From NCBI GenBank assembly GCA_020851035.1, contig JADZDM010000002.1:315995-379994 (forward strand): 64,000 nucleotides of DNA, given 5' to 3'. The position numbers and the translations under genes are program-made. Numbering within the stretch: position 1 is the first letter of the stretch; every line of letters starts with the position of its first letter. This stretch comes from Gemmatimonadaceae bacterium. Lineage in GTDB: Bacteria > Gemmatimonadota > Gemmatimonadetes > Gemmatimonadales > Gemmatimonadaceae. The notes beneath the pieces were generated by a model. That model did not search any database. It saw nothing but the letters and a program-made list of their open reading frames with translations, and was not told the origin of the DNA. Shown here piece after piece: positions 1 through 64,000 of the stretch.

Positions 1-1072
1 GATGGCGATCCTGTCGCTCGCCACCGACCTGGCAGACCTGGAGGAGCGGCTGGGCCGCATCATCGTCGGCGCGACCGCGGGCGCGAACAAGCAGCCGGTC
101 CGGGCGCGCGACCTGAAGGCGAGCGGCGCCATGACGCTGCTGCTCAAGGACGCGCTCAAGCCGAACCTCGTGCAGACGCTGGAGGGCGGGCCGGCGCTGG
201 TGCACTGCGGGCCGTTCGGCAACATCGCACACGGCTGCAACAGCCTGGTGGCCACGCGCACGGCGCTGGCGCTGGGCGACGTGGTGGTGACCGAGGCCGG
301 CTTCGGCTCCGACCTGGGCGCCGAGAAGTTCTTCGACATCAAGTGCCGGATGGGCGGGCTGCGTCCCGAGGCGGCGGTGCTGGTGGCGACGGTGCGTTCG
401 CTGAAGATGCAGGGGGGTGCGCCGAAGAACGCCCTCGGCATCGAGGACCTGGATGCGCTGGAGCGCGGGCTGCCGCACCTGGCGCACCACGTGCGGAACG
501 TGCGCCAGTTCGGCGTTCCGGTGATCGTCGCGATCAACCGCCGGCTCACCGACACCGACGCCGAGCTGGCGATGGTGGAGGACTACGCGCGGTCGATCGG
601 CGTGGACGTTGCGCTGAGCGACGTGTGGGCGGAGGGTGGCGCCGGCGGCGAGGAGCTGGCGCGTGGCGTGCTGGCGCTGCTGGAGGGCGGCACCGCGGAT
701 TTCGCGCCGGTCTACGACAGCGCCCTCCCGATCCGCGAGAAGATCGACCGGATCGTGCGCGCGGTGTACGGCGCCGACGGCGCGGACATCACGCCGGCGG
801 CGTCACGGCAGATCGACTACCTCGAGTCCATCGGGCTGCACGACACGCCGGTGTGCATGGCGAAGACGCAGTACTCGCTGACTGACGACGCGACGCGGCT
901 TGGCGTGCCGACCGGCTTCCGGATCACCGTGAACGAGGTGACCGGGAGTGCCGGCGCCGGCTTCGTGGTGGCGAAGACCGGCGACATCATGACGATGCCG
1001 GGGCTGGGGAAGGTGCCGGCGGCGGAGGGCATGCAGGTGCACGCCGACGGAAGGATCGAGGGACTCTCGTGA
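1..1072 (+). CDS. fhs: Formate-tetrahydrofolate ligase, C-terminal part (gene begins before the window)
   Basis: This is the last ~356 codons of formate-tetrahydrofolate ligase, the cytoplasmic enzyme that makes 10-formyl-THF from formate, THF and ATP for one-carbon metabolism. The second family signature is visible as VVTEAGFGSDLGAEKFFDIK around residues 95-114 of the visible part, followed by a typical C-terminal domain that ends in MQVHADGRIEGLS. The reading frame is open to the left edge, so the methionine at base 2 is internal and the N-terminal P-loop half lies outside. The stop is seven bases from the end of the convergent malic enzyme gene, with no room for a terminator. Confidence 0.95.
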   Translation, partial: MAILSLATDLADLEERLGRIIVGATAGANKQPVRARDLKASGAMTLLLKDALKPNLVQTLEGGPALVHCGPFGNIAHGCNSLVATRTALALGDVVVTEAGFGSDLGAEKFFDIKCRMGGLRPEAAVLVATVRSLKMQGGAPKNALGIEDLDALERGLPHLAHHVRNVRQFGVPVIVAINRRLTDTDAELAMVEDYARSIGVDVALSDVWAEGGAGGEELARGVLALLEGGTADFAPVYDSALPIREKIDRIVRAVYGADGADITPAASRQIDYLESIGLHDTPVCMAKTQYSLTDDATRLGVPTGFRITVNEVTGSAGAGFVVAKTGDIMTMPGLGKVPAAEGMQVHADGRIEGLS

Positions 1073-1079
1073 GCCGGTG

Positions 1080-2717
1080 TCAGGCCATCTCGGGATAGTC
1101 CGGGTGGTACATCGCGGCCGCCACCGCCGCCGCGATGTCGTCCGGCTGCGCACACCGCGCCAGCCCGCGCCGGAACGCGATCTCCGCCACCCGCACCCCG
1201 ATCTCCAGCGAGACCTCACGGATGCGTGACAGGCTTGGATAGAGACGCCCCATCGCCAGGTCGTCGTCGGTGACGGTGCCCGCCAGCGTGCGCGCCGCCG
1301 CCGCGAACATCTCGTCCGTCACCCGCGACGCCTCCGACACCACCACGCCCAGGCCCACGCCCGGGAAGATGTACGCGTTGTTGCACTGACCCGGCACGTG
1401 CGTGCGCGTGCGGAACGTCACCGGTGCGAACGGGCTCCCGCTGGCGAAGAGTGCGCGACCCTCGGTGCCGGAATACGCCTCGCGCGCGGTGCACTCCGCC
1501 TTCGAGGTGGGATTCGACAGCGCCATGATCACCGGCCGCTCGTGTGACCGCGCCATGCCCGCCAGCACCCGCGCGGTGAACATCCCCGGCGTGCCCGACA
1601 CGCCGATCAGTGCATGTGGCTTGAGCGAGTCCACCGCCTCGAGCAGCGTCGACACCGGGGCGTGCTCGTGCGCGTAACGCTGCTTGTGCGCGGCGAGCCC
1701 CGTGCGCGTGGATTCCACCAGCCCACCCGAATCCACGAACCAGCAGCGGCGACGCGCCTCCTCCAGGGGAATGCCCTCCTGCACCAGCGCCTCGGTGACG
1801 AGATCGCCGATGCCGATGCCGGCCTCGCCCGCGCCGAGGAACAGCACCCGCATGTCGCGGAACGGCGTGCCGGAGATGCGCGTGGACGAGAGCAGCCCGG
1901 ACAGGGCCACCGCCGCCGTGCCCTGGATGTCGTCGTTGAAGCTGCAGACGCGGTCACGCCAGCGCGCCAGCAGCGCGAAGGCGTTGTGGTTGCCGAAGTC
2001 CTCGAACTGGATGCACGCGCGGGGATAGCGGTCCTGCACCGCCAGCACGAACTCCTCCAGCAGGGCGTCGTACTCCCCGCCGCGCACCCGCGGGTGCCGC
2101 AGGCCGACGTAGGAGTCGCTCTCGCGCAGGCGGGTGTTCTCGGTGCCGACGTCGATCGTGACCGGCAGGCACTGCTGCGGCGGGATGCCGGCACAGGCGG
2201 TGTAGAGCGTGAGCTTGCCGATCGGGATCCCCATGCCATTGGCACCCAGGTCGCCGAGGCCGAGGATGCGCTCGCCGTCGGTCACCACGATCATGCGGAT
2301 GTCGTCGGCGGGCCAGTTCGCGAGCACCTGGGCCACGCTGCCCGCATCGTCGGAGGTGATGTAGAGGCCGCGGCTGCGCCGGAAGATGCGGCCGAAGTCC
2401 TCGCAGGCCTGCCCCACCGTCGGCGTGTACAGCACCGGCATCAGCTCCTCGAGATGGTCGATCACGAGGCGGTAGAAGAGCGTGACGTTCCGGTCGTGCA
2501 GCGCGACCAGGTACGCATACTGGTCCAGCGGCGTCGGCCTGGCGCGCACGCCGGGCAGGATGCGGGCGAGCTGCTCGTCCTGCGTCATCACGCGCGGTGG
2601 CAGCAGCCCGCGCAACCCGAGGGCCTCGCGCTCGGCCAGCGTGAACGCCGTGCCCTTGTTCAGGACGGGATCGTGGAGCAGGTCCGCCCCGCGCTTCTGG
2701 TGCTGTGGTGCCGTCAT
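1080..2717 (-). CDS. NAD(P)-dependent malic enzyme
   Basis: A 545-residue protein with the full length of the large (eukaryotic and E. coli MaeA-like) malic enzymes, which decarboxylate malate to pyruvate with reduction of NAD(P). Visible landmarks are the N-terminal malic domain with LMPVLYTPTVGQACEDF, the metal-site stretch FEDFGNHNAF followed by FNDDIQGTAAV, and a Rossmann segment FLGAGEAGIGIGDL. The start is ATG at 2717, preceded by a GAGGGG purine run. It lies downstream of nuoN on the same strand (98 bases away) and may be read through from the nuo operon. Cofactor preference cannot be decided by eye. The GAGEAG glycine motif is as in NAD-using members. Confidence 0.93.
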   Translation of the reverse strand: MTAPQHQKRGADLLHDPVLNKGTAFTLAEREALGLRGLLPPRVMTQDEQLARILPGVRARPTPLDQYAYLVALHDRNVTLFYRLVIDHLEELMPVLYTPTVGQACEDFGRIFRRSRGLYITSDDAGSVAQVLANWPADDIRMIVVTDGERILGLGDLGANGMGIPIGKLTLYTACAGIPPQQCLPVTIDVGTENTRLRESDSYVGLRHPRVRGGEYDALLEEFVLAVQDRYPRACIQFEDFGNHNAFALLARWRDRVCSFNDDIQGTAAVALSGLLSSTRISGTPFRDMRVLFLGAGEAGIGIGDLVTEALVQEGIPLEEARRRCWFVDSGGLVESTRTGLAAHKQRYAHEHAPVSTLLEAVDSLKPHALIGVSGTPGMFTARVLAGMARSHERPVIMALSNPTSKAECTAREAYSGTEGRALFASGSPFAPVTFRTRTHVPGQCNNAYIFPGVGLGVVVSEASRVTDEMFAAAARTLAGTVTDDDLAMGRLYPSLSRIREVSLEIGVRVAEIAFRRGLARCAQPDDIAAAVAAAMYHPDYPEMA

Positions 2718-2815
2718 GGCCCCTCGCCGACTGGAATGTGCTCAGGCCCGGCAGCGCATCAACGCTGTCGGCCCGCTTGCTCGTCGATCGCGGACGCAGC
2801 CCGCGGCTGCGGAAC

Positions 2816-4201
2816 TCACAACCTGCCGATCACCCACCCCGGCAGCGCCGCCAGCAGCATCGTGGCGGCGAGGCAGATCCAGCCGGCGGTGCGGGCCAGC
2901 GCGCCGGCGCGCTGCTCCGTCGCAACCGCCTCACCGGCGCCCATGAACATCCGCGCGATGACGCGCAGGTAGAAGTACATGCCGAGGTAGCTGCCGACGA
3001 GGCCGAGCACCGCGTAGGTCACGTGGCCGGCCGCCATCACGCTGCGGAAGATCATGAACTTGCCGACGAAGCCGGGGAACGGCGGCAGGCCGGCCAGCGA
3101 GAGCATCGCGATGCCGATCAGCAGGGCCGCTGCCGGGTCACGGTGGAACAGCCCGCGGAAGTTGTCGAGTGCATCGCGCTGCTCGTCACGGTCGTTCTGC
3201 GGCACCACCGCGAACGCCAGCAGGTTCGCCGCCGAGTAGGCGATCACGTAGAAGAGCACGGCCCGCATCCGCGCGGCCGGGTCGCCGAGGAAGGCGTAGA
3301 ACAGGTACCCCGCATGGGCGATGGACGAGTACGCGATCATGCGCCGGAAGGACGACTGCCGGATCGCCGCCAGGTTGCCGAAGACGATCGAGGCCAGCGG
3401 CAGCGCCATCAGCAGGCCGACCAGCGGACCGGTCACCGTCACGGTGCCGAAGAGCCGCACCGCCGCGAGCAGCACGGCACCCTTCGTGAGCGTCGCCATG
3501 TAGGCGGTGACGGGAATGCTCGCTCCCTCGTACGTGTCCGGCGCCCAGGCATGGAACGGAACGATCGCCGACTTCAGGAACAACGCCAGCAGCACCAGCA
3601 CCGTCGCCGTCCGGGTGAGGGCATCACCCGACCCGAGCGCCTGCGCGAAGGTGGAGACGTCCATCGAGCCGGTGGCGCCGTAGAGCAGCGACACACCCAT
3701 CAGGAACGTGGCCGACGCGGCACCGCTGAGCACGAGGTACTTGAAGCTGGCCTCGGCGCTCTCGGGCCGATGGTACGCCAGCAGCACGAGGGCATACACC
3801 GGCATCGCGAGCAGCTCGAGCCCGATGAACATCACCAGGTAGCTCATCGACGACGGCAGCAGGCACAGCCCGTACAGCGACGAAAGCAGCAGCAGGGAGA
3901 ACTCCCCTTCCCTGAACTCGCTGCGCGCCATCAGGACCACGGGAATCGCCAGGGCGAGCAGCGCCCCTTTCGCCACCAGGATCGCCGGCGTGACCGAGAA
4001 CTGGCCCGCGAACGGCTCCGCCGTGACCTGCATCGACGCGAGCCAGAACGCCGAGACCGATGCCGCGGCAATCGAGAGCAGCGACACCCAGAGCGCGGGA
4101 CGCGACCCGCGCCCCAGCACCTCCAGGCAGATCAGCACCACGATGCCGGCGAGCAGGCTGTGCTCGGGGAGCATCGCCGTGAGTGCGGTCTGGTCAGGCA
4201 T
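2816..4201 (-). CDS. nuoN: NADH-quinone oxidoreductase subunit N
   Basis: A 461-residue polytopic membrane protein, last gene of the complex I operon and one of the three antiporter-like proton-channel subunits of the membrane arm. It has the typical hydrophobic pattern with VPFHAWAPDTYEGASIPVTA, the conserved loop of the proton_antipo_M fold, and SIAHAGYLFYAF further on. It begins at ATG 4201, 36 bases after nuoM, the longest gap within the operon. The size is close to E. coli NuoN. No terminator-like hairpin with a T run was seen before the following malic enzyme gene. Confidence 0.96.
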   Translation of the reverse strand: MPDQTALTAMLPEHSLLAGIVVLICLEVLGRGSRPALWVSLLSIAAASVSAFWLASMQVTAEPFAGQFSVTPAILVAKGALLALAIPVVLMARSEFREGEFSLLLLSSLYGLCLLPSSMSYLVMFIGLELLAMPVYALVLLAYHRPESAEASFKYLVLSGAASATFLMGVSLLYGATGSMDVSTFAQALGSGDALTRTATVLVLLALFLKSAIVPFHAWAPDTYEGASIPVTAYMATLTKGAVLLAAVRLFGTVTVTGPLVGLLMALPLASIVFGNLAAIRQSSFRRMIAYSSIAHAGYLFYAFLGDPAARMRAVLFYVIAYSAANLLAFAVVPQNDRDEQRDALDNFRGLFHRDPAAALLIGIAMLSLAGLPPFPGFVGKFMIFRSVMAAGHVTYAVLGLVGSYLGMYFYLRVIARMFMGAGEAVATEQRAGALARTAGWICLAATMLLAALPGWVIGRL

Positions 4202-4237
4202 CCGACCTCCCGCCGCGGCAGTTGGCGAGGAACCGGG

Positions 4238-5768
4238 TCACGGTGTCACCCCCGGCGCGCGGGGCGTGCCGACGAGCTGCTGGTAGGTCACCGCCGCCTG
4301 CTCGGTGGCGCGCAGCGCGCCGGCCGGGAAGAGCCCCAGCGCGAAGACGGCCACCGTCAGCACCCCGAGGATGAAGCGCTCACGTCCCGAGAGGTCGCGG
4401 AGCGGCTGGTGCGGCGCCTTCGGCTCGCCGAACAGGAAGGTCAGGGCGAAGCGCAGCATGTAGAGGGCACCGAGCACCACGCCGCTCACGGCCGCCACCG
4501 ACAGCCAGAGCGGCAGGTCGTTGCCGGCGAGGTGCGCCGGCCAGGCCGAACGGAACGCGCCGAGCAGCACCAGGAACTCCCCGGTGAACCCGCTCGTCGC
4601 GGGCAACCCGACGGAGGCCAGCGTGAAGATCATGAAGAAGACGGCATACACCGGGACCTGCCGCGCGAGGCCGCCGAACGCTGCCAGCTCGCGGGTGTGG
4701 CACCGCTCGTAGATCATGCCGACGAGCAGGAAGAGCCCGGCTGCCACCAGCCCATGGCTGACCATCTGGATCATCGCGCCCTGGATCCCGGTGAGCTCCA
4801 GGCTCAGCAAGCCGAGCATCACATACCCGAGGTGACTGATCGAGCTGTAGGCGATGATTTTCTTGATGTCCGTCTGCACCAGCGCCAGGCAGGCACCGTA
4901 GACGATGCTGACCGACGCGAGCGTCATGAGCACCGGGGTGAACGCGCGCGCCGCATCGGGGAAGAGCGGGAATCCCAGCTTCATGAAGCCGTAGGTGCCC
5001 ATCTTGAGCAGCACGCCGGCCAGCACCACGGAGCCGGCGGTCGGCGCCTCGACGTGCGCGTCGGGAAGCCAGGTGTGCAGCGGCACCATCGGCACCTTGA
5101 TCGCGAACGACAGCGCGAAGGCGCCCAGCAGGATCATCTGCACGGTGAGCGGCAGCTGCGTGCGGTACAGGTCCGCGAACGCGAACGACGTGACGCCGCT
5201 GGTGGCCTGCAGCGCGCTCACGAGGTAGATGACGGCCGCCAGCATGAGGATGCTGCCGACCGCGGTGTAGAGGAAGAACTTGAGCGTGGCGTACACGCGG
5301 CGGGTGCCGCCCCAGATGCCGATCATCAGGAACATCGGGATCAGCATCGCCTCCCAGAACAGGTAGAACAGGAACAGGTCCTGGGCCACGAACGCCCCGA
5401 CCATCGCGGTCTGCAGCACCAGCAGCAGCGCGTGGAAGAAGGTGACGTCACGGTCGATCGACGTGCGGGCCCCGAGCACCACCAGCGGCCCGAGGAAGGC
5501 GGTGAGCAGCACCAGGAGGATGTTGAACCCGTCCAGCCCGACGAGGTACGACACGCCCCACTGCGGGATCCACGGCACCGCCGTGGAGAACTGGAGCGCG
5601 GCGGTGGTGGTGTCGAATCGCTGGTACAGCCAGGCGGCGGCGGCGAACTGCGCGACCATCACGGCGGTCGTGAGCGTCCGTGCGAGGTCGTCGTTCCGCC
5701 GCGCGACGAGCAGCAGCAGGCCGGCGCCGCAGAGCGGCAGCCAGAGCACGAGGTTGAGCAGGGTCGCC

Positions 5769-5776
<8 letters not shown>
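4238..5776 (-). CDS. nuoM: NADH-quinone oxidoreductase subunit M
   Basis: A 512-residue antiporter-like membrane subunit of complex I. It carries the family stretch VPLHTWLPDAHVEAPTAGSV with the conserved LLKMGTYGFMK that follows, and the TDIKKIIAYSSISHLG segment holding the central-axis lysine region. The start codon is GTG at 5776, which overlaps the nuoL stop by eight bases, consistent with translational coupling. Length matches E. coli NuoM (about 509). Confidence 0.97.
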
Positions 5777-7664
<1,888 letters not shown>

Positions 7665-7670
7665 CGACCC

Positions 7671-7973
7671 TTATCCTTTCAAGTCGGTGTACCGCTCGAT
7701 GTCCATGGAGCGCGTCTGTCGCACCAGCAGCAGGACAATGGGAATCGCCAGCGCGATCTCGGCGGTGGCCACGACGAAGACGAGGAACACCAGCACGGCC
7801 CCCGCCGCGTCGCCGCGCTGCTGCGAGAACGACACGAGGCTGAGGTTCACGCCGTTGAGCATGAGCTCCATGCACATCAGCATCACCAGCGCGTTGCGCC
7901 GGATCACCACGCCGAGCAGGCCGAGCGAGAAGAGCCCGAGCGAGAGCCAGAGGAGGAACTGGTGCTTATCCAT
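7671..7973 (-). CDS. nuoK: NADH-quinone oxidoreductase subunit K
   Basis: A 100-residue, three-helix membrane subunit of complex I. The two buried glutamates that matter for proton translocation are in place, Glu36 (CMELMLNGVNL) and Glu72 (VVATAEIALA), with the same numbering as in E. coli NuoK. The ATG at 7973 overlaps the end of nuoJ by eight bases. Confidence 0.98.
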   Translation of the reverse strand: MDKHQFLLWLSLGLFSLGLLGVVIRRNALVMLMCMELMLNGVNLSLVSFSQQRGDAAGAVLVFLVFVVATAEIALAIPIVLLLVRQTRSMDIERYTDLKG

Positions 7974-8457
7974 TGGCGCGCCGGCTGGTGCGGATCACCG
8001 CGAGGGCGGCCACGATCGCCGCCACGAGGAAGACCGACGTGAGCTCGAACTCGAGCCAGTAGCGGGTCAGGAAGGCCGACGAGAACCCGGTCATCGAGAA
8101 CGCCCCCGCCGCGCCGGCCGCCACCGCCGGCGCCGCACCGCGCCAGGTGCCCACGCCGAGTGCCGCCGCCAGCAGCACGAACATCGTCAGGCCGGGGATC
8201 CGCCAGCGTGAGAACCGCCGGTCGGCGCCGGCCTCGCGCAGCTCCAGCAGCATGATGACGTAGACCATGAACACCATCACGGCGCCCACGTAGATCAGCA
8301 CCTGGAATGCCGCGATGAAGTGCACGCCGAGCAGCCCGTAGATCCCGCCGAGCATGACCATCGTCGTGATCAGGGCCAGCGCCACGCGCATGGGCTGCCG
8401 GAGGAAGAGCATCGAACCCGCCGCCACGAAGGCGATGATGCCGAACAGGTAGAGCAT
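7966..8457 (-). CDS. nuoJ: NADH-quinone oxidoreductase subunit J
   Basis: A 163-residue membrane subunit of complex I. The N-terminus MLYLFGIIAFVAAGSMLF and the conserved FIAAFQVLIYVGAVMVFMVY (the TM3 region with the pi-bulge in known structures) identify it. The start was placed at ATG 8457 because it overlaps the nuoI stop as TGATG and gives a family-length protein. The open frame continues further upstream but that part is the other frame of nuoI. Confidence 0.97.
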   Translation of the reverse strand: MLYLFGIIAFVAAGSMLFLRQPMRVALALITTMVMLGGIYGLLGVHFIAAFQVLIYVGAVMVFMVYVIMLLELREAGADRRFSRWRIPGLTMFVLLAAALGVGTWRGAAPAVAAGAAGAFSMTGFSSAFLTRYWLEFELTSVFLVAAIVAALAVIRTSRRANG

Positions 8458-9104
8458 CAGTGTGTCGATGGTCCGCGGCCTCCCGGTGCTCCCTCGCCCG
8501 GCGCCGGTCGCGCGGGCTTGGGTGGATATGGCTTCGCGACGTCCTGCTTCGGGTTCCAGGTCAGCATCTCGTCCATCGTGAGCCACATGGCCCAGCGGTC
8601 GCCCGCCACCAGCGACGGCACGTCCTGCTCCATACGGATCGCGTCCTCCGGGCAGGCCTCGATGCACAGGCCACAGAAGACGCAGCGCGAGTAGTCGATC
8701 TCGAACCGCACCGGGTACTTCGGGTGCTGCGGGTCGTTCGCGTCGAAGCCGGCCTCGATCTCGATCACCTTCGCCGGGCAGACGGTCGCACACATGTTGC
8801 ACGCGATGCACTGCGGCGACCCGTCGGGCCGCTGCGTCAGGATGTGCTTGCCCCGGTTCCGCGGCGCGAAGTCGGCGCGCTTCTCCTCGGGATAGTACGT
8901 CGTCACCGCCCCGCGCCGGCCGGTGACCCACTTCGCCATGTTGCGGAGGAAGATCCCGGTGGTGATGCCCAGCCCGCGCAGGATCTCCGGCAGGTACGCC
9001 CGCTCCCACCAGGTCATCTGCGCGGCGTTCCAGTACTCCCGCTTCACCCGCGTCACCACCGGACGCACCGGCAGCTGCGGCAGCTCACGGCCGGAGGCGC
9101 TCAT
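8457..9104 (-). CDS. nuoI: NADH-quinone oxidoreductase subunit I, 2x[4Fe-4S]
   Basis: A 215-residue ferredoxin-like subunit of the peripheral arm carrying clusters N6a and N6b. Both motifs are complete: Cys99-x2-Cys102-x2-Cys105-x3-Cys109 (CIACNMCATVCP) and Cys141-x2-Cys144-x2-Cys147-x3-Cys151 (CVFCGLCIEACP). The start is set at ATG 9104, which overlaps the nuoH stop as ATGA. The frame is open upstream, but only as nuoH antiframe. The C-terminus has a proline-rich tail (PYPPKPARPAPGEG) beyond the usual fold. Confidence 0.97.
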   Translation of the reverse strand: MSASGRELPQLPVRPVVTRVKREYWNAAQMTWWERAYLPEILRGLGITTGIFLRNMAKWVTGRRGAVTTYYPEEKRADFAPRNRGKHILTQRPDGSPQCIACNMCATVCPAKVIEIEAGFDANDPQHPKYPVRFEIDYSRCVFCGLCIEACPEDAIRMEQDVPSLVAGDRWAMWLTMDEMLTWNPKQDVAKPYPPKPARPAPGEGAPGGRGPSTH

Positions 9105-10249
9105 GGCCGCCCGCCCTGCACCAGCCACGCGATCACCGCCGTCGCGCAGAGGTTCACGAGCGACAGCGGGAGCAGCAGTTTCCAGGCCAGCCCCAGCATC
9201 TGGTCGTAGCGGAAACGCGGCAGCGACCAGCGCACCTGGATCTGGATCACGCACATGAGCATCACCTTCGCCAGGAACCCCGCGATCTGCAGCAGCAGCA
9301 CCGTGCCATGCCCGAGCACGATCGCGTGGCCGCCCGGGAACTGGAAGCCGGTGTCACCCATGAACGGCAGGTTGTAGCCGCCCAGGAACAGCGTCGTGAA
9401 CAGGGCCCCCACGATCGCGATCTGAATGAACTCCGCGAACATGAACAGCCCCATCTTCATGGCGCTGTACTCGGTGTAGTAGCCGGCCACGAGCTCCGAC
9501 TCGGCCTCGGGCAGGTCGAACGGGATGCGCTTGTTCTCGGCGATCGCCGCCGTCAGGAACAGGATCGCCGCGAACGGCTGCAGCACGATCCCCCAGCGCG
9601 GCAGCACGCCGAGCACGATACCCGACTGCTGGCGGACGATCGCATCCAGGTCCACGGTGCCGTAGAGCAGGATCAGCCCCATCACGGTCAGGCCCATCAC
9701 CAGCTCGTACGAGATCATCTGCGAGCCGGCCCGCAGCCCGCCCAGCAGCGAGAACTTGTTCTCCGACGACCAGCCGGCGAGCATCGCCCCGATGATCGTC
9801 AGCCCGCTGAACGCGAACACGATCAGCAGGCCGGCATCGAGGTGCGCGATCTGCAGGGTGTAGATGCGGCCGCCGAACCAGGCCGCCAGCGACGGGAAGA
9901 GCAGCCCGGGATCGATCGCCCCGCCGAACGGGATCACCGCGAACACCAGCAGCACCGGCGCGAACACCACGAACGGGGCCAGGAAGTATCCCACCGCGTC
10001 GTGCGTGGTCGGCTTGAAGTTCTCCTTCAGCAGCATCTTCAGGCCGTCGGCCATGCCGTGGAAGAGGCCGAGCCACACCAGCTTGATGTTGGTGAACGGG
10101 ATGCGGATGTACGCCCGGTTGGCGCCGATGCGGTCGGACATCACCGCCGCCTGCTTCCGCTCCACCCAGGTGAGCAGCCCACCGAAGCTGAGCAGCACCA
10201 CCAGCGAGTAGGTGATGAAGATCAGCGCCATCACGATGTCGGGCATCAT
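9101..10249 (-). CDS. nuoH: NADH-quinone oxidoreductase subunit H
   Basis: A 382-residue membrane subunit forming the quinone chamber at the junction of the two arms. It has the signature TWVERKQAAVMSDRIGANRA near the N-terminus and IAENKRIPFDLPEAESELVA, the conserved acidic loop. Starts at ATG 10249 (MMPDIV), overlapping the nuoG stop by four bases (ATGA). A longer open frame upstream is nuoG in another frame. Confidence 0.97.
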   Translation of the reverse strand: MMPDIVMALIFITYSLVVLLSFGGLLTWVERKQAAVMSDRIGANRAYIRIPFTNIKLVWLGLFHGMADGLKMLLKENFKPTTHDAVGYFLAPFVVFAPVLLVFAVIPFGGAIDPGLLFPSLAAWFGGRIYTLQIAHLDAGLLIVFAFSGLTIIGAMLAGWSSENKFSLLGGLRAGSQMISYELVMGLTVMGLILLYGTVDLDAIVRQQSGIVLGVLPRWGIVLQPFAAILFLTAAIAENKRIPFDLPEAESELVAGYYTEYSAMKMGLFMFAEFIQIAIVGALFTTLFLGGYNLPFMGDTGFQFPGGHAIVLGHGTVLLLQIAGFLAKVMLMCVIQIQVRWSLPRFRYDQMLGLAWKLLLPLSLVNLCATAVIAWLVQGGRP

Positions 10250-11724
10250 GCCGCCGGCCCGGTGAGTGCGCCAGCCACCGCCGGTGCCAGCGCCAGCCCG
10301 ATGGCCCGGAACAGCTCCTCGGCATGCGCGATGCCCGCGGCGGGCGCGAAGCAGGCGGTGAACGGCGACACGACCCCGGCGAAGTTCGTGTAGTGCCCGC
10401 TCCGCTCGGTCTGGATGCTGACGGGGATGAAGACGTCGGCCTGTGCCTGCACCGGATCGGCGTAGGCGTCCAGGCGGATCACCCGTGCCCCAGCCGGCAC
10501 CGCGCTGCCGTCGAAGCCCTCCCCCCACACGAGCACGAGGTCGGTCTGCGGCGTGATGGCCTCGGCCAGGGTGCCGGGCAGCGCCGGAAACAGCGCCAGC
10601 GCAGCACGCCGGTTGGGGTTCTTGTCCGGCTTGATCAGCAGGTGGTCCTCGACCACCTCACCCGGCAGGGGCAGGTGGTCGGCCTTCACGAACGGCTGCA
10701 CATGCGGCGCCAGCGCGGTCGCGAAGGCGGCCAGCTCCTCGTTCGAGCCCCAGCTCGACACCAGCGCCACCGGGTGGCGTGCCGCGGCGATGAGGCGCGC
10801 AGCGCTGGCGGTGGCCGTCGCGAGGTCGGTCGCGGCGCCGCCGAGCGTCGCCTGCGTGGCACGCGGCCGCTCGAACAGCGCCGCGAGGTCGCGCGCCTTG
10901 TTGCAGACCCAGAGGCCGTTCACCTCGGGGTTCTCGTGCGGCGTGACGCGGTCGATGCGGGTGTTGAGGCGCGGATCCAGCGCCCGCAGCGCCCACTCCG
11001 GCTTGCGGTGCCAGATGTCGATGCTGCACCCGCGCTCGCAGCCCGGGCACACCGACCGCGTGGGCTGCAGGTACCAGACGCGCGCGTGGTCGAGCAGCTG
11101 CCGCGAGAGGAGCGCGCCCACCGGACAGAGGTCGATGACGTTGTCCGAGTACTGGTCGTTGTCGAAGTTCGCGTCCTCGGCCGGCCGGATGAGGGCGTGG
11201 TCGCCCCGGTTCACGGCGCAGAGTGCCTTCGACTGCGACACCTCGTTCGTGAACCGGACGCAGAGCGTGCACATGATGCAGCGCTCGTTGTCCAGCATGA
11301 TCCGGTCCGAGAGCGGGAAGAACTTGGTGGCGTGGGTCTTCGCGTCCCGCGACAGCGACGCCTGGCCGTTGTGCGCGTAGTGGAAGTCCTGCAGCGTGCA
11401 CTCCCCCGACTTGTTGCAGATGCCGCAGTCCACCGGATGGTTCAGCGTGATGAACTGCATCGTCTGCTTGCGCAGCCGGACGATCTTCTCCGAGTGCAGC
11501 AGCACGCGCATGCCCTCGGTCACCGGCATGTTGCACGCGATGTCGAACCAGGGGTCGCCCTTCTCCTGTTCCACTTCCACCATGCAGATGCGGCAGTTGC
11601 CGGGCACCGAAAGCTCCGGATGCCAGCAGAAGTGCGGGATGTCCACGCCGTTCGCCCGTGCGGCCTGGATGACGGTCTGCCCGTCCTCCGCCTGCATCGG
11701 CACGCCATCGATGAAGAACTCCAT
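10246..11724 (-). CDS. nuoG: NADH-quinone oxidoreductase subunit G, short form
   Basis: A 492-residue iron-sulfur subunit of complex I. Cluster ligands can be read off: Cys33/44/47/64 for the [2Fe-2S] N1b, His96 with Cys100/103/109 for N5, Cys149/152/155 with Cys200 for N4. A further CPGCERGC motif (Cys226/229/233) with a Cys at about 274 matches the N7 type of site, although the last spacing of 40 residues is long. The molybdopterin oxidoreductase-like domain is cut short: E. coli and Thermus NuoG are about 800-900 residues, so roughly the last third is missing here. The next gene follows in phase, so this is a natural short form and not an obvious frameshift. Confidence 0.95.
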   Translation of the reverse strand: MEFFIDGVPMQAEDGQTVIQAARANGVDIPHFCWHPELSVPGNCRICMVEVEQEKGDPWFDIACNMPVTEGMRVLLHSEKIVRLRKQTMQFITLNHPVDCGICNKSGECTLQDFHYAHNGQASLSRDAKTHATKFFPLSDRIMLDNERCIMCTLCVRFTNEVSQSKALCAVNRGDHALIRPAEDANFDNDQYSDNVIDLCPVGALLSRQLLDHARVWYLQPTRSVCPGCERGCSIDIWHRKPEWALRALDPRLNTRIDRVTPHENPEVNGLWVCNKARDLAALFERPRATQATLGGAATDLATATASAARLIAAARHPVALVSSWGSNEELAAFATALAPHVQPFVKADHLPLPGEVVEDHLLIKPDKNPNRRAALALFPALPGTLAEAITPQTDLVLVWGEGFDGSAVPAGARVIRLDAYADPVQAQADVFIPVSIQTERSGHYTNFAGVVSPFTACFAPAAGIAHAEELFRAIGLALAPAVAGALTGPAA

Positions 11725-13094
11725 CAGCCGCGCGCTCCTGCGCCCGCGAGCGCGCTGGCGAACGGGTCAGACACCGTCAGGCGACCATCGTACATCGAGC
11801 GTCCGTTCGTGATGTAGTACTCGAACTCCTCGCGATAGTGGTCGAGGATCGCGGTGTTCGCGTAGCCGGCGGAGTCGCCGAGGCTGCAGATGGTGGTGCC
11901 GTCGTTCGCCTCGCCGATCTCATAGAGGCGCTCGATGTCTTCCATGCGGCCATGACCGGCCACGATGCGGTCGAGGATGCGCTCCATCCACCCCATGCCC
12001 TCGCGGCATGGCGTGCACTGGCCGCACGACTCGTGATGATAGAAGCGCTGGATCACCTGCGCCACGCGCACCATGCAGGTGGCCTCGGCGATGGCCATCA
12101 TGCCACCCGACCCGAGCTGCGAGCCACCGGCGACGGCGGAGATGTGGTCCAGCGTCAGCCCCTCGAGCTCCTTCGCCGACAGCAGCTTCGTCGAGACGCC
12201 GCCGGGGATGATGCACTTGAGCGCCGCACCGTCCTGCATGCCCCCGCAATCCTCGTAGATGAACTTCTCCCACGAGTAGCCGTACTCCACCTCGTACACA
12301 CCGGGCCGCGCGATGTGGCCGGAGATCGAGATCATCTGCGTGCCCGGACTTTTCGGTGTGCCCACCTTCTTGAACTCGGCGGCGCCACGCCCGATGATCA
12401 CCGGGATGTTCGCCAGCGTCTCGACGTTGTTCACCACCGTCGGCTTCTGGTACAGGCCCTTCACCGTCAGGCGGGGCGGCCGGTTGCGTGGCCAGCCCTT
12501 CTTCCCTTCCAGTGACGCCAGCATCGCTGACGCCTCGCCGCAGACGTACGAGCCCGCGCCGCGGTACAGCACCACGTCGCACGAGTACCCGCTGCCGAGG
12601 ATGTTCTCGCCGAGCAGGTTGTTCGCGTACGCCTCCTCGATGGCGGCGGCCATGCGCCGGTACGGCAGGTCGAACTCGCCGCGGATGTAGATGAAGGCGT
12701 GGCGCCCCATCAGCGCGAACGAGCCGATGATCAGCCCCTCCAGGCACATGTGCGGCACATGCTCCAGCAGCCACCGGTCCTTGAACGTGCCGGGCTCCCC
12801 TTCGTCGGCATTCATGCAGACGTAGTGCGGCTCGCCGTCGTTCAGCTTCACCACACCCCACTTCCGTCCCGCCGGGAATGCGGCGCCACCGTGACCGAGG
12901 ATGCCGCCAGCTGACACTTCCTTCGTGACGTCGGCAGGCTGCATCTGCAGCGCCTTGGCCAGGGCCTGGTAGCCGCCGCGCGCCGTGTAGGCGTCCAGCA
13001 GGTGCGAGGTCTCTGTCACGGGGAAGTTCATGAAGAACTTCGTGCCCGACAGCGCCGGTGCGGGTGAGACAGCGGTGGCAACCGGATCGCTCAT
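11724..13094 (-). CDS. nuoF: NADH-quinone oxidoreductase subunit F
   Basis: A 456-residue NADH dehydrogenase subunit that binds NADH, FMN and cluster N3. The nucleotide site GILGHGGAAFPAGRKW (64-79), the FMN stretch NADEGEPGTFKDR and the [4Fe-4S] motif ESCGQCTPCREG near residue 350 are intact, followed by CSLGDSAGY with the distal Cys. The start at ATG 13094 overlaps the nuoE stop (ATGA). Its stop overlaps the nuoG start by one base (TGATG). Confidence 0.97.
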   Translation of the reverse strand: MSDPVATAVSPAPALSGTKFFMNFPVTETSHLLDAYTARGGYQALAKALQMQPADVTKEVSAGGILGHGGAAFPAGRKWGVVKLNDGEPHYVCMNADEGEPGTFKDRWLLEHVPHMCLEGLIIGSFALMGRHAFIYIRGEFDLPYRRMAAAIEEAYANNLLGENILGSGYSCDVVLYRGAGSYVCGEASAMLASLEGKKGWPRNRPPRLTVKGLYQKPTVVNNVETLANIPVIIGRGAAEFKKVGTPKSPGTQMISISGHIARPGVYEVEYGYSWEKFIYEDCGGMQDGAALKCIIPGGVSTKLLSAKELEGLTLDHISAVAGGSQLGSGGMMAIAEATCMVRVAQVIQRFYHHESCGQCTPCREGMGWMERILDRIVAGHGRMEDIERLYEIGEANDGTTICSLGDSAGYANTAILDHYREEFEYYITNGRSMYDGRLTVSDPFASALAGAGARG

Positions 13095-13558
13095 GATCGC
13101 AGCGTCTCGAGCAGGGCGTCCACCGATTCGGGCGTGAGGTTCTCGTGGTAGGTGTCGCCCACCATCATCATCGGCGCGGTGCCGCACGACGCGAGGCACT
13201 CCACCGTGGAGAGCGTGAAGCGACCGTCCAGCGTCGTCTGCCCGGGCGTGATGCCGAGGCGGCGCGACAGGTACGCGACCAGCCCATCGGCGCCACGCAG
13301 TGAACACGAGAGGTTGCGGCAGACCTGGATGTGATGCCTGCCCAGCGGCTTCCGCGTGAACTGCGTGTAGAAGGCCAGCACTTCGTCGACCTGCGTGCGC
13401 GGAACGCCGAGGTATGCCGTCAGCTCGTCCACGTCGCTGTCGGCGATCCAGCCGCGATCCTCCTGGATGCGACGCAGGCACGGGATGGTCAGCGACCCCT
13501 CGAAGCCGGCGGGGTACCGCTTCTTCCACTCCTCGAATTCCGGGATCAGGTGCTTCAT
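13091..13558 (-). CDS. nuoE: NADH-quinone oxidoreductase subunit E
   Basis: A 155-residue thioredoxin-fold subunit carrying the off-path [2Fe-2S] cluster N1a. The four ligands are Cys80 and Cys85 (CRNLSC) and Cys121 and Cys125 (CLASC), exactly the spacing of the family. I chose ATG 13558 (MKHLIPEF), which overlaps the nuoD stop as ATGA. An in-frame ATG nine bases upstream is possible but inside nuoD. Confidence 0.96.
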   Translation of the reverse strand: MKHLIPEFEEWKKRYPAGFEGSLTIPCLRRIQEDRGWIADSDVDELTAYLGVPRTQVDEVLAFYTQFTRKPLGRHHIQVCRNLSCSLRGADGLVAYLSRRLGITPGQTTLDGRFTLSTVECLASCGTAPMMMVGDTYHENLTPESVDALLETLRS

Positions 13559-14787
13559 CGGTCGCACTCCCCGCCGATCATGTTCACCGAGCCGAACGTG
13601 GTCACGATGTCGGCCAGCTGGTGCCCGTCGAGCATCCGGTGCACGCCGCCCATGTGCACGAAGCTGGGCGACCGCACGTGTACCTTGTGCGGCACGCCGC
13701 CGCCGCTGCTGACGATGTAGAAGCCCAACTCCCCGTTCGGCGCCTCATGGGCCACGTAGATGTCGCCTTCCGGCACCGACGGCCCGTCCATGACGAGCTT
13801 GAAATGGTTGATCAGCGACTCGATCTCCGAGTAGACCAGCGTCTTCTCGGGGAACACGCAGCGGTGATCGACCACGTTGATCGGCCCCTCGGGCATCATC
13901 GCCATCAGCTGCCGGATCATGTGCACCGACTCGTCCATCTCGCACATGCGGACGTAGTAGCGGTCGTAGTTGTCGCCCAGGATGCCGACCGGCACGTCGA
14001 AGTCCAGCTCGGCGTAGGCCAGGTACGGCGTGTCGCGGCGCAGGTCGCGGGGCACGCCGGTGGAGCGCAGGATCGGGCCGGTGAAGCCCCAGTGCAGCGC
14101 ATCGGCCGTGCTGATGCCACCCACGTTGCGCAGCCGGTCGATGAAGATGCGGTTCCGGTCCACCATCGCGTGCACCCGCGCCACGTACGTCTCGTACTCG
14201 ACGAGGATGGCCTCGAGGCGCGTGAACCAGCCGTCGGGGACGTCCTGCGCCAGGCCGCCGATGCGGCCGTACGAGTACGTGACCCGGGCGCCGGTCAGCG
14301 CGGCGAGGTGCTCGTACATCGCGTCGCGCACCGTCACCAGGTACAGGAACGCCGTCATCGCGCCCAGCTCCATCAGGCTGGCGGCCACGCAGGTGAGGTG
14401 GTCGCAGATGCGCGAGTACTCCGAGAGCAGCGTGCGCAGGTACTTCGTGCGCGGCGTGATCTCGATCCCCATCAGCTGCTCGACGCCGTCACAGTACGCG
14501 AAGTCGTTGATCAGCGCCGAGCAGTAGTTCAGCCGGTCCACGTACGGGATCAGGTTGTGCCAGGTGTGGTCCTCGCACTCCTTCTCGAACCCGCGGTGCA
14601 GGTAGCCGCAGTGCACGTCGGTGCGCAGCACGCGCTCGCCATCCAGCTCGGCGATGATCTGCACCGTGCCGTGGGTGGCCGGGTGCGACGGGCCGATGTT
14701 GACGATGACCGTGTCATCGCGACCCGAGGGCGTGAAGGCCGGGCGGACGGGGTTCGGGATCGTCGGGGTCGGGATGCCCGCCGTCAC
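13555..14787 (-). CDS. nuoD: NADH-quinone oxidoreductase subunit D
   Basis: A 410-residue homologue of the large [NiFe] hydrogenase subunit that forms part of the quinone-reduction site. The quinone-pocket stretch GPSHPATHG is near residue 33 and the following YLHRGFEK and AYCDGVEQL are typical. The C-terminus ends in the expected DIVTTFGSVNMIGGECDR. The start codon is GTG at 14787, overlapping the nuoC stop as GTGA. NuoC and NuoD are separate proteins here, unlike the fused NuoCD of E. coli. Confidence 0.97.
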   Translation of the reverse strand: MTAGIPTPTIPNPVRPAFTPSGRDDTVIVNIGPSHPATHGTVQIIAELDGERVLRTDVHCGYLHRGFEKECEDHTWHNLIPYVDRLNYCSALINDFAYCDGVEQLMGIEITPRTKYLRTLLSEYSRICDHLTCVAASLMELGAMTAFLYLVTVRDAMYEHLAALTGARVTYSYGRIGGLAQDVPDGWFTRLEAILVEYETYVARVHAMVDRNRIFIDRLRNVGGISTADALHWGFTGPILRSTGVPRDLRRDTPYLAYAELDFDVPVGILGDNYDRYYVRMCEMDESVHMIRQLMAMMPEGPINVVDHRCVFPEKTLVYSEIESLINHFKLVMDGPSVPEGDIYVAHEAPNGELGFYIVSSGGGVPHKVHVRSPSFVHMGGVHRMLDGHQLADIVTTFGSVNMIGGECDR

Positions 14788-15323
14788 AACTCACGCTCCA
14801 GCGCACGCTGCGGCGGCCGGTACGGCACCAGCGGCTGCTCCAGCTGCTTCGGGTAGTCCTTGCGCAGCGGGTGGCCCTGGAAGCCTTCGTAGAGCAGGAT
14901 CGGGCGCAGGTCGTCGTTGCCGCGGAAGCGGATGCCGTACATGTCGTGGCACTCCCGCTCCATGTAGCCCGCCGAGCCGTAGAGCGAGACCAGCGAGTCG
15001 ACGACCGGCTCGGCCTCGCGCACGCGCTGCTTCACCCGCACCCGCACCTTGTGCACCGTGGAATAGAAGTGGTGCACCACCTCGAAGCGCAGCGGCGCGC
15101 CGGGCCAGTCCACCGCCGTCACGTCGAGGAAGAGGTCGAACGCGAACTCGGACTTGAGGCGGCCAGCCAGCGCCAGCATGGCGTGCGGCTCCACGTGCAG
15201 CACCAGCACGCCGTGGGCGATGCCACCCGAGGTGAGCACCGTCGTCGCCGCGTCACCTGCGTCACCTGCGTCAGCCAGTGGCACCAGCGACGTCGCGAGG
15301 CGGTCGAGAAAGTCCGAGGCCAC
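14784..15323 (-). CDS. nuoC: NADH-quinone oxidoreductase subunit C
   Basis: A 179-residue 30-kDa subunit of the peripheral arm. The family signature is present as ERECHDMYGIRFRGNDDLRP, followed by LLYEGFQGHPLRKDYP. The start is taken as GTG 15323 (VASDFLDRLA), two bases after the nuoB stop. No better-placed ATG exists, and the open frame upstream belongs to nuoB. A short Gly-Asp-Ala duplication near residues 19-25 comes from a small repeat in the DNA. Confidence 0.94.
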   Translation of the reverse strand: MASDFLDRLATSLVPLADAGDAGDAATTVLTSGGIAHGVLVLHVEPHAMLALAGRLKSEFAFDLFLDVTAVDWPGAPLRFEVVHHFYSTVHKVRVRVKQRVREAEPVVDSLVSLYGSAGYMERECHDMYGIRFRGNDDLRPILLYEGFQGHPLRKDYPKQLEQPLVPYRPPQRALEREL

Positions 15324-15325
15324 GG

Positions 15326-15862
15326 TCAGAAGGTGTCGTTGATGATGCGGTGCTTGCCGCGGGCGATGGTCTCCTGCAGCCGCATGATGCCATCGATGAC
15401 CATCTCCGGGCGCGGCGGGCAGCCCGGCACGTAGACGTCCACCGGGATGATGCGGTCGATGCCGGGCAGCGACGCATAGTTCTGGTAGAAGCCGCCGCTG
15501 GTGGCGCAGACCCCGAAGGCCATCACCCACTTCGGCTCGCACATCTGCTCGTAGACCTTGAGCAGGATCGGCGCCTGCTTCTGCGTCACGGTGCCCACCA
15601 CCATCAGCAGGTCCGCCTGTCGCGGCGAGAAGCGTGGCAGCGCCGCCCCGAACCGGTCGGTGTCGTAGGCCGAGGCGCTGACGGCCATGAACTCCATCGC
15701 GCAGCACGCCGTCACGAACGGGTACGGGAAGAGCGAGAACTTCCGCGCCCACCCCACCAGCTCGTCCTTGCGGGTGGTGAGGTACTCGAAGCTGGCGTGC
15801 TTGGTGTGCGCGGTCACGGCCGCACCACCCGCATCCACGATCGGCAGGGGCTTCCCGTACAT
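15326..15862 (-). CDS. nuoB: NADH-quinone oxidoreductase subunit B
   Basis: A 178-residue subunit carrying cluster N2, the last electron carrier before quinone. The four ligands are the tandem Cys53-Cys54 (TACCAMEF), Cys119 (GVCATSGG) and Cys148 (VPGCPPRPE). Their relative spacing equals that of E. coli NuoB. ATG 15862 is two bases after the nuoA stop, which fixes the start. The much longer open frame upstream is antisense and out-of-frame sequence. Confidence 0.97.
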   Translation of the reverse strand: MYGKPLPIVDAGGAAVTAHTKHASFEYLTTRKDELVGWARKFSLFPYPFVTACCAMEFMAVSASAYDTDRFGAALPRFSPRQADLLMVVGTVTQKQAPILLKVYEQMCEPKWVMAFGVCATSGGFYQNYASLPGIDRIIPVDVYVPGCPPRPEMVIDGIMRLQETIARGKHRIINDTF

Positions 15863-15864
15863 CG

Positions 15865-16230
15865 CTATTCCGTCACCGCTTCGAGGATGCGCGCCCGATA
15901 GACATACAGCAGGCTGATGACGAGCAGGAAGACGAACAGCGCCAGCGTCAGCATGCTGGTGCCGGTCAGCGGCCGCGAGCCGAGGGTCCAGATGAACAGG
16001 AACATCGTCTCGAGGTCGAACAGGATGAAGATGATCGCCACCGCGTAGTACTTCACCGGCACGGCCTTCACGTTGATGAAGTCCACCGGGGTCGCGCCGC
16101 ACTCGAACGGCTCCTGCTTGACGGCCGTGGTGGCCGGCTTGGGGCCGAGCAGCGCATTGAGCGCCAGCACGAGGCCGAGAAAGCCGACGATGGCCACCAG
16201 GTACATCAGGAATGTGACGTAAGGACTCAT
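15865..16230 (-). CDS. nuoA: NADH-quinone oxidoreductase subunit A
   Basis: A 121-residue, three-helix membrane subunit and first gene of the 14-gene operon. The loop with FECGATP (the conserved Cys loop next to the quinone site) and the second-helix stretch FILFDLETMFLFIW identify it. ATG 16230 gives a normal family length. The 250-base gap upstream, shared with a divergent aminotransferase gene, must hold the operon promoter. Its only A/T-richer spot is around 16326-16345, where no convincing -35/-10 pair was found. Confidence 0.96.
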   Translation of the reverse strand: MSPYVTFLMYLVAIVGFLGLVLALNALLGPKPATTAVKQEPFECGATPVDFINVKAVPVKYYAVAIIFILFDLETMFLFIWTLGSRPLTGTSMLTLALFVFLLVISLLYVYRARILEAVTE

Positions 16231-16480
16231 CGCGCCGGAAGCAGGTGAGGCACTGACGGAACAGGAGCGGCCACGCGCCGCCCGGGGGCGGCGCGGCCGG
16301 GCCGGCACCTGCCGACCCGATCCGGTGCAAACTAGTCAGCGTGTGGGCTTGCAACGCAGCCCGGCGCCGGGACGGTTCCCGCGCCGGCCCGTCCGTCGGC
16401 GGATGCCTGACGCTGCGGGCCCCACGGCTCGGCGCGCGCACCCCCGCGTATCTTCTGCCGGACCCTTCACCGCCCCGCCC

Positions 16481-17737
16481 ATGCACAAGCGCGACTTCCT
16501 CCGCTCCCTCGGCGCCACCACCATCGCCGGCCTCCTCGGCGAGCGGGCCTGGGCCCGGTTCGAACGGCTCCCCGCCCCCGCACTGGCCGCCAGTGAGGAC
16601 TTCTGGGTGGCGCTGCGCCGGCAGTACCGCCTCAAGCCCGACTACATCAACCTCGAACACGGCTACTACTCGATGCAGGCGAGCCCCGTGCTCGAGGCGT
16701 TCATCGGCAGCGTGCGGGAGGTGAACTACCAGGGCTCCTACTACCTGCGCACCGTGCAGGGGGACGACAAGCTCGCCGCGCGCGAGCAGCTCGCCACCCT
16801 CGCCGGCTGCACACCCGCGGAGCTGATCATCACCCGCAACACCACCGAGTCGCTGGATACCGTCATCGCCGGCATCGACTGGAAGCCGGGCGACGAGGCG
16901 GTCATGGCGGCGCAGGACTACGGTGCGATGCTCGACCAGTTCGCCCTCCAGGCCCGGCGCTTCGGGATGGTCAACCGGATCGTGTCACTCCCGAACGACC
17001 CCGCCTCCGACGACGAGCTGGTGCAGCTCTATGCCGCCGCCATCACGCCGAAGACCCGCCTGCTGCTCCTCAGCCACCTGGTGAACATCACCGGCCAGAT
17101 CCTGCCGGTGCGGAAGATCGTGGCGATGGCGCAGGCGCGCGGGGTGCCGGTCGCGGTGGACGGCGCCCACGCCTTCGCCCACCTGGACTTCCGCATCCCG
17201 GACCTCGGCGCCGACTACTACGCGGCCAGCCTCCACAAGTGGCTGGGCGTGCCGCTCGGCTCGGGGCTGCTCTACGTGCGGCGTGACCGCATCGCGTCGC
17301 TCTGGCCGCTGTTCGGCGACATGGGATTTGCGGATGACGACATCCGGAAACTGAACCACACCGGCACCCACCCGGTGCACACCGACCTCGCCATCCAGCA
17401 CGCGATCACGTTCCACGGGAGCATCGGCACCGCCCGGAAGGAGGCCCGCATGCGCTTCCTGAACCAGTACTGGACGTCGAAGGTGCGCGGCGTGCGGAAC
17501 GTGGTCCTCAACACACCCGCCGACCCGCTCCGCTCGGCCGCGATCGCGAACGTCGGCATCGTCGGCATGGAGCCAGGCGCGCTCGCGAAGACGCTGCTGG
17601 AGCGCTACCGCATCTGGACGGTGGCGATCGACCGCGAGAACGTGCGCGGCGCGCGCATCACGCCGCACCTCTACACGACCACCGCCGAGCTGGACGTGCT
17701 CGTGCGGGCACTGACGGAGCTGGCGTCGGCGGCGTAA
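16481..17737 (+). CDS. Class V aminotransferase family protein, exported (isopenicillin-N-epimerase-like)
   Basis: A 418-residue PLP-dependent enzyme of fold type I, class V. The Schiff-base lysine is Lys253 in SLHKWLGVPLGSG and the PLP-binding pair is in VAVDGAHAFAHLD (Asp227, His230). The N-terminus MHKRDFLRSLGATTIAGLL looks like a Tat-type signal with a Lys-Arg variant of the twin-arginine motif, so the protein is probably exported folded with its cofactor. The start at ATG 16481 includes this signal, while the open frame continues upstream without support. The substrate cannot be told from sequence. Members include epimerases and desulfurase-like enzymes, and no cysteine-desulfurase active-site Cys was seen. 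Confidence 0.85.
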   Translation: MHKRDFLRSLGATTIAGLLGERAWARFERLPAPALAASEDFWVALRRQYRLKPDYINLEHGYYSMQASPVLEAFIGSVREVNYQGSYYLRTVQGDDKLAAREQLATLAGCTPAELIITRNTTESLDTVIAGIDWKPGDEAVMAAQDYGAMLDQFALQARRFGMVNRIVSLPNDPASDDELVQLYAAAITPKTRLLLLSHLVNITGQILPVRKIVAMAQARGVPVAVDGAHAFAHLDFRIPDLGADYYAASLHKWLGVPLGSGLLYVRRDRIASLWPLFGDMGFADDDIRKLNHTGTHPVHTDLAIQHAITFHGSIGTARKEARMRFLNQYWTSKVRGVRNVVLNTPADPLRSAAIANVGIVGMEPGALAKTLLERYRIWTVAIDRENVRGARITPHLYTTTAELDVLVRALTELASAA

Positions 17738-17746
17738 GACGGCCGG

Positions 17747-18709
17747 TCAGCGCGGCAGGACCAGCAGGCCCATCGGCACCCGTCGCCATCCGGGCCAGCG
17801 CTGCATCGCGCCGCTGGCCGCGCGCAACTGGAGCTGGGCGCTGATGCCCCCGTCGAGCATCACGGCGCGGCTGCAGCCGAGGGCGCCCATCAGGGCCGCC
17901 GTCTCCGGCGTGGTGAGGCCGAAGGGCACGGCGCCGAGCGTGGGGCCGAAGGCATCGAACCGGGTGAGGACCACCAGCACCGACCCATCGCGCCGGGTGC
18001 CGATCGCCAGCCGCGCGTCGCGGTGGGTGAGGTCCACGCCCGCGGTGCTGTCACGCAGCATCGACGGCACCTCGCCGTCGCCGGTGAGGAGCGTCGGGAA
18101 GCTCTGGAAGGCTGTCCTGACAGCCGCCATGCGGTCGCTCCCGGCGAACTCTGCAGGAGAGCGAAGGGAGACCCGGCCCGCTGAGTCGAACACCACCGCG
18201 CTGGACAGCGGCCCGATCCCCGGGGCGCGCCACTCGCGGCCCTCCAGCACCACCCAGCCCCACGGCAGCGTGCCGAGCAGGGTGACCGCGAACTGTCCGG
18301 CGTTGACGGCGAGCAGGGCCGTGACAGGGGTGGCGGTGGTCCGCCAGGCGGCGCGGCGGGAGAGGTAGCCGTTGGCGTCGCGCTCATAGGTGAAGGCCGT
18401 GTCGAGTGCGAAGCGGACCCTGGCGGGGTCGATGCGCACGACGATCGCACGGGTACGCCACGCCTCGCCATCACCCCGGAGCGGCAGTTCGGCCCACGTG
18501 ATGCCGGCACGTCCCGCGCGCCATCGAAGTGACGCAATCAGTGCACTGTCACCGGTATTCCAGCGGGTGGGGGGCACGGCATCGGGGCGCCAGAGGCCGC
18601 GCCAGCCGCCGTCCCCCGCAACGGAGAGCGGCGCCTTCTGGGCGCCGCTCGTCACTGCTCCGCACAGGCACGCGGCGAGCACCGGCGCGCGCACCAGCGC
18701 TGGGATCAT
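17747..18709 (-). CDS. Phosphodiester glycosidase (NAGPA/DUF2233) family protein, secreted
   Basis: A 320-residue protein with a short signal peptide ending in the region AVTSGAQ. The central and C-terminal part follows the NAGPA-like exopolysaccharide domain, with LLAVNAGQF and the late VMLDGGISAQLQL motif in place of the more usual LDGGGS. The family includes enzymes that cut N-acetylglucosamine-1-phosphodiester bonds. Activity of this one is not proven by the sequence. ATG 18709 overlaps the upstream gene's stop as ATGA, so the two are probably co-translated. Confidence 0.75.
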   Translation of the reverse strand: MIPALVRAPVLAACLCGAVTSGAQKAPLSVAGDGGWRGLWRPDAVPPTRWNTGDSALIASLRWRAGRAGITWAELPLRGDGEAWRTRAIVVRIDPARVRFALDTAFTYERDANGYLSRRAAWRTTATPVTALLAVNAGQFAVTLLGTLPWGWVVLEGREWRAPGIGPLSSAVVFDSAGRVSLRSPAEFAGSDRMAAVRTAFQSFPTLLTGDGEVPSMLRDSTAGVDLTHRDARLAIGTRRDGSVLVVLTRFDAFGPTLGAVPFGLTTPETAALMGALGCSRAVMLDGGISAQLQLRAASGAMQRWPGWRRVPMGLLVLPR

Positions 18710-19647
18710 TCGCTGCCGGAGAACGCGCGGCGCAGGTCGCTGCGGCGGGACGTCAGCAGGTCGTACTCGGCGCGTGTGAAGGTGCGCGTGATCGCGGCGT
18801 CCTGCCGCATCCCGGCCAGCCACGAGGCGATGCGCTCCCACATCATGCGCGACTGGGCATTGGTCATGCCGCCGCCCACGTCTGCGCCAGACGGTGACGT
18901 GCTGGCCAGCAGGCCTTCCGACTCCTTCTGGACGGCCTGGGATCGCGCGTTGTACGCCTCGGCGCGCACCATGCTGGCCGGCTTGGCCGGCGTCGCGCCG
19001 CACTTGGTCCGGATGCCGCGGTTGAGCACGGTGGTATCGGCGGAGCTGCCCATCAGGTTCATGGCCCGCTCGGTGGCGCGCTGGGCGGCCGCCTGGTCGC
19101 CGCGCTGCTGCGCCGCGCCCATCTCCTGCATCGCTGCGACGATCTCCTTCACCTTCGGATCGTTCTGCATCGCTGCGGGATTGGACTGGAACCGCATCAT
19201 CAGCTCCTGCATGCGCTTCTCGCTCGCGTCCTCGGCCGCCTTGCGCGCGTCGCGGGCACACTCGTCCCAGCGGGAGGTCGCCGAGCGATAGGCGCTCTCC
19301 TCTCGCTCGTTCGTGAACAGGCGCGCCGAGTCGGCCAGGGCGCGGGACTGTTCCTGCAGCTGCTCGTAGCGCCGCCGGTTCCCCTCGCGCTGCGTCTTCG
19401 CCCGCTGCATCGCGGCCACGTAGCGGTCCAGCCGCTCGCCGGTGATCTCGACGGTGGTGGCGTCGAACACCGGATCCACCAGCATCGCGACGTTCGCCTT
19501 GTCGTCCACCTTCTGCTCCACGCGGCGCTCGACGGCGCGGCGGAGGCCCCCGAACTGCGCCTCGGCCGGTGCGCTCAGGCACGCGCCGGCGACCAGGACG
19601 ATCAACGAACCGGGGAGTACTCCCCGGACACAGGACATGGCAGGCAT
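18706..19647 (-). CDS. Secreted coiled-coil-rich protein of unknown function
   Basis: A 313-residue protein I do not recognise. It starts at ATG 19647, nine bases after a GGGAG ribosome-binding site, and has a signal peptide (LPGSLIVLVAGACLSAPAEAQ). The mature part is hydrophilic and rich in Ala, Arg, Gln and Glu, with long predicted helices between about residues 45 and 210 (VERRVEQKVDD, MQRAKTQREGNRRRYEQLQE). Three cysteines (one inside the signal peptide) and no recognisable catalytic motif are seen. It is translationally coupled (ATGA) to the phosphodiester glycosidase homologue, suggesting a shared envelope role. Confidence 0.7.
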   Translation of the reverse strand: MPAMSCVRGVLPGSLIVLVAGACLSAPAEAQFGGLRRAVERRVEQKVDDKANVAMLVDPVFDATTVEITGERLDRYVAAMQRAKTQREGNRRRYEQLQEQSRALADSARLFTNEREESAYRSATSRWDECARDARKAAEDASEKRMQELMMRFQSNPAAMQNDPKVKEIVAAMQEMGAAQQRGDQAAAQRATERAMNLMGSSADTTVLNRGIRTKCGATPAKPASMVRAEAYNARSQAVQKESEGLLASTSPSGADVGGGMTNAQSRMMWERIASWLAGMRQDAAITRTFTRAEYDLLTSRRSDLRRAFSGSE

Positions 19648-19903
19648 GACAGGCACTCCCTTCAGGGTGTCTGGGACTCGATCCAGCCCGCCGCGACGGA
19701 GCGGGGGCATGGCCGCAACACGGCGGTGAGGACTCTCCCATCAAAGCAACGCCGGAAGGCCCGGCATCATCTCAGCGAACACACAAGCGAACCCATCCTT
19801 GCGTCAGGCGGCCGGCCGTTACATCGCGCACGGCGCTCGCGCCGAACTCTACCACACGGACCAAACGTCAGCCTAGCGCCCATGGAGGGGCCGCCCACGC
19901 CGC

Positions 19904-20725
19904 TCAGGTGGAGCCGGCCGGCCTGAGCATGGTCCCGGCGAGCTCCCGCACGATCTTCGCCGCCACGGCGGCGGTGAGGCCGGTCCGGTCGCGCGCGGGA
20001 TTGAACTCGACCACGTCGGCGCCGATGATCGGCCCCTCCAGCGCATGGATCATCGAGATCACGTCACGCACCGACAGCCCGCCCGGCTCCCAGTGGCTCA
20101 CGCCGGGTGCGAAGGCGGGATCGAGGGCGTCCATGTCGAACGAGACGTAGACCGGCCCCTCGATCCGGGGACGCGCGCCAGCGGCGAAGTGCCGCATCTC
20201 GATGACCTGTGTCCCGAAGCGCTGCGACTGCTCGCGCTGGTGTGCGCTCAGCGTGCGCAGTCCCACCTGCACCAGCCGGCTGCAGAGCCCCTCCTCCATC
20301 ACCCGCGCGAAGGGGCACGCATGCGAGTGGCGGTCGCCCTCATAGTGGTCGTACAGGTCCGAGTGCGCGTCGATGTGCAGCAGCGCCGGCCGCGGATGGA
20401 CGCGGTGCACGGCGCGCAGGATGGGGTACGTGATCGAATGGTCACCACCGAGCGAGATCGGGCGCGCACCACCGCGCAGCACGCGCGCGATGCCCTCGGT
20501 GATCCGTTCGCGCGTGTGCTCGCCCGGTTCGTTCGGCAGGTCGAGGTCACCGGCGTCGGCCAGCCCACCGGGTGCGAACAGGTTGATGCCTGCCTCGGTC
20601 CAGTCGTTCCCCGCCGGTGAGTGCAGCGCCGCGCGGATCAGGGCCGGCGCCTCCGCCGGTCCGCGGAGGAACGACGAACTGGCGTCGTACGGCACGCCGA
20701 CGAGGCACGGTGGCGGCAGCGTCAT
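19904..20725 (-). CDS. Agmatinase/arginase (ureohydrolase) family enzyme
   Basis: A 273-residue manganese-dependent ureohydrolase-fold enzyme. The binuclear metal ligands are all present: His96 in GGDHS, Asp119, His121 and Asp123 in DAHSDLYD, and Asp197 and Asp199 in SFDMDALDP. Such enzymes release urea or formamide from agmatine, arginine, guanidinobutyrate or formiminoglutamate. The exact substrate is not clear, though the sequence looks closest to bacterial agmatinases. It begins at ATG 20725, five bases after the stop of the DUF4403 gene upstream. Confidence 0.88.
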   Translation of the reverse strand: MTLPPPCLVGVPYDASSSFLRGPAEAPALIRAALHSPAGNDWTEAGINLFAPGGLADAGDLDLPNEPGEHTRERITEGIARVLRGGARPISLGGDHSITYPILRAVHRVHPRPALLHIDAHSDLYDHYEGDRHSHACPFARVMEEGLCSRLVQVGLRTLSAHQREQSQRFGTQVIEMRHFAAGARPRIEGPVYVSFDMDALDPAFAPGVSHWEPGGLSVRDVISMIHALEGPIIGADVVEFNPARDRTGLTAAVAAKIVRELAGTMLRPAGST

Positions 20726-20731
20726 CTCACG

Positions 20732-22144
20732 TCACTCCTGCACCCAGACCATCGCCTGCCCTTCCAGCTTGGCACGCACCAGGAAAGCGCGGTCACCGGT
20801 GGCGACGCTCTCGACCTGGAAGTTCGAGATGCTGCCACCGATCACGACACCCGGCGCAACGGTGCGGTTGAGGAGCTGGAGCATGGTGGTGCGGGCGGAG
20901 TCGAGCTGGGCGCCGAGTTGCACGCGTCCGCCATTGGTGGCCTTGCGGATGGCGCGGCCGATGAGCGGCGCGGCCAGCGTGGCCTTCACCCGCGACAGGG
21001 CGCCGCGGCTGGCGAGGCTCCAGTCCAGCTCATCGAGCCGCAGTTCGCGTGCCGTCGCATCCCAGCGCATCCGCGACGCCAGCGTGAGGCGGCCGGTGAG
21101 CGCGCCCGAGACATCGAGGCCGATGCGGACGCTGTCGCCAGTGGCCGAGACGTGCACCTGTTGCACCTTCACGCTGGTGGCGGCGGTCTCGGCGACCAGC
21201 AGCTCGGTGGCCCGGCGATCGAGCTCGTCGAACGGCAGTTCCACCGTGAGCGGGATCACGAAGCCCGACGGGCTGGTGCCGAGCATCAGCGGGGGGAGTG
21301 CCCGGTCGATGGTCGCCGGCTTCGCACCCGCGATCACATGGGGGCGCGCATAGACCACGATGGCGGTGCGGAAGCTCGGTCCGACGCCCGACAGCGGCAC
21401 CACCCGGATGGTCTCGGGATCGAGCACCAGCCAGAGCGTGTTGAGCGTGTCGAGCGGTGACGGCTCGAGGAAGCTCTTCCAGATCGAGTCGGCGAGGGGG
21501 CGCAGGTCGGCCGCGGTGGGCATCGCCGAGTCCACCTGGGCGGCGAAGGTGCGGAGCTGGCCGTCGACGACCGACTTCAGCGCGGACGTGGCGTCGATCT
21601 GCAGCGCCGTCACCCGGCAGGCATCGAGCAGCGTGGCGCTGAACTGCGTCTCCTTCGAGGCGATGCTCCAGTTGTTGCGCCAGTAGAGCGTGGTGCTCAT
21701 GGCGAGGGTGGCGCGGCGCATGGCCTCGGGCGCGAAGCCGCAGCTCGCGATGCCGGCACCCGGGACGCCGACCCGTGCGCGGTAGCGCAGGTTGGTGGTG
21801 ATGGCGAAGCGATCCCCGGTGGCGGAGAGCTGCAGCGGGTCGCGCTGGTAGCCGTACTGATGGCAGACCAGGCGTGCGTAGTTCTGGCAGGCGGCGGTGG
21901 CGAGCGAATCGCGCGCCGGGAAGAGCGAGTCGAGGACGGGGACGAGTGCCTTGAGCACGTACGTGACCTGCACCGGGATCACGGCCAGCGGCACCGGCGC
22001 GGCCGCCGGACGCACCGGTGGGACCACGGCGCCGGAACCGCCCACCGGCGTGGGAGCCGGCACGACCGTGGCCGGCGCGCTGCCGCCGCACGCGACCAGG
22101 AGCAGGGCGACCAGCGCACTGCCCCACCGCGCGGGCGTGATCAT
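20732..22144 (-). CDS. DUF4403 family lipoprotein
   Basis: A 470-residue lipoprotein with signal MITPARWGSALVALLLVACG (lipobox LVAC). After a Pro/Val-rich linker, the sequence follows the DUF4403 pattern, with the stretch TNLRYRARVG and a C-terminal half made of beta-rich segments. The function of the family is unknown. It lies in the envelope by its signal. ATG 22144 overlaps the stop of the PhnA-like gene as ATGA, and the agmatinase-like gene follows six bases after its own stop, so the three appear to be one operon. Confidence 0.8.
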   Translation of the reverse strand: MITPARWGSALVALLLVACGGSAPATVVPAPTPVGGSGAVVPPVRPAAAPVPLAVIPVQVTYVLKALVPVLDSLFPARDSLATAACQNYARLVCHQYGYQRDPLQLSATGDRFAITTNLRYRARVGVPGAGIASCGFAPEAMRRATLAMSTTLYWRNNWSIASKETQFSATLLDACRVTALQIDATSALKSVVDGQLRTFAAQVDSAMPTAADLRPLADSIWKSFLEPSPLDTLNTLWLVLDPETIRVVPLSGVGPSFRTAIVVYARPHVIAGAKPATIDRALPPLMLGTSPSGFVIPLTVELPFDELDRRATELLVAETAATSVKVQQVHVSATGDSVRIGLDVSGALTGRLTLASRMRWDATARELRLDELDWSLASRGALSRVKATLAAPLIGRAIRKATNGGRVQLGAQLDSARTTMLQLLNRTVAPGVVIGGSISNFQVESVATGDRAFLVRAKLEGQAMVWVQE

Positions 22145-22362
22145 GCCTTGCGCAGGAACTCGGTCTTGAGGACGAGGCCCCGCACCTTCTCGTGGTTCGC
22201 CTCGATCTCGCCGTCGTTGCCGTTGAGGCGGATGTTCTTGATGGTGGTGCCCCGCTTGAGGGTCACGGAGGAACCCTTGACCTTGAGATCCTTGATCACG
22301 AGCACCGTGTCGCCATCGGCGAGGGGGTTGCCGTTGCTGTCGCGCACGATGACGTCGTCCAT
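22141..22362 (-). CDS. PhnA/YjdM-like small protein lacking the zinc ribbon
   Basis: A 73-residue protein matching the C-terminal domain of PhnA (YjdM), with the typical VIVRDSNGNPLADGDTVLVI start and KDLKVKGSSVTLKRGT. E. coli PhnA is about 111 residues and has an N-terminal Cys4 zinc ribbon. Here there is no cysteine and the protein begins directly at the PhnA domain. Despite the old name, a role in phosphonate use is not established for the family. It heads an operon with the DUF4403 lipoprotein. Confidence 0.85.
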   Translation of the reverse strand: MDDVIVRDSNGNPLADGDTVLVIKDLKVKGSSVTLKRGTTIKNIRLNGNDGEIEANHEKVRGLVLKTEFLRKA

Positions 22363-22475
22363 GGCCTGGGCTGGTGAGGGGTCGGCACGGCCGGTGCCAC
22401 GCTGGCACCGCCGATGACCGGAGAATACCCGGGGCGGCTAGATTCGGGTATGACCGAATCCCTGACGGAGCGCAC

Positions 22476-22991
22476 GTGAGGATCGTCGGCGGCAAGTTCA
22501 AGGGCCGCGACCTCACCTCACCGAACGACTTCCGCGTGCGTCCCACGGCGGAGAAGGTGCGCGCGACGCTGCTGGACCAGCTGAAGGCCGACCTGGCGGG
22601 TGCGCGCGTGCTGGACCTCTTCGCCGGCACGGGAGCCCTCGGGCTCGAGGCGATCTCGCGCGGGGCGAAGTACGCCGACTTCGTCGAGACGCGCCCGAGC
22701 AGCCTGCACGCGCTGAAGGCCAACGTGGGCCTGCTGCGCCTGTCCACCAAGTGCCGGATCTACAAGCGCGACGCGGTGCAGTTCGCCGAGATGCTCACCG
22801 AGCAGCGCTGGGACATCGCCTTCGCCGACCCGCCGTACGACTCGAAGATGCTCGACCGCGTCGTGACCGCCTGGCACGCCACGAAGTTCTCGCGGATCCT
22901 GGCGGTCGAGCATGCGCGCGAACATCCGATCCCGCTCGGGGTCTGGCGCACGGCGTACGAAGACACCGGACTGACGATCTATCGCGTCTGA
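22476..22991 (+). CDS. rsmD: 16S rRNA (guanine966-N2)-methyltransferase
   Basis: A 171-residue SAM-dependent methyltransferase. The N-terminal RIVGGKFKGRDL, the SAM-binding DLFAGTGALGLEAISRGA and the catalytic FADPPYDSK (DPPY) are characteristic of RsmD, which methylates G966 of 16S rRNA during 30S assembly. The start is GTG 22476, because the protein then begins exactly at the family's conserved RIVGG. An ATG at 22450 is in another frame. Length is slightly shorter than E. coli RsmD (198). Confidence 0.92.
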   Translation: MRIVGGKFKGRDLTSPNDFRVRPTAEKVRATLLDQLKADLAGARVLDLFAGTGALGLEAISRGAKYADFVETRPSSLHALKANVGLLRLSTKCRIYKRDAVQFAEMLTEQRWDIAFADPPYDSKMLDRVVTAWHATKFSRILAVEHAREHPIPLGVWRTAYEDTGLTIYRV

Positions 22992-22999
22992 GGCATCCT

Positions 23000-23226
23000 G
23001 AACTGCCTTGACGCAAAGGCGCCAAGGGCGCGAAGGCCGCAAAGAGTTCTGCGCCGATTGCTGACCCCGTTGCGCGGCTGGCTATTCAGAAAGACACGAG
23101 GGAACTGCACTCGCTGCTGCAGTTCCCTCGAGTATTCGATCATCGCCTAGCGCGACTTCCTTCATCGAGCGAGCGGAGCACTTTGCGTCCTCTGCGTCCC
23201 TTTGCGCCTTTGCGTCAAAGCAGTTC
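23000..23226. repeat. Inverted repeat with internal perfect hairpin between rsmD and icd
   Basis: Two imperfect inverted arms of about 46 bases, 23000-23045 and 23180-23226, face each other. They are built from the phrase GACGCAAAGGCGC and its complement. Between them, 23097-23130 is a perfect 13-bp hairpin (CGAGGGAACTGCA, 8-base loop, TGCAGTTCCCTCG). The hairpin has no T run, so it is not a classical intrinsic terminator, but it lies where two convergent genes end. Arms of this AAAG/GCG type occur as scattered repeats in many GC-rich genomes. This may be a non-autonomous element. Three GTTCA-based repeats follow at 23223-23243. Confidence 0.8.
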
Positions 23227-23240
23227 AGCCGTTCAGCCGT

Positions 23241-24458
23241 TCAAGCCATCTTCGCCTGAAGCCGGCGGTCGATGGCGTCGAGGAAATCCTCGGTGGACAG
23301 GTACGGCGAGTCCTTGCTGATCAGGATCGCGAGATCCTTGGTCATCTCGCCCGATTCCACGGCCTCGATGCAAACGGCCTCGAGGGCGTTGGCGAAGTCC
23401 ACCACGGCCGGCGTGCCATCGAGCTTGCCGCGATGGGCGAGGCCGCGGGTCCACGCGAAGATCGACGCGATGGGGTTGGTGGAGGTCTTGTTGCCCTTCT
23501 GGTGCTCGCGGTAGTGGCGGGTGACGGTGCCGTGGGCGGCCTCGGCTTCCATCGTCTTGCCGTCGGGCGTCAGCAGCACGGAGGTCATCAGGCCCAGTGA
23601 GCCGAAGCCCTGCGCGACGATGTCCGACTGCACGTCGCCGTCGTAGTTCTTGCAGGCCCAGACGTAGCCGCCTTCCCACTTCAGTGCCGCGGCGACCATG
23701 TCGTCGATCAGGCGGTGTTCGTAGGTCAGGCCCTTGGCGTCGAAGTCCGTCTTGAACTCGTCCTGGAACACCTGCTCGAAGATGTCCTTGAAGGCGCCGT
23801 CGTAGGCCTTGAGGATGGTGTTCTTGGTGCTGAGGTACACCGGGTAGTTGCGCTGCAGGCCGTAGGTCAGGCTGGCGCGCGCGAAGTCGCGGATGGAGTC
23901 GTTGAAGTTGTACATGCCCATCCCGACGCCGCCGTCGGGCCCGAACTTCACGACCTCGAACTCCATCGGCGCGCTGCCGTCAGCCGGCGTGTAGGTCATC
24001 GTCAGCGTGCCGGCGCCAGGTGCCTTGAAGTCTGTGGCCTTGTACTGGTCACCGTGTGCGTGACGGCCGACGACGATCGGCTTGGTCCATCCCGGCACCA
24101 GGCGCGGGATGTTCTTCATGATGATCGGCTCGCGGAAGATCACGCCGCCGAGGATGTTGCGGATGGTGCCGTTGGGGCTCTTCCACATCTTCCTGAGCCC
24201 GAACTCCTTCACGCGGGCCTCGTCAGGCGTGATGGTGGCACACTTCACCGCCACGCCGTGCTTCTTCGCCGCCTCGGCCGAGTCGATGGTGACCTGGTCA
24301 CCGGTGGCATCGCGGTGCTCGATCCCGAGGTCGTAGTACTCGAGCTGCACGTCGAGGTACGGGAGGATCAGCTTGTCCTTGATGAACTGCCAGATGATGC
24401 GGGTCATCTCGTCGCCGTCCATCTCGACGACCGGGTTCAACACCTTGATCTTGGCCAT
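23241..24458 (-). CDS. icd: NADP-dependent isocitrate dehydrogenase, eukaryotic-type dimer form
   Basis: A 405-residue TCA-cycle enzyme that converts isocitrate to 2-oxoglutarate with NADP. It belongs to the subfamily shared with mitochondrial/cytosolic eukaryotic enzymes ([20 protein letters not shown] at the N-terminus, [13 protein letters not shown] for substrate binding and [19 protein letters not shown] for metal and cofactor binding), not to the E. coli Icd type. ATG 24458 gives the standard start MAKIKV. Single gene, convergent with rsmD. Confidence 0.97.
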
Positions 24459-24740
24459 GACGCATTCCTGAGCGTGGGTCGGTCACACCGCAGGGCTGCG
24501 GTGGCGGATGTGCTGGCGGGGATTCTAGTGGATCGAGCGAGGCGGCGACAACGGCCGGGCCCGGCAGCCGCAGGCGACAGCCAGGTCACGGTCCGCGCGG
24601 CGCCCGGTCACGAGCATGCGACAACTCGGCGATGCAGGCAGTTCGTGACGGTCGGCGTGATCGACGGCGGATATGGTGCGGCGTTCATGCGGGGCACGCC
24701 CACCTCGCAGCTTTTCCCATCCGCCAGCCCGCCACGCCCG

Positions 24741-26171
24741 ATGAAGCCACTCGCTGCACTCCTCACCGCCACGCTCGTCGCCACCGCGACGCCGGCACCG
24801 GCGCAGACCGTCAGCAATGCGCAGTTCGTGAACGGCATCGCCGTCGCCGCCACCACGCTCGACAACTCCGCCGGATCGGCGTTCGACCGGCGCGTGGGGA
24901 TGTTCTCGGGCCTGTTCTACGACCCGATGCGCGGCGAGTGGTGGGGCGTCTCCGATCGCGGCCCGGGCGGCGGCACCCTGCCGTACGAGACGCGCGTCCA
25001 GCGATTCACGCTCGATGTGGACCTCGCAACGGGGCGCATCAGCAACTTCCAGGTGCAGGCCACTGTGAAGTTCACCAGCCGAGGCGCCGCACTGAGCGGG
25101 CTCGCCCCGAACCCCGTCGCCACCCTCGGCAGCGCCTTCGACCCCGAGGGCATCGTCATCAACCCGCTGAACGGCAACATCCTCGTCTCCGACGAGTACG
25201 GGCCGTCGGTGGTCGAGTTCAACCGCGCCGGTGAGGAAGTACGCCGCTTCACCGTGCCGGCGAACCTCGTCCCACGCAACGCCGTCACCGGCGCGCCGAA
25301 CTTCGCCAGTGATGCCGGGAACACCGCCGGCAAGGCGAACAACCGCGGCTTCGAGGGGCTGGCGATCACGCCCGACGGGAAGTACGCGTACGCCACCCTG
25401 CAGAGTGCGATGCTGGACGAGGGCGCCGGCAGCGGCTTCTACACGCGCATCGTGAAGTATGACATGGCCACCGGGGAGGCCGTGGGTCAGTACCTGTACA
25501 AGTTCGAGCGGACCGGCCAGGGGCGCGGAGTGTCCGAACTCGTGGCGCTCGGCAACGACCGCTTCCTGATCATCGAGCGCAACAACCGCGGCATCGGCAT
25601 CGGCGCCGCGCTCACGCCGGCCGACAAGAGCGTCTTCCAGATCGACCTGGCCGGTGCGACCGACGTGTCGGCCATCGCGATCACCAACGGCGTGCTCCCC
25701 GCCGGCGTGGTGCCGGTCGCGAAGAGCGCGCAGATCATCGACCTCGACGCCGACCGGCTGGCCGCTCTCGGCAACCTGTCGCCCGAGAAATGGGAGGGCC
25801 TCGCCATCGGCCCACGGCTGGCCGACGGCCGATACCTCGTGCTCGCCGGCAGCGACAACGACTACAGCGTCACGCAGAACGGTGCCGGCACGCAGTTCGA
25901 CGTCTGGCTGAACTTCCTCGACGCCGACCCGTACGCGACGTCGATCCAGTGCCCGCTCGGCCTCGTCACCGGCTGTGTGCGCACGACGGATGGCTCGGCC
26001 GTCGACCTGACCGCCAGCTACGCCATGCTGCCCGGCGTGCTGCACGCCTACGCCGCCGACATCCCGGGCCTGGTCTCGGTGGTGCCGGAGCCGGCGACCG
26101 GGATGCTGCTCGTCGTCGGCCTCGGTGTGCTCGCCCTGATCCTGCCGCGCACGCCGCGCCGCGGGGCCTGA
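24741..26171 (+). CDS. Esterase-like (phytase-family) protein with PEP-CTERM anchor
   Basis: A 476-residue exported protein. It has a signal peptide (MKPLAALLTATLVATATPAPAQ), a central domain of the esterase-like activity of phytase type (FSGLFYDPMRGEWWGVSDRG, DPEGIVINPLNGNILVSDEY, NRGFEGLAITPDGKYAYATL), and a canonical C-terminal sorting signal: VVPEPATGMLLVVGLGVLAL followed by Pro-Arg-Thr-Pro-Arg-Arg. PEP-CTERM proteins are cut and anchored by exosortase and usually go with exopolysaccharide. No exosortase gene is in this window. The catalytic role is not proven. Confidence 0.88.
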   Translation: MKPLAALLTATLVATATPAPAQTVSNAQFVNGIAVAATTLDNSAGSAFDRRVGMFSGLFYDPMRGEWWGVSDRGPGGGTLPYETRVQRFTLDVDLATGRISNFQVQATVKFTSRGAALSGLAPNPVATLGSAFDPEGIVINPLNGNILVSDEYGPSVVEFNRAGEEVRRFTVPANLVPRNAVTGAPNFASDAGNTAGKANNRGFEGLAITPDGKYAYATLQSAMLDEGAGSGFYTRIVKYDMATGEAVGQYLYKFERTGQGRGVSELVALGNDRFLIIERNNRGIGIGAALTPADKSVFQIDLAGATDVSAIAITNGVLPAGVVPVAKSAQIIDLDADRLAALGNLSPEKWEGLAIGPRLADGRYLVLAGSDNDYSVTQNGAGTQFDVWLNFLDADPYATSIQCPLGLVTGCVRTTDGSAVDLTASYAMLPGVLHAYAADIPGLVSVVPEPATGMLLVVGLGVLALILPRTPRRGA

Positions 26172-26275
26172 CGACCAGCCCCACCCGGGCGCGGAACGGC
26201 GTTGCGTGCGCCAGAGCTTCCTCCTCGGCGCCGGTGCGTGGTGCTGCTGACGTTGGAGGAGAAGCCGCTGCGGCC

Positions 26276-28498
26276 CTACTTGCCCGGATGGTATGTCCGC
26301 TCGGTGTGCCCGGTGAGTTGCGACCGGTAGAAGTAGACGTCGCGGAGGTCGCCCGCCGCGTAGCGGGCGGCCTGGTCGTTGAAGTGCTTCGCCTCCGGTC
26401 GGCTGTCCAGCCCACCGGCGGTGACGGCCTTCGCCCGCACGCTGTCGCCGAACTCCACGATCGCAACGAAGCTGTTGCCGCTGGTGCCGTACCAGCGCCT
26501 GGTGCCGGGGTACGGCCGCGCGCCGAACGACGCGAGTGAACCCCAGCGTGACGACGTGAACGGCACCGGGATGCTCGCGCCCTCATCGGAGAACGGCTGC
26601 ACGATGTCGCCCGTCAGGCGCTGGAAGCGGTTGATGTCGCCCCAGGGCGTCTGCCAGGTGCCGAAGGCCGCGCTGAGCGAGTCGGTGGCCGCCGCGAGGC
26701 TGGCCAGCTTGACGGCCGGCGTGGTCTTCCCCGTCATGTAGTCGTACACCGACATGTCCTCGCTCTCGGCGTCGGCGCGCGAGTGGCGCCAGAGCTCCTC
26801 GCCCCAGTACACCGCCAGCGAGGTCGGCACCGAGGCCGCCGCCCAGCGATGGTCCCAGCCGCGCAGCGCCGTGACCGGGCCCGCCAGCTTCGCCTTGAGC
26901 GGGTCGGCCGGCGGCAAAGCGTCATACGCCGTGACCAGCAGCGGCACCAGGTCGGCGAACGCCGGCAGGTAGCTGTCGTACGCCGCGTCGCGCAGCGACG
27001 CGATGGTGAAGTCGGACTTCCCGGACAGCACCCGCATGGCGTGGATGCCGCGCGGGTTCTCGAACCCTTCCTCCATGTAGCGCGGGAACGCCGACCGCTT
27101 CGGGCTCGCCGTCCCCGACACCGAGTACGGCCAGTTGTTCGTATTCTGGATCCAGCCGGTGGACGGGTTCAGCACGTTCGGGCTCTCGTCCAGTGAGTGC
27201 ACCCCGCGATAGCTCGTGGCGCTGTCGCTGCCATCCACCGGCGCGTGCCAGTCGAACGCCAGGCTCCGGCGCGGCACGTGGTTGGCGTGGAAGTACGCGA
27301 TGTTCCCATCGGCGTCGGCGTAGACGGTGTTGTTCGAGGAGTTGGTGTGGAGCTCCATCGATGCGCGGAACTCCGCATAGCTGCGCGCCTTGGTGCGCGT
27401 CCAGCTCTGCGTCAGGGCCTTCACCGGCTCCTGCATCAGGGCCACGCTCACCCACTTGCCGTCCGCCTGCCGCACCACCGGGCCATGGTGCGTGGAGTAC
27501 ACCGTGAACGTCCGCGGCGTGCCCCCCTTGATGGCGACGGTCACCTGCCTGGACACCACCGGCCGGTCGCTCCCCGCAAACCGGTACACATACCCGCTGT
27601 CGCGCTTCGTCACGGTCTCCGCGTACTCGTCGATCACGTCGGCGCCGCTGGAGGTGTGCATCCAGCCGGTCCGGTCGTTGAACCCCTGGTAGATGAAGAA
27701 CTGTCCCCACGTGGATGCCCCGTAGGCATTCAGGCCTTCCTCGCTCACCATCTGCGACTCCTCGCGGAAGAAGAACGAGGTGTGCGGGTTGATCAGCAGG
27801 AGGGCCCGCTTCGCGGCGGTGTTCTTCGGCGCGATCGCGATGCCGTTGGACCCCGTCGGCTCGTGCGCGGGCGCGAAGCGCTCGGCGGAGGGCCGCGGTG
27901 CCACGTCCGTCGCCGCCACCGCGGTCCCGCCGCCGTAGAACGCCTCGAGCTGCTTCAGCGAGACGTCCTCGATGTCACCGCCAATGCTCCCCTCGCTGAA
28001 GGTGAGCGCCATCCAGGGCTCGAAGTGCGTGAGCACCTTCGGGGCCGTGCCCGGATGGGTGTGCAGGTAGAAGTTCAGCCCGTCGGCCCAGGCCGTGCAG
28101 AGGACCTGCAGCCACGCCGGACTGGCGGCGAACTGTCTCCGGATCTCCACCGGGTCGATGAAGAGCTTCATCCGCAGGTCGCGCCAGGTGGCCGATGGCC
28201 CCTCCGCCTCCGCCCGGCGGCCCATGGCGTCGAGGTAGTTCATCTCGATGCGGTTGAAGTCGTCCTCGGCCTGCGCGTAGATCATGCCGAAGACGGCGTC
28301 GGCGTCGGACTTGCCATAGATGTGCGGGATGCCCCAGTCGTCGCGGATGATGGTGACGCGCGCCGCCTGCTCCTCCCACTTCGCGACGTCGGCCGGTGCC
28401 GCCGCGCTCGCGGCCGCCTCCTGGCCACCGTCCCGCGTGGTGCCACCCGAACAGCCGGTCAGGACGAGCACTGCCACCAGACACGCGGACTTTCGCAT
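26276..28498 (-). CDS. Penicillin acylase family lipoprotein (Ntn hydrolase)
   Basis: A 740-residue S45-family protein with lipoprotein signal MRKSACLVAVLVLTGC (Cys16). S45 enzymes self-cleave so that a Ser becomes the new N-terminal nucleophile. Here the site is Ser217 in EPTGSNGIAIAPKNT, after a spacer rather longer than in classical penicillin acylases. Upstream is the alpha-chain-like part (WGIPHIYGKSDADAVFGMIYAQAEDDF). Substrates of such enzymes include penicillins, acyl-homoserine lactones and other amides. This clade, with FEPWMALTF and a long spacer, is commonly annotated only as acylase. The start was set at ATG 28498 to include the signal. Confidence 0.88.
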   Translation of the reverse strand: MRKSACLVAVLVLTGCSGGTTRDGGQEAAASAAAPADVAKWEEQAARVTIIRDDWGIPHIYGKSDADAVFGMIYAQAEDDFNRIEMNYLDAMGRRAEAEGPSATWRDLRMKLFIDPVEIRRQFAASPAWLQVLCTAWADGLNFYLHTHPGTAPKVLTHFEPWMALTFSEGSIGGDIEDVSLKQLEAFYGGGTAVAATDVAPRPSAERFAPAHEPTGSNGIAIAPKNTAAKRALLLINPHTSFFFREESQMVSEEGLNAYGASTWGQFFIYQGFNDRTGWMHTSSGADVIDEYAETVTKRDSGYVYRFAGSDRPVVSRQVTVAIKGGTPRTFTVYSTHHGPVVRQADGKWVSVALMQEPVKALTQSWTRTKARSYAEFRASMELHTNSSNNTVYADADGNIAYFHANHVPRRSLAFDWHAPVDGSDSATSYRGVHSLDESPNVLNPSTGWIQNTNNWPYSVSGTASPKRSAFPRYMEEGFENPRGIHAMRVLSGKSDFTIASLRDAAYDSYLPAFADLVPLLVTAYDALPPADPLKAKLAGPVTALRGWDHRWAAASVPTSLAVYWGEELWRHSRADAESEDMSVYDYMTGKTTPAVKLASLAAATDSLSAAFGTWQTPWGDINRFQRLTGDIVQPFSDEGASIPVPFTSSRWGSLASFGARPYPGTRRWYGTSGNSFVAIVEFGDSVRAKAVTAGGLDSRPEAKHFNDQAARYAAGDLRDVYFYRSQLTGHTERTYHPGK

Positions 28499-28683
28499 TC
28501 GGACCTCGAAGGGGGCGGGAGAATCGGACGACGGGGGATGCTCGCTTCCGGTCCACGCTTCTGCAACGGGCATGGCCGCCGGGAGGCTGATCGAGCGCCA
28601 CCCTTTCGCCGGCGAGGTCGCCCGGGCACGTTTTTCTGGCGCGGCTCCCGCGTCGCGTCACCTCACGCCTTCCCCGCCCCGAC

Positions 28684-30192
28684 ATGCCCTGCCACCAGCA
28701 CCCTGCCTGCCAGCGCCGCGCCCGGCGCCTGGCGCGCCGCGTCTCGCTCCTTGGCGCCGCCATCGTTGCCGCGCTCTCCACGACGCCGGCAGCGGGGGCA
28801 CAGATCCCGCAGGCCGAGTACAACGCGCGCCGGGACTCGCTGGCCGCGAAGCTCGGTGATGGGCTGCTGGTGGCGTTCGGCGGGCGGACCCCGGTGGCGG
28901 ACTTCGGGCCGTTCTTCCAGCTCCCCGACTTCCGCTACCTCACGAACTACAACGAGCCCGACGCCGTGCTGGTGATGGCGGTGCGCGGCGGCAAGGCGCA
29001 CGCGACGCTGTTCATCACGCCGGCCGGCGCGCGGCAGGCGTTCTACTACGGCAAGCGCCCCGACTCCCTGACGGTCGAGCAGACGCTTGGCATGCGCGCG
29101 CGCAGTGCCGGCGTGGTCGAGCAGGTGATCGACTCGCTGGCACGGACGGCGAAGACGGTGTTCACGCTGGCCGACTTCGCGGCCTCGGACTTCGCTGTGC
29201 AGGACTCGCTCACCCGCGGCCAGCAGTGGGAGCGCCGGTTCGCCGCCGCGCACCCGTCGATCACGATGCGGGATGCGCACCCGTACGTGTACCAGATCCG
29301 GGCGAAGAAGAGTGACGCCGAGCTGGCGCTGATCCGGAAGGCCGCCGAGATCAGCTCCGAGGGGCACCGTGCCGCGATGCGGCTGGAACAGCCGACCCGG
29401 GAATACGAGCTGCAGGCCGCCATCGAGTACGAGTTCATGCGGCGTGGCGGCGCGCGCCCGTCGTACGGCTCGATCGTGGGCGGCGGGATCCGCGGGACGC
29501 AGCTGCACTACATGCGCAACCGTGGCGAGATCAAGCCGGGTGACCTGGTGGTGATCGACGCCGCCACCGAATACGAGGGGTACGCCGCCGACGTGACACG
29601 GTCCATTCCCGTCAGCGGCACATTCACGGCCGACCAGCGCGAGATGTACCAGCTCGTGCTGGATGCGCAGCTGGCCGCGGAACGGAACTCCAAGGTCGGC
29701 ATGTCGTCGATCGCGGCGCAGGACTCATCGGAGGACGTGCGTGCGCGAGGCCTGGCGCGGCTCGGGCTGATCGAGGGCGTGGATGCCCAGCTCGACATGC
29801 CCTGGCGCACCGACTGCACCAACGCCCCGCGCTCGTGCCGCCAGTCGATGTTCTGGATGATCCACGGCATCAGCCACGGCATCGGGCTCGCGGTGCACGA
29901 CCCGGCGCAGTTCTACAGCGGCGACCGCACGTTCAAGGTCGGCGACAGCTTCACGATCGAGCCCGGCATCTACATCAGCACGGCGATGCTCGACGCGCTG
30001 CCGGACACGCCGCGGAACCGGGCCTTCATCGCGAAGGTCAAGCCGGCGGTGCTCCGCTTCCAGAACACCGGCGTGCGGATCGAGGACGACTACATCGTGA
30101 CGCCCACCGGCACCGAGCGGATCTCGAACGCGCCGCGCGAGATCGCGGAGATCGAGGCGCTGATGCGCAACCGCCCGCGCCCCGTGCCCTGA
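28684..30192 (+). CDS. Secreted Xaa-Pro aminopeptidase (M24B)
   Basis: A 502-residue exported aminopeptidase P-type enzyme that removes the first residue of peptides with proline at position 2. A signal peptide with an Arg-rich n-region (RRARRLARR, then SLLGAAIVAALSTTPAAGAQ) is followed by the creatinase-like N-domain and the pita-bread domain. All five metal ligands are present: Asp292, Asp303, His398, Glu427 and Glu467 (VIDAATEYEG, ADVTRSIP, GISHGIGL, EPGIYI, GVRIEDDY). Divergent from the penicillin acylase-family lipoprotein, from which 185 bases separate it. Confidence 0.93.
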   Translation: MPCHQHPACQRRARRLARRVSLLGAAIVAALSTTPAAGAQIPQAEYNARRDSLAAKLGDGLLVAFGGRTPVADFGPFFQLPDFRYLTNYNEPDAVLVMAVRGGKAHATLFITPAGARQAFYYGKRPDSLTVEQTLGMRARSAGVVEQVIDSLARTAKTVFTLADFAASDFAVQDSLTRGQQWERRFAAAHPSITMRDAHPYVYQIRAKKSDAELALIRKAAEISSEGHRAAMRLEQPTREYELQAAIEYEFMRRGGARPSYGSIVGGGIRGTQLHYMRNRGEIKPGDLVVIDAATEYEGYAADVTRSIPVSGTFTADQREMYQLVLDAQLAAERNSKVGMSSIAAQDSSEDVRARGLARLGLIEGVDAQLDMPWRTDCTNAPRSCRQSMFWMIHGISHGIGLAVHDPAQFYSGDRTFKVGDSFTIEPGIYISTAMLDALPDTPRNRAFIAKVKPAVLRFQNTGVRIEDDYIVTPTGTERISNAPREIAEIEALMRNRPRPVP

Positions 30193-30210
30193 CCCGTCGG
30201 CGCGCGGGCG

Positions 30211-30876
30211 TCAGCGCGTGGCGACGATGATCGCGTTGCGCCCACCGCTGGTGGCGTGCGAGCGCACCCGGTGCACCGACACCTGCAGGCCGGCGCGCTC
30301 GAGTGCCCTCGCGAACGACGGCTCGGTGTCCACCGACCACCAGGCGACCACGCCACCGGGCTTGAGTGCGCCGAGCGTGGCCCGGATGCCGGCATCGCGG
30401 TAGAGCGCCGCGTTGCCGCCGGTGGTGAACGACTCGGCGCCATTGTCCACGTCCAGCATGATGGCGTCGAAGCCCTGCGGGTGGTCCCGCAACACCTGCG
30501 CCACGTCCTGCGGCACCACCGTCACCCGCGGGTCGGCCAGGGAATCGGCCGCCAGCGGCCACTCGGGGTTCCGGTTCCACGCGATGACGGCCGGTACCAG
30601 CTCGGCCACCGTGACACGCGCGTGCGACGGCAGCACGGCCAGCGCAGCCCGCAGGGTGCAGCCGAAGCCCAGGCCGCCGACCAGCACCGAGACCTGCGTC
30701 TGGTCGCGCACGGGCGTGCAGGCCAGCACCGCCAGTTCCTGCTCGGAGTGCACCCGCCGCGTGGACATCAACTCCACGCCATCCACCCGGATGAAGTAGG
30801 CGCCGTCGTGCCGGTGCAGCGTGAGCTGCGACCCGTCTGGCGCGGCGGCGCGGGCGAGTGTCTCGGTCGGCTTCAC
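30211..30876 (-). CDS. Spermidine synthase-like methyltransferase-fold protein
   Basis: A 221-residue Rossmann-fold protein of the spermidine synthase group: VSVLVGGLGFGCTLRAAL is the nucleotide/SAM loop, VTVAELVPAVIAWNR the acidic strand-2 region and GFDAIMLDVDNGAESF the strand-4 active-site region. The N-terminal beta domain of true spermidine synthases is only partly present, so the aminopropyl-transfer role is uncertain. Starts with GTG 30876 overlapping the stop of the M20 peptidase gene (GTGA). It is the last gene of a three-gene operon. Confidence 0.82.
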   Translation of the reverse strand: MKPTETLARAAAPDGSQLTLHRHDGAYFIRVDGVELMSTRRVHSEQELAVLACTPVRDQTQVSVLVGGLGFGCTLRAALAVLPSHARVTVAELVPAVIAWNRNPEWPLAADSLADPRVTVVPQDVAQVLRDHPQGFDAIMLDVDNGAESFTTGGNAALYRDAGIRATLGALKPGGVVAWWSVDTEPSFARALERAGLQVSVHRVRSHATSGGRNAIIVATR

Positions 30877-32348
30877 TTCAACTGGTCGAGGTGCGACAGC
30901 AGCTGGGCGAAGAAGGTGACCGCGGTCGCGTAGCCCTTCACCGACATCCGCTCGTTCACTCCGTGCACCCGGGCGATGTCACCCTGTGCCAGCGGCACGG
31001 CGAGGAACCGGTAGACGTTCTGCGAGTGGTCACCCCAGTACTTCGCATCGGTGCCGCCGGTGACGAGGTACGGCAGCACCGCCACCGACTTGCCTGGGAC
31101 CATGCCGCGCACGGTGCTCGCGATCAGTCGGAAGGCGGGCGAGTTGACGTCTGACACCGGCGACGGATCGGTGCGCGCGCTGTCGGTCGGAACGACGGTG
31201 ACCATGCTGTCCGCGATGACCTGCTTCACGCGCGCGATCACCGTCTCCTGCGTCTCGCCCGGCTTGATGCGGAAGTTCACGATCGCTGTCGCCTCGGGCG
31301 GCAGCACGTTGTCCTTCACGCCGGCGATCAGCATCGTGGGCGACGTCGTGGTGTGGAGCATCGCGGCCGATGTCGGCGCACTGGCGAGCGCGCCACTCAC
31401 CAGCGGCGCGGTCAGCCAGAGATTGGCCAGCACCAACTTGCGCGAGAACGGCACGTACGGCGTCATGGCCTCGAGCATGCCGCGCGTCGGCCCGTCGAGG
31501 GAACTCGGGAACTGGTTCGCCTCGAGCGCGGCGATCGCGCGACTGAGTGCGCCGACCGCCGTGCGCGCCGTCGGCATGGACGAGTGCCCACCCTCCGCCT
31601 TCGCGCTGATGCGCAGCGACATGTACCCCTTCTCGGCAATGCCGATCACCGCGGCCGTGCCGTCGAAGCCAGGCAACCCGCCGTCGGTCAGCACGCCCCC
31701 CTCGTCGATCACCATCGCCGGCTTCACGCCCCGCCGCACCAGCGAATCGACGATGGCCCGTGCACCGAAGCGCCCGCCAACCTCCTCGTCGTGACCGAAG
31801 GTGAGGTACACCGTGCGCGCAGGCTTCACACCGGCGCCGAGCATGTGCTCCACCGCCTCGAGCACCGCCAGCACGGTCACCTTGTCGTCCATCGTGCCGC
31901 GGCCCCACACGTAGCCGTCCGCCACGTCCCCGCTGAACGGGCCGTGCGTCCATTCCTTCAGGTTCGCCTCCGGCACCGGGACCACATCCATGTGCCCCAT
32001 CAGCACCACCGGCGCGAGCGTGGGGTCGGTGCCTGGCCAGGTGTAGAGCAGGCTGAGGCCGGCCACTTTCTCCAGCGCGAGACTGGCGTGTACCCGCGGG
32101 AACGACGTCGCGAGGAAGTCGTGGAAGGCGAGGAAGGCCGCCGTGTCGATCGGGCCACCCGATGTCATGGAGACCGTGGCGAACTTCACTGCGCCCGACA
32201 ACCGCGCCGCAGCCACGGCCTCGTCGATCGTCACCACCTCGCCGGCGAGTGCCGGCGCGGCCGGCGCCGGCACCATCGCCGCCCGCGTCGCCATCACGCC
32301 GAACAGCGCCACGATCACGCCCAGCACCGCCAGCAACACGCGCTTCAT
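30873..32348 (-). CDS. M20 family metallopeptidase, membrane-anchored (PM20D1/CPG2-like)
   Basis: A 491-residue zinc peptidase of the M20 family. An N-terminal hydrophobic segment (MKRVLLAVLGVIVALFGVMA) is an anchor or signal. Catalytic features are visible: VLMGHMDVVPV, WGRGTMDDK, and the general-base glutamate in GHDEEVGG, with the dimerisation domain inserted after it. The overall pattern (long N-terminus, GTDPTLAPVVLMGH) resembles carboxypeptidase S and PM20D1, which act on N-acyl amino acids or small peptides. Both ends overlap the neighbouring genes by four bases, so all three are probably one translation unit. Confidence 0.9.
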   Translation of the reverse strand: MKRVLLAVLGVIVALFGVMATRAAMVPAPAAPALAGEVVTIDEAVAAARLSGAVKFATVSMTSGGPIDTAAFLAFHDFLATSFPRVHASLALEKVAGLSLLYTWPGTDPTLAPVVLMGHMDVVPVPEANLKEWTHGPFSGDVADGYVWGRGTMDDKVTVLAVLEAVEHMLGAGVKPARTVYLTFGHDEEVGGRFGARAIVDSLVRRGVKPAMVIDEGGVLTDGGLPGFDGTAAVIGIAEKGYMSLRISAKAEGGHSSMPTARTAVGALSRAIAALEANQFPSSLDGPTRGMLEAMTPYVPFSRKLVLANLWLTAPLVSGALASAPTSAAMLHTTTSPTMLIAGVKDNVLPPEATAIVNFRIKPGETQETVIARVKQVIADSMVTVVPTDSARTDPSPVSDVNSPAFRLIASTVRGMVPGKSVAVLPYLVTGGTDAKYWGDHSQNVYRFLAVPLAQGDIARVHGVNERMSVKGYATAVTFFAQLLSHLDQLK

Positions 32349-33736
32349 GACAGTCTCCCGACGATGTCGTTGATGGATGCCGACAGGTCCTCGACCAGCG
32401 CGTCGATCTGGCCGGCATGCGTGCGGAAGCTCAGCACACACACCCGCCCAAGGTAGCGGTCGCCCACCTGGGCGCCGCTCAGCATCACGCGGCCGCGGCG
32501 CGAGGTCTCGTCCATGGCCGCCTTCGTGGCGGCGTTCTCCTGCGCCAGCGTGGCGCCGGGCCAGGTCAGGTGGAACGGGAAGAGCGACAGCTCGGGCGGC
32601 GCATCCAGCACCACGTGCGGCAGCGCGGCCACCCGCGACGCGGCATCGACGGCCAGCGCGCGCTTCTCGGCGATGGCGGCGCGGAACGCATCGGCGCCGT
32701 GGAGCTTCATCACCAGCCACATGCGGAGCCCGGGAAACCCGCGGGACAGGTCGGGGCCGTGCTGGCTCGGATCGTAGAACTCGCCCGCATCGGGCATCTC
32801 GGGCAGGTAGCCGGCCGTGGCCGCGTGCGCGGCGCGCAGGCGGCGCCCGTCACGCACCAGCAGCGCGCCCGTGCCGTACGGCATGAACATCCCCTTGTGC
32901 GGGTCGAGCGTGAGCGAGTCGGCGCGCTCGATGCCCTGCAGCACCTGGCGCGTCTCGTCACAGAGCTGGAAGAACGCGCCATAGGCGCCGTCCACGTGGT
33001 GCCACAGCCCTTCCGCCGCGCAGAGATCCGCGATGTCATCCAGCGGATCGACGGCGCCGGTGTTGGTGGTGCCGGCATTCGACACCACCATGAACGGCTG
33101 CAGGCCGAGGCGGCGATCCGCGGCGATCCGGTCGCGCAGCGCGTCGATCGACAGGCGGAAGTGCGCGTCGGTGGGCACCGAGCGCACTCTGTCCGGCATG
33201 ATGCCGGCCAGCTTGGCCGACTTGTTCACGCAGTGATGCACCTGGTCCGAGGCGTACAGCACACCGGGCCGAAGCTCGGCGCCGAGGTACTGCTCGCGGG
33301 CGCAGAGCACGGCGTTGAATGTGGCCATCGATCCGCCGGTCGTGAACACGCCGCTGGCGCCGGCCGGAAAGGCCATCCACTCGCGCAACCACTCCAGCGC
33401 GTTGGCCTCGAGCTGCACCAGCGCTGGAGCGGCCTGCCAGATCCCGGTGTAGCGATTGGTGGTGTCGGCGATGAAGTCGGCCAGCGCCGCCGGAAACAGG
33501 CCACCCCCGGGGATGTACGCGAGGTAGCCCGCCGACGGCGTGGTGAACGACTGCGGGATGTAGGTGGTGAACAATGCCTCCATGAGCTCGTCGAGCGGCG
33601 TGCCCTCGGCGGGCGCCGGCTCGCGCATGCTGCGGCAGAGCGCCTCAGCGTCGTGCACACCGTAGAGCGGCTGCTGCGGCAGCGATTCGAGGTGCTGCAC
33701 GCACCGCGCGACGACCGAGTCGGCCATCGCGCGCAT
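32345..33736 (-). CDS. PLP-dependent decarboxylase, group II (aromatic-L-amino-acid decarboxylase-like)
   Basis: A 463-residue fold-type I enzyme of the DDC/glutamate decarboxylase group. The PLP lysine is Lys281 in TLDPHKGMFMPYG and the PLP aspartate is Asp249 in HHVDGAYGAF. The N-terminal part has SAGYLAYIPGGGLFPAALAD, typical of the family. The product would be an amine from an aromatic or other amino acid, but the substrate cannot be named. The start is uncertain: ATG 33736 is used, but the upstream in-frame sequence (ITNLELSAHE) also looks like family N-terminus without an ATG/GTG/TTG start. First gene of an operon with the M20 peptidase and the spermidine synthase-like gene. Confidence 0.85.
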   Translation of the reverse strand: MRAMADSVVARCVQHLESLPQQPLYGVHDAEALCRSMREPAPAEGTPLDELMEALFTTYIPQSFTTPSAGYLAYIPGGGLFPAALADFIADTTNRYTGIWQAAPALVQLEANALEWLREWMAFPAGASGVFTTGGSMATFNAVLCAREQYLGAELRPGVLYASDQVHHCVNKSAKLAGIMPDRVRSVPTDAHFRLSIDALRDRIAADRRLGLQPFMVVSNAGTTNTGAVDPLDDIADLCAAEGLWHHVDGAYGAFFQLCDETRQVLQGIERADSLTLDPHKGMFMPYGTGALLVRDGRRLRAAHAATAGYLPEMPDAGEFYDPSQHGPDLSRGFPGLRMWLVMKLHGADAFRAAIAEKRALAVDAASRVAALPHVVLDAPPELSLFPFHLTWPGATLAQENAATKAAMDETSRRGRVMLSGAQVGDRYLGRVCVLSFRTHAGQIDALVEDLSASINDIVGRLS

Positions 33737-33909
33737 TTCGTGCGCGGAGAGTTCGAGGTTCGTGATGGGGCGGCTCCCGGCAGGGGTCAGCGGTCGCGCG
33801 TGCGGGCGACCCTGCGGGAATATCGCGGATGGCGAGCGGGACGACAGGCGGGGTGGCGCTGGATCGATGACACGGCAGCAATCCGCGCCGGGTAAACCAG
33901 GGTTGCGCC

Positions 33910-33982
33910 CCGTGAAACGACTCAGAGTCAGGACCCTCCGTGAAACGACTCTGAGTCGGGGCCCGCGAAAGGGGACAGAGTC
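33910..33982. repeat. Direct repeats with GACTC-N-GAGTC palindromes
   Basis: A 20-base phrase CCGTGAAACGACTCWGAGTC occurs at 33910-33929 and 33938-33957 (period 28). Each copy contains an 11-base palindrome, GACTCAGAGTC and GACTCTGAGTC, and a partial third copy GACAGAGTC is at 33974-33982 after GAAAGGGG. The arms GCCCC at 33906-33910 and GGGGC at 33958-33962 can extend pairing between the copies. It lies between the decarboxylase start and the end of the HEAT lipoprotein gene. It could be a terminator-like structure, a REP-like repeat or a protein site. No T run follows. Confidence 0.7.
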
Positions 33983-33985
33983 AGC

Positions 33986-35341
33986 TCACGGGAACGGCCG
34001 CGGACGCGGCTCGGGCCACGGCCAGGGATCGACGCGCCCCCGCCCTGCCAGCCCACGCACCGCCGCCTCACGCACTTCCGGGTCGCTGGACTCGAGCAAC
34101 GCCGTCAGCGCCCCTTCCGACCGCTCGCCACTCTTCAGCAGCGCGCGCAGCACCGCCTTCCGCACCTCGGGGTCCGTCTCCCGCTTGAACGCGGCGCGCA
34201 GTGCCGGCAGCGCGGCGGCGTCAGACACCTCGGACAGTGCCCACGCCGCCTTGGTGCGCACGTCGTCGTCGGAATCCGCCAGCGCCGTGATCAGGCCTTC
34301 CGGCGCCCTCCGCACCTCGCTGTTGCCGATGGCCCACGCTGCGGTGGCGCGCACTCGGCGGTCGGCATCACGAGCGGCAGCCTCACCCAGCACCACGGCT
34401 GCCGAGCCATCCTCGATGTTGCCGAGCGCCCAGGCGGCGGTCTCCCGCACCCGCGGCGAGGCATCGCGCTGCACCGCCTGCTGCAGTTCGCGCGACGCGC
34501 CATCATGCTCGATGTTGCCGAGTGCCCAGGCGCACATCTCGCGCACGCTCGCGTCGCCGTCTCGTCCCAGCACGTCGGCCAGGTCGCGCACTGCCGACTC
34601 GGCCTCGAGGTTGCCCAGCGCCCACGCGGCCGCGCGGCGAACCGACGCCGTGCGATCGTCACGGAGCACGCGCAGCAGTGCCGGCACGGCGCTGGCCGAG
34701 TCCAGCTGGCCGACGGCGCCGATGACACTTTCACGCACCGTGGAATCGGCATCGGCCACCGCCCCGAGCAGCCCGCGCAGCGACGTCCCATCCTGGATGC
34801 GTCCCAGCGCCCAGGCGGCGTTCGCCCGCACCGTTGCGGCGGCGTCGCGTAGTGCCTTCACCAGCACCGTCGTGGCCATGTCCTTCGGCTCGATCAAGCC
34901 CAGCCCATTCGCCGCCGCCGCACGCACCGCACTGTCCGCGCTGGCGAGATGTGCCATGAGCCCGCGCGCTCCCGCCTCGCCGCCGGCACTGCCCAGCACG
35001 CGCACCGAGAGTTCGCGGACGCAGGCATCGCTGCTGGTCACGTTCTCGAGCAGCAACTGCACGTCGGCCGCCGGCAACGCGGCGCTGCGCTCGGCTTCCA
35101 CGCGGATGTGCGGCAGCGTGGAGTGTGGCGCGCGCACGCTGCCGCCGTACCAGCCGCGACGCTCGACGCCATCCGCGGCCAGCGAGCAGACGATGGGCGA
35201 CGCACCGTGCGCCGCATCCAACAGGGCGCGCAGGTCGGTGGGCGACGCGGCCACGCCGGGTGCCGCGAAGGCGTCCTCCACCGCGACGTCGGTGGAGCAG
35301 GAGCTGAACGCCGCGGCGATCAGGAGGGATGAGAGGCGCAT
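33986..35341 (-). CDS. HEAT-repeat lipoprotein with proline/arginine-rich C-tail
   Basis: A 451-residue protein. The N-terminus MRLSSLLIAAAFSSC looks like a lipoprotein signal (Cys15, with Phe at -3, slightly atypical). After about 110 residues there are about eleven HEAT-type repeats of about 31 residues, the central ones reading VRxxAAWALGNIED. The last repeat runs into the tail LAGRGRVDPWPWPEPRPRPF-Pro. The neighbouring M56 protease also has HEAT repeats and nearly the same tail. A 16-bp palindrome matching those in front of blaI lies 39 bases upstream of the start (35380-35395). It probably acts in the envelope, as partner, ligand or competitor of the M56-HEAT sensor. This is inference. 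Confidence 0.85.
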   Translation of the reverse strand: MRLSSLLIAAAFSSCSTDVAVEDAFAAPGVAASPTDLRALLDAAHGASPIVCSLAADGVERRGWYGGSVRAPHSTLPHIRVEAERSAALPAADVQLLLENVTSSDACVRELSVRVLGSAGGEAGARGLMAHLASADSAVRAAAANGLGLIEPKDMATTVLVKALRDAAATVRANAAWALGRIQDGTSLRGLLGAVADADSTVRESVIGAVGQLDSASAVPALLRVLRDDRTASVRRAAAWALGNLEAESAVRDLADVLGRDGDASVREMCAWALGNIEHDGASRELQQAVQRDASPRVRETAAWALGNIEDGSAAVVLGEAAARDADRRVRATAAWAIGNSEVRRAPEGLITALADSDDDVRTKAAWALSEVSDAAALPALRAAFKRETDPEVRKAVLRALLKSGERSEGALTALLESSDPEVREAAVRGLAGRGRVDPWPWPEPRPRPFP

Positions 35342-35379
35342 GGCACGGTTCTCCGGTACGGGGAAGGGACGACGGATTG

Positions 35380-35395
35380 TGTTGATTTTTCAGCA
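35380..35395 (-). promoter_or_regulatory. Putative BlaI operator upstream of the HEAT lipoprotein gene
   Basis: The plus strand reads TGTTGATTTTTCAGCA, which matches the perfect palindrome in front of blaI (TGCTGATTCTTCAGCA) at 14 of 16 positions, with the same spacing of half sites. It is 39 bases before the ATG of the lipoprotein gene. The minus-strand AAAAAT inside it could serve as a -10, but no good -35 is visible. Confidence 0.65.
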
Positions 35396-35443
35396 CACGA
35401 GGGCCGGAAAACGGCGCGGGTACGCGCCGGAGTCCTCGTGCGA

Positions 35444-35569
35444 GTGGTGCTGGTGGTGCTGGTGGTGCTGGTGGTGCTGGTGGTGCCGGTCGTGCTGGTG
35501 GTGCGGGTGGTGCGGGTCGTGCGGGTCGTGCGGGTCGTGCGGGTGATGCGGGTGTTACTGGTATTGCAG
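35444..35569. repeat. 9-bp minisatellite, 14 units
   Basis: Fourteen tandem 9-base units, from GTGGTGCTG (first four identical) through GTCGTGCGG to GTATTGCAG, with a steady drift along the array. It lies between the putative lipoprotein operator and the stop of the M56 gene. In one plus frame it reads Gly-Xaa-Ala and in a minus frame Pro-Ala-rich, but no start codon with a ribosome-binding site makes it a gene. The array should be length-variable by slippage. Confidence 0.85.
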
Positions 35570-35621
35570 ATAATCCGGGCATTGCCGTCTGCAGCCCGGG
35601 CAGGCGCGCGGCATTGCGTTA

Positions 35622-37649
35622 CTACGGATACGGGCGCGGCCGGGGACGCGGCTGCGGCCAGGGATCGGCACCGCGGCCGGCCAGCGAACGGATGGCGATG
35701 GCACGGAGCTCCGCGTCCCCGCCGTCGATGATGCGCTGCAGCGCGGGCACCGCCGGGTCACCCATCACGCTCAACGCGCGCACCATGGCGACCTTCACGT
35801 CACGGTCGGTCTCCCGGACCAGCGCCGACTCCAGCGCGCCGGCGGCCGCACCGTCCTCGATCTGGTGGAGTGCCCACGCCGCCGTGGCGCGCACCGCGGG
35901 ATCACGATCGGTGAGTGCGTCCTTCACCGCGGCCGGCGCACGTCGGGGACTCGCGTTGCCCAGGCCCCACAGCGCCGTCTCGCGGACGATGGCATCGGCG
36001 TCGCCCGCCGCCATCGCGAGCGCTTCCACGGTGCCCTGCGAGTCGCCATCGGCGCCCTCGCTCAGCGCCCACGCCGCCGTCTCGCGCACCGATCGGTCGC
36101 GATCCGTTCGCAGCACTGCGGCCAGCGCCGGCGCCACCCGGTCGCGATCGCCGGCGTACGCCAGCGACCACGCCGCCATCTCGCGGACCCGCGCACTCGC
36201 GTCTGACCGCACGGCGAACACCAGCGCGTCGATGGCCCGGTCGTCCCCGTCGAACTCGTGCAGCCCCCACGCCGCGATCCGCCGCAGCGACGGCGCCGTG
36301 TCCGTGCGGAGCACCCGAGCCAGCGACGCCGCCCGCCCGGAGCTGTCCGCAGGCACCGCGCCCCTCGCTGGCGCCTCCGCGTCCCCATCCTCGCCCGAAT
36401 CCGGTGACAGTGCACCGATTCCCGCCGCGGAATGCGGTGACAGTGCACCCGGTGCCCTGAATCCCGCGACCTGCGCCGTGTCAGCCGAGCGCCGCAGCGA
36501 ATCCACCAGCCGGTCACGCACGGAGTCCGCCAGCGCCGGCGTGAGCGCCGTGAACGTGCGTCCGCCAGGCGCCGGAACCTGCACCCTCGGCACCATTGCC
36601 CCGGTGATGATCGCGAACAGCATCACCCCTCCTGCCAGCGTGCTGGCCTGCACGCGTGTGGGCGCCGTGCGCGACAGCGTCGGGTCGAGGATCGCCAGCA
36701 TGCGTCCCTCGAACTCCGAACGCGTCGCCATCGCCATCGCCACGTTCGGCGTGCCATGGTTCCGCACCGATGTCACGATCTCGAGCAGGTGCTCGGCGTA
36801 GTCGCTCGCCCGCGTGCCGCAGGCCAGGGCGAGGTCATCGCAGGCACGCTCACTCTCGGCCCGCAACCGGCGCGCCGCCGTCCAGGCCAGCGGGTGGAAC
36901 CAGTAGAGCGCGCTCACCACGCGGCCCAGCGTGTGCGCGACGATGTCATGCCGGCGCACATGTGCCAGCTCGTGCAGCAGCACGGCGGTGCGACGATCCG
37001 GTGTCCAGTCCGCACTCTCGCGCGGCAACACGATCACCGGTGTGCGCAGTCCGCACGCGAACGGCATGGTGACGTCGGCGCGCACCAGGCGCGGCAGCCT
37101 CTCGAGGCCGAGGCGGTCAGCGATCTCCATGGCACTGCCCTGCCACGCCTCGTCCCCGACATCCGTCGCGTGCGACAGGATGCGCCGCACCGACCACTGC
37201 CCGTGGAGCAGCCACGCCAGCAGTGCGACGGCGACGCCAGCCCACGCCAGCAGCAGCACCTGCACCAGCGACGGCGCCGGCCATGGCGAGGTCGTGCCAA
37301 TCGGCGCGTTCATCGTGCGGGGCGGCACCGGCGCCCTCACCAGCGCGTCATCAACCACCGCGTCCGCGCGCGAGGTGGCCAGCGGTTCACCCGTGTGTGC
37401 TGCCGGAGCTGCCGCGACCGCAGGCGTGCCCCACGCCGACGGCAGCACCGCCAGCCGCACCGGGCTGAACGCCGCCAGCACCGGAATCGCGAGCAGCGCC
37501 AGCAACGACGCCAGCCACACCAGGTGCCGGGCCGTGGCCGAGGTGCGCGCCATGAGGGTGGTGAGCGCGAAGCCGACCAGCAGCACCGCGGTGGCCTTGC
37601 CGATCATCAGGAGTGCCGGCGTCAGCGCGACGAATGATTCGATACGCAT
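35622..37649 (-). CDS. M56 (BlaR1/MecR1-like) membrane metalloprotease with C-terminal HEAT sensor domain
   Basis: A 675-residue protein. Residues 1-350 are a BlaR1-type M56 protease: hydrophobic segments near 17-33, 43-61, 128-148 and 336-352, zinc motif His226-Glu-Leu-Ala-His230 (LLHELAHVRRHD) and a downstream EXXXD (ESERACDD). In BlaR1 the part after the fourth helix is the extracytoplasmic beta-lactam sensor. Here that place is taken by a linker and about seven HEAT repeats (VRETAAWALSEG, VRATAAWALHQIED), ending with the tail LAGRGADPWPQPRPRPRP-Tyr-Pro. It follows blaI by six bases. By analogy it senses a protein-type signal outside and triggers cleavage of the repressor. Confidence 0.9.
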   Translation of the reverse strand: MRIESFVALTPALLMIGKATAVLLVGFALTTLMARTSATARHLVWLASLLALLAIPVLAAFSPVRLAVLPSAWGTPAVAAAPAAHTGEPLATSRADAVVDDALVRAPVPPRTMNAPIGTTSPWPAPSLVQVLLLAWAGVAVALLAWLLHGQWSVRRILSHATDVGDEAWQGSAMEIADRLGLERLPRLVRADVTMPFACGLRTPVIVLPRESADWTPDRRTAVLLHELAHVRRHDIVAHTLGRVVSALYWFHPLAWTAARRLRAESERACDDLALACGTRASDYAEHLLEIVTSVRNHGTPNVAMAMATRSEFEGRMLAILDPTLSRTAPTRVQASTLAGGVMLFAIITGAMVPRVQVPAPGGRTFTALTPALADSVRDRLVDSLRRSADTAQVAGFRAPGALSPHSAAGIGALSPDSGEDGDAEAPARGAVPADSSGRAASLARVLRTDTAPSLRRIAAWGLHEFDGDDRAIDALVFAVRSDASARVREMAAWSLAYAGDRDRVAPALAAVLRTDRDRSVRETAAWALSEGADGDSQGTVEALAMAAGDADAIVRETALWGLGNASPRRAPAAVKDALTDRDPAVRATAAWALHQIEDGAAAGALESALVRETDRDVKVAMVRALSVMGDPAVPALQRIIDGGDAELRAIAIRSLAGRGADPWPQPRPRPRPYP

Positions 37650-37655
37650 GTCCGA

Positions 37656-38069
37656 TTACCTCCCGCTCTTGCGCGCGCCGGCGATCTTCGCGCGGAGAGC
37701 ATCGATCTCGCGCTCGGACACGGAGGTGTCCGACATCCGCAGCAGCGCAGCGACGGCCTGCTCGGTGGAGCCGGCGAAGTAGGTCCGCACCACGTGATCG
37801 AGCATCTCGGCCTGCGCCTGCTCGGTGGGGGCGGCCGGGAAGTACACGTACCGCGGCCCGTCCTCGCGGAACTCGATCAGCGCCTTCTCGCCCAGGATGC
37901 GGAGAATGGAGCGGACGGCCGAGTAGGTCGGCGGGTCGGGGAGGTCGGCCATGATCTCGGCCACCGTGGACTCGCCGCGGCGGTGGAGGATGTCCATGAC
38001 CTGCCGTTCCCGCCGCGTGAGGTCCTCGGTGGGGCTGGGCTGCTTCTTCGGGGCGGGCTTCGGCGTCAT
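37656..38069 (-). CDS. BlaI/MecI/CopY-family transcriptional repressor
   Basis: A 137-residue winged-helix repressor. The DNA-binding domain is in residues 15-90 (LTRRERQVMDILHRRGESTV, YSAVRSILRILGEKALIEF), followed by a C-terminal dimerisation helix region (EMLDHVVRTYFAGSTEQAVA). BlaI-type repressors bind as dimers to palindromes and are cleaved when the partner M56 protease is activated. The gene is six bases upstream of the M56-HEAT gene, and two palindromic sites lie in its promoter, so it very likely represses its own operon. Confidence 0.94.
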   Translation of the reverse strand: MTPKPAPKKQPSPTEDLTRRERQVMDILHRRGESTVAEIMADLPDPPTYSAVRSILRILGEKALIEFREDGPRYVYFPAAPTEQAQAEMLDHVVRTYFAGSTEQAVAALLRMSDTSVSEREIDALRAKIAGARKSGR

Positions 38070-38090
38070 GGGCGGTCCTCGGAACGGGTC

Positions 38091-38106
38091 TGCTGATTTT
38101 TCAACT
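38091..38106 (-). promoter_or_regulatory. Putative BlaI operator, second site
   Basis: The plus strand reads TGCTGATTTTTCAACT and matches the perfect site next to it at 13 of 16 positions. The centres of the two sites are 17 bases apart. It lies between the promoter and the blaI start codon. Confidence 0.6.
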
Positions 38107-38107
38107 G

Positions 38108-38123
38108 TGCTGATTCTTCAGCA
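38108..38123 (-). promoter_or_regulatory. Putative BlaI operator, perfect palindrome
   Basis: TGCTGATTCTTCAGCA has perfectly inverted 6-base half sites (TGCTGA/TCAGCA) around a 4-base centre. It overlaps the proposed -10 of the blaI promoter, so a bound repressor would block RNA polymerase. Confidence 0.7.
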
Positions 38124-38141
38124 TTACGCCACAGAAGTCAA
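38113..38141 (-). promoter_or_regulatory. Putative sigma70-type promoter of the blaI-M56 operon
   Basis: On the minus strand TTGACT (38136-38141) is followed after 17 bases by AAGAAT (38113-38118, 4 of 6 matches to TATAAT). The -10 falls inside the perfect operator. It is 44-72 bases upstream of the blaI ATG. Read by eye only. Confidence 0.55.
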
Positions 38142-38194
38142 GAGGTTTCGGCGCGGGGCATTCGCGGGAGCCAGATCTCGAGCGAGGCCGGCCC

Positions 38195-41100
38195 CTACGG
38201 CCGCCGGGAGGAGCGGCACTCCCCCGCCCGGCGTTCCGCCACCCGCGGGCGTTCGGTCAGGTACCGCACCCGGTCGGACGCGGACAGGCACACCGGAGAC
38301 CGGCGCAGCGGCCCGAGCGCCACCTCCGGGTCGGTCGGGTACAGCTCCGCCGTCTGGCCGGCGGTCGTGGTCAGCACCCACCGCCCGTCCGGGCTCGGCA
38401 GCGCCTGCGTCACCAGCGTGCCGTCCCCCGGGAGCGCCACCGACCCGCCGCTGCCATCGGCGTTCCACAACCGCGCCTCGCCCTGATTGAATCCAAGGGT
38501 CACGATGCGGCGGCCATCGGCAGTGAAATGCGCGCTCCGTACCTCGATGCCACGCGGGCGCAGCCGCACCAGCGACGTTGCCGACGCCGCATCCCACGCC
38601 ATCACCGAGCCGTCTTCCGACACCGTGAGCAGGCGCGCATCGTCGGCCGAGTACTCGAGGCGCGTGATCGGTTCGCGCTGGCCGAGCAGCACCCGACCGG
38701 TGTCGGCCTTCGTGAGCGACACGAGGCGCGCACTGCCGTCCAAGTGCCCGATGGCGAGCATCGTGCCGGCGCGATTGAACGCCAGCGCGGTGGGCGTGCC
38801 GCGGCTGGCGATTCGCACCGGTGCCCCGCCGGTCACGAACGAGGCGAGCTCGATGCCCCCGCCAACGGCGCAGACGGCAACCCGTTCACCGTCGTCCGAG
38901 AGCGCGGCGCAGCGCCGCTCGCGATCACTGGCCTGCCGCACCACGCGCGCACGCGCCGGTGACGTGGCGTCCCACACGTGGACCTCCGCGGAGTCACGCA
39001 ACCACAGCCCGCGCCGCGCACGGGGCGCGAAGTCGGCGGCCACCACACGCCGCGCCGCCGCCGCGCGACTCGTGCGCCGCGTCCCGCCAGCCAGCCGCGA
39101 CGTCACGGGCTCGGCATCGCAGCGCAGCGCGTCGATCTCTGTGTCGCCGGGCGCAAACGCCAGCGCGCACAGGTCGGCGTTGGCACTGTCCACGACGCGT
39201 CGCACGCGTGCCGTGTCGTCCAGCCGCACCACCGAGATCTCGCCGCGCCGCGTGCCGAGCGCGAGCTGCCGGCCATCCCGCGAGAATCCCGCGGCGCCGA
39301 CGTCATCCAGGGTGTCACCCACGGCCGATGCCGCGACGTACAGTCGTGGCACCGGCAGCTCCCACAGGCGCACGCTGCCATCCTCCGACGCCGTCAGTAC
39401 GCGGTCACTGCGCGGCATGAACAGCTCCGAGACCAACGCATTGGTGTGTCCCGCCAGCGGCACCAGCGCATCGCCCTCCCGCCCGCTCCAGACACGCGCC
39501 TGGAAGGTGGTGCCGCTGGTGAGGATCAGGCGCTGGCCGTCCCGCGCGAACGCCGCTGACTGCACAGGGTCGCTGGTGCCGCGCAACCGCGACTGCGTCT
39601 CGCCGCTGGCCACGTCCATGATGCGCACCTCCTCGTCCGCCGATGCCGAGGCGAGCTGCGTGCCGTCGCTGCTCAGCGAGAGCGAGAAGACCGCATCGCC
39701 GTGCGGCGTGAACGTGCGAAGCAGCCGGCCGCGCACGGCATCGTGGACCTGCATCCTTCCCCTGGCCGTGCCCAGCGCCACCGTGCCGCCAGTGCGGCTG
39801 ACATCCAGCGCGACGATCGCGTCCCCCGCCACACGCACCGTGCGAGCCGGCGCGGCACCGCCGCTGGACGGCCACCACTCCACCGCCCGGTCGCCGTTGA
39901 TCACCACGACCTGGCGGTCGCCATCCACCCATCGCGCCAGGTCCACGACCTCGGACGCCGTGCCGATCACGCTCGGTGGCACGCTCCCGTCCACGGCGAA
40001 CACCCGCGCGTTCGTGCTGTCGTATGTCACCAGCAGTCGTCGTCCGTCGGCGCTGAACTCCAGTCGCTGTACCCCCCGCGTGCCACCAATCAGCGCCACC
40101 GGTGCGCCGCGCGGCTGCAGGGGCCAGACCGTCACGCGACCATTCGCCTCACCCACCGCGACCTGCCGCGCATCGGGGCTGAACTGCAGCACCTGCACCG
40201 TGTCCGCCGCCCGCGGCAGTGAGAGCGGCGCGCCGCCACCGCTCAGCGGCCACACCCGCACCACGCCATCCTTGGCCGCGGTGGCGAGGGACTGCCCATC
40301 CGCACTCACCACCGCATCGGCGATCCCAGCCTCGTTCTCGAACGTCGCCACGACACGCGGCACACGACGCAGCTCCAGCGCTGCGCCCAGTATCGCCAGC
40401 CGCGTGGCATCGTCGGCACTGCGCACCATGCTGCTGTCGATGCTGCCAAGCAGCTGCGTCGCCACCAGCGGATCCTCGTTGACCAGCGCCGTCGCCGAGC
40501 GCACGATCGACGCGATGCGCACCTGCTCGGCGCGCGCACTGGCCCGCCGTCCGCCGATGACCGCGACGACTCCGGCCACCACGATCGCAAGCACTGCGGC
40601 CGCCGCTCCGGCCAGTGCAACGCGCCGGCCGCGCACGCTGCGTTGCGCGAAGGCCAGCTCGGTGACGTTCAGCCACGGCGCACGACGACGCACCAGCGGC
40701 GCCAGCTGCGCACTCCGCGACGCGTCGCTCCACAGCAGTCCACGCTTGCCTGCCCCCTCGGCACGCTGCCAGTCCTGCGCGGCGCGACTCAGCCGCTGCT
40801 GCTGCGACAGCGGAAAGATCGCGTCGTTCTCCCGCCGCACCCACTCGGCCAGCCGCCCCCAGCCGCGCACCAGCGCGTCATGCGCCGGCTCGACGAAGCG
40901 TTCGCCATCGGGCTCGCGGCCCTGCACCAGCAGGCGCGCCTCGACCAGGCGCTGCACGATGGCGCTCGCCCGCTGCTGCTCGGCGGTATCGGCGAAGGCC
41001 AGCTCGGCGTCGCTGGCCCGCCGACGCGCGATGCCCGTTCCCTCCGCGGTGACCAGTCGCAGCAGCACGCGACGCAGCGTGCCTCGCGCCGTCTCGTCCA

Positions 41101-42826
41101 GCGAATCGTGCTCGGCCTCGGCGCGTGATCGCAGCGCGCCAACCACACCGCCCACCGCGTCGAAATCCGCGCGCGTGATGGCGCGGTCGCTGCTCTTGCG
41201 CTGCACGTAGCGGATGTACATCTCACTGAGCGCGAACGAAAGCAGCGGCAGCGGGCCCGGCGTCGCGACCACCTCGTCCAGCAGCGTCTCCACGAGGCTC
41301 GACGGGTCGAAGTACAGCACGCGCGCCTCGGCCGGCTTCTCGATCACGTCGCGCAGGCTGCTGCGCGACATGAGCGGCACGACGTAGCGTCCCTGCTGCC
41401 AGTGCTCACCGAGGCCGGCGCGATCGAAGTTCGGCTCGAAGTCGGTGCGCAGCGTGATCACCACGCGCAGCTGACCGGGATGCGCCGCGATGAGGCGCGC
41501 GAGCAGGGCGATGATCCGTTCGCGTTCGCCAGCCCGTCGCGCGAGGGTGATCAATTCCTCGAACTGGTCGATCACCAGCAAGAGGCGCGACGCCGGCTGC
41601 GCCTTGAAGCGTGCCGCGACCAGGGCAGTGATCGTCTCGGCTGTCGCCCCCTGCACCGACCGGCCCGGCGGCGCGAGCGCGGTCGCGAGGGCCGTGAGCG
41701 GCGCCGTGCCCGGGCGCACGATCGGCGCCACCTGCCATCCCGCCGCCGCCAGCGCCGGCACCACGCCTGCCTTCACCAGCGACGACTTGCCACTGCCCGA
41801 CGCGCCGAGCACCACCGTCAGCGACTGCGCGGCGATTCGCTCAGTGAGCGACGCGATCTCCGCCCCGCGGCCGAAGAACAGCGGCGCATCGGCGGACTCG
41901 TACGACCCGAGCCCGCGCCAGGGGTTGCTCTCGAAGGTGAGTGGTGGCGCCGGCGGCAGTGCCAGGTCGCGTCCCGGCACGAAGAACACGAACTCGCCGC
42001 GATCATGCTTGCGCAGCGGCCACAGGCGCGGTGTCTGTTCGCGCCCCGCCGCGATCGCCGCCGACTGCAGCGCCTCGCCGACATAGAGGTACAACTCGGT
42101 GGCCGTGACGAGGCCGTCCCCGGTGCCGCGCGGCACCAGGTCACCGGCACCGTGCAGCGCATCGAACAGGGCCAGTGCAAACGGTGAGTGTGCACCATCA
42201 CCCGGACGGCTGCCGAGGGCGCCGGACGAGAGCTGGTCGAGCGCCTTCTGGTCCTGCGACGCCGAGGTGATCACCTGCCACGCGGGGTCGCGCACGTACC
42301 GTTCGTACTTCTCCTGGTGCACCACGCCGGGCTCTTCGTCCACGTCGCGCACCCCCGACCAGCGAAAGGCGCCGGAGAAGCAGGAGTCGAGGATCACGAG
42401 CATGTGTCGGCACGGCAGCGCCAGCAGCGCGTCGTGCACCAGCGGCATGTCCAGGAAGGTGGCGTCGTCCGCGCGCGATGCATCGATGGGGAGCAGGTAG
42501 CCGTTCGGGCCCTCGTCTCCGTCGCGTGCCACGCCGTGTCCCGCGAAATAGAACAGCACCCGGTCGTCAGGGCCGAGGCGGGCGGGCAGCTCCTGCGTGA
42601 GCACGGCGGTGATCCGCGCCTGCGTTGCCTCCTCGTCGAGCAGGGAGACGATGTCGTAGCCGTGCTCGCTGGCGAGCACCTCGCCCAGCCGGCGGGCGTC
42701 GTTCACAGCCGTCCGCAGCGCCGGGATGCCGTTACGGTAGTGGTCGATTCCGATCACGACCGCAAGCGAATGCGCGAAGGGTGACGCAGTCGGCATCGGG
42801 TGGTGCGAGGAGCTGTTGGTGGCCAT
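38195..42826 (-). CDS. Caspase-like peptidase / STAND-type ATPase / WD40 protein
   Basis: A 1543-residue multidomain protein. Residues 20-285 are a peptidase C14 domain with the catalytic dyad His97 (FYFAGHGVARDG) and Cys149 (VILDSCFSGAF). Residues 315-690 form a novel-STAND NTPase with Walker A GASGSGKS (341-348) and Walker B LLLVIDQFEEL (Asp420). A single membrane helix is at about 736-758. Residues ~825-1500 are WD40-like beta-propeller repeats (FSPDARQVAVGEANGRVTVW, LSSDGTQLASASADEEVRIM). Such caspase-STAND-WD40 proteins occur in bacteria with complex life styles and some act in programmed cell death or defence. No target is known here. The start is ATG 42826. An alternative is the Met eleven codons in. 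Confidence 0.93.
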   Translation of the reverse strand: MATNSSSHHPMPTASPFAHSLAVVIGIDHYRNGIPALRTAVNDARRLGEVLASEHGYDIVSLLDEEATQARITAVLTQELPARLGPDDRVLFYFAGHGVARDGDEGPNGYLLPIDASRADDATFLDMPLVHDALLALPCRHMLVILDSCFSGAFRWSGVRDVDEEPGVVHQEKYERYVRDPAWQVITSASQDQKALDQLSSGALGSRPGDGAHSPFALALFDALHGAGDLVPRGTGDGLVTATELYLYVGEALQSAAIAAGREQTPRLWPLRKHDRGEFVFFVPGRDLALPPAPPLTFESNPWRGLGSYESADAPLFFGRGAEIASLTERIAAQSLTVVLGASGSGKSSLVKAGVVPALAAAGWQVAPIVRPGTAPLTALATALAPPGRSVQGATAETITALVAARFKAQPASRLLLVIDQFEELITLARRAGERERIIALLARLIAAHPGQLRVVITLRTDFEPNFDRAGLGEHWQQGRYVVPLMSRSSLRDVIEKPAEARVLYFDPSSLVETLLDEVVATPGPLPLLSFALSEMYIRYVQRKSSDRAITRADFDAVGGVVGALRSRAEAEHDSLDETARGTLRRVLLRLVTAEGTGIARRRASDAELAFADTAEQQRASAIVQRLVEARLLVQGREPDGERFVEPAHDALVRGWGRLAEWVRRENDAIFPLSQQQRLSRAAQDWQRAEGAGKRGLLWSDASRSAQLAPLVRRRAPWLNVTELAFAQRSVRGRRVALAGAAAAVLAIVVAGVVAVIGGRRASARAEQVRIASIVRSATALVNEDPLVATQLLGSIDSSMVRSADDATRLAILGAALELRRVPRVVATFENEAGIADAVVSADGQSLATAAKDGVVRVWPLSGGGAPLSLPRAADTVQVLQFSPDARQVAVGEANGRVTVWPLQPRGAPVALIGGTRGVQRLEFSADGRRLLVTYDSTNARVFAVDGSVPPSVIGTASEVVDLARWVDGDRQVVVINGDRAVEWWPSSGGAAPARTVRVAGDAIVALDVSRTGGTVALGTARGRMQVHDAVRGRLLRTFTPHGDAVFSLSLSSDGTQLASASADEEVRIMDVASGETQSRLRGTSDPVQSAAFARDGQRLILTSGTTFQARVWSGREGDALVPLAGHTNALVSELFMPRSDRVLTASEDGSVRLWELPVPRLYVAASAVGDTLDDVGAAGFSRDGRQLALGTRRGEISVVRLDDTARVRRVVDSANADLCALAFAPGDTEIDALRCDAEPVTSRLAGGTRRTSRAAAARRVVAADFAPRARRGLWLRDSAEVHVWDATSPARARVVRQASDRERRCAALSDDGERVAVCAVGGGIELASFVTGGAPVRIASRGTPTALAFNRAGTMLAIGHLDGSARLVSLTKADTGRVLLGQREPITRLEYSADDARLLTVSEDGSVMAWDAASATSLVRLRPRGIEVRSAHFTADGRRIVTLGFNQGEARLWNADGSGGSVALPGDGTLVTQALPSPDGRWVLTTTAGQTAELYPTDPEVALGPLRRSPVCLSASDRVRYLTERPRVAERRAGECRSSRRP

Positions 42827-43024
42827 GCCTTGGCGAGCGACTCAACATTGCTCGCGGCCACGACAAGCGGAAGGCAGGCGCGCGGGAGTTGGCTTCCCCT
42901 CGCGGCGCCGCCGGCTGGCGGATACGCGCGTCCTTTGCGAGACTTCCGATTCCGCCGCGGGCTGCACCGGCATCGCTGCGCCAGGCGCGGCGCGGCGCGA
43001 TCACCGTACTTCCGGGAGTGTCGC

Positions 43025-43540
43025 ATGGCTCGCCGCTTGTTCTCGTCGTGGGTGGTTGGAGCGATGGTCGCCGGGGTCGGGTTCACACTGCAGGCGCCCG
43101 CCACCATGCCGGTCGAGGGTGGCGTGCACGCGCGTGCGATCACACGCACCGACCTGGATGCATTCAGCGATGCGCGACTCGAGCGCGACCTGGAGGACGA
43201 GCTGGACGACGTCTTCGAGGACCACAATCCCGGCGACGTGGGCGATGTGGCGGAGATCCAGGAGGCGATCATGGAGGCGCTCGCGGACGCGGGAGACGAG
43301 GGCGCCGAGGCGGAGATCAGCCTGGCCGACCTGGAGGCCGAGATGGACGAGGATGGCACCGACGTGGCGGAGGTGGTGCATGAGGCCATCGCACGGCTCG
43401 ACCACGCCGCCGCCGGCCGGCCCGCGGTCTTCCTCGCCGCCTGGCGTGGCACCTCAGACCCGGGGTACAAGCCGACGTATGGCCTGGCGGTGCGTGACGC
43501 CCGGCGCGGCCTGATTCGCGAGATCCGGAAGGCGCGCTGA
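43025..43540 (+). CDS. Small secreted, highly acidic protein of unknown function
   Basis: A 171-residue protein I do not recognise. ATG 43025 follows a GGGAG ribosome-binding site by six bases. A signal peptide (MARRLFSSWVVGAMVAGVGF) is followed by a very acidic stretch, residues ~50-125, rich in Asp and Glu (LERDLEDELDDVFED, LADLEAEMDEDGTDVAEVV), and then a basic C-terminus (RDARRGLIREIRKAR). The acid run could bind cations or a basic partner. Third-position GC is high, as in real genes here. It is divergent from the caspase gene, with 198 bases between their starts. Confidence 0.65.
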   Translation: MARRLFSSWVVGAMVAGVGFTLQAPATMPVEGGVHARAITRTDLDAFSDARLERDLEDELDDVFEDHNPGDVGDVAEIQEAIMEALADAGDEGAEAEISLADLEAEMDEDGTDVAEVVHEAIARLDHAAAGRPAVFLAAWRGTSDPGYKPTYGLAVRDARRGLIREIRKAR

Positions 43541-43604
43541 CGCGGCGGGGCGCCGCCCCGCCGGCGGATACAAGAATCCTGCGCAGGTCGCTTGATTTCG
43601 CGCC

Positions 43605-45530
43605 ATGCGCGAACTCACCCTGCGATCGGTCATCCTCGGCGGCATCATCACGCTGCTGGTCACCGCCGCGAACGTCTACCTGGGGCTGAAGGTCGGCCTC
43701 ACCTTCGCCACGTCGATCCCGGCGGCGGTGATCTCGATGGCCGTCCTGCGGCTCCTGCCCGGCGGCACGATCCTCGAGAACAACATCGTGCAGACGATCG
43801 CCTCCGCCGCGGGCACGCTCTCGGCGATCATCTTCGTGCTCCCGGGCCTCGTGATCCTCGGCTACTGGCAGGGGTTTCCGTTCGTGACCACGGCCGCCGT
43901 CTGCGCCACCGGCGGCATCCTCGGCGTGATGTTCTCGGTGCCGCTCCGGCGCGCGCTCGTCACGGGGTCCGACCTGCCGTACCCCGAGGGGATGGCGGCG
44001 GCCGAGGTGCTGCGGGTGGGCTCGTCGGATGCCGGCGGCGCCGAAGAGAACCAGAAGGGGCTGCGCACGATCATCACCTCGTCGCTGGCCTCGGTGGCCG
44101 TCTCGCTCCTGATCGCGATGAAGTTGATGGTGGGCGAGGTGAGCAAGTACGTCCGCGTCGGGACCGGCGCCACAGGCGCGGCGACCTCGCTCAGCTTCGC
44201 GCTGATCGGCGTGGGGCACCTGGTGGGGCTGTCGGTCGGCATGGCGATGCTCACGGGACTCGTCATCTCCTGGGCCGGGCTGGTGCCGTGGTTCAGCCAG
44301 GGCGCCGCCGGCGCGGATGCCGCCGCGATCGCGGGCGGGGTGTTCCGCGCCAAGGCGCGCTTCATCGGCGCCGGCACCATCGGCGTCGCGGCCATCTGGA
44401 CCCTGCTCAAGATCATCGGGCCGATCATCGCGGGCATCCGCGGCGCGCTGGCCGCATCCGCCGCGCGCGGCAGCGGTGCGGAACTGCCGCTGGCCGAGCG
44501 TGACCTGCCGATCAAGCAGGTTGCGACGGTGATCGTGCTGACGATGATCCCGATCGCGTTCCTGCTCTGGCAGTTCATCGCCGATGGCCCGCTCGCGTCA
44601 CACGCCACGGTGCTGATCGCGATCACGGTGGTGTACATCATGGTGGCCGGCATCGTGATCGCGTCGGTGTGCGGCTACATGGCCGGCCTGATCGGTGCGT
44701 CGAACAGTCCCATCTCCGGCGTCGGCATCCTGGCGGTGGTGGGCGTGTCGCTGATGATGGTCGCTTTCCTGGGTCGCAGCACGGTGCCGTCCACCACCGA
44801 GGCGATGGTGGCGTATGCTCTGTTCGCCACCGCGATCGTCTTCGGCATCGCGACGATCTCCAACGACAACCTGCAGGACCTGAAGACCGGCCAGCTCGTG
44901 GGCGCCACGCCGTGGCGGCAGCAGATTGCGCTGGTGATCGGCGTGCTGTTCGGCAGCCTCGCGATTCCCGGCGTGCTCGACCTGCTGAACAACGCCTTCG
45001 GGTTCGCCGGTGCGGAAGGCGCACGCCCGCAGGCGCTGGCGGCACCGCAGGCACTGCTGATCTCTGCGCTGGCCAAGGGCGTGCTGGGCGGTGACCTCGA
45101 CTGGCCGCTGCTCGGACTTGGTGCCGCGATCGGCGTCGTGATCGTGCTCGTGGACGAAATGCTTGGCCGCGCCCGCAAGCTCCGGCTCCCGCCGCTGGGC
45201 GTGGGCATGGGTGTGTACCTGCCGATGTCGCTGACGGCGCTGATCGTGGTGGGGTCGGTGATCGGGACGTACTACGACAAGTGGGCCGACACGCAGCGTG
45301 ATCCCGAGACGGCGCGGCGGTTCGGTGTGCTGGCCGCGACGGGGCTGATCGTGGGTGAGAGCCTGTTCGGTGTGGCCTTCGCCGGCATCGTGGCGGCGAC
45401 GGGATCGGACTCGCCGCTGGCGGTGGTGGGCGAAGGGTTCGAGCCGGTGGCGCTCTGGGGCGGCCTGGCGGCGTTCATCGGGCTGGTGTGGTGGGTGTAC
45501 CGCCAGACGCGCCGGGCAGCGGTGAACTGA
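43605..45530 (+). CDS. OPT family oligopeptide transporter
   Basis: A 641-residue polytopic membrane protein. The N-terminal MRELTLRSVILGGIITLLVT, then AANVYLGLKVGLTFATSIPA, is the classic start of the bacterial OPT family (proton-coupled uptake of peptides or metal chelates). YPEGMAAAEVL and the later GVGMGVYLPMSLTAL are further family stretches. About fourteen to sixteen hydrophobic helices can be seen. ATG 43605 is 64 bases after the acidic-protein gene on the same strand, so the two may be co-transcribed. The substrate is unknown. Confidence 0.93.
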   Translation: MRELTLRSVILGGIITLLVTAANVYLGLKVGLTFATSIPAAVISMAVLRLLPGGTILENNIVQTIASAAGTLSAIIFVLPGLVILGYWQGFPFVTTAAVCATGGILGVMFSVPLRRALVTGSDLPYPEGMAAAEVLRVGSSDAGGAEENQKGLRTIITSSLASVAVSLLIAMKLMVGEVSKYVRVGTGATGAATSLSFALIGVGHLVGLSVGMAMLTGLVISWAGLVPWFSQGAAGADAAAIAGGVFRAKARFIGAGTIGVAAIWTLLKIIGPIIAGIRGALAASAARGSGAELPLAERDLPIKQVATVIVLTMIPIAFLLWQFIADGPLASHATVLIAITVVYIMVAGIVIASVCGYMAGLIGASNSPISGVGILAVVGVSLMMVAFLGRSTVPSTTEAMVAYALFATAIVFGIATISNDNLQDLKTGQLVGATPWRQQIALVIGVLFGSLAIPGVLDLLNNAFGFAGAEGARPQALAAPQALLISALAKGVLGGDLDWPLLGLGAAIGVVIVLVDEMLGRARKLRLPPLGVGMGVYLPMSLTALIVVGSVIGTYYDKWADTQRDPETARRFGVLAATGLIVGESLFGVAFAGIVAATGSDSPLAVVGEGFEPVALWGGLAAFIGLVWWVYRQTRRAAVN

Positions 45531-45578
45531 GCCACCCGACGCGCGCCGACGACATGCTGGCGCGTCGTGCGACGCGGG

Positions 45579-46127
45579 TCAGCGCGCGAGCAGGTGGTGG
45601 AGGGGCAGGCTGAAGCCGGGGAGCACGTCCTCGCCCTCCAGCGCTTCGGTGGCAGCGAACACCTGCTCTGAGCCGTCTGCGCGATACGCGTGCGCCAGCG
45701 CCCGTCCGGGATCGATCACCCACACCAGCCGGGTGCCAGCACGCAGCCATTGGCGCACCTTCGTGCGCAGCGTGCCGATCCTGTCACCCGGCGAGCGCAC
45801 CTCGATCGCGAGGTCGGGCGCGAGTTCGTCGAAGCCCGGGTTGCCGGGCGGCGGCATGCGATGCGCAGCGATGAACGCCACATCAGGCGCCCGCACCGTG
45901 TCCGGTGCACGCGCCAGCACGAAGCCCGGATCACCGGCGGCCACGGTGCCGATGGGATTCGCGCGGAGGTAGGACTGGAGCTCGAACGACAGTCGCGCCA
46001 CGATCACACCGTGCCAGAGTGCGGCCGGTTCGCGGAAGACGAGTCGTCCGCGCACGAGCTCCGTCCGGCGCCCCCGGGCGTCGTATCGGGCAAGGCGTTC
46101 CGCGGTCATGTGGACGGGCTCTGTCAT
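45579..46127 (-). CDS. Uma2 family (PD-(D/E)xK nuclease-fold, DUF820) protein, copy 1
   Basis: A 182-residue protein of the Uma2 family, restriction-endonuclease-like fold of unknown target. The core is FDELAPDLAIEVRSPGDR followed by the RTKVRQWLRAGTRLVWVIDP strand-helix pair, with acidic residues and Lys of the PD-(D/E)xK type. The start is ATG 46127, four bases after a strong GGAGG site. It is paralogous to the protein at 50735-51289: both have MTAE.L.RYD..G.RTEL.RG near the start and EGEDVLPGF or DGEDVLPGF near the end. Confidence 0.88.
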   Translation of the reverse strand: MTEPVHMTAERLARYDARGRRTELVRGRLVFREPAALWHGVIVARLSFELQSYLRANPIGTVAAGDPGFVLARAPDTVRAPDVAFIAAHRMPPPGNPGFDELAPDLAIEVRSPGDRIGTLRTKVRQWLRAGTRLVWVIDPGRALAHAYRADGSEQVFAATEALEGEDVLPGFSLPLHHLLAR

Positions 46128-46253
46128 GTGGCCTCCGTGCATGCAGGGGTGGGCGACGTGGCTTGCAGCCACGCCTCCATGCTACATGCGGAAGACTCGT
46201 CATGCGTCACCGTATTCGTGCATTCCGCGGCCGCGCCGACACCGCGCGCGGGA

Positions 46254-46326
46254 TCAGCGCCCCCGAGGCACCAGCGCCTGATAGACCAGGTTCGTGAACC
46301 GTGACGGCAGGTCGCTGGAGTTCGGC
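46254..46326 (-). pseudogene. Remnant: 73-base copy of the 3' end of the serine hydrolase gene at 49341
   Basis: These 73 bases equal 49341-49413 at 72 positions (only 46281 A against 49368 G differs). In the minus direction they include the last 23 codons (SSDLPSRFTNLVYQALVPRG-Arg) and the TGA stop of the hydrolase. Here the rest of the gene is absent: just upstream (minus sense) begins the unrelated gene at 46354. The copy and its twin form direct repeats around a 3.0-kb stretch with a subtilase gene. Confidence 0.85.
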
Positions 46327-46353
46327 CGTTGCCGGACGTGTTCCCGTCAGCCG

Positions 46354-47457
46354 CTACTTCTTCGCCGTGAGTCGCTCGAGGATCTGCCGCGTCGGGAAGA
46401 CCAGGCCGAACGTGAACGCCGGCTCGTACTTCGCGCGCAAGTTCTCCGCCAACTGTGCCGGCGTCGCGGCGTTGCCCAACCGAAGCGAGTCCGGCACCTG
46501 CGTCCGCGTGAACTGGACGCCGGCGAACACCTGGGCCAGCGAGACACCGCTGGCGAGACCCACGACGAGGCGGTCGAGTGGCCGCGACGAGATCCCGGCA
46601 CCCAGGACGAGCGACGGGATCAGCTGACGACGCATGTTCTTCGTGTCCATCGGCACGAAGGAGAGGTTGAGCATGCCGACCAATCCCTGCTTGTCGACCT
46701 GCTTCGTCCGGACCGTGCCGTCGGCCGCGTTGTACTCGAGCTGGTTCACCCGAGCCGTGGGAATGCCGACGCTCACGTTCCAGTGCGACAGTCCCTCGTT
46801 GTCGAAGGTCTGCTTGGACACTTCGCTCGCATCGCCGTCAGTCGCGCCGGGCTTGGACGGAATCGTCAGGTGCGTCACGATGTCCGACGGAACACTCTGC
46901 ACCGCGATCGGCGTCACGGCGAACTTCCACTCGTTGCCCGCAAGCGCGATGACGGATGCCGCGATCTGGAACAGTGCGCGCAGTGAGCCAACCTGGTCCG
47001 CCTCCTTCCGGAGCACATCGACCGTGTACTGCACGCCCTGCGGAGCTCCCTCATGCAGGGTGATCAGCGTGAACTGGCGGGTGCCGAACAGCCGTGACCC
47101 GGTGGCATCGGACACGGACCAGCCGCTGCCGTCCTCGTTCGTCCTCCGATACACGAGCCAGCGCTGCCGCGCGACCTGCCGGTCCCGCCAGCGCACCAGG
47201 TGCACGAGGGCGTATCCGCCGTCGGGGACCTTGCCGGACGTGAGGCTGGTGACGACGGCGTGCAGGTCCGACACACTCGGCTTGGATGCATCGAGAAGCC
47301 CGAACACCTGCTGTACCATGTCATCCGGAAGTGCCGTTGCAGGTCCTTCGACGACCTGCGATTGCTGCTGCGCCGCACCCTCACTCGCCGCCGCGACCAG
47401 ACCCGTAATCGACACTGCCAGGACACTGACGACACGACGCACTTCCGAGATCTGCAT
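46354..47457 (-). CDS. Secreted protein of unknown function, divergent partner of a subtilase
   Basis: A 367-residue protein I do not recognise. ATG 47457 gives a clear signal peptide (VVSVLAVSITGLVAAASEGAAQ). The open frame continues upstream but is not supported. The mature protein is mixed alpha/beta without cysteines or catalytic motifs, containing DGGYALVHLVRWRDRQVARQ and, near the end, LVLGAGISSRPLDRLVVGLA and FAGVQFTRTQVPDSL, which could be beta strands of a small outer-membrane-like barrel. Codon use is a little less GC-biased than in neighbours. It lies inside the segment flanked by 73-base direct repeats. Confidence 0.72.
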   Translation of the reverse strand: MQISEVRRVVSVLAVSITGLVAAASEGAAQQQSQVVEGPATALPDDMVQQVFGLLDASKPSVSDLHAVVTSLTSGKVPDGGYALVHLVRWRDRQVARQRWLVYRRTNEDGSGWSVSDATGSRLFGTRQFTLITLHEGAPQGVQYTVDVLRKEADQVGSLRALFQIAASVIALAGNEWKFAVTPIAVQSVPSDIVTHLTIPSKPGATDGDASEVSKQTFDNEGLSHWNVSVGIPTARVNQLEYNAADGTVRTKQVDKQGLVGMLNLSFVPMDTKNMRRQLIPSLVLGAGISSRPLDRLVVGLASGVSLAQVFAGVQFTRTQVPDSLRLGNAATPAQLAENLRAKYEPAFTFGLVFPTRQILERLTAKK

Positions 47458-47686
47458 GACAGGACCCTTGCCGTTGCGCGGGTGACCCCGCTCGTTCTTG
47501 CCAATCCGTTCGGTCGGCATCTTGCCCCGGACTTCGACAATCCGCAACTGCGGAATCACGGTCGAGCCCGTCGATGCGCTGGCACCTTGTGCATCCACAC
47601 ATCCGAAAGCATCGTGTGCATCGGAAAGCCCTTAATGGCACTTTGCCACCCGACGGCGGCATACGGTACGACAACGAACACACACG

Positions 47687-49192
47687 ATGCTCCGCGTCCG
47701 GAAACAGAGTTGCGCGCTGCTTGCTGTAGTGGGACTGATGTCTCAATGGCCGGGATTCTCCGGGCGAGATCGCTCGACGCTCGTGCGGCAGTCGGGGGAC
47801 ATCCGGCTCACGGTTTCGGGGATCACGTCCCGCGCACCTGCCCAGCCGAGCCGCATGCCTGCATCCGACAGCGCGGAGACTTTCATCGTCTTGTTCGGGG
47901 GCCCCCCAAAGGCGGGTGGCGACAACGAGGAGGCCTCCGCTCGGCGTGTCGAACGCAGAGGGTTTGGACTCAGGCTTCCGCGCCGCAATCCCGGACCTCC
48001 GCGCGCGGGTGACGATGCTGAACGCCGCCCGGCGTCCCCTCCGACGGCGGCCGCACCCGTCGCGGCGCCATCCGCTGCCAGTCGCCTGGCACGGGCCCGC
48101 GCGCTTTCATTCGCTCGTGCCCGCACGCTTCTCGCCCGGACGGGCGCCAGCGCGGTCGTGCCGATCGACGTGTATCCGGATGTCATCAACGGCTTTCACG
48201 CCGTCCTCTCGCCGGAAGTCCGCGATCGGCTGAGACGTGACCCGGACGTCACCGCTGTCATCCCGAATGCCACGGTCGTCGCACTTGGCGAGCAGATCGG
48301 ACCGCCATGGCACCTCGACCGCCTGGACCAGCGCGTGATGCCCCTCAACAACAAGTATCTCTTCGAAACCACGGGCAAGGGTGTCGACGTCTACGTCCTC
48401 GACGGTGCGATTGACCTCACCCACTCCGAGTTCGAGGGCCGGGCTGGGATACTCGGTAACGGCGGAACCGACGCGAGTGTCTGGGCCCGTCTCCAGGCAA
48501 CCCAGGGCAAGGCCTGCCAGAGTCATGGCACCGCCGTGGCGGGCGTGCTTGCCGGCGCTCAGTCGGGGGTCGCGAAGAGTGCGAATCTCATCTCGGTTCG
48601 CGTGCTGGACTGCAACGGGAAGGGCAATCTGGACGGCATTGCGAACGCCGTCGAGCAGGTAGGCCGTGCGATCGCCGCCGCGAAGCCACGACGAGCCGTG
48701 CTCAACTTCAGTGTCGGCGTGAAGCGCGTGCCTGACGCGGAGCCGCTCTTTCGGCGGGTGTTCCAGAACCTGGACGACGCAGTGATCGTGGCGGCAGCGG
48801 GGAACGACAACGAGGACGCGTGCTTCACGCTGCCGGCCGGCATACCCGAGATCCTGACAGTGGGCGCCACGACCAGCAAGGACCTGCGCCGGTTCGACTC
48901 GAACTTCGGAAAATGCGTGGACGTGTTCGCACCGGGCGACTTGATCCTCACCACGTTTCCCGGTGGACCCATTGGCAAGGTCGGCGGCACATCCTACGCC
49001 GCACCCATCGTCTCGGGCATTGCCGCACGGCTGCTGGAACGGTATCCCGCGATGAGTGCGCGAGATGTCGTGGCGACCATCCTGCGCATCGCAGTCCCGC
49101 AGAAGGTTGAAGGAGGATCAGCCCCGGCGGCGCTCCTTGCCTGCACCGATGGGATGGACGATGGAAAGCCTGGTGCGGTGGACAAGCCGTGA
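47687..49192 (+). CDS. Subtilisin-like serine peptidase (S8), secreted
   Basis: A 501-residue subtilase. The catalytic triad is Asp239 (DVYVLDGAIDLTH), His280 (CQSHGTAVAGVLAG) and Ser436 (GGTSYAAPIVSG), with the oxyanion Asn in AAAGNDNEDA, so it should be active. Before the catalytic domain is a long Pro/Ala/Arg-rich region (residues 45-155) and a possible I9-type propeptide end (VINGFHAVLSPEVRDRLRRD). The N-terminus MLRVRKQSCALLAVVGLMSQ is a likely signal. It shares a 229-base intergenic region with the divergent secreted protein and lies in the repeat-flanked segment. Confidence 0.93.
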   Translation: MLRVRKQSCALLAVVGLMSQWPGFSGRDRSTLVRQSGDIRLTVSGITSRAPAQPSRMPASDSAETFIVLFGGPPKAGGDNEEASARRVERRGFGLRLPRRNPGPPRAGDDAERRPASPPTAAAPVAAPSAASRLARARALSFARARTLLARTGASAVVPIDVYPDVINGFHAVLSPEVRDRLRRDPDVTAVIPNATVVALGEQIGPPWHLDRLDQRVMPLNNKYLFETTGKGVDVYVLDGAIDLTHSEFEGRAGILGNGGTDASVWARLQATQGKACQSHGTAVAGVLAGAQSGVAKSANLISVRVLDCNGKGNLDGIANAVEQVGRAIAAAKPRRAVLNFSVGVKRVPDAEPLFRRVFQNLDDAVIVAAAGNDNEDACFTLPAGIPEILTVGATTSKDLRRFDSNFGKCVDVFAPGDLILTTFPGGPIGKVGGTSYAAPIVSGIAARLLERYPAMSARDVVATILRIAVPQKVEGGSAPAALLACTDGMDDGKPGAVDKP

Positions 49193-49340
49193 GCGGCACA
49201 TAGCGACACGGACGTGCCCGCGCGAGGAACAGACGACAGGCCCGCTCTTGCCGCGGTTGCACGAGGCGCGCCGGTCCGCGGACGGATCTGGACGCCGATG
49301 CGCGTCCGAGCTCGCCGATGCGCCGGGGTTGCCCCCTGTG

Positions 49341-49413
49341 TCAGCGCCCCCGAGGCACCAGCGCCTGGTAGACCAGGTTCGTGAACCGTGACGGCAGGTC
49401 GCTGGAGTTCGGC
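49341..49413. repeat. Right-hand copy of the 73-base direct repeat
   Basis: This is the true 3' end of the serine hydrolase gene (stop at 49341-49343), 72 of 73 bases identical to 46254-46326 in the same orientation. Sequences just outside the two copies are unrelated, so the repeat ends sharply at the hydrolase stop codon. Confidence 0.88.
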
Positions 49414-50687
49414 ATCTGCTGGATCATGAACACGATCACCAGCCGCTGCTCCGGGTCCACGGTGTACGACGACCCGTAGGCCCCGCCCCACCCGAAGCTC
49501 CCCACCGACTTGAAGCCATCCGCGCCAAGCCGGTCCACCGTGGAGAAGCCAAGCCCGAAGCCGCGACCGTCGGTGGAGTAAAGTGTGCCGACCTGGTTGG
49601 TGGTCATCAGCTCCACCGTGCGCGGTGCGAGGATGCGCGCACCATCCAGGATGCCGCCGTTGAGCAGCATCTGCAGGAAGCGCGCATAGTCGCCAGCGGT
49701 GGAGAGCAGCCCAGCGCCACCGCTGAAGCTCCGCCGCGGCCCCTCCACGTAGTGTCCCTGCCCACGCGCGCCGTCAGGGGCCCGCACGCTGCGGCGCGTC
49801 GAGTCGCTCATGTACACCGTGGCGATGCGGTCGCGCTGCCCCTCCGGAAGGAAGAAGTGCGTGTCGGCCATGCGCAGCGGCGCGGTGATGCGCGTGCGGA
49901 TGAACTCGTCCAGCGACACGCCGGACACCCTCTCCACCACGCAGCCGAGGATGTCGGTGTTGTAGCCGTACACCCACGCGGCGCCCGGCTGCTGCACGAA
50001 GGGCAGCGTGCCAAGCGTCTCCATGGTGGTGCAGACCGGCTCGTCCTTGTCCGCCGTGTACCACCCCCACCCCGCCGCCGGACCGAGCTGCTTCGCGCGG
50101 TACTCCTCGGCTACCTGCCGGTCGGTGCCATACGAGATGCCGGCGGTGTGCGTGAGCAGGTCGCGAATGGTGATGGCTCGGCGAGCCGGCACCTTCTGCG
50201 GGAAACCTGCGGTGAGCACGGAGGTGTTCGCGAAGCTCGGGATGAAGCGGCTCACCGGGTCATCGAGGGTGAGCCGGCCCTGCTCCACCAACGACAGGAT
50301 CGACACGCTGGTGAGCGCCTTCGTCTGGGACGCGATGCGGAAGATGGCATCGGTATTCATGCGCCGGTCGCCCGCCCTGTCAGACCAGCCGACCGCGCGT
50401 TCGTAGATCACCTTGCCATCGCGGAGCACCAGGCCGACGGCACCGGTGACGCTGCCGTCACTCACGGCGGCATCGAGCAGGGTGTCGAGGCGCGCGAGTC
50501 GTGCGGCGGAGACGTCGGTGCGCTTGCGGCCAAGCGCGACCCGTGAGCCCGCGATGGCGGCCGTCGAACCGGCGATGCCGGCGATCGGCGCGCGCTGGCC
50601 GGCGAGCGGCGAACTCGCCAGCACCAGCAGGGCTGCGAGCGCGCCGCGCAGGCGCATGCGGTGCGATGGACGGTAGGAATGTGTCAT
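49341..50687 (-). CDS. Serine hydrolase of the beta-lactamase/EstB (family VIII esterase) type, secreted
   Basis: A 448-residue protein with signal peptide (ALAALLVLASSPLAGQ) after MTHSYRPSHRMRLRG. The nucleophile motif is Ser120-Gln-Thr-Lys123 (IFRIASQTKALTSV). The tyrosine motif VYGYNTDILG and the GSFGWGGAYGSSY stretch (WGG in place of KTG) are as in EstB-type esterases rather than true class C beta-lactamases. The substrate is open. ATG 50687 is one choice. ATG 50657 (MRLRG) is an alternative. Its last 23 codons are duplicated at 46254-46326. Uma2 copy 2 ends 47 bases upstream. Confidence 0.9.
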   Translation of the reverse strand: MTHSYRPSHRMRLRGALAALLVLASSPLAGQRAPIAGIAGSTAAIAGSRVALGRKRTDVSAARLARLDTLLDAAVSDGSVTGAVGLVLRDGKVIYERAVGWSDRAGDRRMNTDAIFRIASQTKALTSVSILSLVEQGRLTLDDPVSRFIPSFANTSVLTAGFPQKVPARRAITIRDLLTHTAGISYGTDRQVAEEYRAKQLGPAAGWGWYTADKDEPVCTTMETLGTLPFVQQPGAAWVYGYNTDILGCVVERVSGVSLDEFIRTRITAPLRMADTHFFLPEGQRDRIATVYMSDSTRRSVRAPDGARGQGHYVEGPRRSFSGGAGLLSTAGDYARFLQMLLNGGILDGARILAPRTVELMTTNQVGTLYSTDGRGFGLGFSTVDRLGADGFKSVGSFGWGGAYGSSYTVDPEQRLVIVFMIQQMPNSSDLPSRFTNLVYQALVPRGR

Positions 50688-50734
50688 GACAGTCACGATG
50701 CCCCCACTTACGCGCTGCAGCAAGTTGCGTGCGA

Positions 50735-51289
50735 TCAGGTCACCTCCCGCAGCGCCAGGCGGAACCCGGGGAGGACGTCTTCCCCGTCGAGCACGTCGTG
50801 GTGCCCCAGCGTCGCGACGCTCCCATCCAGACGGAACACCCGTGCCCGCTTCTGCACCGGCTCGATCACCCAGACCAGGCGTGTCCCGGCCGCCAGCCAC
50901 TGCCGCACCTTCGCATCCAGTGCCCGGGTGCGATCGCCTCGGGAGCGGACCTCGATCGCGAGATCCGGGGCGAGTTCGGCGAAGCCGCGGTCCGGCGCCT
51001 CGGGTACGCGATCGGCACGCACGAAGGCGACGTCGGGTGCACGCACGGTGTCCGGGCCGCGCTTCAGGACGAACCCCGGGTCATTGCCGGAAACCACACC
51101 GAGCGGATTCTCGCGGAGCCACAGCTGGAGGGCGGTGGCGAGCCTGAGCGCGACGACCCCATGCCAGAATCCGGCGGGATTCCGCACCACCAGATGCCCT
51201 CGCAGGAGCTCGGTGCGCTTGCCTGGCAGGTCGTAGCGGAAGAGCTGTTCCGCCGTCATGCGCGCTGGTGGGTCCGGTGCGACGGCCAT
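50735..51289 (-). CDS. Uma2 family protein, copy 2
   Basis: A 184-residue Uma2/DUF820 protein with FAELAPDLAIEVRSRGDR and the AKVRQWLAAGTRLVWVIEP pair of the PD-(D/E)xK-like core. It is clearly paralogous to the protein at 45579-46127, sharing motifs from start to end (DPGFVL.R.PDTVRAPDVAF). ATG 51289 gives MAVAPDPPARMTAEQLFRYD. The internal Met ten codons later is an alternative. The partner or target of these proteins is not known. Confidence 0.87.
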   Translation of the reverse strand: MAVAPDPPARMTAEQLFRYDLPGKRTELLRGHLVVRNPAGFWHGVVALRLATALQLWLRENPLGVVSGNDPGFVLKRGPDTVRAPDVAFVRADRVPEAPDRGFAELAPDLAIEVRSRGDRTRALDAKVRQWLAAGTRLVWVIEPVQKRARVFRLDGSVATLGHHDVLDGEDVLPGFRLALREVT

Positions 51290-51444
51290 GGCGCCACGAT
51301 ATCATCGCGCCGCCCGCGGAGCGTCACCAGATTCGCGCGCAGCACCCTTCCACGACGATGCCCGAACAGCCGCGCCGCGTGGTAGGTTCGGATCGCCGAC
51401 CCACCCGACCGGTTCACGCCTCCCGTGCCACCCCGGACCGCCCG

Positions 51445-52686
51445 ATGGCCCTGAACGCCCGCGCGCTCGTCGCGCTCGTCGCGCTCTCCACGCTCGCCGC
51501 CTGTGCACCGCACCGCGCGCCTGCCACCTGGACCAACCCCCACGCCGCCGAACCCATCGGCACCGTGCGGCAGATGTACGATGGCACGCTGTCGGCCGAG
51601 CTCGCTGTCACGACCTTCCGCAACATCGACCGCCTCTTCCCCAGTCGCGTCGTCGCCCGGTCGCCCACCGCCACGCCGCTCCCCGCCGGCACGCCCCTCA
51701 CCGCACCGGTCCTGTGCAGCGCCGGCAGCCAGGTGGTCTCGCTGGACGAGTACGTCCGCGTCAACCGAGTCAGCGGGCTGCTGGTGCTGAAGGACGGGCG
51801 CGTGGTGCTGGAGCGGTACGCATTCGGCAACACCCCGCGCACTCACTGGATGTCGATGTCCATTGCGAAGTCGGTCACCTCGACGCTGATCGGGATCGCG
51901 CTGGCCGAGGGCCGGATCGCGAGCCTCGACGACTCGGTGACACGCTACGTGCCGAGCCTGGCCGGCAGCGCGTACGCCGGTGTCAGCGTGCGACAGGTGC
52001 TGATGATGGCGTCGGGTGTGCGCTGGAACGAGACGTACACCGACTCCAGCTCCGACCGGCGCCACCTGCTCGAGGCGCAGGTGGCGCAGCGGCCCGGTGA
52101 CGCCCTCGCCCTGATGGGGTCCCTGCCGCGCGCCGCGACTCCCGGCACGGTCTGGAACTACAGCACGGGCGAGACACTGGTGGCGGGCGAGATCGTGCGT
52201 GGCGCCGTGGGTGTGCCGCTCGCCGACTACCTCGGTGAGAAGCTCTGGAAGCCACTCGGCATGGAGAGTGAGGCGACCTGGTGGCTGGATTCGCCGGATG
52301 GCCACGAGATCGCGGGCAGCGGACTCACGGCCACGCTGCGCGACTACGCGCGGTTCGGCCAGTTCGTGCTGGACGATGGGGTGATCGGTGGTCGTCGCAT
52401 CGTACCGGCGGGATGGTTTGCCGAGGCGGGGTCACCGAAGTCGCTGCCGAACGGCCGGACCCAGCCGTACGGCTACATGTGGTGGCCCGTGGCGGCGCCG
52501 GCGGGAAGCGTGCACGAGGGGGCCTTCAGCGCGCAGGGCATCTTCGGCCAGTACCTGTATGTCAATCCGCGGGACCGGGTGGTGATCGCGCAGTGGAGCG
52601 CCCAGGTGAAGCCGTCGGGGGGCGAGGTGATCGATCCCGATGCCTGCTTCGGCGCCATCACGGCCGCGCTGCGCCCGGGGCGCTGA
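51445..52686 (+). CDS. Serine hydrolase lipoprotein (NylB-like beta-lactamase fold)
   Basis: A 413-residue lipoprotein with signal MALNARALVALVALSTLAAC (Cys20). The nucleophile motif is Ser139-Ile-Ala-Lys142 (WMSMSIAKSVTST), the tyrosine motif is WNYSTGETLVAG, and the region where HxG/KTG would be reads FSAQGIFGQYLYV. This pattern resembles 6-aminohexanoate-dimer hydrolase (NylB) and related amidases/esterases. The natural substrate is unknown. It is divergent from Uma2 copy 2, with 155 bases between starts. Confidence 0.88.
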   Translation: MALNARALVALVALSTLAACAPHRAPATWTNPHAAEPIGTVRQMYDGTLSAELAVTTFRNIDRLFPSRVVARSPTATPLPAGTPLTAPVLCSAGSQVVSLDEYVRVNRVSGLLVLKDGRVVLERYAFGNTPRTHWMSMSIAKSVTSTLIGIALAEGRIASLDDSVTRYVPSLAGSAYAGVSVRQVLMMASGVRWNETYTDSSSDRRHLLEAQVAQRPGDALALMGSLPRAATPGTVWNYSTGETLVAGEIVRGAVGVPLADYLGEKLWKPLGMESEATWWLDSPDGHEIAGSGLTATLRDYARFGQFVLDDGVIGGRRIVPAGWFAEAGSPKSLPNGRTQPYGYMWWPVAAPAGSVHEGAFSAQGIFGQYLYVNPRDRVVIAQWSAQVKPSGGEVIDPDACFGAITAALRPGR

Positions 52687-52812
52687 CATCACATCCCGGA
52701 AAGGGCGAGAGTGTGACACGCGGGTCGGCTCAGCCGTGCTCGCGATCGTACGCGCTGCCGCAGTGCACGTCAGGGACCGCGACGCCGGCGAAGACGTCAG
52801 AGGCTCCGCGAA

Positions 52813-52978
52813 CTAGTGGCGTGCAATCGAAGTTCGGATAGCACACAGCCGGATGGGGCGCCTGGTTGGCCAGGCGAACACCGCAGCAATACCAGCGGTA
52901 TTGCGAGGATGTTCAACGCCGCCAACCGGGATGCCCCGACCGGCGACTGCGTCCGGAACTTCGATTACACGCCACTAG
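52813..52978. repeat. 166-base palindromic element with two internal perfect hairpins
   Basis: The ends are inverted arms of 23 bases (52813-52835 CTAGTGGCGTGCAATCGAAG-TTC, and 52956-52978 as its complement with one mismatch). Inside are two perfect hairpins: CGCCTGG-TTGG-CCAGGCG (52859-52876) and GCAATACC-AGC-GGTATTGC (52886-52904). Further loose pairing joins the stems (around 52847-52860 with 52930-52950). The whole would fold as a branched stem. It fills most of the 345-base gap before the nitrilase-family gene. It looks like a non-autonomous mobile repeat or a structured site. No protein gene is in it. Confidence 0.8.
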
Positions 52979-53031
52979 ACTCGTGCACGACGGCGTTGAG
53001 CCCGTTCACCACACAGCCCCGGCGCACACGC

Positions 53032-53829
53032 ATGCCCACCGCAACGATCGCCCTCGCCAACCTCGCCATCCCCGCCTCCCGCGATGCTGCCATCACCGCT
53101 GCCGTCGCGTCCATCGCCGGGGCCGGACGCGCGGGCGCCCTGGTGCTCTGTTTCCCCGAGTGCTTCATCCCCGGCTACCGCTGGCCTGACGGCTCCCTCC
53201 CCGCCCCCGACCAGGCCTTCCTCGACACCGCCTGGGCCGCAGTCGGCACTGCCGCCCGCGATGCCAACGTCACCGTCATCCTCGGCACCGAGCGCATCAC
53301 GCCGGCCGGCCTCCAGATCAGCGCCGCCGTCTTCGGCCCGGACGGCTCGCTGCTCGGCTGGCAGGACAAGGGACAGCTCGACCCGGGCGAGGAGTGGCAG
53401 TACCCGGCCTACGGCGGCGAACGCCACGTCTTCACCGCCGGTCCGCTGACCTTCGGCATCGTCATCTGCCACGAGGGCTGGCGCTACCCGGAGACCGTGC
53501 GCTGGGCGGCGCGGCGCGGGGCGCAGGTGGTCTTCCACCCGCACGCGGCGGTCGCGGAGCCGGGCTCGTATCGCCCCACGACCTTCGGCGACCCGGCCAA
53601 CTCGTTCCACGAGTCCGCCGTGCGCTGTCGCGCAGCCGAGAACACGATCTGGTTCGCGTCGGTGAACTGTGCCAGCGAAGGGTCGCCGACGACGTCGGCG
53701 ATCGCGCGGCCGGATGGGACGTTGCACGCATGGCAGCCGTATGGGCAGGCCGGGCTCCTGATTGCGGACATCGACCTGAGCCTGGCCACGGGGTTGCTGG
53801 CGTCGCGCTGCCGAACGTCACCGATGTAG
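53032..53829 (+). CDS. Carbon-nitrogen hydrolase (nitrilase superfamily)
   Basis: A 265-residue enzyme of the nitrilase/amidase superfamily with the Glu-Lys-Cys triad: Glu43 (LCFPECFIPGY), Lys113 (GWQDKGQLDPGEEW) and Cys146 (FGIVICHEGWRYPE). It would hydrolyse an amide or nitrile in the cytoplasm. No signal peptide is present. ATG 53032 gives the expected start at the first beta strand (ATIALANLAIP). Upstream open frame falls in the palindromic element and is not coding. Confidence 0.9.
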   Translation: MPTATIALANLAIPASRDAAITAAVASIAGAGRAGALVLCFPECFIPGYRWPDGSLPAPDQAFLDTAWAAVGTAARDANVTVILGTERITPAGLQISAAVFGPDGSLLGWQDKGQLDPGEEWQYPAYGGERHVFTAGPLTFGIVICHEGWRYPETVRWAARRGAQVVFHPHAAVAEPGSYRPTTFGDPANSFHESAVRCRAAENTIWFASVNCASEGSPTTSAIARPDGTLHAWQPYGQAGLLIADIDLSLATGLLASRCRTSPM

Positions 53830-53898
53830 TCTGCGCGGCGATGGCGCGTGTGTGCGCGGCCCTGCACGATCACCTCCGCCGACCCGGGAGCCCGACCC

Positions 53899-54450
53899 AT
53901 GCATCGCGTCCTCCTCGTCGGCCCCGGCGGCGCCGGCAAGACCACCCTCGCCCGGCAGCTCGGCGACATCACCGGCCTCCCGGTCGTGCACCTGGACGCG
54001 CTGTACTGGCGTGCGGGGTGGGTCAGCACGCCGAAGGACGAGTGGGAACCGATCGTGGAGCGGCTCTGCAGTGCACCGACGTGGATCATGGACGGCAACT
54101 TCGGCGGCACCATCGACCAGCGCCTCGCCGCGTGCGACACCGTGCTCCTCCTCGACCTCGCGCCGTGGCGATGCCTCTGGCGCGTGCTCACACGCACGGT
54201 GCGCTACGCCGGCCGCTCACGCCCGGACATGGCGCCCGACTGTCCCGAGCGATTCGACGCGGCGTTCCTGTGGTGGATTGCGACCTATCGCCGCAAGAAG
54301 CTCCCGGCCCTGCTGGCGCGTCTGGAAGCGGCGCGCGGCGCCGGCACGAATGTCGTCATCCTGCGCACTCCCGACGAGGTCGAGCGGTTCCTCGCCGACG
54401 TGCGTGCAACCCGTGACGCCGTGGCAACGGCGGCGGTCAGCCCTCGCTGA
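53899..54450 (+). CDS. P-loop kinase-like protein (adenylate kinase/FlaR type)
   Basis: A 183-residue P-loop NTPase. Walker A is GPGGAGKTT (8-16) in MHRVLLVGPGGAGKTTLARQ, then HLDALYWRAGWV and the WIMDGNFGGTIDQRL motif typical of the small AAA/adenylate-kinase-like proteins often annotated as topology modulation (FlaR-like) proteins. The role is unknown. ATG 53899 has GGGAG ten bases upstream. Its 3' end overlaps the convergent phosphorylase gene by 14 bases. Confidence 0.87.
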   Translation: MHRVLLVGPGGAGKTTLARQLGDITGLPVVHLDALYWRAGWVSTPKDEWEPIVERLCSAPTWIMDGNFGGTIDQRLAACDTVLLLDLAPWRCLWRVLTRTVRYAGRSRPDMAPDCPERFDAAFLWWIATYRRKKLPALLARLEAARGAGTNVVILRTPDEVERFLADVRATRDAVATAAVSPR

Positions 54451-56110
54451 TCACGAACGTCCCCGCCGCCAGGTCCGCCGCCAGCGTCGCCACCGCGCCC
54501 CCGTTGCTCCACCGCAGCTTCAGCTCGTGCGACGCTGATGGCAGCACCTCCAGCGTCGCATCCCACCCGAATGCTGGACACGACGCCCGGAACCGCAGCA
54601 ACTCCAGCTGCTGCTGCACGACAGCACGCGACAACCCAGCGTCGATGTCCGCATGCGACAGGTTCGTCCGGTTGATCTCCTTGTGCCCACCTGCCCCGGC
54701 GCGCTCCACCGCCGCGTGATCGTTCTCCCCCGCGAACAGGTCCAGGTACCACACCTGCGGCTTTCCCGGCATGAACAGCTGGATCGCCCGTGCCAGCAGC
54801 AGCCGCTCCTCGTCACCACCCAACGCGCTGAAGTACGTCGCGTTCACCTGGTAGTAGGTGTTCTTCTGCCCGTGCAGGTCCTTCACGTACCCGCCGCGGC
54901 CCACCACCACCGCGATCAGCGACTCGATCTGTGCATCCGTCAGCAATCCGCGCAGGTCCAGCAGCGGGATGCCGTCGTGACAGCCGAGCATGTTCACCGT
55001 GCGCAGCCCCTTCGCCTGGATGTCCGCGATCCAGCGCAGGATGGCCTCGTTCGTCTGCCGCTCGAACGCGTCGATCAGCAGGCCGGGCAGGAAGAAGTCG
55101 TACGTCAGGAACCCACGCTCGGCGATCTGCTCGTGCGTGCGGTCGCCGTAGCTGGTGTGGATCTCAGGCAGCAGCTGCAAGCCGTACTTCTCCGCCAGCC
55201 CCGCCACACGGGCCAGGCACTCCCACGTCTCGGGGTCGTTGAAGAAGTTGCGCTTCCCCACCGCCTTCGGCGCATACGCGAAGGCATCCAGCCGCACGAT
55301 GCTCGCGCCGTACGCCGCCAGCTGCCGCAGCACGTCGTCGTAGAACTCCCACACCAGCGGCGAGCGGATGTCGAGGTCCATCTGGCCGAGGTACACACGG
55401 CGCGACTCGAGCAGGTTCACGACCACGTCGCGACGCGTCGTGAAGTCCGCGAGATCCATGGTCGCCGGCTTCTTCCCTGCCGCCAGCTCGGAGCGCACCA
55501 AGGACTCCAGGCGTCCCGCCTCGGAGTACTGCAGGCCCAGCACCGACATGAACTCCTGCCGGTCCGGCACGCGGTACTGCACCTCCTGGTAGAAGGTGTT
55601 CCAGTACGGCACGTCGCGACCGTCGGGAAAGCGCACCGGCAGGATCGGTAGCCCGGGCTTCCGGAAGAACATGTCCGCGATCAGCGCCGCATCGGGCTGG
55701 ATGTAACCCTGGTCCGTGACAGTGCCGTGGCCGGCCCAGAAGCGGTTCCAGTCGATGAAGAAATCGCGATAGCGTGAGTTCTCACCATGCTGAAGCAGGT
55801 CCTGAAACTGCGGCGACAGCACCGACGCGTGGTTCAGGATGAAGTCGAGCTTCAGGTCGATGCCGAGCGCCTGCAGGGCCGCCAGGTCTTCCGACGTCGC
55901 GAGGTCGCGATTGAGCCCGTAGTCGATGACCGAGAAGCCGCGATCGAGATCGGTATGGTACAAGCTGGGCAGGATGTAGAACGACTCGAACGTTCCCGCC
56001 AGCTCCGGACGGCGCAGGAACGTCACGATGTCGCCGAGCCGTCCACCGATGCTGTCGGGGTATGCATTCAGCATCGGGCCGGCGCCCATGGGCTGCGATC
56101 GTGCGTTCAC
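54437..56110 (-). CDS. GH13 subfamily 18 sugar phosphorylase (sucrose/glucosylglycerate phosphorylase-like)
   Basis: A 557-residue (beta/alpha)8 enzyme of the sucrose-phosphorylase group. The nucleophile is Asp275 (SIVRLDAFAYAPK), the acid/base Glu316 (LQLLPEIHTSYG) and the third acid in GCHDGIPLLDL. The N-terminus has DRGFSVIDYGLNRDLATSEDL. Members transfer glucose from sucrose or glucosylglycerate to phosphate. Which one cannot be decided here. The start is GTG 56110, eight bases after GGGAG. Confidence 0.88.
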   Translation of the reverse strand: MNARSQPMGAGPMLNAYPDSIGGRLGDIVTFLRRPELAGTFESFYILPSLYHTDLDRGFSVIDYGLNRDLATSEDLAALQALGIDLKLDFILNHASVLSPQFQDLLQHGENSRYRDFFIDWNRFWAGHGTVTDQGYIQPDAALIADMFFRKPGLPILPVRFPDGRDVPYWNTFYQEVQYRVPDRQEFMSVLGLQYSEAGRLESLVRSELAAGKKPATMDLADFTTRRDVVVNLLESRRVYLGQMDLDIRSPLVWEFYDDVLRQLAAYGASIVRLDAFAYAPKAVGKRNFFNDPETWECLARVAGLAEKYGLQLLPEIHTSYGDRTHEQIAERGFLTYDFFLPGLLIDAFERQTNEAILRWIADIQAKGLRTVNMLGCHDGIPLLDLRGLLTDAQIESLIAVVVGRGGYVKDLHGQKNTYYQVNATYFSALGGDEERLLLARAIQLFMPGKPQVWYLDLFAGENDHAAVERAGAGGHKEINRTNLSHADIDAGLSRAVVQQQLELLRFRASCPAFGWDATLEVLPSASHELKLRWSNGGAVATLAADLAAGTFVISEG

Positions 56111-56225
56111 TGCGGTGTCTCCCGCGCGTCGAGGCGCGACCTGAAGTCGTCGGACCAGCCCACGTCGCGAAGATAGCGGCCCGGGGTCGCAGCGTCATTC
56201 TGCGTCGACCACCCGCGTGCCTGAC

Positions 56226-56819
56226 TCACCGGGTGCCGGTCTTGCCTCCGACCACCGCCCACAGCGCCCGCTCGACCATCGCCGCCGTCCATCCATCGCC
56301 CAGCGCCGTCGCACGCGTCCGCAGCTGCTCGGCGTACTGCGCGTAGTAGCCGAGCGTCCACTTCACGACGCCCAGCTCCGGCACCTGCGCCGCCACCAGC
56401 TCGTCGAAGAACGGATAGACGTGCGGCATCAGGGCCGCCAGCACCGCCGATGCCGTCGCCGGGCCGACGCCATCCAGTTTCGCGATCTCCCCCACCGGCT
56501 TCGTCGGCTGCGGGCAGTGGCTCATTGCGCGGACCATCGTCTCCACGACCAGGTCGGGATCGTTCGCCTTCACCCGCACCAGGTTCGGCGCCCGCCAGAC
56601 GCCGCGATACATCTTCCACTCCGTCACCTGCACCAGCTCCGCGAGCGTCACGAACGGGAGCCGCCGGTCCGTGAAGACCAGCGGAAGCTCCTCACGGTAC
56701 CACGTGTCCAGTGCCGGGAGCTTCGGCACGCCCTGGGCCGCAATGACCTGCGGATACGACTCGAGCGCGCGTCGCCACGCGCGCTCGTCGTCGGACTCCC
56801 ACAGCGGGGCCCCGCTCAC
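56226..56819 (-). CDS. Helix-hairpin-helix protein of unknown function
   Basis: A 197-residue protein, start taken at GTG 56819 (VSGAPLWESDDERAWRRALE). The frame is open to 56894 but overlaps the preceding gene. The central stretch IAKLDGVGPATASAVLAALM is a helix-hairpin-helix of the DNA-glycosylase type, followed by YPFFDELVAAQ. The catalytic Lys/Asp of HhH-GPD glycosylases is not obvious. The family seems shared with eukaryotic proteins of unknown role, as I recall it. It may bind DNA. Confidence 0.65.
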   Translation of the reverse strand: MSGAPLWESDDERAWRRALESYPQVIAAQGVPKLPALDTWYREELPLVFTDRRLPFVTLAELVQVTEWKMYRGVWRAPNLVRVKANDPDLVVETMVRAMSHCPQPTKPVGEIAKLDGVGPATASAVLAALMPHVYPFFDELVAAQVPELGVVKWTLGYYAQYAEQLRTRATALGDGWTAAMVERALWAVVGGKTGTR

Positions 56820-56859
56820 GCCCGCCGCCCCGCCGCACCCGGCATCATGACACCAGGTG

Positions 56860-59800
56860 TCATGGCGTGGCCGTGCACCCCTCGGCCTTCGCACACTCCG
56901 GATCGATCGGGGCCAGTCGCAGGCGCGTCAGCTCCCTGTTCACCGCCGCAAGGTCCGTCGCCCAGATCTGGTTCAGGCGCGTGGTGTAGCGACCGAGCTG
57001 CGTCGTCAGGATGCCGAAGATCTCGGGCATGTTGGTCGTCGGCCGACCATCGCCACGCTCGGCCATCGAGAGCAGCGTCGCGAGGCGGTTGTTCACGCGG
57101 ATCGGGAAGTTCAGCGGGTCCTGGCCGCTCTGGTTGCGCACCTGGTACACACTGTCCTCGACCACGCTCGCATTCGTCACCAGCGTCGCACCGGCCGCCT
57201 TCAGCGCGGCATCGTCGGCTGCCTTCTTCTGCCGGTCCGCGAGCTGCGCCTTCATGTTGCGCACTGCGATCACGGCCCGATTGGCCTCGGTGGCCTTGTC
57301 ACGCACGCGGCGGCCGAACTGGTACTGCGCCGCGAGGTCGGCGTCGGTCACGTCGGTGATCCACGGGTTCCGCTTCACCACCAGCGGTGCGGTGGCAACG
57401 CGGTTGTCGGCCGTCAGGCGTGCGGTGTAACGTCCCGGCGGCACCGCTGGTCCGGCCGTGCCGGCGCCCCACAGGATCATGCCGGGGAACGACACGATGC
57501 CTTGCGTGCGCAGGTCCCACTCGAATCGATTCAGCCCTGCGCGCGCCGGGATCGAGGCGTCGCCACCGCGACGGCGACCGCGCGGGCGCGGCCCGGTGCC
57601 GCTGCTGGTGTCGGCCTGCATCGTGCGCAACACGGCGCCCGTCGAGTCGAGGATCTCGAGGGTGGCGTTCTTGGTGCCAGACTTCAGGAAGTAGCTGATC
57701 GTGAGCCCCGCACCCGACCGGTAGCCCGGTGGCGGCGTGAAGACGTGCACTTCGGACGCCAGCACCTGCGGCGTCGCCTGGCGCAGCGGCGTGATGTTGT
57801 CCAGCACCCAGAAGCCACGCCCGTGTGACGAGATGACCAGCTCGTTCGCCTCGACGATCACGTCCGACACCGGCACGTCCGGCATGTTGAGCATCAGCGA
57901 CGTCCAGTTCGCGCCGTCGTCATACGAGATGTACACGCCATGCTGCGTGCCGGCGTAGAGCAACCCCTTGCGCGTGGGATCCTCGCGCACGGCATGCACG
58001 TAGGCGTCGGCGCGGATCCCGGTCACGATCTTCGTCCAGGTGCGGCCGTAATCGGTGGTCTTCCAGATGTACGGCGAGAAGTCGTTCAGCAGCGGCTTGC
58101 GCACCGACATGTAGGCCGTGCCCGGCGCGAAGTTGCTGGCGTCGATCTGGCTCACGCGCCCGAAGTCGGGCATGTCCTTCGGCGTGATGTTGGTCCAGGT
58201 GCGGCCGCCGTTCTGCGTCACGTGCACGAGGCCGTCGTCACTGCCGGTCCAGATGACATTGATGTCCTTCTTGCCCGGCGCCACGGAGAAGATTGTGCCG
58301 TAGACCTCGGGGCCGTTCATGTCACCCGTGATCGGGCCGCCCGACTTCTCCTGCGTGATCGGGTCGTGCCGCGTGAGGTCGCCGCTGAGGGCGGCCCACG
58401 TCTTGCCGCCGTCCATCGTGCGCCACAGGCGCTGCGACGACACGTAGAGCGAGCGCTTGTCGATCGGTGAGAAGATGATCGGGTACGTCCACTGCCAGCG
58501 CTCGCGGATCTCCTTCGACGGCTCGCCGGAGTAGAACCACGGGTACGGGTTCACTTCGCGCGCCTGCCCGGTGCGCCGGTCGAACTTGTCGAGGTAGGCG
58601 CCGTTGTTGGTGCCGGAGTAGAACAGGTCGGGGTTGCGCGGATCGGGGGCGATGTAGCCCGGCTCACCACCACCGGCCATGTACGACACCGCCATGCCGC
58701 CGGCGGTGAGGTCGGAGTCCAACCGGCGCATCGCACCTGTGTCCGTCCCGGCCGCACGCGCCGCCTGCTGCGCGGTGAACGCGCCGAGGTTCCAGTTGTA
58801 GGGCGTGCAGAGCGTGGAGTTGTCCTGCTGCGACCCGCAGACGTGGAACGGGATGTGGGTGGTCGTGATGACGTGGTACCACTGCTCGGTCGGGAAGTCC
58901 TGGTCGGTCCACTTGCCGCCGGTGTTGCGCGTCACCGTGCCGCCGCCGTCGTTCGCGGCCACGAGGTGCGCCGGGTCATCGGGATCGACCCACAGGTCGT
59001 GCCAGTCGCCATGTGACCCGCCGTCGATCGCCGTGAGCGTCTTGCCGGCATCGGTGGAGCGGAAGATCGACGTGTTCTGCGCGTACACCACGTCGGCGTT
59101 CTTCTGGTCGGCGAAGAGGTGCGTGTAGTAGAACGCGCGCTGCCGGATGCTGCGGCTGTAGTTCATCGGCGTCCAGGTCGCGCCGGCATCGTCGCTCTTG
59201 AACAGGCCGCCGCTGTCGTTCTCCACCAGCGCGTACACCCGGTTGGAGTTCGCCGCGGTGGTCGCCACGCCGATGCGGCCGATGAGGCCGGGCGGCAGGC
59301 CGGGATTGCGCGTGATCTCGGTCCAGGTCTCGCCGCCGTCGGTGCTCTTGAACAGCCCGCTGCCCGGCCCGCCGCTCGACATCTGGTATTCCTTCCGGTA
59401 CGCCTCCCACAGCGCGGCGTACATGACGTTCGGATTCGCGCGGTCGAAGGCGATGTCGATGGCACCGGTCTTCTCATCGCGGAACAGCACCTTCTTCCAG
59501 GTGGTGCCACCATCGGTGCTCTTGAAGACGCCACGCTCGGGACTCGGCACGCTGTACTTGCCGAAGCTCGCGACGAAAACGATGGCGGGGTTGGTCGGGT
59601 GGATGCGGATCTTCGAGATGCCGTGTGACTCGGAGAACCCGACATGCTTCCAGGTCTTGCCGGCGTCCTGGCTGCGGTAGACGCCATCGCCGGGCATGAT
59701 GTTGCCGCGGATGGCGGTCTCACCCATCCCGATGAACACGAGGTCGGGATTCGTCTCGCTCACCGCCACCGCGCCGACCGAGGCGCTGCGGACCTGGCCG

Positions 59801-60093
59801 TCGGTGATCGGTGCCCAGGTCTCGCCGCCGTCGGTGGTCTTCCACAGCCCGCCGCCGGTGGCGCCGAAGTAGGCCTCGTTCGGCCGCCCGCGCACGCCAC
59901 TCGACGCGATCGATCGGCCGCCACGGTCGGGGCCGATGTTGCGCCAGCGGTACCCCGCGAGGAGTGCGCTGTCCGGCAGGGCAGCGGCCGTCGCGGCCGG
60001 CGCGGCATCGCGGGGGAGGTGCCCCGGCAGCACCGCCGACAGCGCGGCAGCGAGCGGGAGCGCGAGCAGGAACAGCGGGCGCGGCGAGAACAT
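56860..60093 (-). CDS. Large secreted BNR/sortilin-like beta-propeller protein
   Basis: A 1077-residue exported protein with signal MFSPRPLFLLALPLAAALSA. It is full of BNR (Asp-box) repeats, SxDxGxTW: GGLWKTTDGGETWAPITDG, GVYRSQDAGKTWKHV, GVFKSTDGGTTWKKV, GLFKSTDGGETWTEI and others up to residue ~750, the VPS10/sialidase-like propeller. The end is a separate C-terminal region (~800-1077) with beta-sandwich then helices. Such proteins are usual in Gemmatimonadota-like and related genomes and are annotated glycosyl hydrolase, but no catalytic motif is seen. Start at ATG 60093. An ATG 18 codons upstream is also in frame. Confidence 0.88.
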   Translation of the reverse strand: MFSPRPLFLLALPLAAALSAVLPGHLPRDAAPAATAAALPDSALLAGYRWRNIGPDRGGRSIASSGVRGRPNEAYFGATGGGLWKTTDGGETWAPITDGQVRSASVGAVAVSETNPDLVFIGMGETAIRGNIMPGDGVYRSQDAGKTWKHVGFSESHGISKIRIHPTNPAIVFVASFGKYSVPSPERGVFKSTDGGTTWKKVLFRDEKTGAIDIAFDRANPNVMYAALWEAYRKEYQMSSGGPGSGLFKSTDGGETWTEITRNPGLPPGLIGRIGVATTAANSNRVYALVENDSGGLFKSDDAGATWTPMNYSRSIRQRAFYYTHLFADQKNADVVYAQNTSIFRSTDAGKTLTAIDGGSHGDWHDLWVDPDDPAHLVAANDGGGTVTRNTGGKWTDQDFPTEQWYHVITTTHIPFHVCGSQQDNSTLCTPYNWNLGAFTAQQAARAAGTDTGAMRRLDSDLTAGGMAVSYMAGGGEPGYIAPDPRNPDLFYSGTNNGAYLDKFDRRTGQAREVNPYPWFYSGEPSKEIRERWQWTYPIIFSPIDKRSLYVSSQRLWRTMDGGKTWAALSGDLTRHDPITQEKSGGPITGDMNGPEVYGTIFSVAPGKKDINVIWTGSDDGLVHVTQNGGRTWTNITPKDMPDFGRVSQIDASNFAPGTAYMSVRKPLLNDFSPYIWKTTDYGRTWTKIVTGIRADAYVHAVREDPTRKGLLYAGTQHGVYISYDDGANWTSLMLNMPDVPVSDVIVEANELVISSHGRGFWVLDNITPLRQATPQVLASEVHVFTPPPGYRSGAGLTISYFLKSGTKNATLEILDSTGAVLRTMQADTSSGTGPRPRGRRRGGDASIPARAGLNRFEWDLRTQGIVSFPGMILWGAGTAGPAVPPGRYTARLTADNRVATAPLVVKRNPWITDVTDADLAAQYQFGRRVRDKATEANRAVIAVRNMKAQLADRQKKAADDAALKAAGATLVTNASVVEDSVYQVRNQSGQDPLNFPIRVNNRLATLLSMAERGDGRPTTNMPEIFGILTTQLGRYTTRLNQIWATDLAAVNRELTRLRLAPIDPECAKAEGCTATP

Positions 60094-60192
60094 GTCGGGC
60101 TCGGTGGAAGGCGACCGTGGGTGGGGACGCGGGCTATCCGACGGCAACGCCGGAGATCAACGCAACGTTGAACCTGCCTCAGCGGCGCGCAA

Positions 60193-60416
60193 GGTGCACG
60201 GATTGGATGTCAAGATCCCCGTCCCCTTGGTGCCATTCCGGCGCCGAGGGTGCACGAATCCGATGTCAAGATCCCCGTCCCCTTGGTGCCATTCCAGCGC
60301 CGAGGGTGCACGAATCCGATGTCAAGATCCCCGTCCGCTTGGTGCCATTCCAGCGCCGAGGGTGCACGAATCCGATGTCAAGATCCCCGTCCCCTTGGTG
60401 CCATTCCAGCGCCGCT
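60193..60416. repeat. Four 56-base tandem repeats
   Basis: Four direct units of exactly 56 bases start at 60193, 60249, 60305 and 60361. Each reads GGTGCACGAATCCGATGTCA, then AGATCCCCGTCCCCTTGGTG and CCATTCCAGCGCCGAG. Unit 1 differs at GATTGG for AATCCG and at one later base. Unit 3 has one G for C. Units abut with no spacers. The array fills the 322-base gap between the BNR protein start and the end of the PEP-utilising gene, whose stop touches the last unit. In minus sense each unit contains TTGACATCGG, a perfect -35 hexamer, but without a clear -10. Confidence 0.92.
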
Positions 60417-62617
60417 CACACCGCCCGCGCCACCTGGCCCCGCGCCGTGTCGATCGTCAGCAGGTCACCCGTGCGCACCTGCCCCAGGATCCCGTGCACG
60501 TTCGTCACCGACGGCACCCCCAGCTCGCGGAGGATGATCGACGCGTGCGACAGCTCGCCGCCGGTCTCCACCACCACGCCGGTGACGCGGCGGAAGAGCA
60601 GCGCCCAGGCGGCGTCCACCGCGGGCGCCACCAGGATCGTCTCACCGGCGGCCCATCCGGCCGGCGGTGACGACGTCGGCCCCTCGGCACACCACGCCCG
60701 GCCGCTCACCCGCCCCGGCGCGAGGCCGATGCCCTGCCACTCGCCACGCCCGGGGGTGACGGCGCGGCGGGGGTCGCGGCGCAGGCGGTCGTAGCGCCGG
60801 AACACCTGCGGGATGGTCACCACCGCCTGCTCCTGCCGCTGCGCCTCGCGCGCGGCGAAGAACGCCGCGTCATAGCTCGCGCCGTGATCCAGCGCCGACG
60901 CCTCGTCCACCGAGAGGAGCCAGATGTCGTCGTGCCGGCGCAGCGCGCCACGCTGCACCGCACGCTCGGCGGCGTCGTGCAGCAGCTCGCGGATCATCGC
61001 GAACGCCACCATCGCATCGTCACGCAGCCCTTCACGCGCGTTCAGCGGGCGCCGCGCCAGCCAGAACAGCGGGAGCGTGAGCCACTCCAGGATCGTGCGA
61101 GGCGGCAGCGTGCGCGGCGCGATTGGATAGGCCAGCTCGTGCCGCAGGAGTGCCAGCACCGCCGCCGGCTGCTCACGCCAGCGCGCCTGCGCCAGGTCGC
61201 TCTCGTACGGGCCGCGATGGCCGTACCGCTCCAGCCACTGCTTCCACTCGAACGCGCCCCCCTGGCTCGCCGGCGGCTCACCGACGGCGATCCGGGCGAT
61301 GTCATCGGGATGGTCGCGCACGGCAGGCACCACGTCGCGGCGCAGCGCCTCCACCACGTCGCTGCCGGGCGTGCGCTGGCGGGAGAGGTGCGCGGCGAGC
61401 GTGCCCGTGCGCCGCAGCAGCGCCAGCGGCGTGGCCATCGCCGCCGTGAGGCTGAACATGGACTGGACCAGCAGCACGTAGCGGCGCTGCGCCGCCTGCA
61501 CCAGCGGGGCCACCTGCCCCTCCGACTGCAGCAGGTCGCGCGAGAGGATGGTGAGCCGCGCGCGGCGCGTGCTGCTGACCGCCGTGAACTGCGCCCACAC
61601 GATCCGCAGCAGTGGCAGCCAGGCCGTCATCACGCGGCTGAGGCGCACGCCCACCGGGCGCACGTCGCGGCCGCCGATGGCATCGGTGACCATCCGCGTC
61701 GGCAGCCCCCAGGTGCGCAGCATGTCGGTGAGCAGTGACAGGTTGATCACCGGCCGCCCCTCGAACACCTCGATGAACGGCCGCGTGGCCGGCAGCGCGG
61801 CGTCCACGCGGCGGTACCACGCGAACAACCCGCCGGCGCAGCTCGCGATCAGCGTCGCCATGAAGCGGCTGGGGAGCGGCGGCAGGATCTCGCGGTGGTT
61901 GGCGAGGGTGAACCACTCGTTGCGCACGGTGGCGCGGGTCACGGGCCGGAGCTGCACCACCCAGCAGGTACGGCCGTCGTCGGCCCACTCCACGTCCCAG
62001 TCGCCGGTGCCCCAGCGGTTGACCCGCGCCAGGTCGCGGATGAGCTGCAGCACGCGCTGCAGCCGCTGCGCCCACGACGGCAGCAGCACGTCGGCGGGTT
62101 CACCACGACGCACGCGCGGCACGTCCAGCGTCTTGCCCCCGACCTTGCCGGTGAGGAGGTCCTCGGCCGTGCCGTCCACCATGTTCACGAGGTCGTCCTC
62201 GTGTTCGCGCTCGGTGAACGCCACGCCGGCATGGCGCGCATCCACGAGGCGCATCACCAGCAGGTCGCGGCGCGGGGCGCGCCCCTCACCCGAGTCGTGG
62301 ACGCGCCGGGCCGCAGCGGCGAGCGCCGCACGGTCCACGCCGAACACGCGCATCACGCTCACGTAGGCGCCGGCCCCGCTGGCCTGCGGGGCATCCTCCG
62401 TGCTGAACGCCGACCGCACGATCAGCGTCGCCTCGGCCAGCTCGGGGGGCAGCGGACAGCGGGCGGCGATCCAGTCGTGGACCTGGTCGTCCGGGACGAT
62501 GATGCCCTCGGGCACCTTCAGGCCGGCGACGGCCGCACGGTGGAGCATCGCGGCCTTGGGGGCGGCGTCCCGCGCGCGCGGGTCGTTGCCGCCGACGGCG
62601 ACGTAGTGGTCGCTCAC
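60416..62617 (-). CDS. PEP/pyruvate-binding and PEP-utilising mobile domain protein
   Basis: A 733-residue protein related to phosphoenolpyruvate synthase and rifampin phosphotransferase. The ATP-grasp N-domain shows PKAAMLHRAAVAGLKVPEG and IVRSAFSTEDAPQASGAGAY, with WVVQLRPVTR at its end. The C-terminal swivelling domain holds the phospho-histidine His691 (ETGGELSHASIILRELG-Val-Pro). In between is a ~330-residue helical region rather than the PEP synthase barrel, as in antibiotic phosphotransferases. Substrate unknown. GTG 62617 overlaps the hydrolase stop (GTGA). Confidence 0.87.
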   Translation of the reverse strand: MSDHYVAVGGNDPRARDAAPKAAMLHRAAVAGLKVPEGIIVPDDQVHDWIAARCPLPPELAEATLIVRSAFSTEDAPQASGAGAYVSVMRVFGVDRAALAAAARRVHDSGEGRAPRRDLLVMRLVDARHAGVAFTEREHEDDLVNMVDGTAEDLLTGKVGGKTLDVPRVRRGEPADVLLPSWAQRLQRVLQLIRDLARVNRWGTGDWDVEWADDGRTCWVVQLRPVTRATVRNEWFTLANHREILPPLPSRFMATLIASCAGGLFAWYRRVDAALPATRPFIEVFEGRPVINLSLLTDMLRTWGLPTRMVTDAIGGRDVRPVGVRLSRVMTAWLPLLRIVWAQFTAVSSTRRARLTILSRDLLQSEGQVAPLVQAAQRRYVLLVQSMFSLTAAMATPLALLRRTGTLAAHLSRQRTPGSDVVEALRRDVVPAVRDHPDDIARIAVGEPPASQGGAFEWKQWLERYGHRGPYESDLAQARWREQPAAVLALLRHELAYPIAPRTLPPRTILEWLTLPLFWLARRPLNAREGLRDDAMVAFAMIRELLHDAAERAVQRGALRRHDDIWLLSVDEASALDHGASYDAAFFAAREAQRQEQAVVTIPQVFRRYDRLRRDPRRAVTPGRGEWQGIGLAPGRVSGRAWCAEGPTSSPPAGWAAGETILVAPAVDAAWALLFRRVTGVVVETGGELSHASIILRELGVPSVTNVHGILGQVRTGDLLTIDTARGQVARAV

Positions 62618-63381
62618 ACCAGCTCGTGCGCCAGCGACGTGATGCGTCCCGCGTACGACACGGGCGCATCGAGCATCGGGAAGTGATCCCACGCCGGCTC
62701 GACGACGACCTGCGCGTCCGGCAGCACGGTCGCGTACGCCTCTGCCAGCGACGGCGCCACCACCCGCTCGCTGCCGCCCCAGAGCACGGCCGCGGGGATC
62801 GTGACCGGTGCCAGCGAGTCGAACCAGCGCGGCGTGATGAGGTCGAACATCCGGCTGAATGCGGCACAACGCCCGTAGTTCTCGAAGAACGCCGTCACCA
62901 CGCGATCGGGCACCGCGGCGCGGAAGAAGCGCCGGCGCCAGATGGGGCGCAATGTGGGTGACGCGAGCGCCTGCTGCGCCAGCCAGCGCATGGCGCGGGC
63001 ACGGAGCAGCGTCGGCAGGAACCGCGTGTCGAGCTGTGCACCGACGGGCGAATGCAGGATCACCGCATGTACGAGGTGCCGGTGGCGCTGCAGGAACTCG
63101 AGCACGATGGCCCCGCCGACGCCATGGCCGAGCAGCACCCGCGGCGTGGGTGTGGCCTCCACGATGTCGGCCAGCCATTCCGCATACGCGCGCATGGAGG
63201 GCAGCGGCTGCGTGCGGCCGGCCGAGCCGAACCCCGGCAGGTCCGGGGCCACGAAACGGATGTCCTGCGGCACGCGCTCGGCCACCAGCGAGAACCGGAA
63301 TGCACCGCCCCCGTTGCCATGCACGGCAATCACCGTCACCGGGGTGACGTGCGGGGGAGACAGTGCGACGGTCTGGGGCAT
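62614..63381 (-). CDS. Alpha/beta hydrolase-fold protein without the nucleophilic Ser
   Basis: A 255-residue alpha/beta hydrolase-fold protein. The oxyanion HGNGGGAFRF and the C-terminal His (AWDHFPML) are present, but the nucleophile elbow reads LLGHGVGGAIV, with Gly87 (codon GGC) where the family has Ser (GHSMGG). A GGC-for-AGC single base change would explain it. So it is probably not a normal esterase. It may bind a ligand or regulate. It is translated together with the PEP-utilising protein (4-base overlap). ATG 63381. Confidence 0.85.
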   Translation of the reverse strand: MPQTVALSPPHVTPVTVIAVHGNGGGAFRFSLVAERVPQDIRFVAPDLPGFGSAGRTQPLPSMRAYAEWLADIVEATPTPRVLLGHGVGGAIVLEFLQRHRHLVHAVILHSPVGAQLDTRFLPTLLRARAMRWLAQQALASPTLRPIWRRRFFRAAVPDRVVTAFFENYGRCAAFSRMFDLITPRWFDSLAPVTIPAAVLWGGSERVVAPSLAEAYATVLPDAQVVVEPAWDHFPMLDAPVSYAGRITSLAHELV

Positions 63382-63511
63382 GGGATCGTGAAGCTATCCG
63401 CGTCGGGCGGGCAATGCAGCCGCGCCCGCTGCGTGGCAGCGTGCGGCGTGTCCGGTGTTCGTGTGACCAGGCAACCCCGCGGTCCGCACATGCGGCAGCG
63501 GACGTGGGCGC

Positions 63512-64000
63512 TCAGCCGAACCGCGGCGGACGCTTCTCCATGAATGCCGACACCGCCTCGCGGAACTCCGGGCCGCGCAACTGGGCGGCGAAATCGCGGG
63601 CCTCGACGGCGATGCGATCGGCGATCACCCCGTCCTCGCGCTTCAGCAGCGCCTTCGAGAGGCGCAGCGCTGCCGGTGCCTTCGCCGCCAGCGCCTCGGC
63701 CCATCCCATCGCGTGCCACTCGGCCTCACCGGGCTCACAGACCGTGTTGACGATGCCGTAGCGCGCTGCGGTCTCGGCGTCGAACGCCTCACCCAGGAGC
63801 AGCAGCTCGGCGGCGCGCGGGTGTCCGAGCATCCGCGGCAGGATCAGGCTCGATGCCGCCTCTGGCACCAGTCCCAGGTTGATGAACGGCAACGCGAAGC
63901 GCGCGGCCGGGTCGGCAACGATCAGGTCACAGTGCAGCAGCATCGTGGTGCCGATGCCGACCGCCACTCCATTCACGGCCGCGACGACCGGCTTGGCGAA
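63512..64000 (-). CDS. Enoyl-CoA hydratase/isomerase family protein, C-terminal part
   Basis: The last ~162 codons of a crotonase-fold protein. The right edge cuts the gene, with the frame open to base 64000 (FAKPVVAAVNGVAVGIGTTM). LPFINLGLVPEAASSLILPR matches the family's oxyanion and acid region: Glu follows GLVP as in enoyl-CoA hydratase (PEx2). The reading frame ends with EKRPPRFG, typical of this family. It would act in fatty-acid oxidation or a related CoA pathway. Confidence 0.92.
   Translation of the reverse strand, partial: FAKPVVAAVNGVAVGIGTTMLLHCDLIVADPAARFALPFINLGLVPEAASSLILPRMLGHPRAAELLLLGEAFDAETAARYGIVNTVCEPGEAEWHAMGWAEALAAKAPAALRLSKALLKREDGVIADRIAVEARDFAAQLRGPEFREAVSAFMEKRPPRFG

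Follow-up and report, generated by a model that had tools for sequence, protein, structure and literature searches.

M56 proteases of the BlaR1 type have been known chiefly for sensing penicillins. The sensor of BlaR1 is a membrane-held relative of class D beta-lactamases, and the system induces beta-lactamase. BlaR1 has an N-out/C-out topology with a cytoplasmic active site, carries the catalytic motifs H201EXXH and E242XXXD, and cleaves BlaI directly; its extracellular loop EL1 takes part in signalling, and its autocleavage loop has a Phe, F284, at P1' (PMC9834060).

The window, a stretch of 64,000 nucleotides from a Gemmatimonadaceae bacterium (contig JADZDM010000002.1, positions 315,995 to 379,994), contains three genes on the minus strand, which run leftward in the order blaI, M56-HEAT gene and HEAT gene:

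37656-38069, minus strand: BlaI/MecI-family repressor, 137 aa, PF03965 (Penicillinase_R)
35622-37649, minus strand: M56 membrane metalloprotease with a C-terminal HEAT domain, 675 aa, PF05569 and PF13646
33986-35341, minus strand: HEAT protein, predicted to be secreted, 451 aa, PF13646 (168 bits), with a hydrophobic N-terminal signal, Cys52/Cys107, a Trp ladder and a C-terminal tail

Only six bases separate the end of blaI from the start of the M56-HEAT gene. The blaI product matched the full-length PF03965 profile (85.1 bits, residues 17-129, cut-off 22.6), and the M56-HEAT product matched PF05569 (Peptidase_M56) with 116 bits at residues 18-319, followed by PF13646 (HEAT_2) with 92 bits; beyond residue 319, its Pfam matches were to HEAT/Arm families only. 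The Pfam profiles thus confirmed the initial annotation of a BlaI-family repressor, an M56 protease with HEAT repeats in the position of the BlaR1 sensor, and a HEAT protein. A penicillin-binding sensor domain was not found by Pfam in the C-terminal part of the M56-HEAT protein, and the NCBIfam BlaR1 and MecR1 models scored far under their cut-offs on this protein (75 bits for blaR1_generic, cut-off 400). The trio is BlaR1-BlaI-like by anatomy and is not a beta-lactam sensor. The BlaI protein remained below the cut-offs of the BlaI_of_BCL and CopY/TcrY models, and CopY-like metal regulation was rejected from the CopY/TcrY score (34.4 bits vs 121.95). The HEAT protein was likewise rejected as a phycobilin lyase or QueG-type enzyme, as it consists of repeats only and the respective profile scores were far under the cut-offs. 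A PDB sequence search with BlaI and an Rfam search gave no match. The product of the gene directly upstream of blaI (38195-42826) is 1543 aa long and combines caspase-like, nSTAND1 NTPase and WD40 domains. Just past the stop codon of the HEAT gene lie two 28-bp direct repeats (33910-33964), each with a dyad of the GACTC-AGAGTC type. The gap between the M56-HEAT stop codon and the operator of the HEAT gene is filled by 13 copies of the 9-bp tandem repeat GTGCGGGTG (35438-35554); the gaps between the two genes in relatives are mostly shorter.

The M56-HEAT protein was modelled with AlphaFold on a 35-sequence alignment (mean pLDDT 83), whereas an alignment-free fold left the protease half at pLDDT 56. 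The following parts were recognized:

36693-37598, minus strand: BlaR1-like membrane and zinc-protease part, residues 18-319, PF05569, superposing on 8ext
36960-36974, minus strand: HEXXH motif HELAH, residues 226-230, with E267-xxx-D271 downstream, from the alignment of 35 M56 proteins
35682-36344, minus strand: HEAT domain at the sensor position, residues 436-656, seven helix pairs, modelled with pLDDT mostly 93-98

The model shows four long helices (3-32, 38-61, 128-160 and 332-351) and a protease part of mixed alpha/beta structure; a disordered linker leads to the HEAT solenoid, which is followed by a disordered tail. The solenoid contains 14 helices, so that the count of about seven HEAT repeats made from sequence held. 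Residues 9-311, in the protease half, superposed on cryo-EM structures of Staphylococcus aureus BlaR1, on 8ext with Z 18.9 and rmsd 2.8 over 238 residues and on 8exr with Z 16.1 and rmsd 3.3 over 234 residues; residues ~432-660 matched alphaRep binders with Z ~25 and rmsd 2.3-2.9. HELAH, E267 and D271 were invariant across the 35 aligned M56 proteins and correspond to H201EXXH and E242XXXD of BlaR1. F313, in the sequence S-E-F-E-G-R, was kept in 17 close relatives and absent from the list of positions conserved at 90% or more in the wider set; its distance from the EXXXD motif is about that of F284 in BlaR1 (PMC9834060). The HEAT domain comes after predicted membrane helix four in a fold resembling that of BlaR1, which is N-out/C-out (PMC9834060), so that homology predicts the domain to lie outside the cytoplasm. 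The prediction of an extracytoplasmic HEAT domain therefore passed the topology check.

A putative dyad operator, TGNTGAnnnnTCANCA, precedes both blaI and the HEAT gene and was found at no other place in the genome of 4.97 Mb:

38108-38123, no strand assigned: putative operator O1 before blaI, TGCTGATTCTTCAGCA, a perfect dyad (TGCTGA-TTCT-TCAGCA)
38091-38106, no strand assigned: putative operator O2 before blaI, TGCTGATTTTTCAACT, a weaker copy 17 bp from O1
35380-35395, no strand assigned: putative operator O3 before the HEAT gene, TGTTGATTTTTCAGCA (TGTTGA-TTTT-TCAGCA)

A scan of the whole genome with the pattern TGNTGANNNNTCANCA returned only the blaI and HEAT-gene promoters, while the reversed pattern used as a control returned one site. 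A promoter-like match at 38113-38141 has its -10-like hexamer inside O1, as expected of a repressor site. Among relatives, a site matching at 10 or more of the 12 positions was present in 30/31 blaI promoters and 29/29 HEAT promoters, compared with 1.2% of dinucleotide-shuffled regions; the sole miss (L073) was due to a mis-set gene start, and the site is present there. Two sites spaced 17 bp apart occurred in 20/31 orthologous blaI promoters. With the AT-core form of the pattern, the cassette was found in all of 18 whole genomes, with two control sites in total. The earlier claim that the HEAT gene has an operator matching that of blaI was thus upheld, by O3 and by the sites in the relatives. 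The dyad also reached 10/12 matches in 7/28 promoters of BlaI systems without HEAT, and is therefore of BlaI type and not private to the cassette. Control of a beta-lactamase or PBP gene, as in BlaR1/MecR1 systems, was not found, the operators here standing only before blaI and the HEAT gene, and regulation of beta-lactam resistance was rejected because no operator lies outside the cassette in this genome. A penicillin-amidase family protein (PF01804, 408 bits) is encoded a few kilobases from the cassette (26276-28573); its gene has no operator. In three other loci (L114, L116 and L118), operator-like sites lie near the starts of MacB/FtsX-type permease genes, possibly by chance or as sites of other BlaI paralogues.

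The distribution of the genes was investigated in 395 Gemmatimonadota genomes, with the HEAT protein called at E<=1e-60. The HEAT protein occurred in 36 genomes, in a single copy in each save one assembly, and the M56-HEAT fusion in 38. Both were present in 32 genomes, one or the other alone in 4 and 6, and neither in 353; these lists were compiled by hand, and several of the single cases were contig ends or sub-threshold matches. As a unit, the trio is found in about one tenth of the sampled genomes. Non-redundant M56 genes with a HEAT C-terminus (46) and without one (37) were further compared, with at least 900 bases required for the downstream test. The HEAT gene came next after 40/42 M56-HEAT genes (39 directly, plus L092, which is cut at a contig end and whose HEAT gene is visible in L135), but after 0/29 M56 genes without HEAT (Fisher p 7e-18). 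A BlaI gene was upstream of 41/46 M56-HEAT genes; of the remaining five, four begin at a contig edge that truncates the locus, and one (L075) does have blaI, which had been missed through a split frame. Thus, the association of M56-HEAT genes with BlaI and with a HEAT gene, anticipated from this one locus, is near-exceptionless elsewhere. A wider conserved neighbourhood was rejected, as no flanking gene family was common to more than six loci. The named records with the fusion came from Gemmatimonadota MAGs, some labelled Gemmatimonas, and from two unidentified bacteria; the isolate Roseisolibacter sp. H3M3-2 carries the same blaI-M56 start, and a contig end cuts it before the HEAT part. The genome of the window itself encodes four other BlaI-M56 pairs (L012-L015), all without HEAT and with differing C-terminal parts, an array of M56 receptors with exchangeable sensors. 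This recurrence of all three genes together suggests a genuine, so far undescribed envelope-sensing system of a soil bacterium. No description of an M56 protease with HEAT repeats together with BlaI was found in the open-access papers searched, among which most subscription journals are missing.

The HEAT partner is predicted to be a conserved secreted protein. Its N-terminus was hydrophobic in all orthologues, and Cys52 and Cys107 were invariant in the alignment of 22 secreted proteins, a pair that would suit a disulphide outside the cytoplasm. A lipobox was detected by regular expression in just 4/30 orthologues, the protein of the window having only an atypical FSSC, and the initial description of the partner as a lipoprotein was accordingly rejected as a conserved property. 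The sensor and the secreted protein end in a common 13-residue Pro/Trp/Arg tail, approximately PWPWPxPRPRPFP:

35625-35663, minus strand: C-terminal tail of the sensor, PWPQPRPRPRPYP
33989-34027, minus strand: C-terminal tail of the HEAT protein, PWPWPEPRPRPFP, the most conserved stretch of this protein

In the 22 secreted HEAT proteins the tail P-W-P-(W)-P-x-P-R-P-R-P-x-P was nearly invariant, against a mean column identity of 46%, and in the sensors most prolines were invariant and the remainder looser. In 18 genomes the tail pattern was confined, with few exceptions, to the sensor and HEAT genes of the cassette; the match between the two tails that had been noticed in the window is therefore conserved and nearly confined to the pair. 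In several distant families the sensor lacks the tail, and L105 has a tailless sensor beside a tailed HEAT protein. Conversely, tailed HEAT proteins without an adjacent sensor or an upstream operator occur in G052 and G080 (Gemmatirosa kalamazoonensis plasmid 2). The stand-alone protein on this plasmid (L226, 5314-6714) has a full PWPWPWPRPRPFP tail, with no BlaI, M56 or operator nearby. Because of these tailless sensors and sensor-free tailed proteins, the tail appears to be primarily a feature of the secreted HEAT protein, a point in favour of this protein as the working output; the stand-alone proteins in G080 and G052 favour a role of the partner as output over one as ligand only, and indicate that pairing with a sensor is not obligatory.

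In a tree, the HEAT domains of the sensors and the secreted HEAT proteins formed two groups with similar inner branching; they are paralogues. In one family (L093/L098), exceptionally, both kinds clustered together with full support, so that duplication or conversion occurred more than once. The HEAT repeats carry the motif VRxxAAWALG. When the motif was aligned to alphaRep sequences, its Trp corresponded to position 26, which with 18, 19, 22, 23 and 30 belongs to the variable, target-contacting positions of alphaRep (PMC3754942). Trp occupies position 26 in 121/155 repeats of the secreted proteins and 74/85 of the sensors; in the other HEAT proteins of the genome the pattern caught too few repeats for this comparison, and one of them (L019) also has AAWALG. 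Tryptophans lined up in this way along the contact face would be well suited to bind a ligand of extended shape, for example a proline-rich peptide or a glycan.

The gene content, architecture, operators, conservation and paralogy described above are features of the sequences themselves; repression, cleavage and the direction of signalling we infer from them, and a ligand common to both HEAT proteins is suggested by the paralogy and the tail. On balance, at about even odds or slightly better, the trio is a switch of the BlaR1 type that acts by regulated proteolysis and has as its new sensor a tethered paralogue of its output. In this model, both promoters would be silenced by BlaI dimers, bound at O1 and O2 ahead of blaI-M56HEAT and at O3 ahead of the HEAT gene. 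The M56-HEAT protein would sit in the inner membrane, with its zinc protease toward the cytoplasm and its HEAT domain outside. On gain or loss of a ligand, probably an envelope protein, proline-rich peptide or glycan, by the HEAT domain, the protease would cleave BlaI, both promoters would open, and the secreted HEAT protein would be made. This protein should bind the ligand of the sensor, since it is a paralogue with the same Trp-lined face and Pro/Trp/Arg tail, and by removing the ligand it would switch the signal off. Several findings weigh against the model: tailed HEAT proteins that lack a neighbouring sensor, tailless sensors in several distant families, operators ahead of other genes in some genomes, and the dyad in BlaI systems without HEAT. 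The model lends itself to direct tests at its operators, its HEXXH site and its 13-residue tail.

Alternatively, the secreted HEAT protein may be a direct feedback partner that binds the HEAT domain of the sensor, perhaps through an exchange of tails, and, like a periplasmic inhibitor, keeps the protease inactive until stress draws it away. The paralogy of the two domains, their common tail, their single copies per genome and the near-perfect co-occurrence agree with this proposal, as do solved structures in which alphaRep domains bind one another via their concave faces (PMC3754942); we nevertheless consider it somewhat unlikely, given the free-standing HEAT-tail proteins in G080 and G052 and the loss of the sensor tail in several families that keep the gene pair. 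A related and more speculative idea, which we think unlikely, is that the tail itself is the ligand of the Trp-lined HEAT groove. In that case the sensor and the secreted protein would form the two halves of a device that exchanges tails, and protease activity would be set by whether the groove of the sensor is filled, be it by the sensor's tail or by that of the paralogue; to our knowledge, such a signalling mode is undescribed for M56 receptors.

It is decidedly unlikely that HEAT is a mere spacer or dimerisation module, with the membrane part or an extracellular loop as the sensing element and the HEAT gene as an output unrelated to the ligand of the sensor. Signalling through the EL1 loop of BlaR1 (PMC9834060) provides a precedent, and many M56-BlaI pairs have short or different C-terminal parts, but this explanation leaves unaccounted for both the presence of the HEAT gene after M56-HEAT genes only (40/42 vs 0/29) and the tail common to sensor and HEAT protein.

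In some genomes the operator also precedes genes outside the cassette. In six loci the cassette is followed by a same-strand DUF5916-CBM9 gene, as is one M56-HEAT gene without a partner; in two loci such a gene lies ahead of the cassette. Away from the cassette, the operator precedes DUF5916-CBM9 genes in four genomes (L106, L108, L115 and L125), twice as a pair with 17-bp spacing. In G023 (L107), such an operator pair precedes what seems to be a decayed copy. A single dedicated DUF5916 subfamily was rejected, as the cassette-linked copies do not form one clade. Trp ladders are able to stack on sugars, and these neighbours and trans operators would fit a regulon with an outer-membrane or glycan function, with HEAT proteins as binders of a glycan or a surface protein and DUF5916/CBM9 proteins as the working partner. 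We consider this improbable, because the linked genes do not group as a single clade, DUF5916 is a widespread family here, and no operator precedes those DUF5916 genes that were checked in the genome of the window.

The preferred reading, a proteolytic switch sensed through a tethered paralogue of its output, is best placed by comparison with known systems. CopY/TcrY copper repressors belong to the same repressor superfamily as the BlaI protein described here, with a model score below the cut-off; unlike them, this BlaI is cysteine-free and its gene is partnered with that of an M56 protease. Other BlaI-M56 pairs of Gemmatimonadota, Acidobacteria and Planctomycetes share the order of blaI followed by an M56 gene, but their C-terminal parts lack HEAT, and the HEAT gene is next in none of the 29 with enough downstream sequence. 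AlphaRep binders and natural HEAT/PBS-lyase repeat proteins are likewise built from HEAT repeats of 31-32 residues (Z ~25 against the HEAT domain of the sensor), whereas here the repeats are tethered to a membrane protease, or secreted with an N-terminal part and a tail, and Trp is fixed at a position that alphaRep libraries vary. The closest systems are BlaR1-BlaI and MecR1-MecI of staphylococci and Bacillus licheniformis, which likewise have a BlaI-family repressor beside an M56 protease, HEXXH and EXXXD motifs in the same membrane-protease fold, a sensor domain C-terminal to the final membrane helix, dyad operators in front of both the regulator and the output gene, and a sensor related to an output-type protein. 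The trio differs in having HEAT repeats in place of the penicillin-binding sensor, a secreted HEAT protein as putative output instead of beta-lactamase or PBP2a, and a common Pro/Trp/Arg tail on sensor and output. The cassette indicates that a sensor of a quite different kind can be fitted to this relay, and that the design rule, by which the sensor is a tethered paralogue of what is secreted as output, extends beyond beta-lactams.
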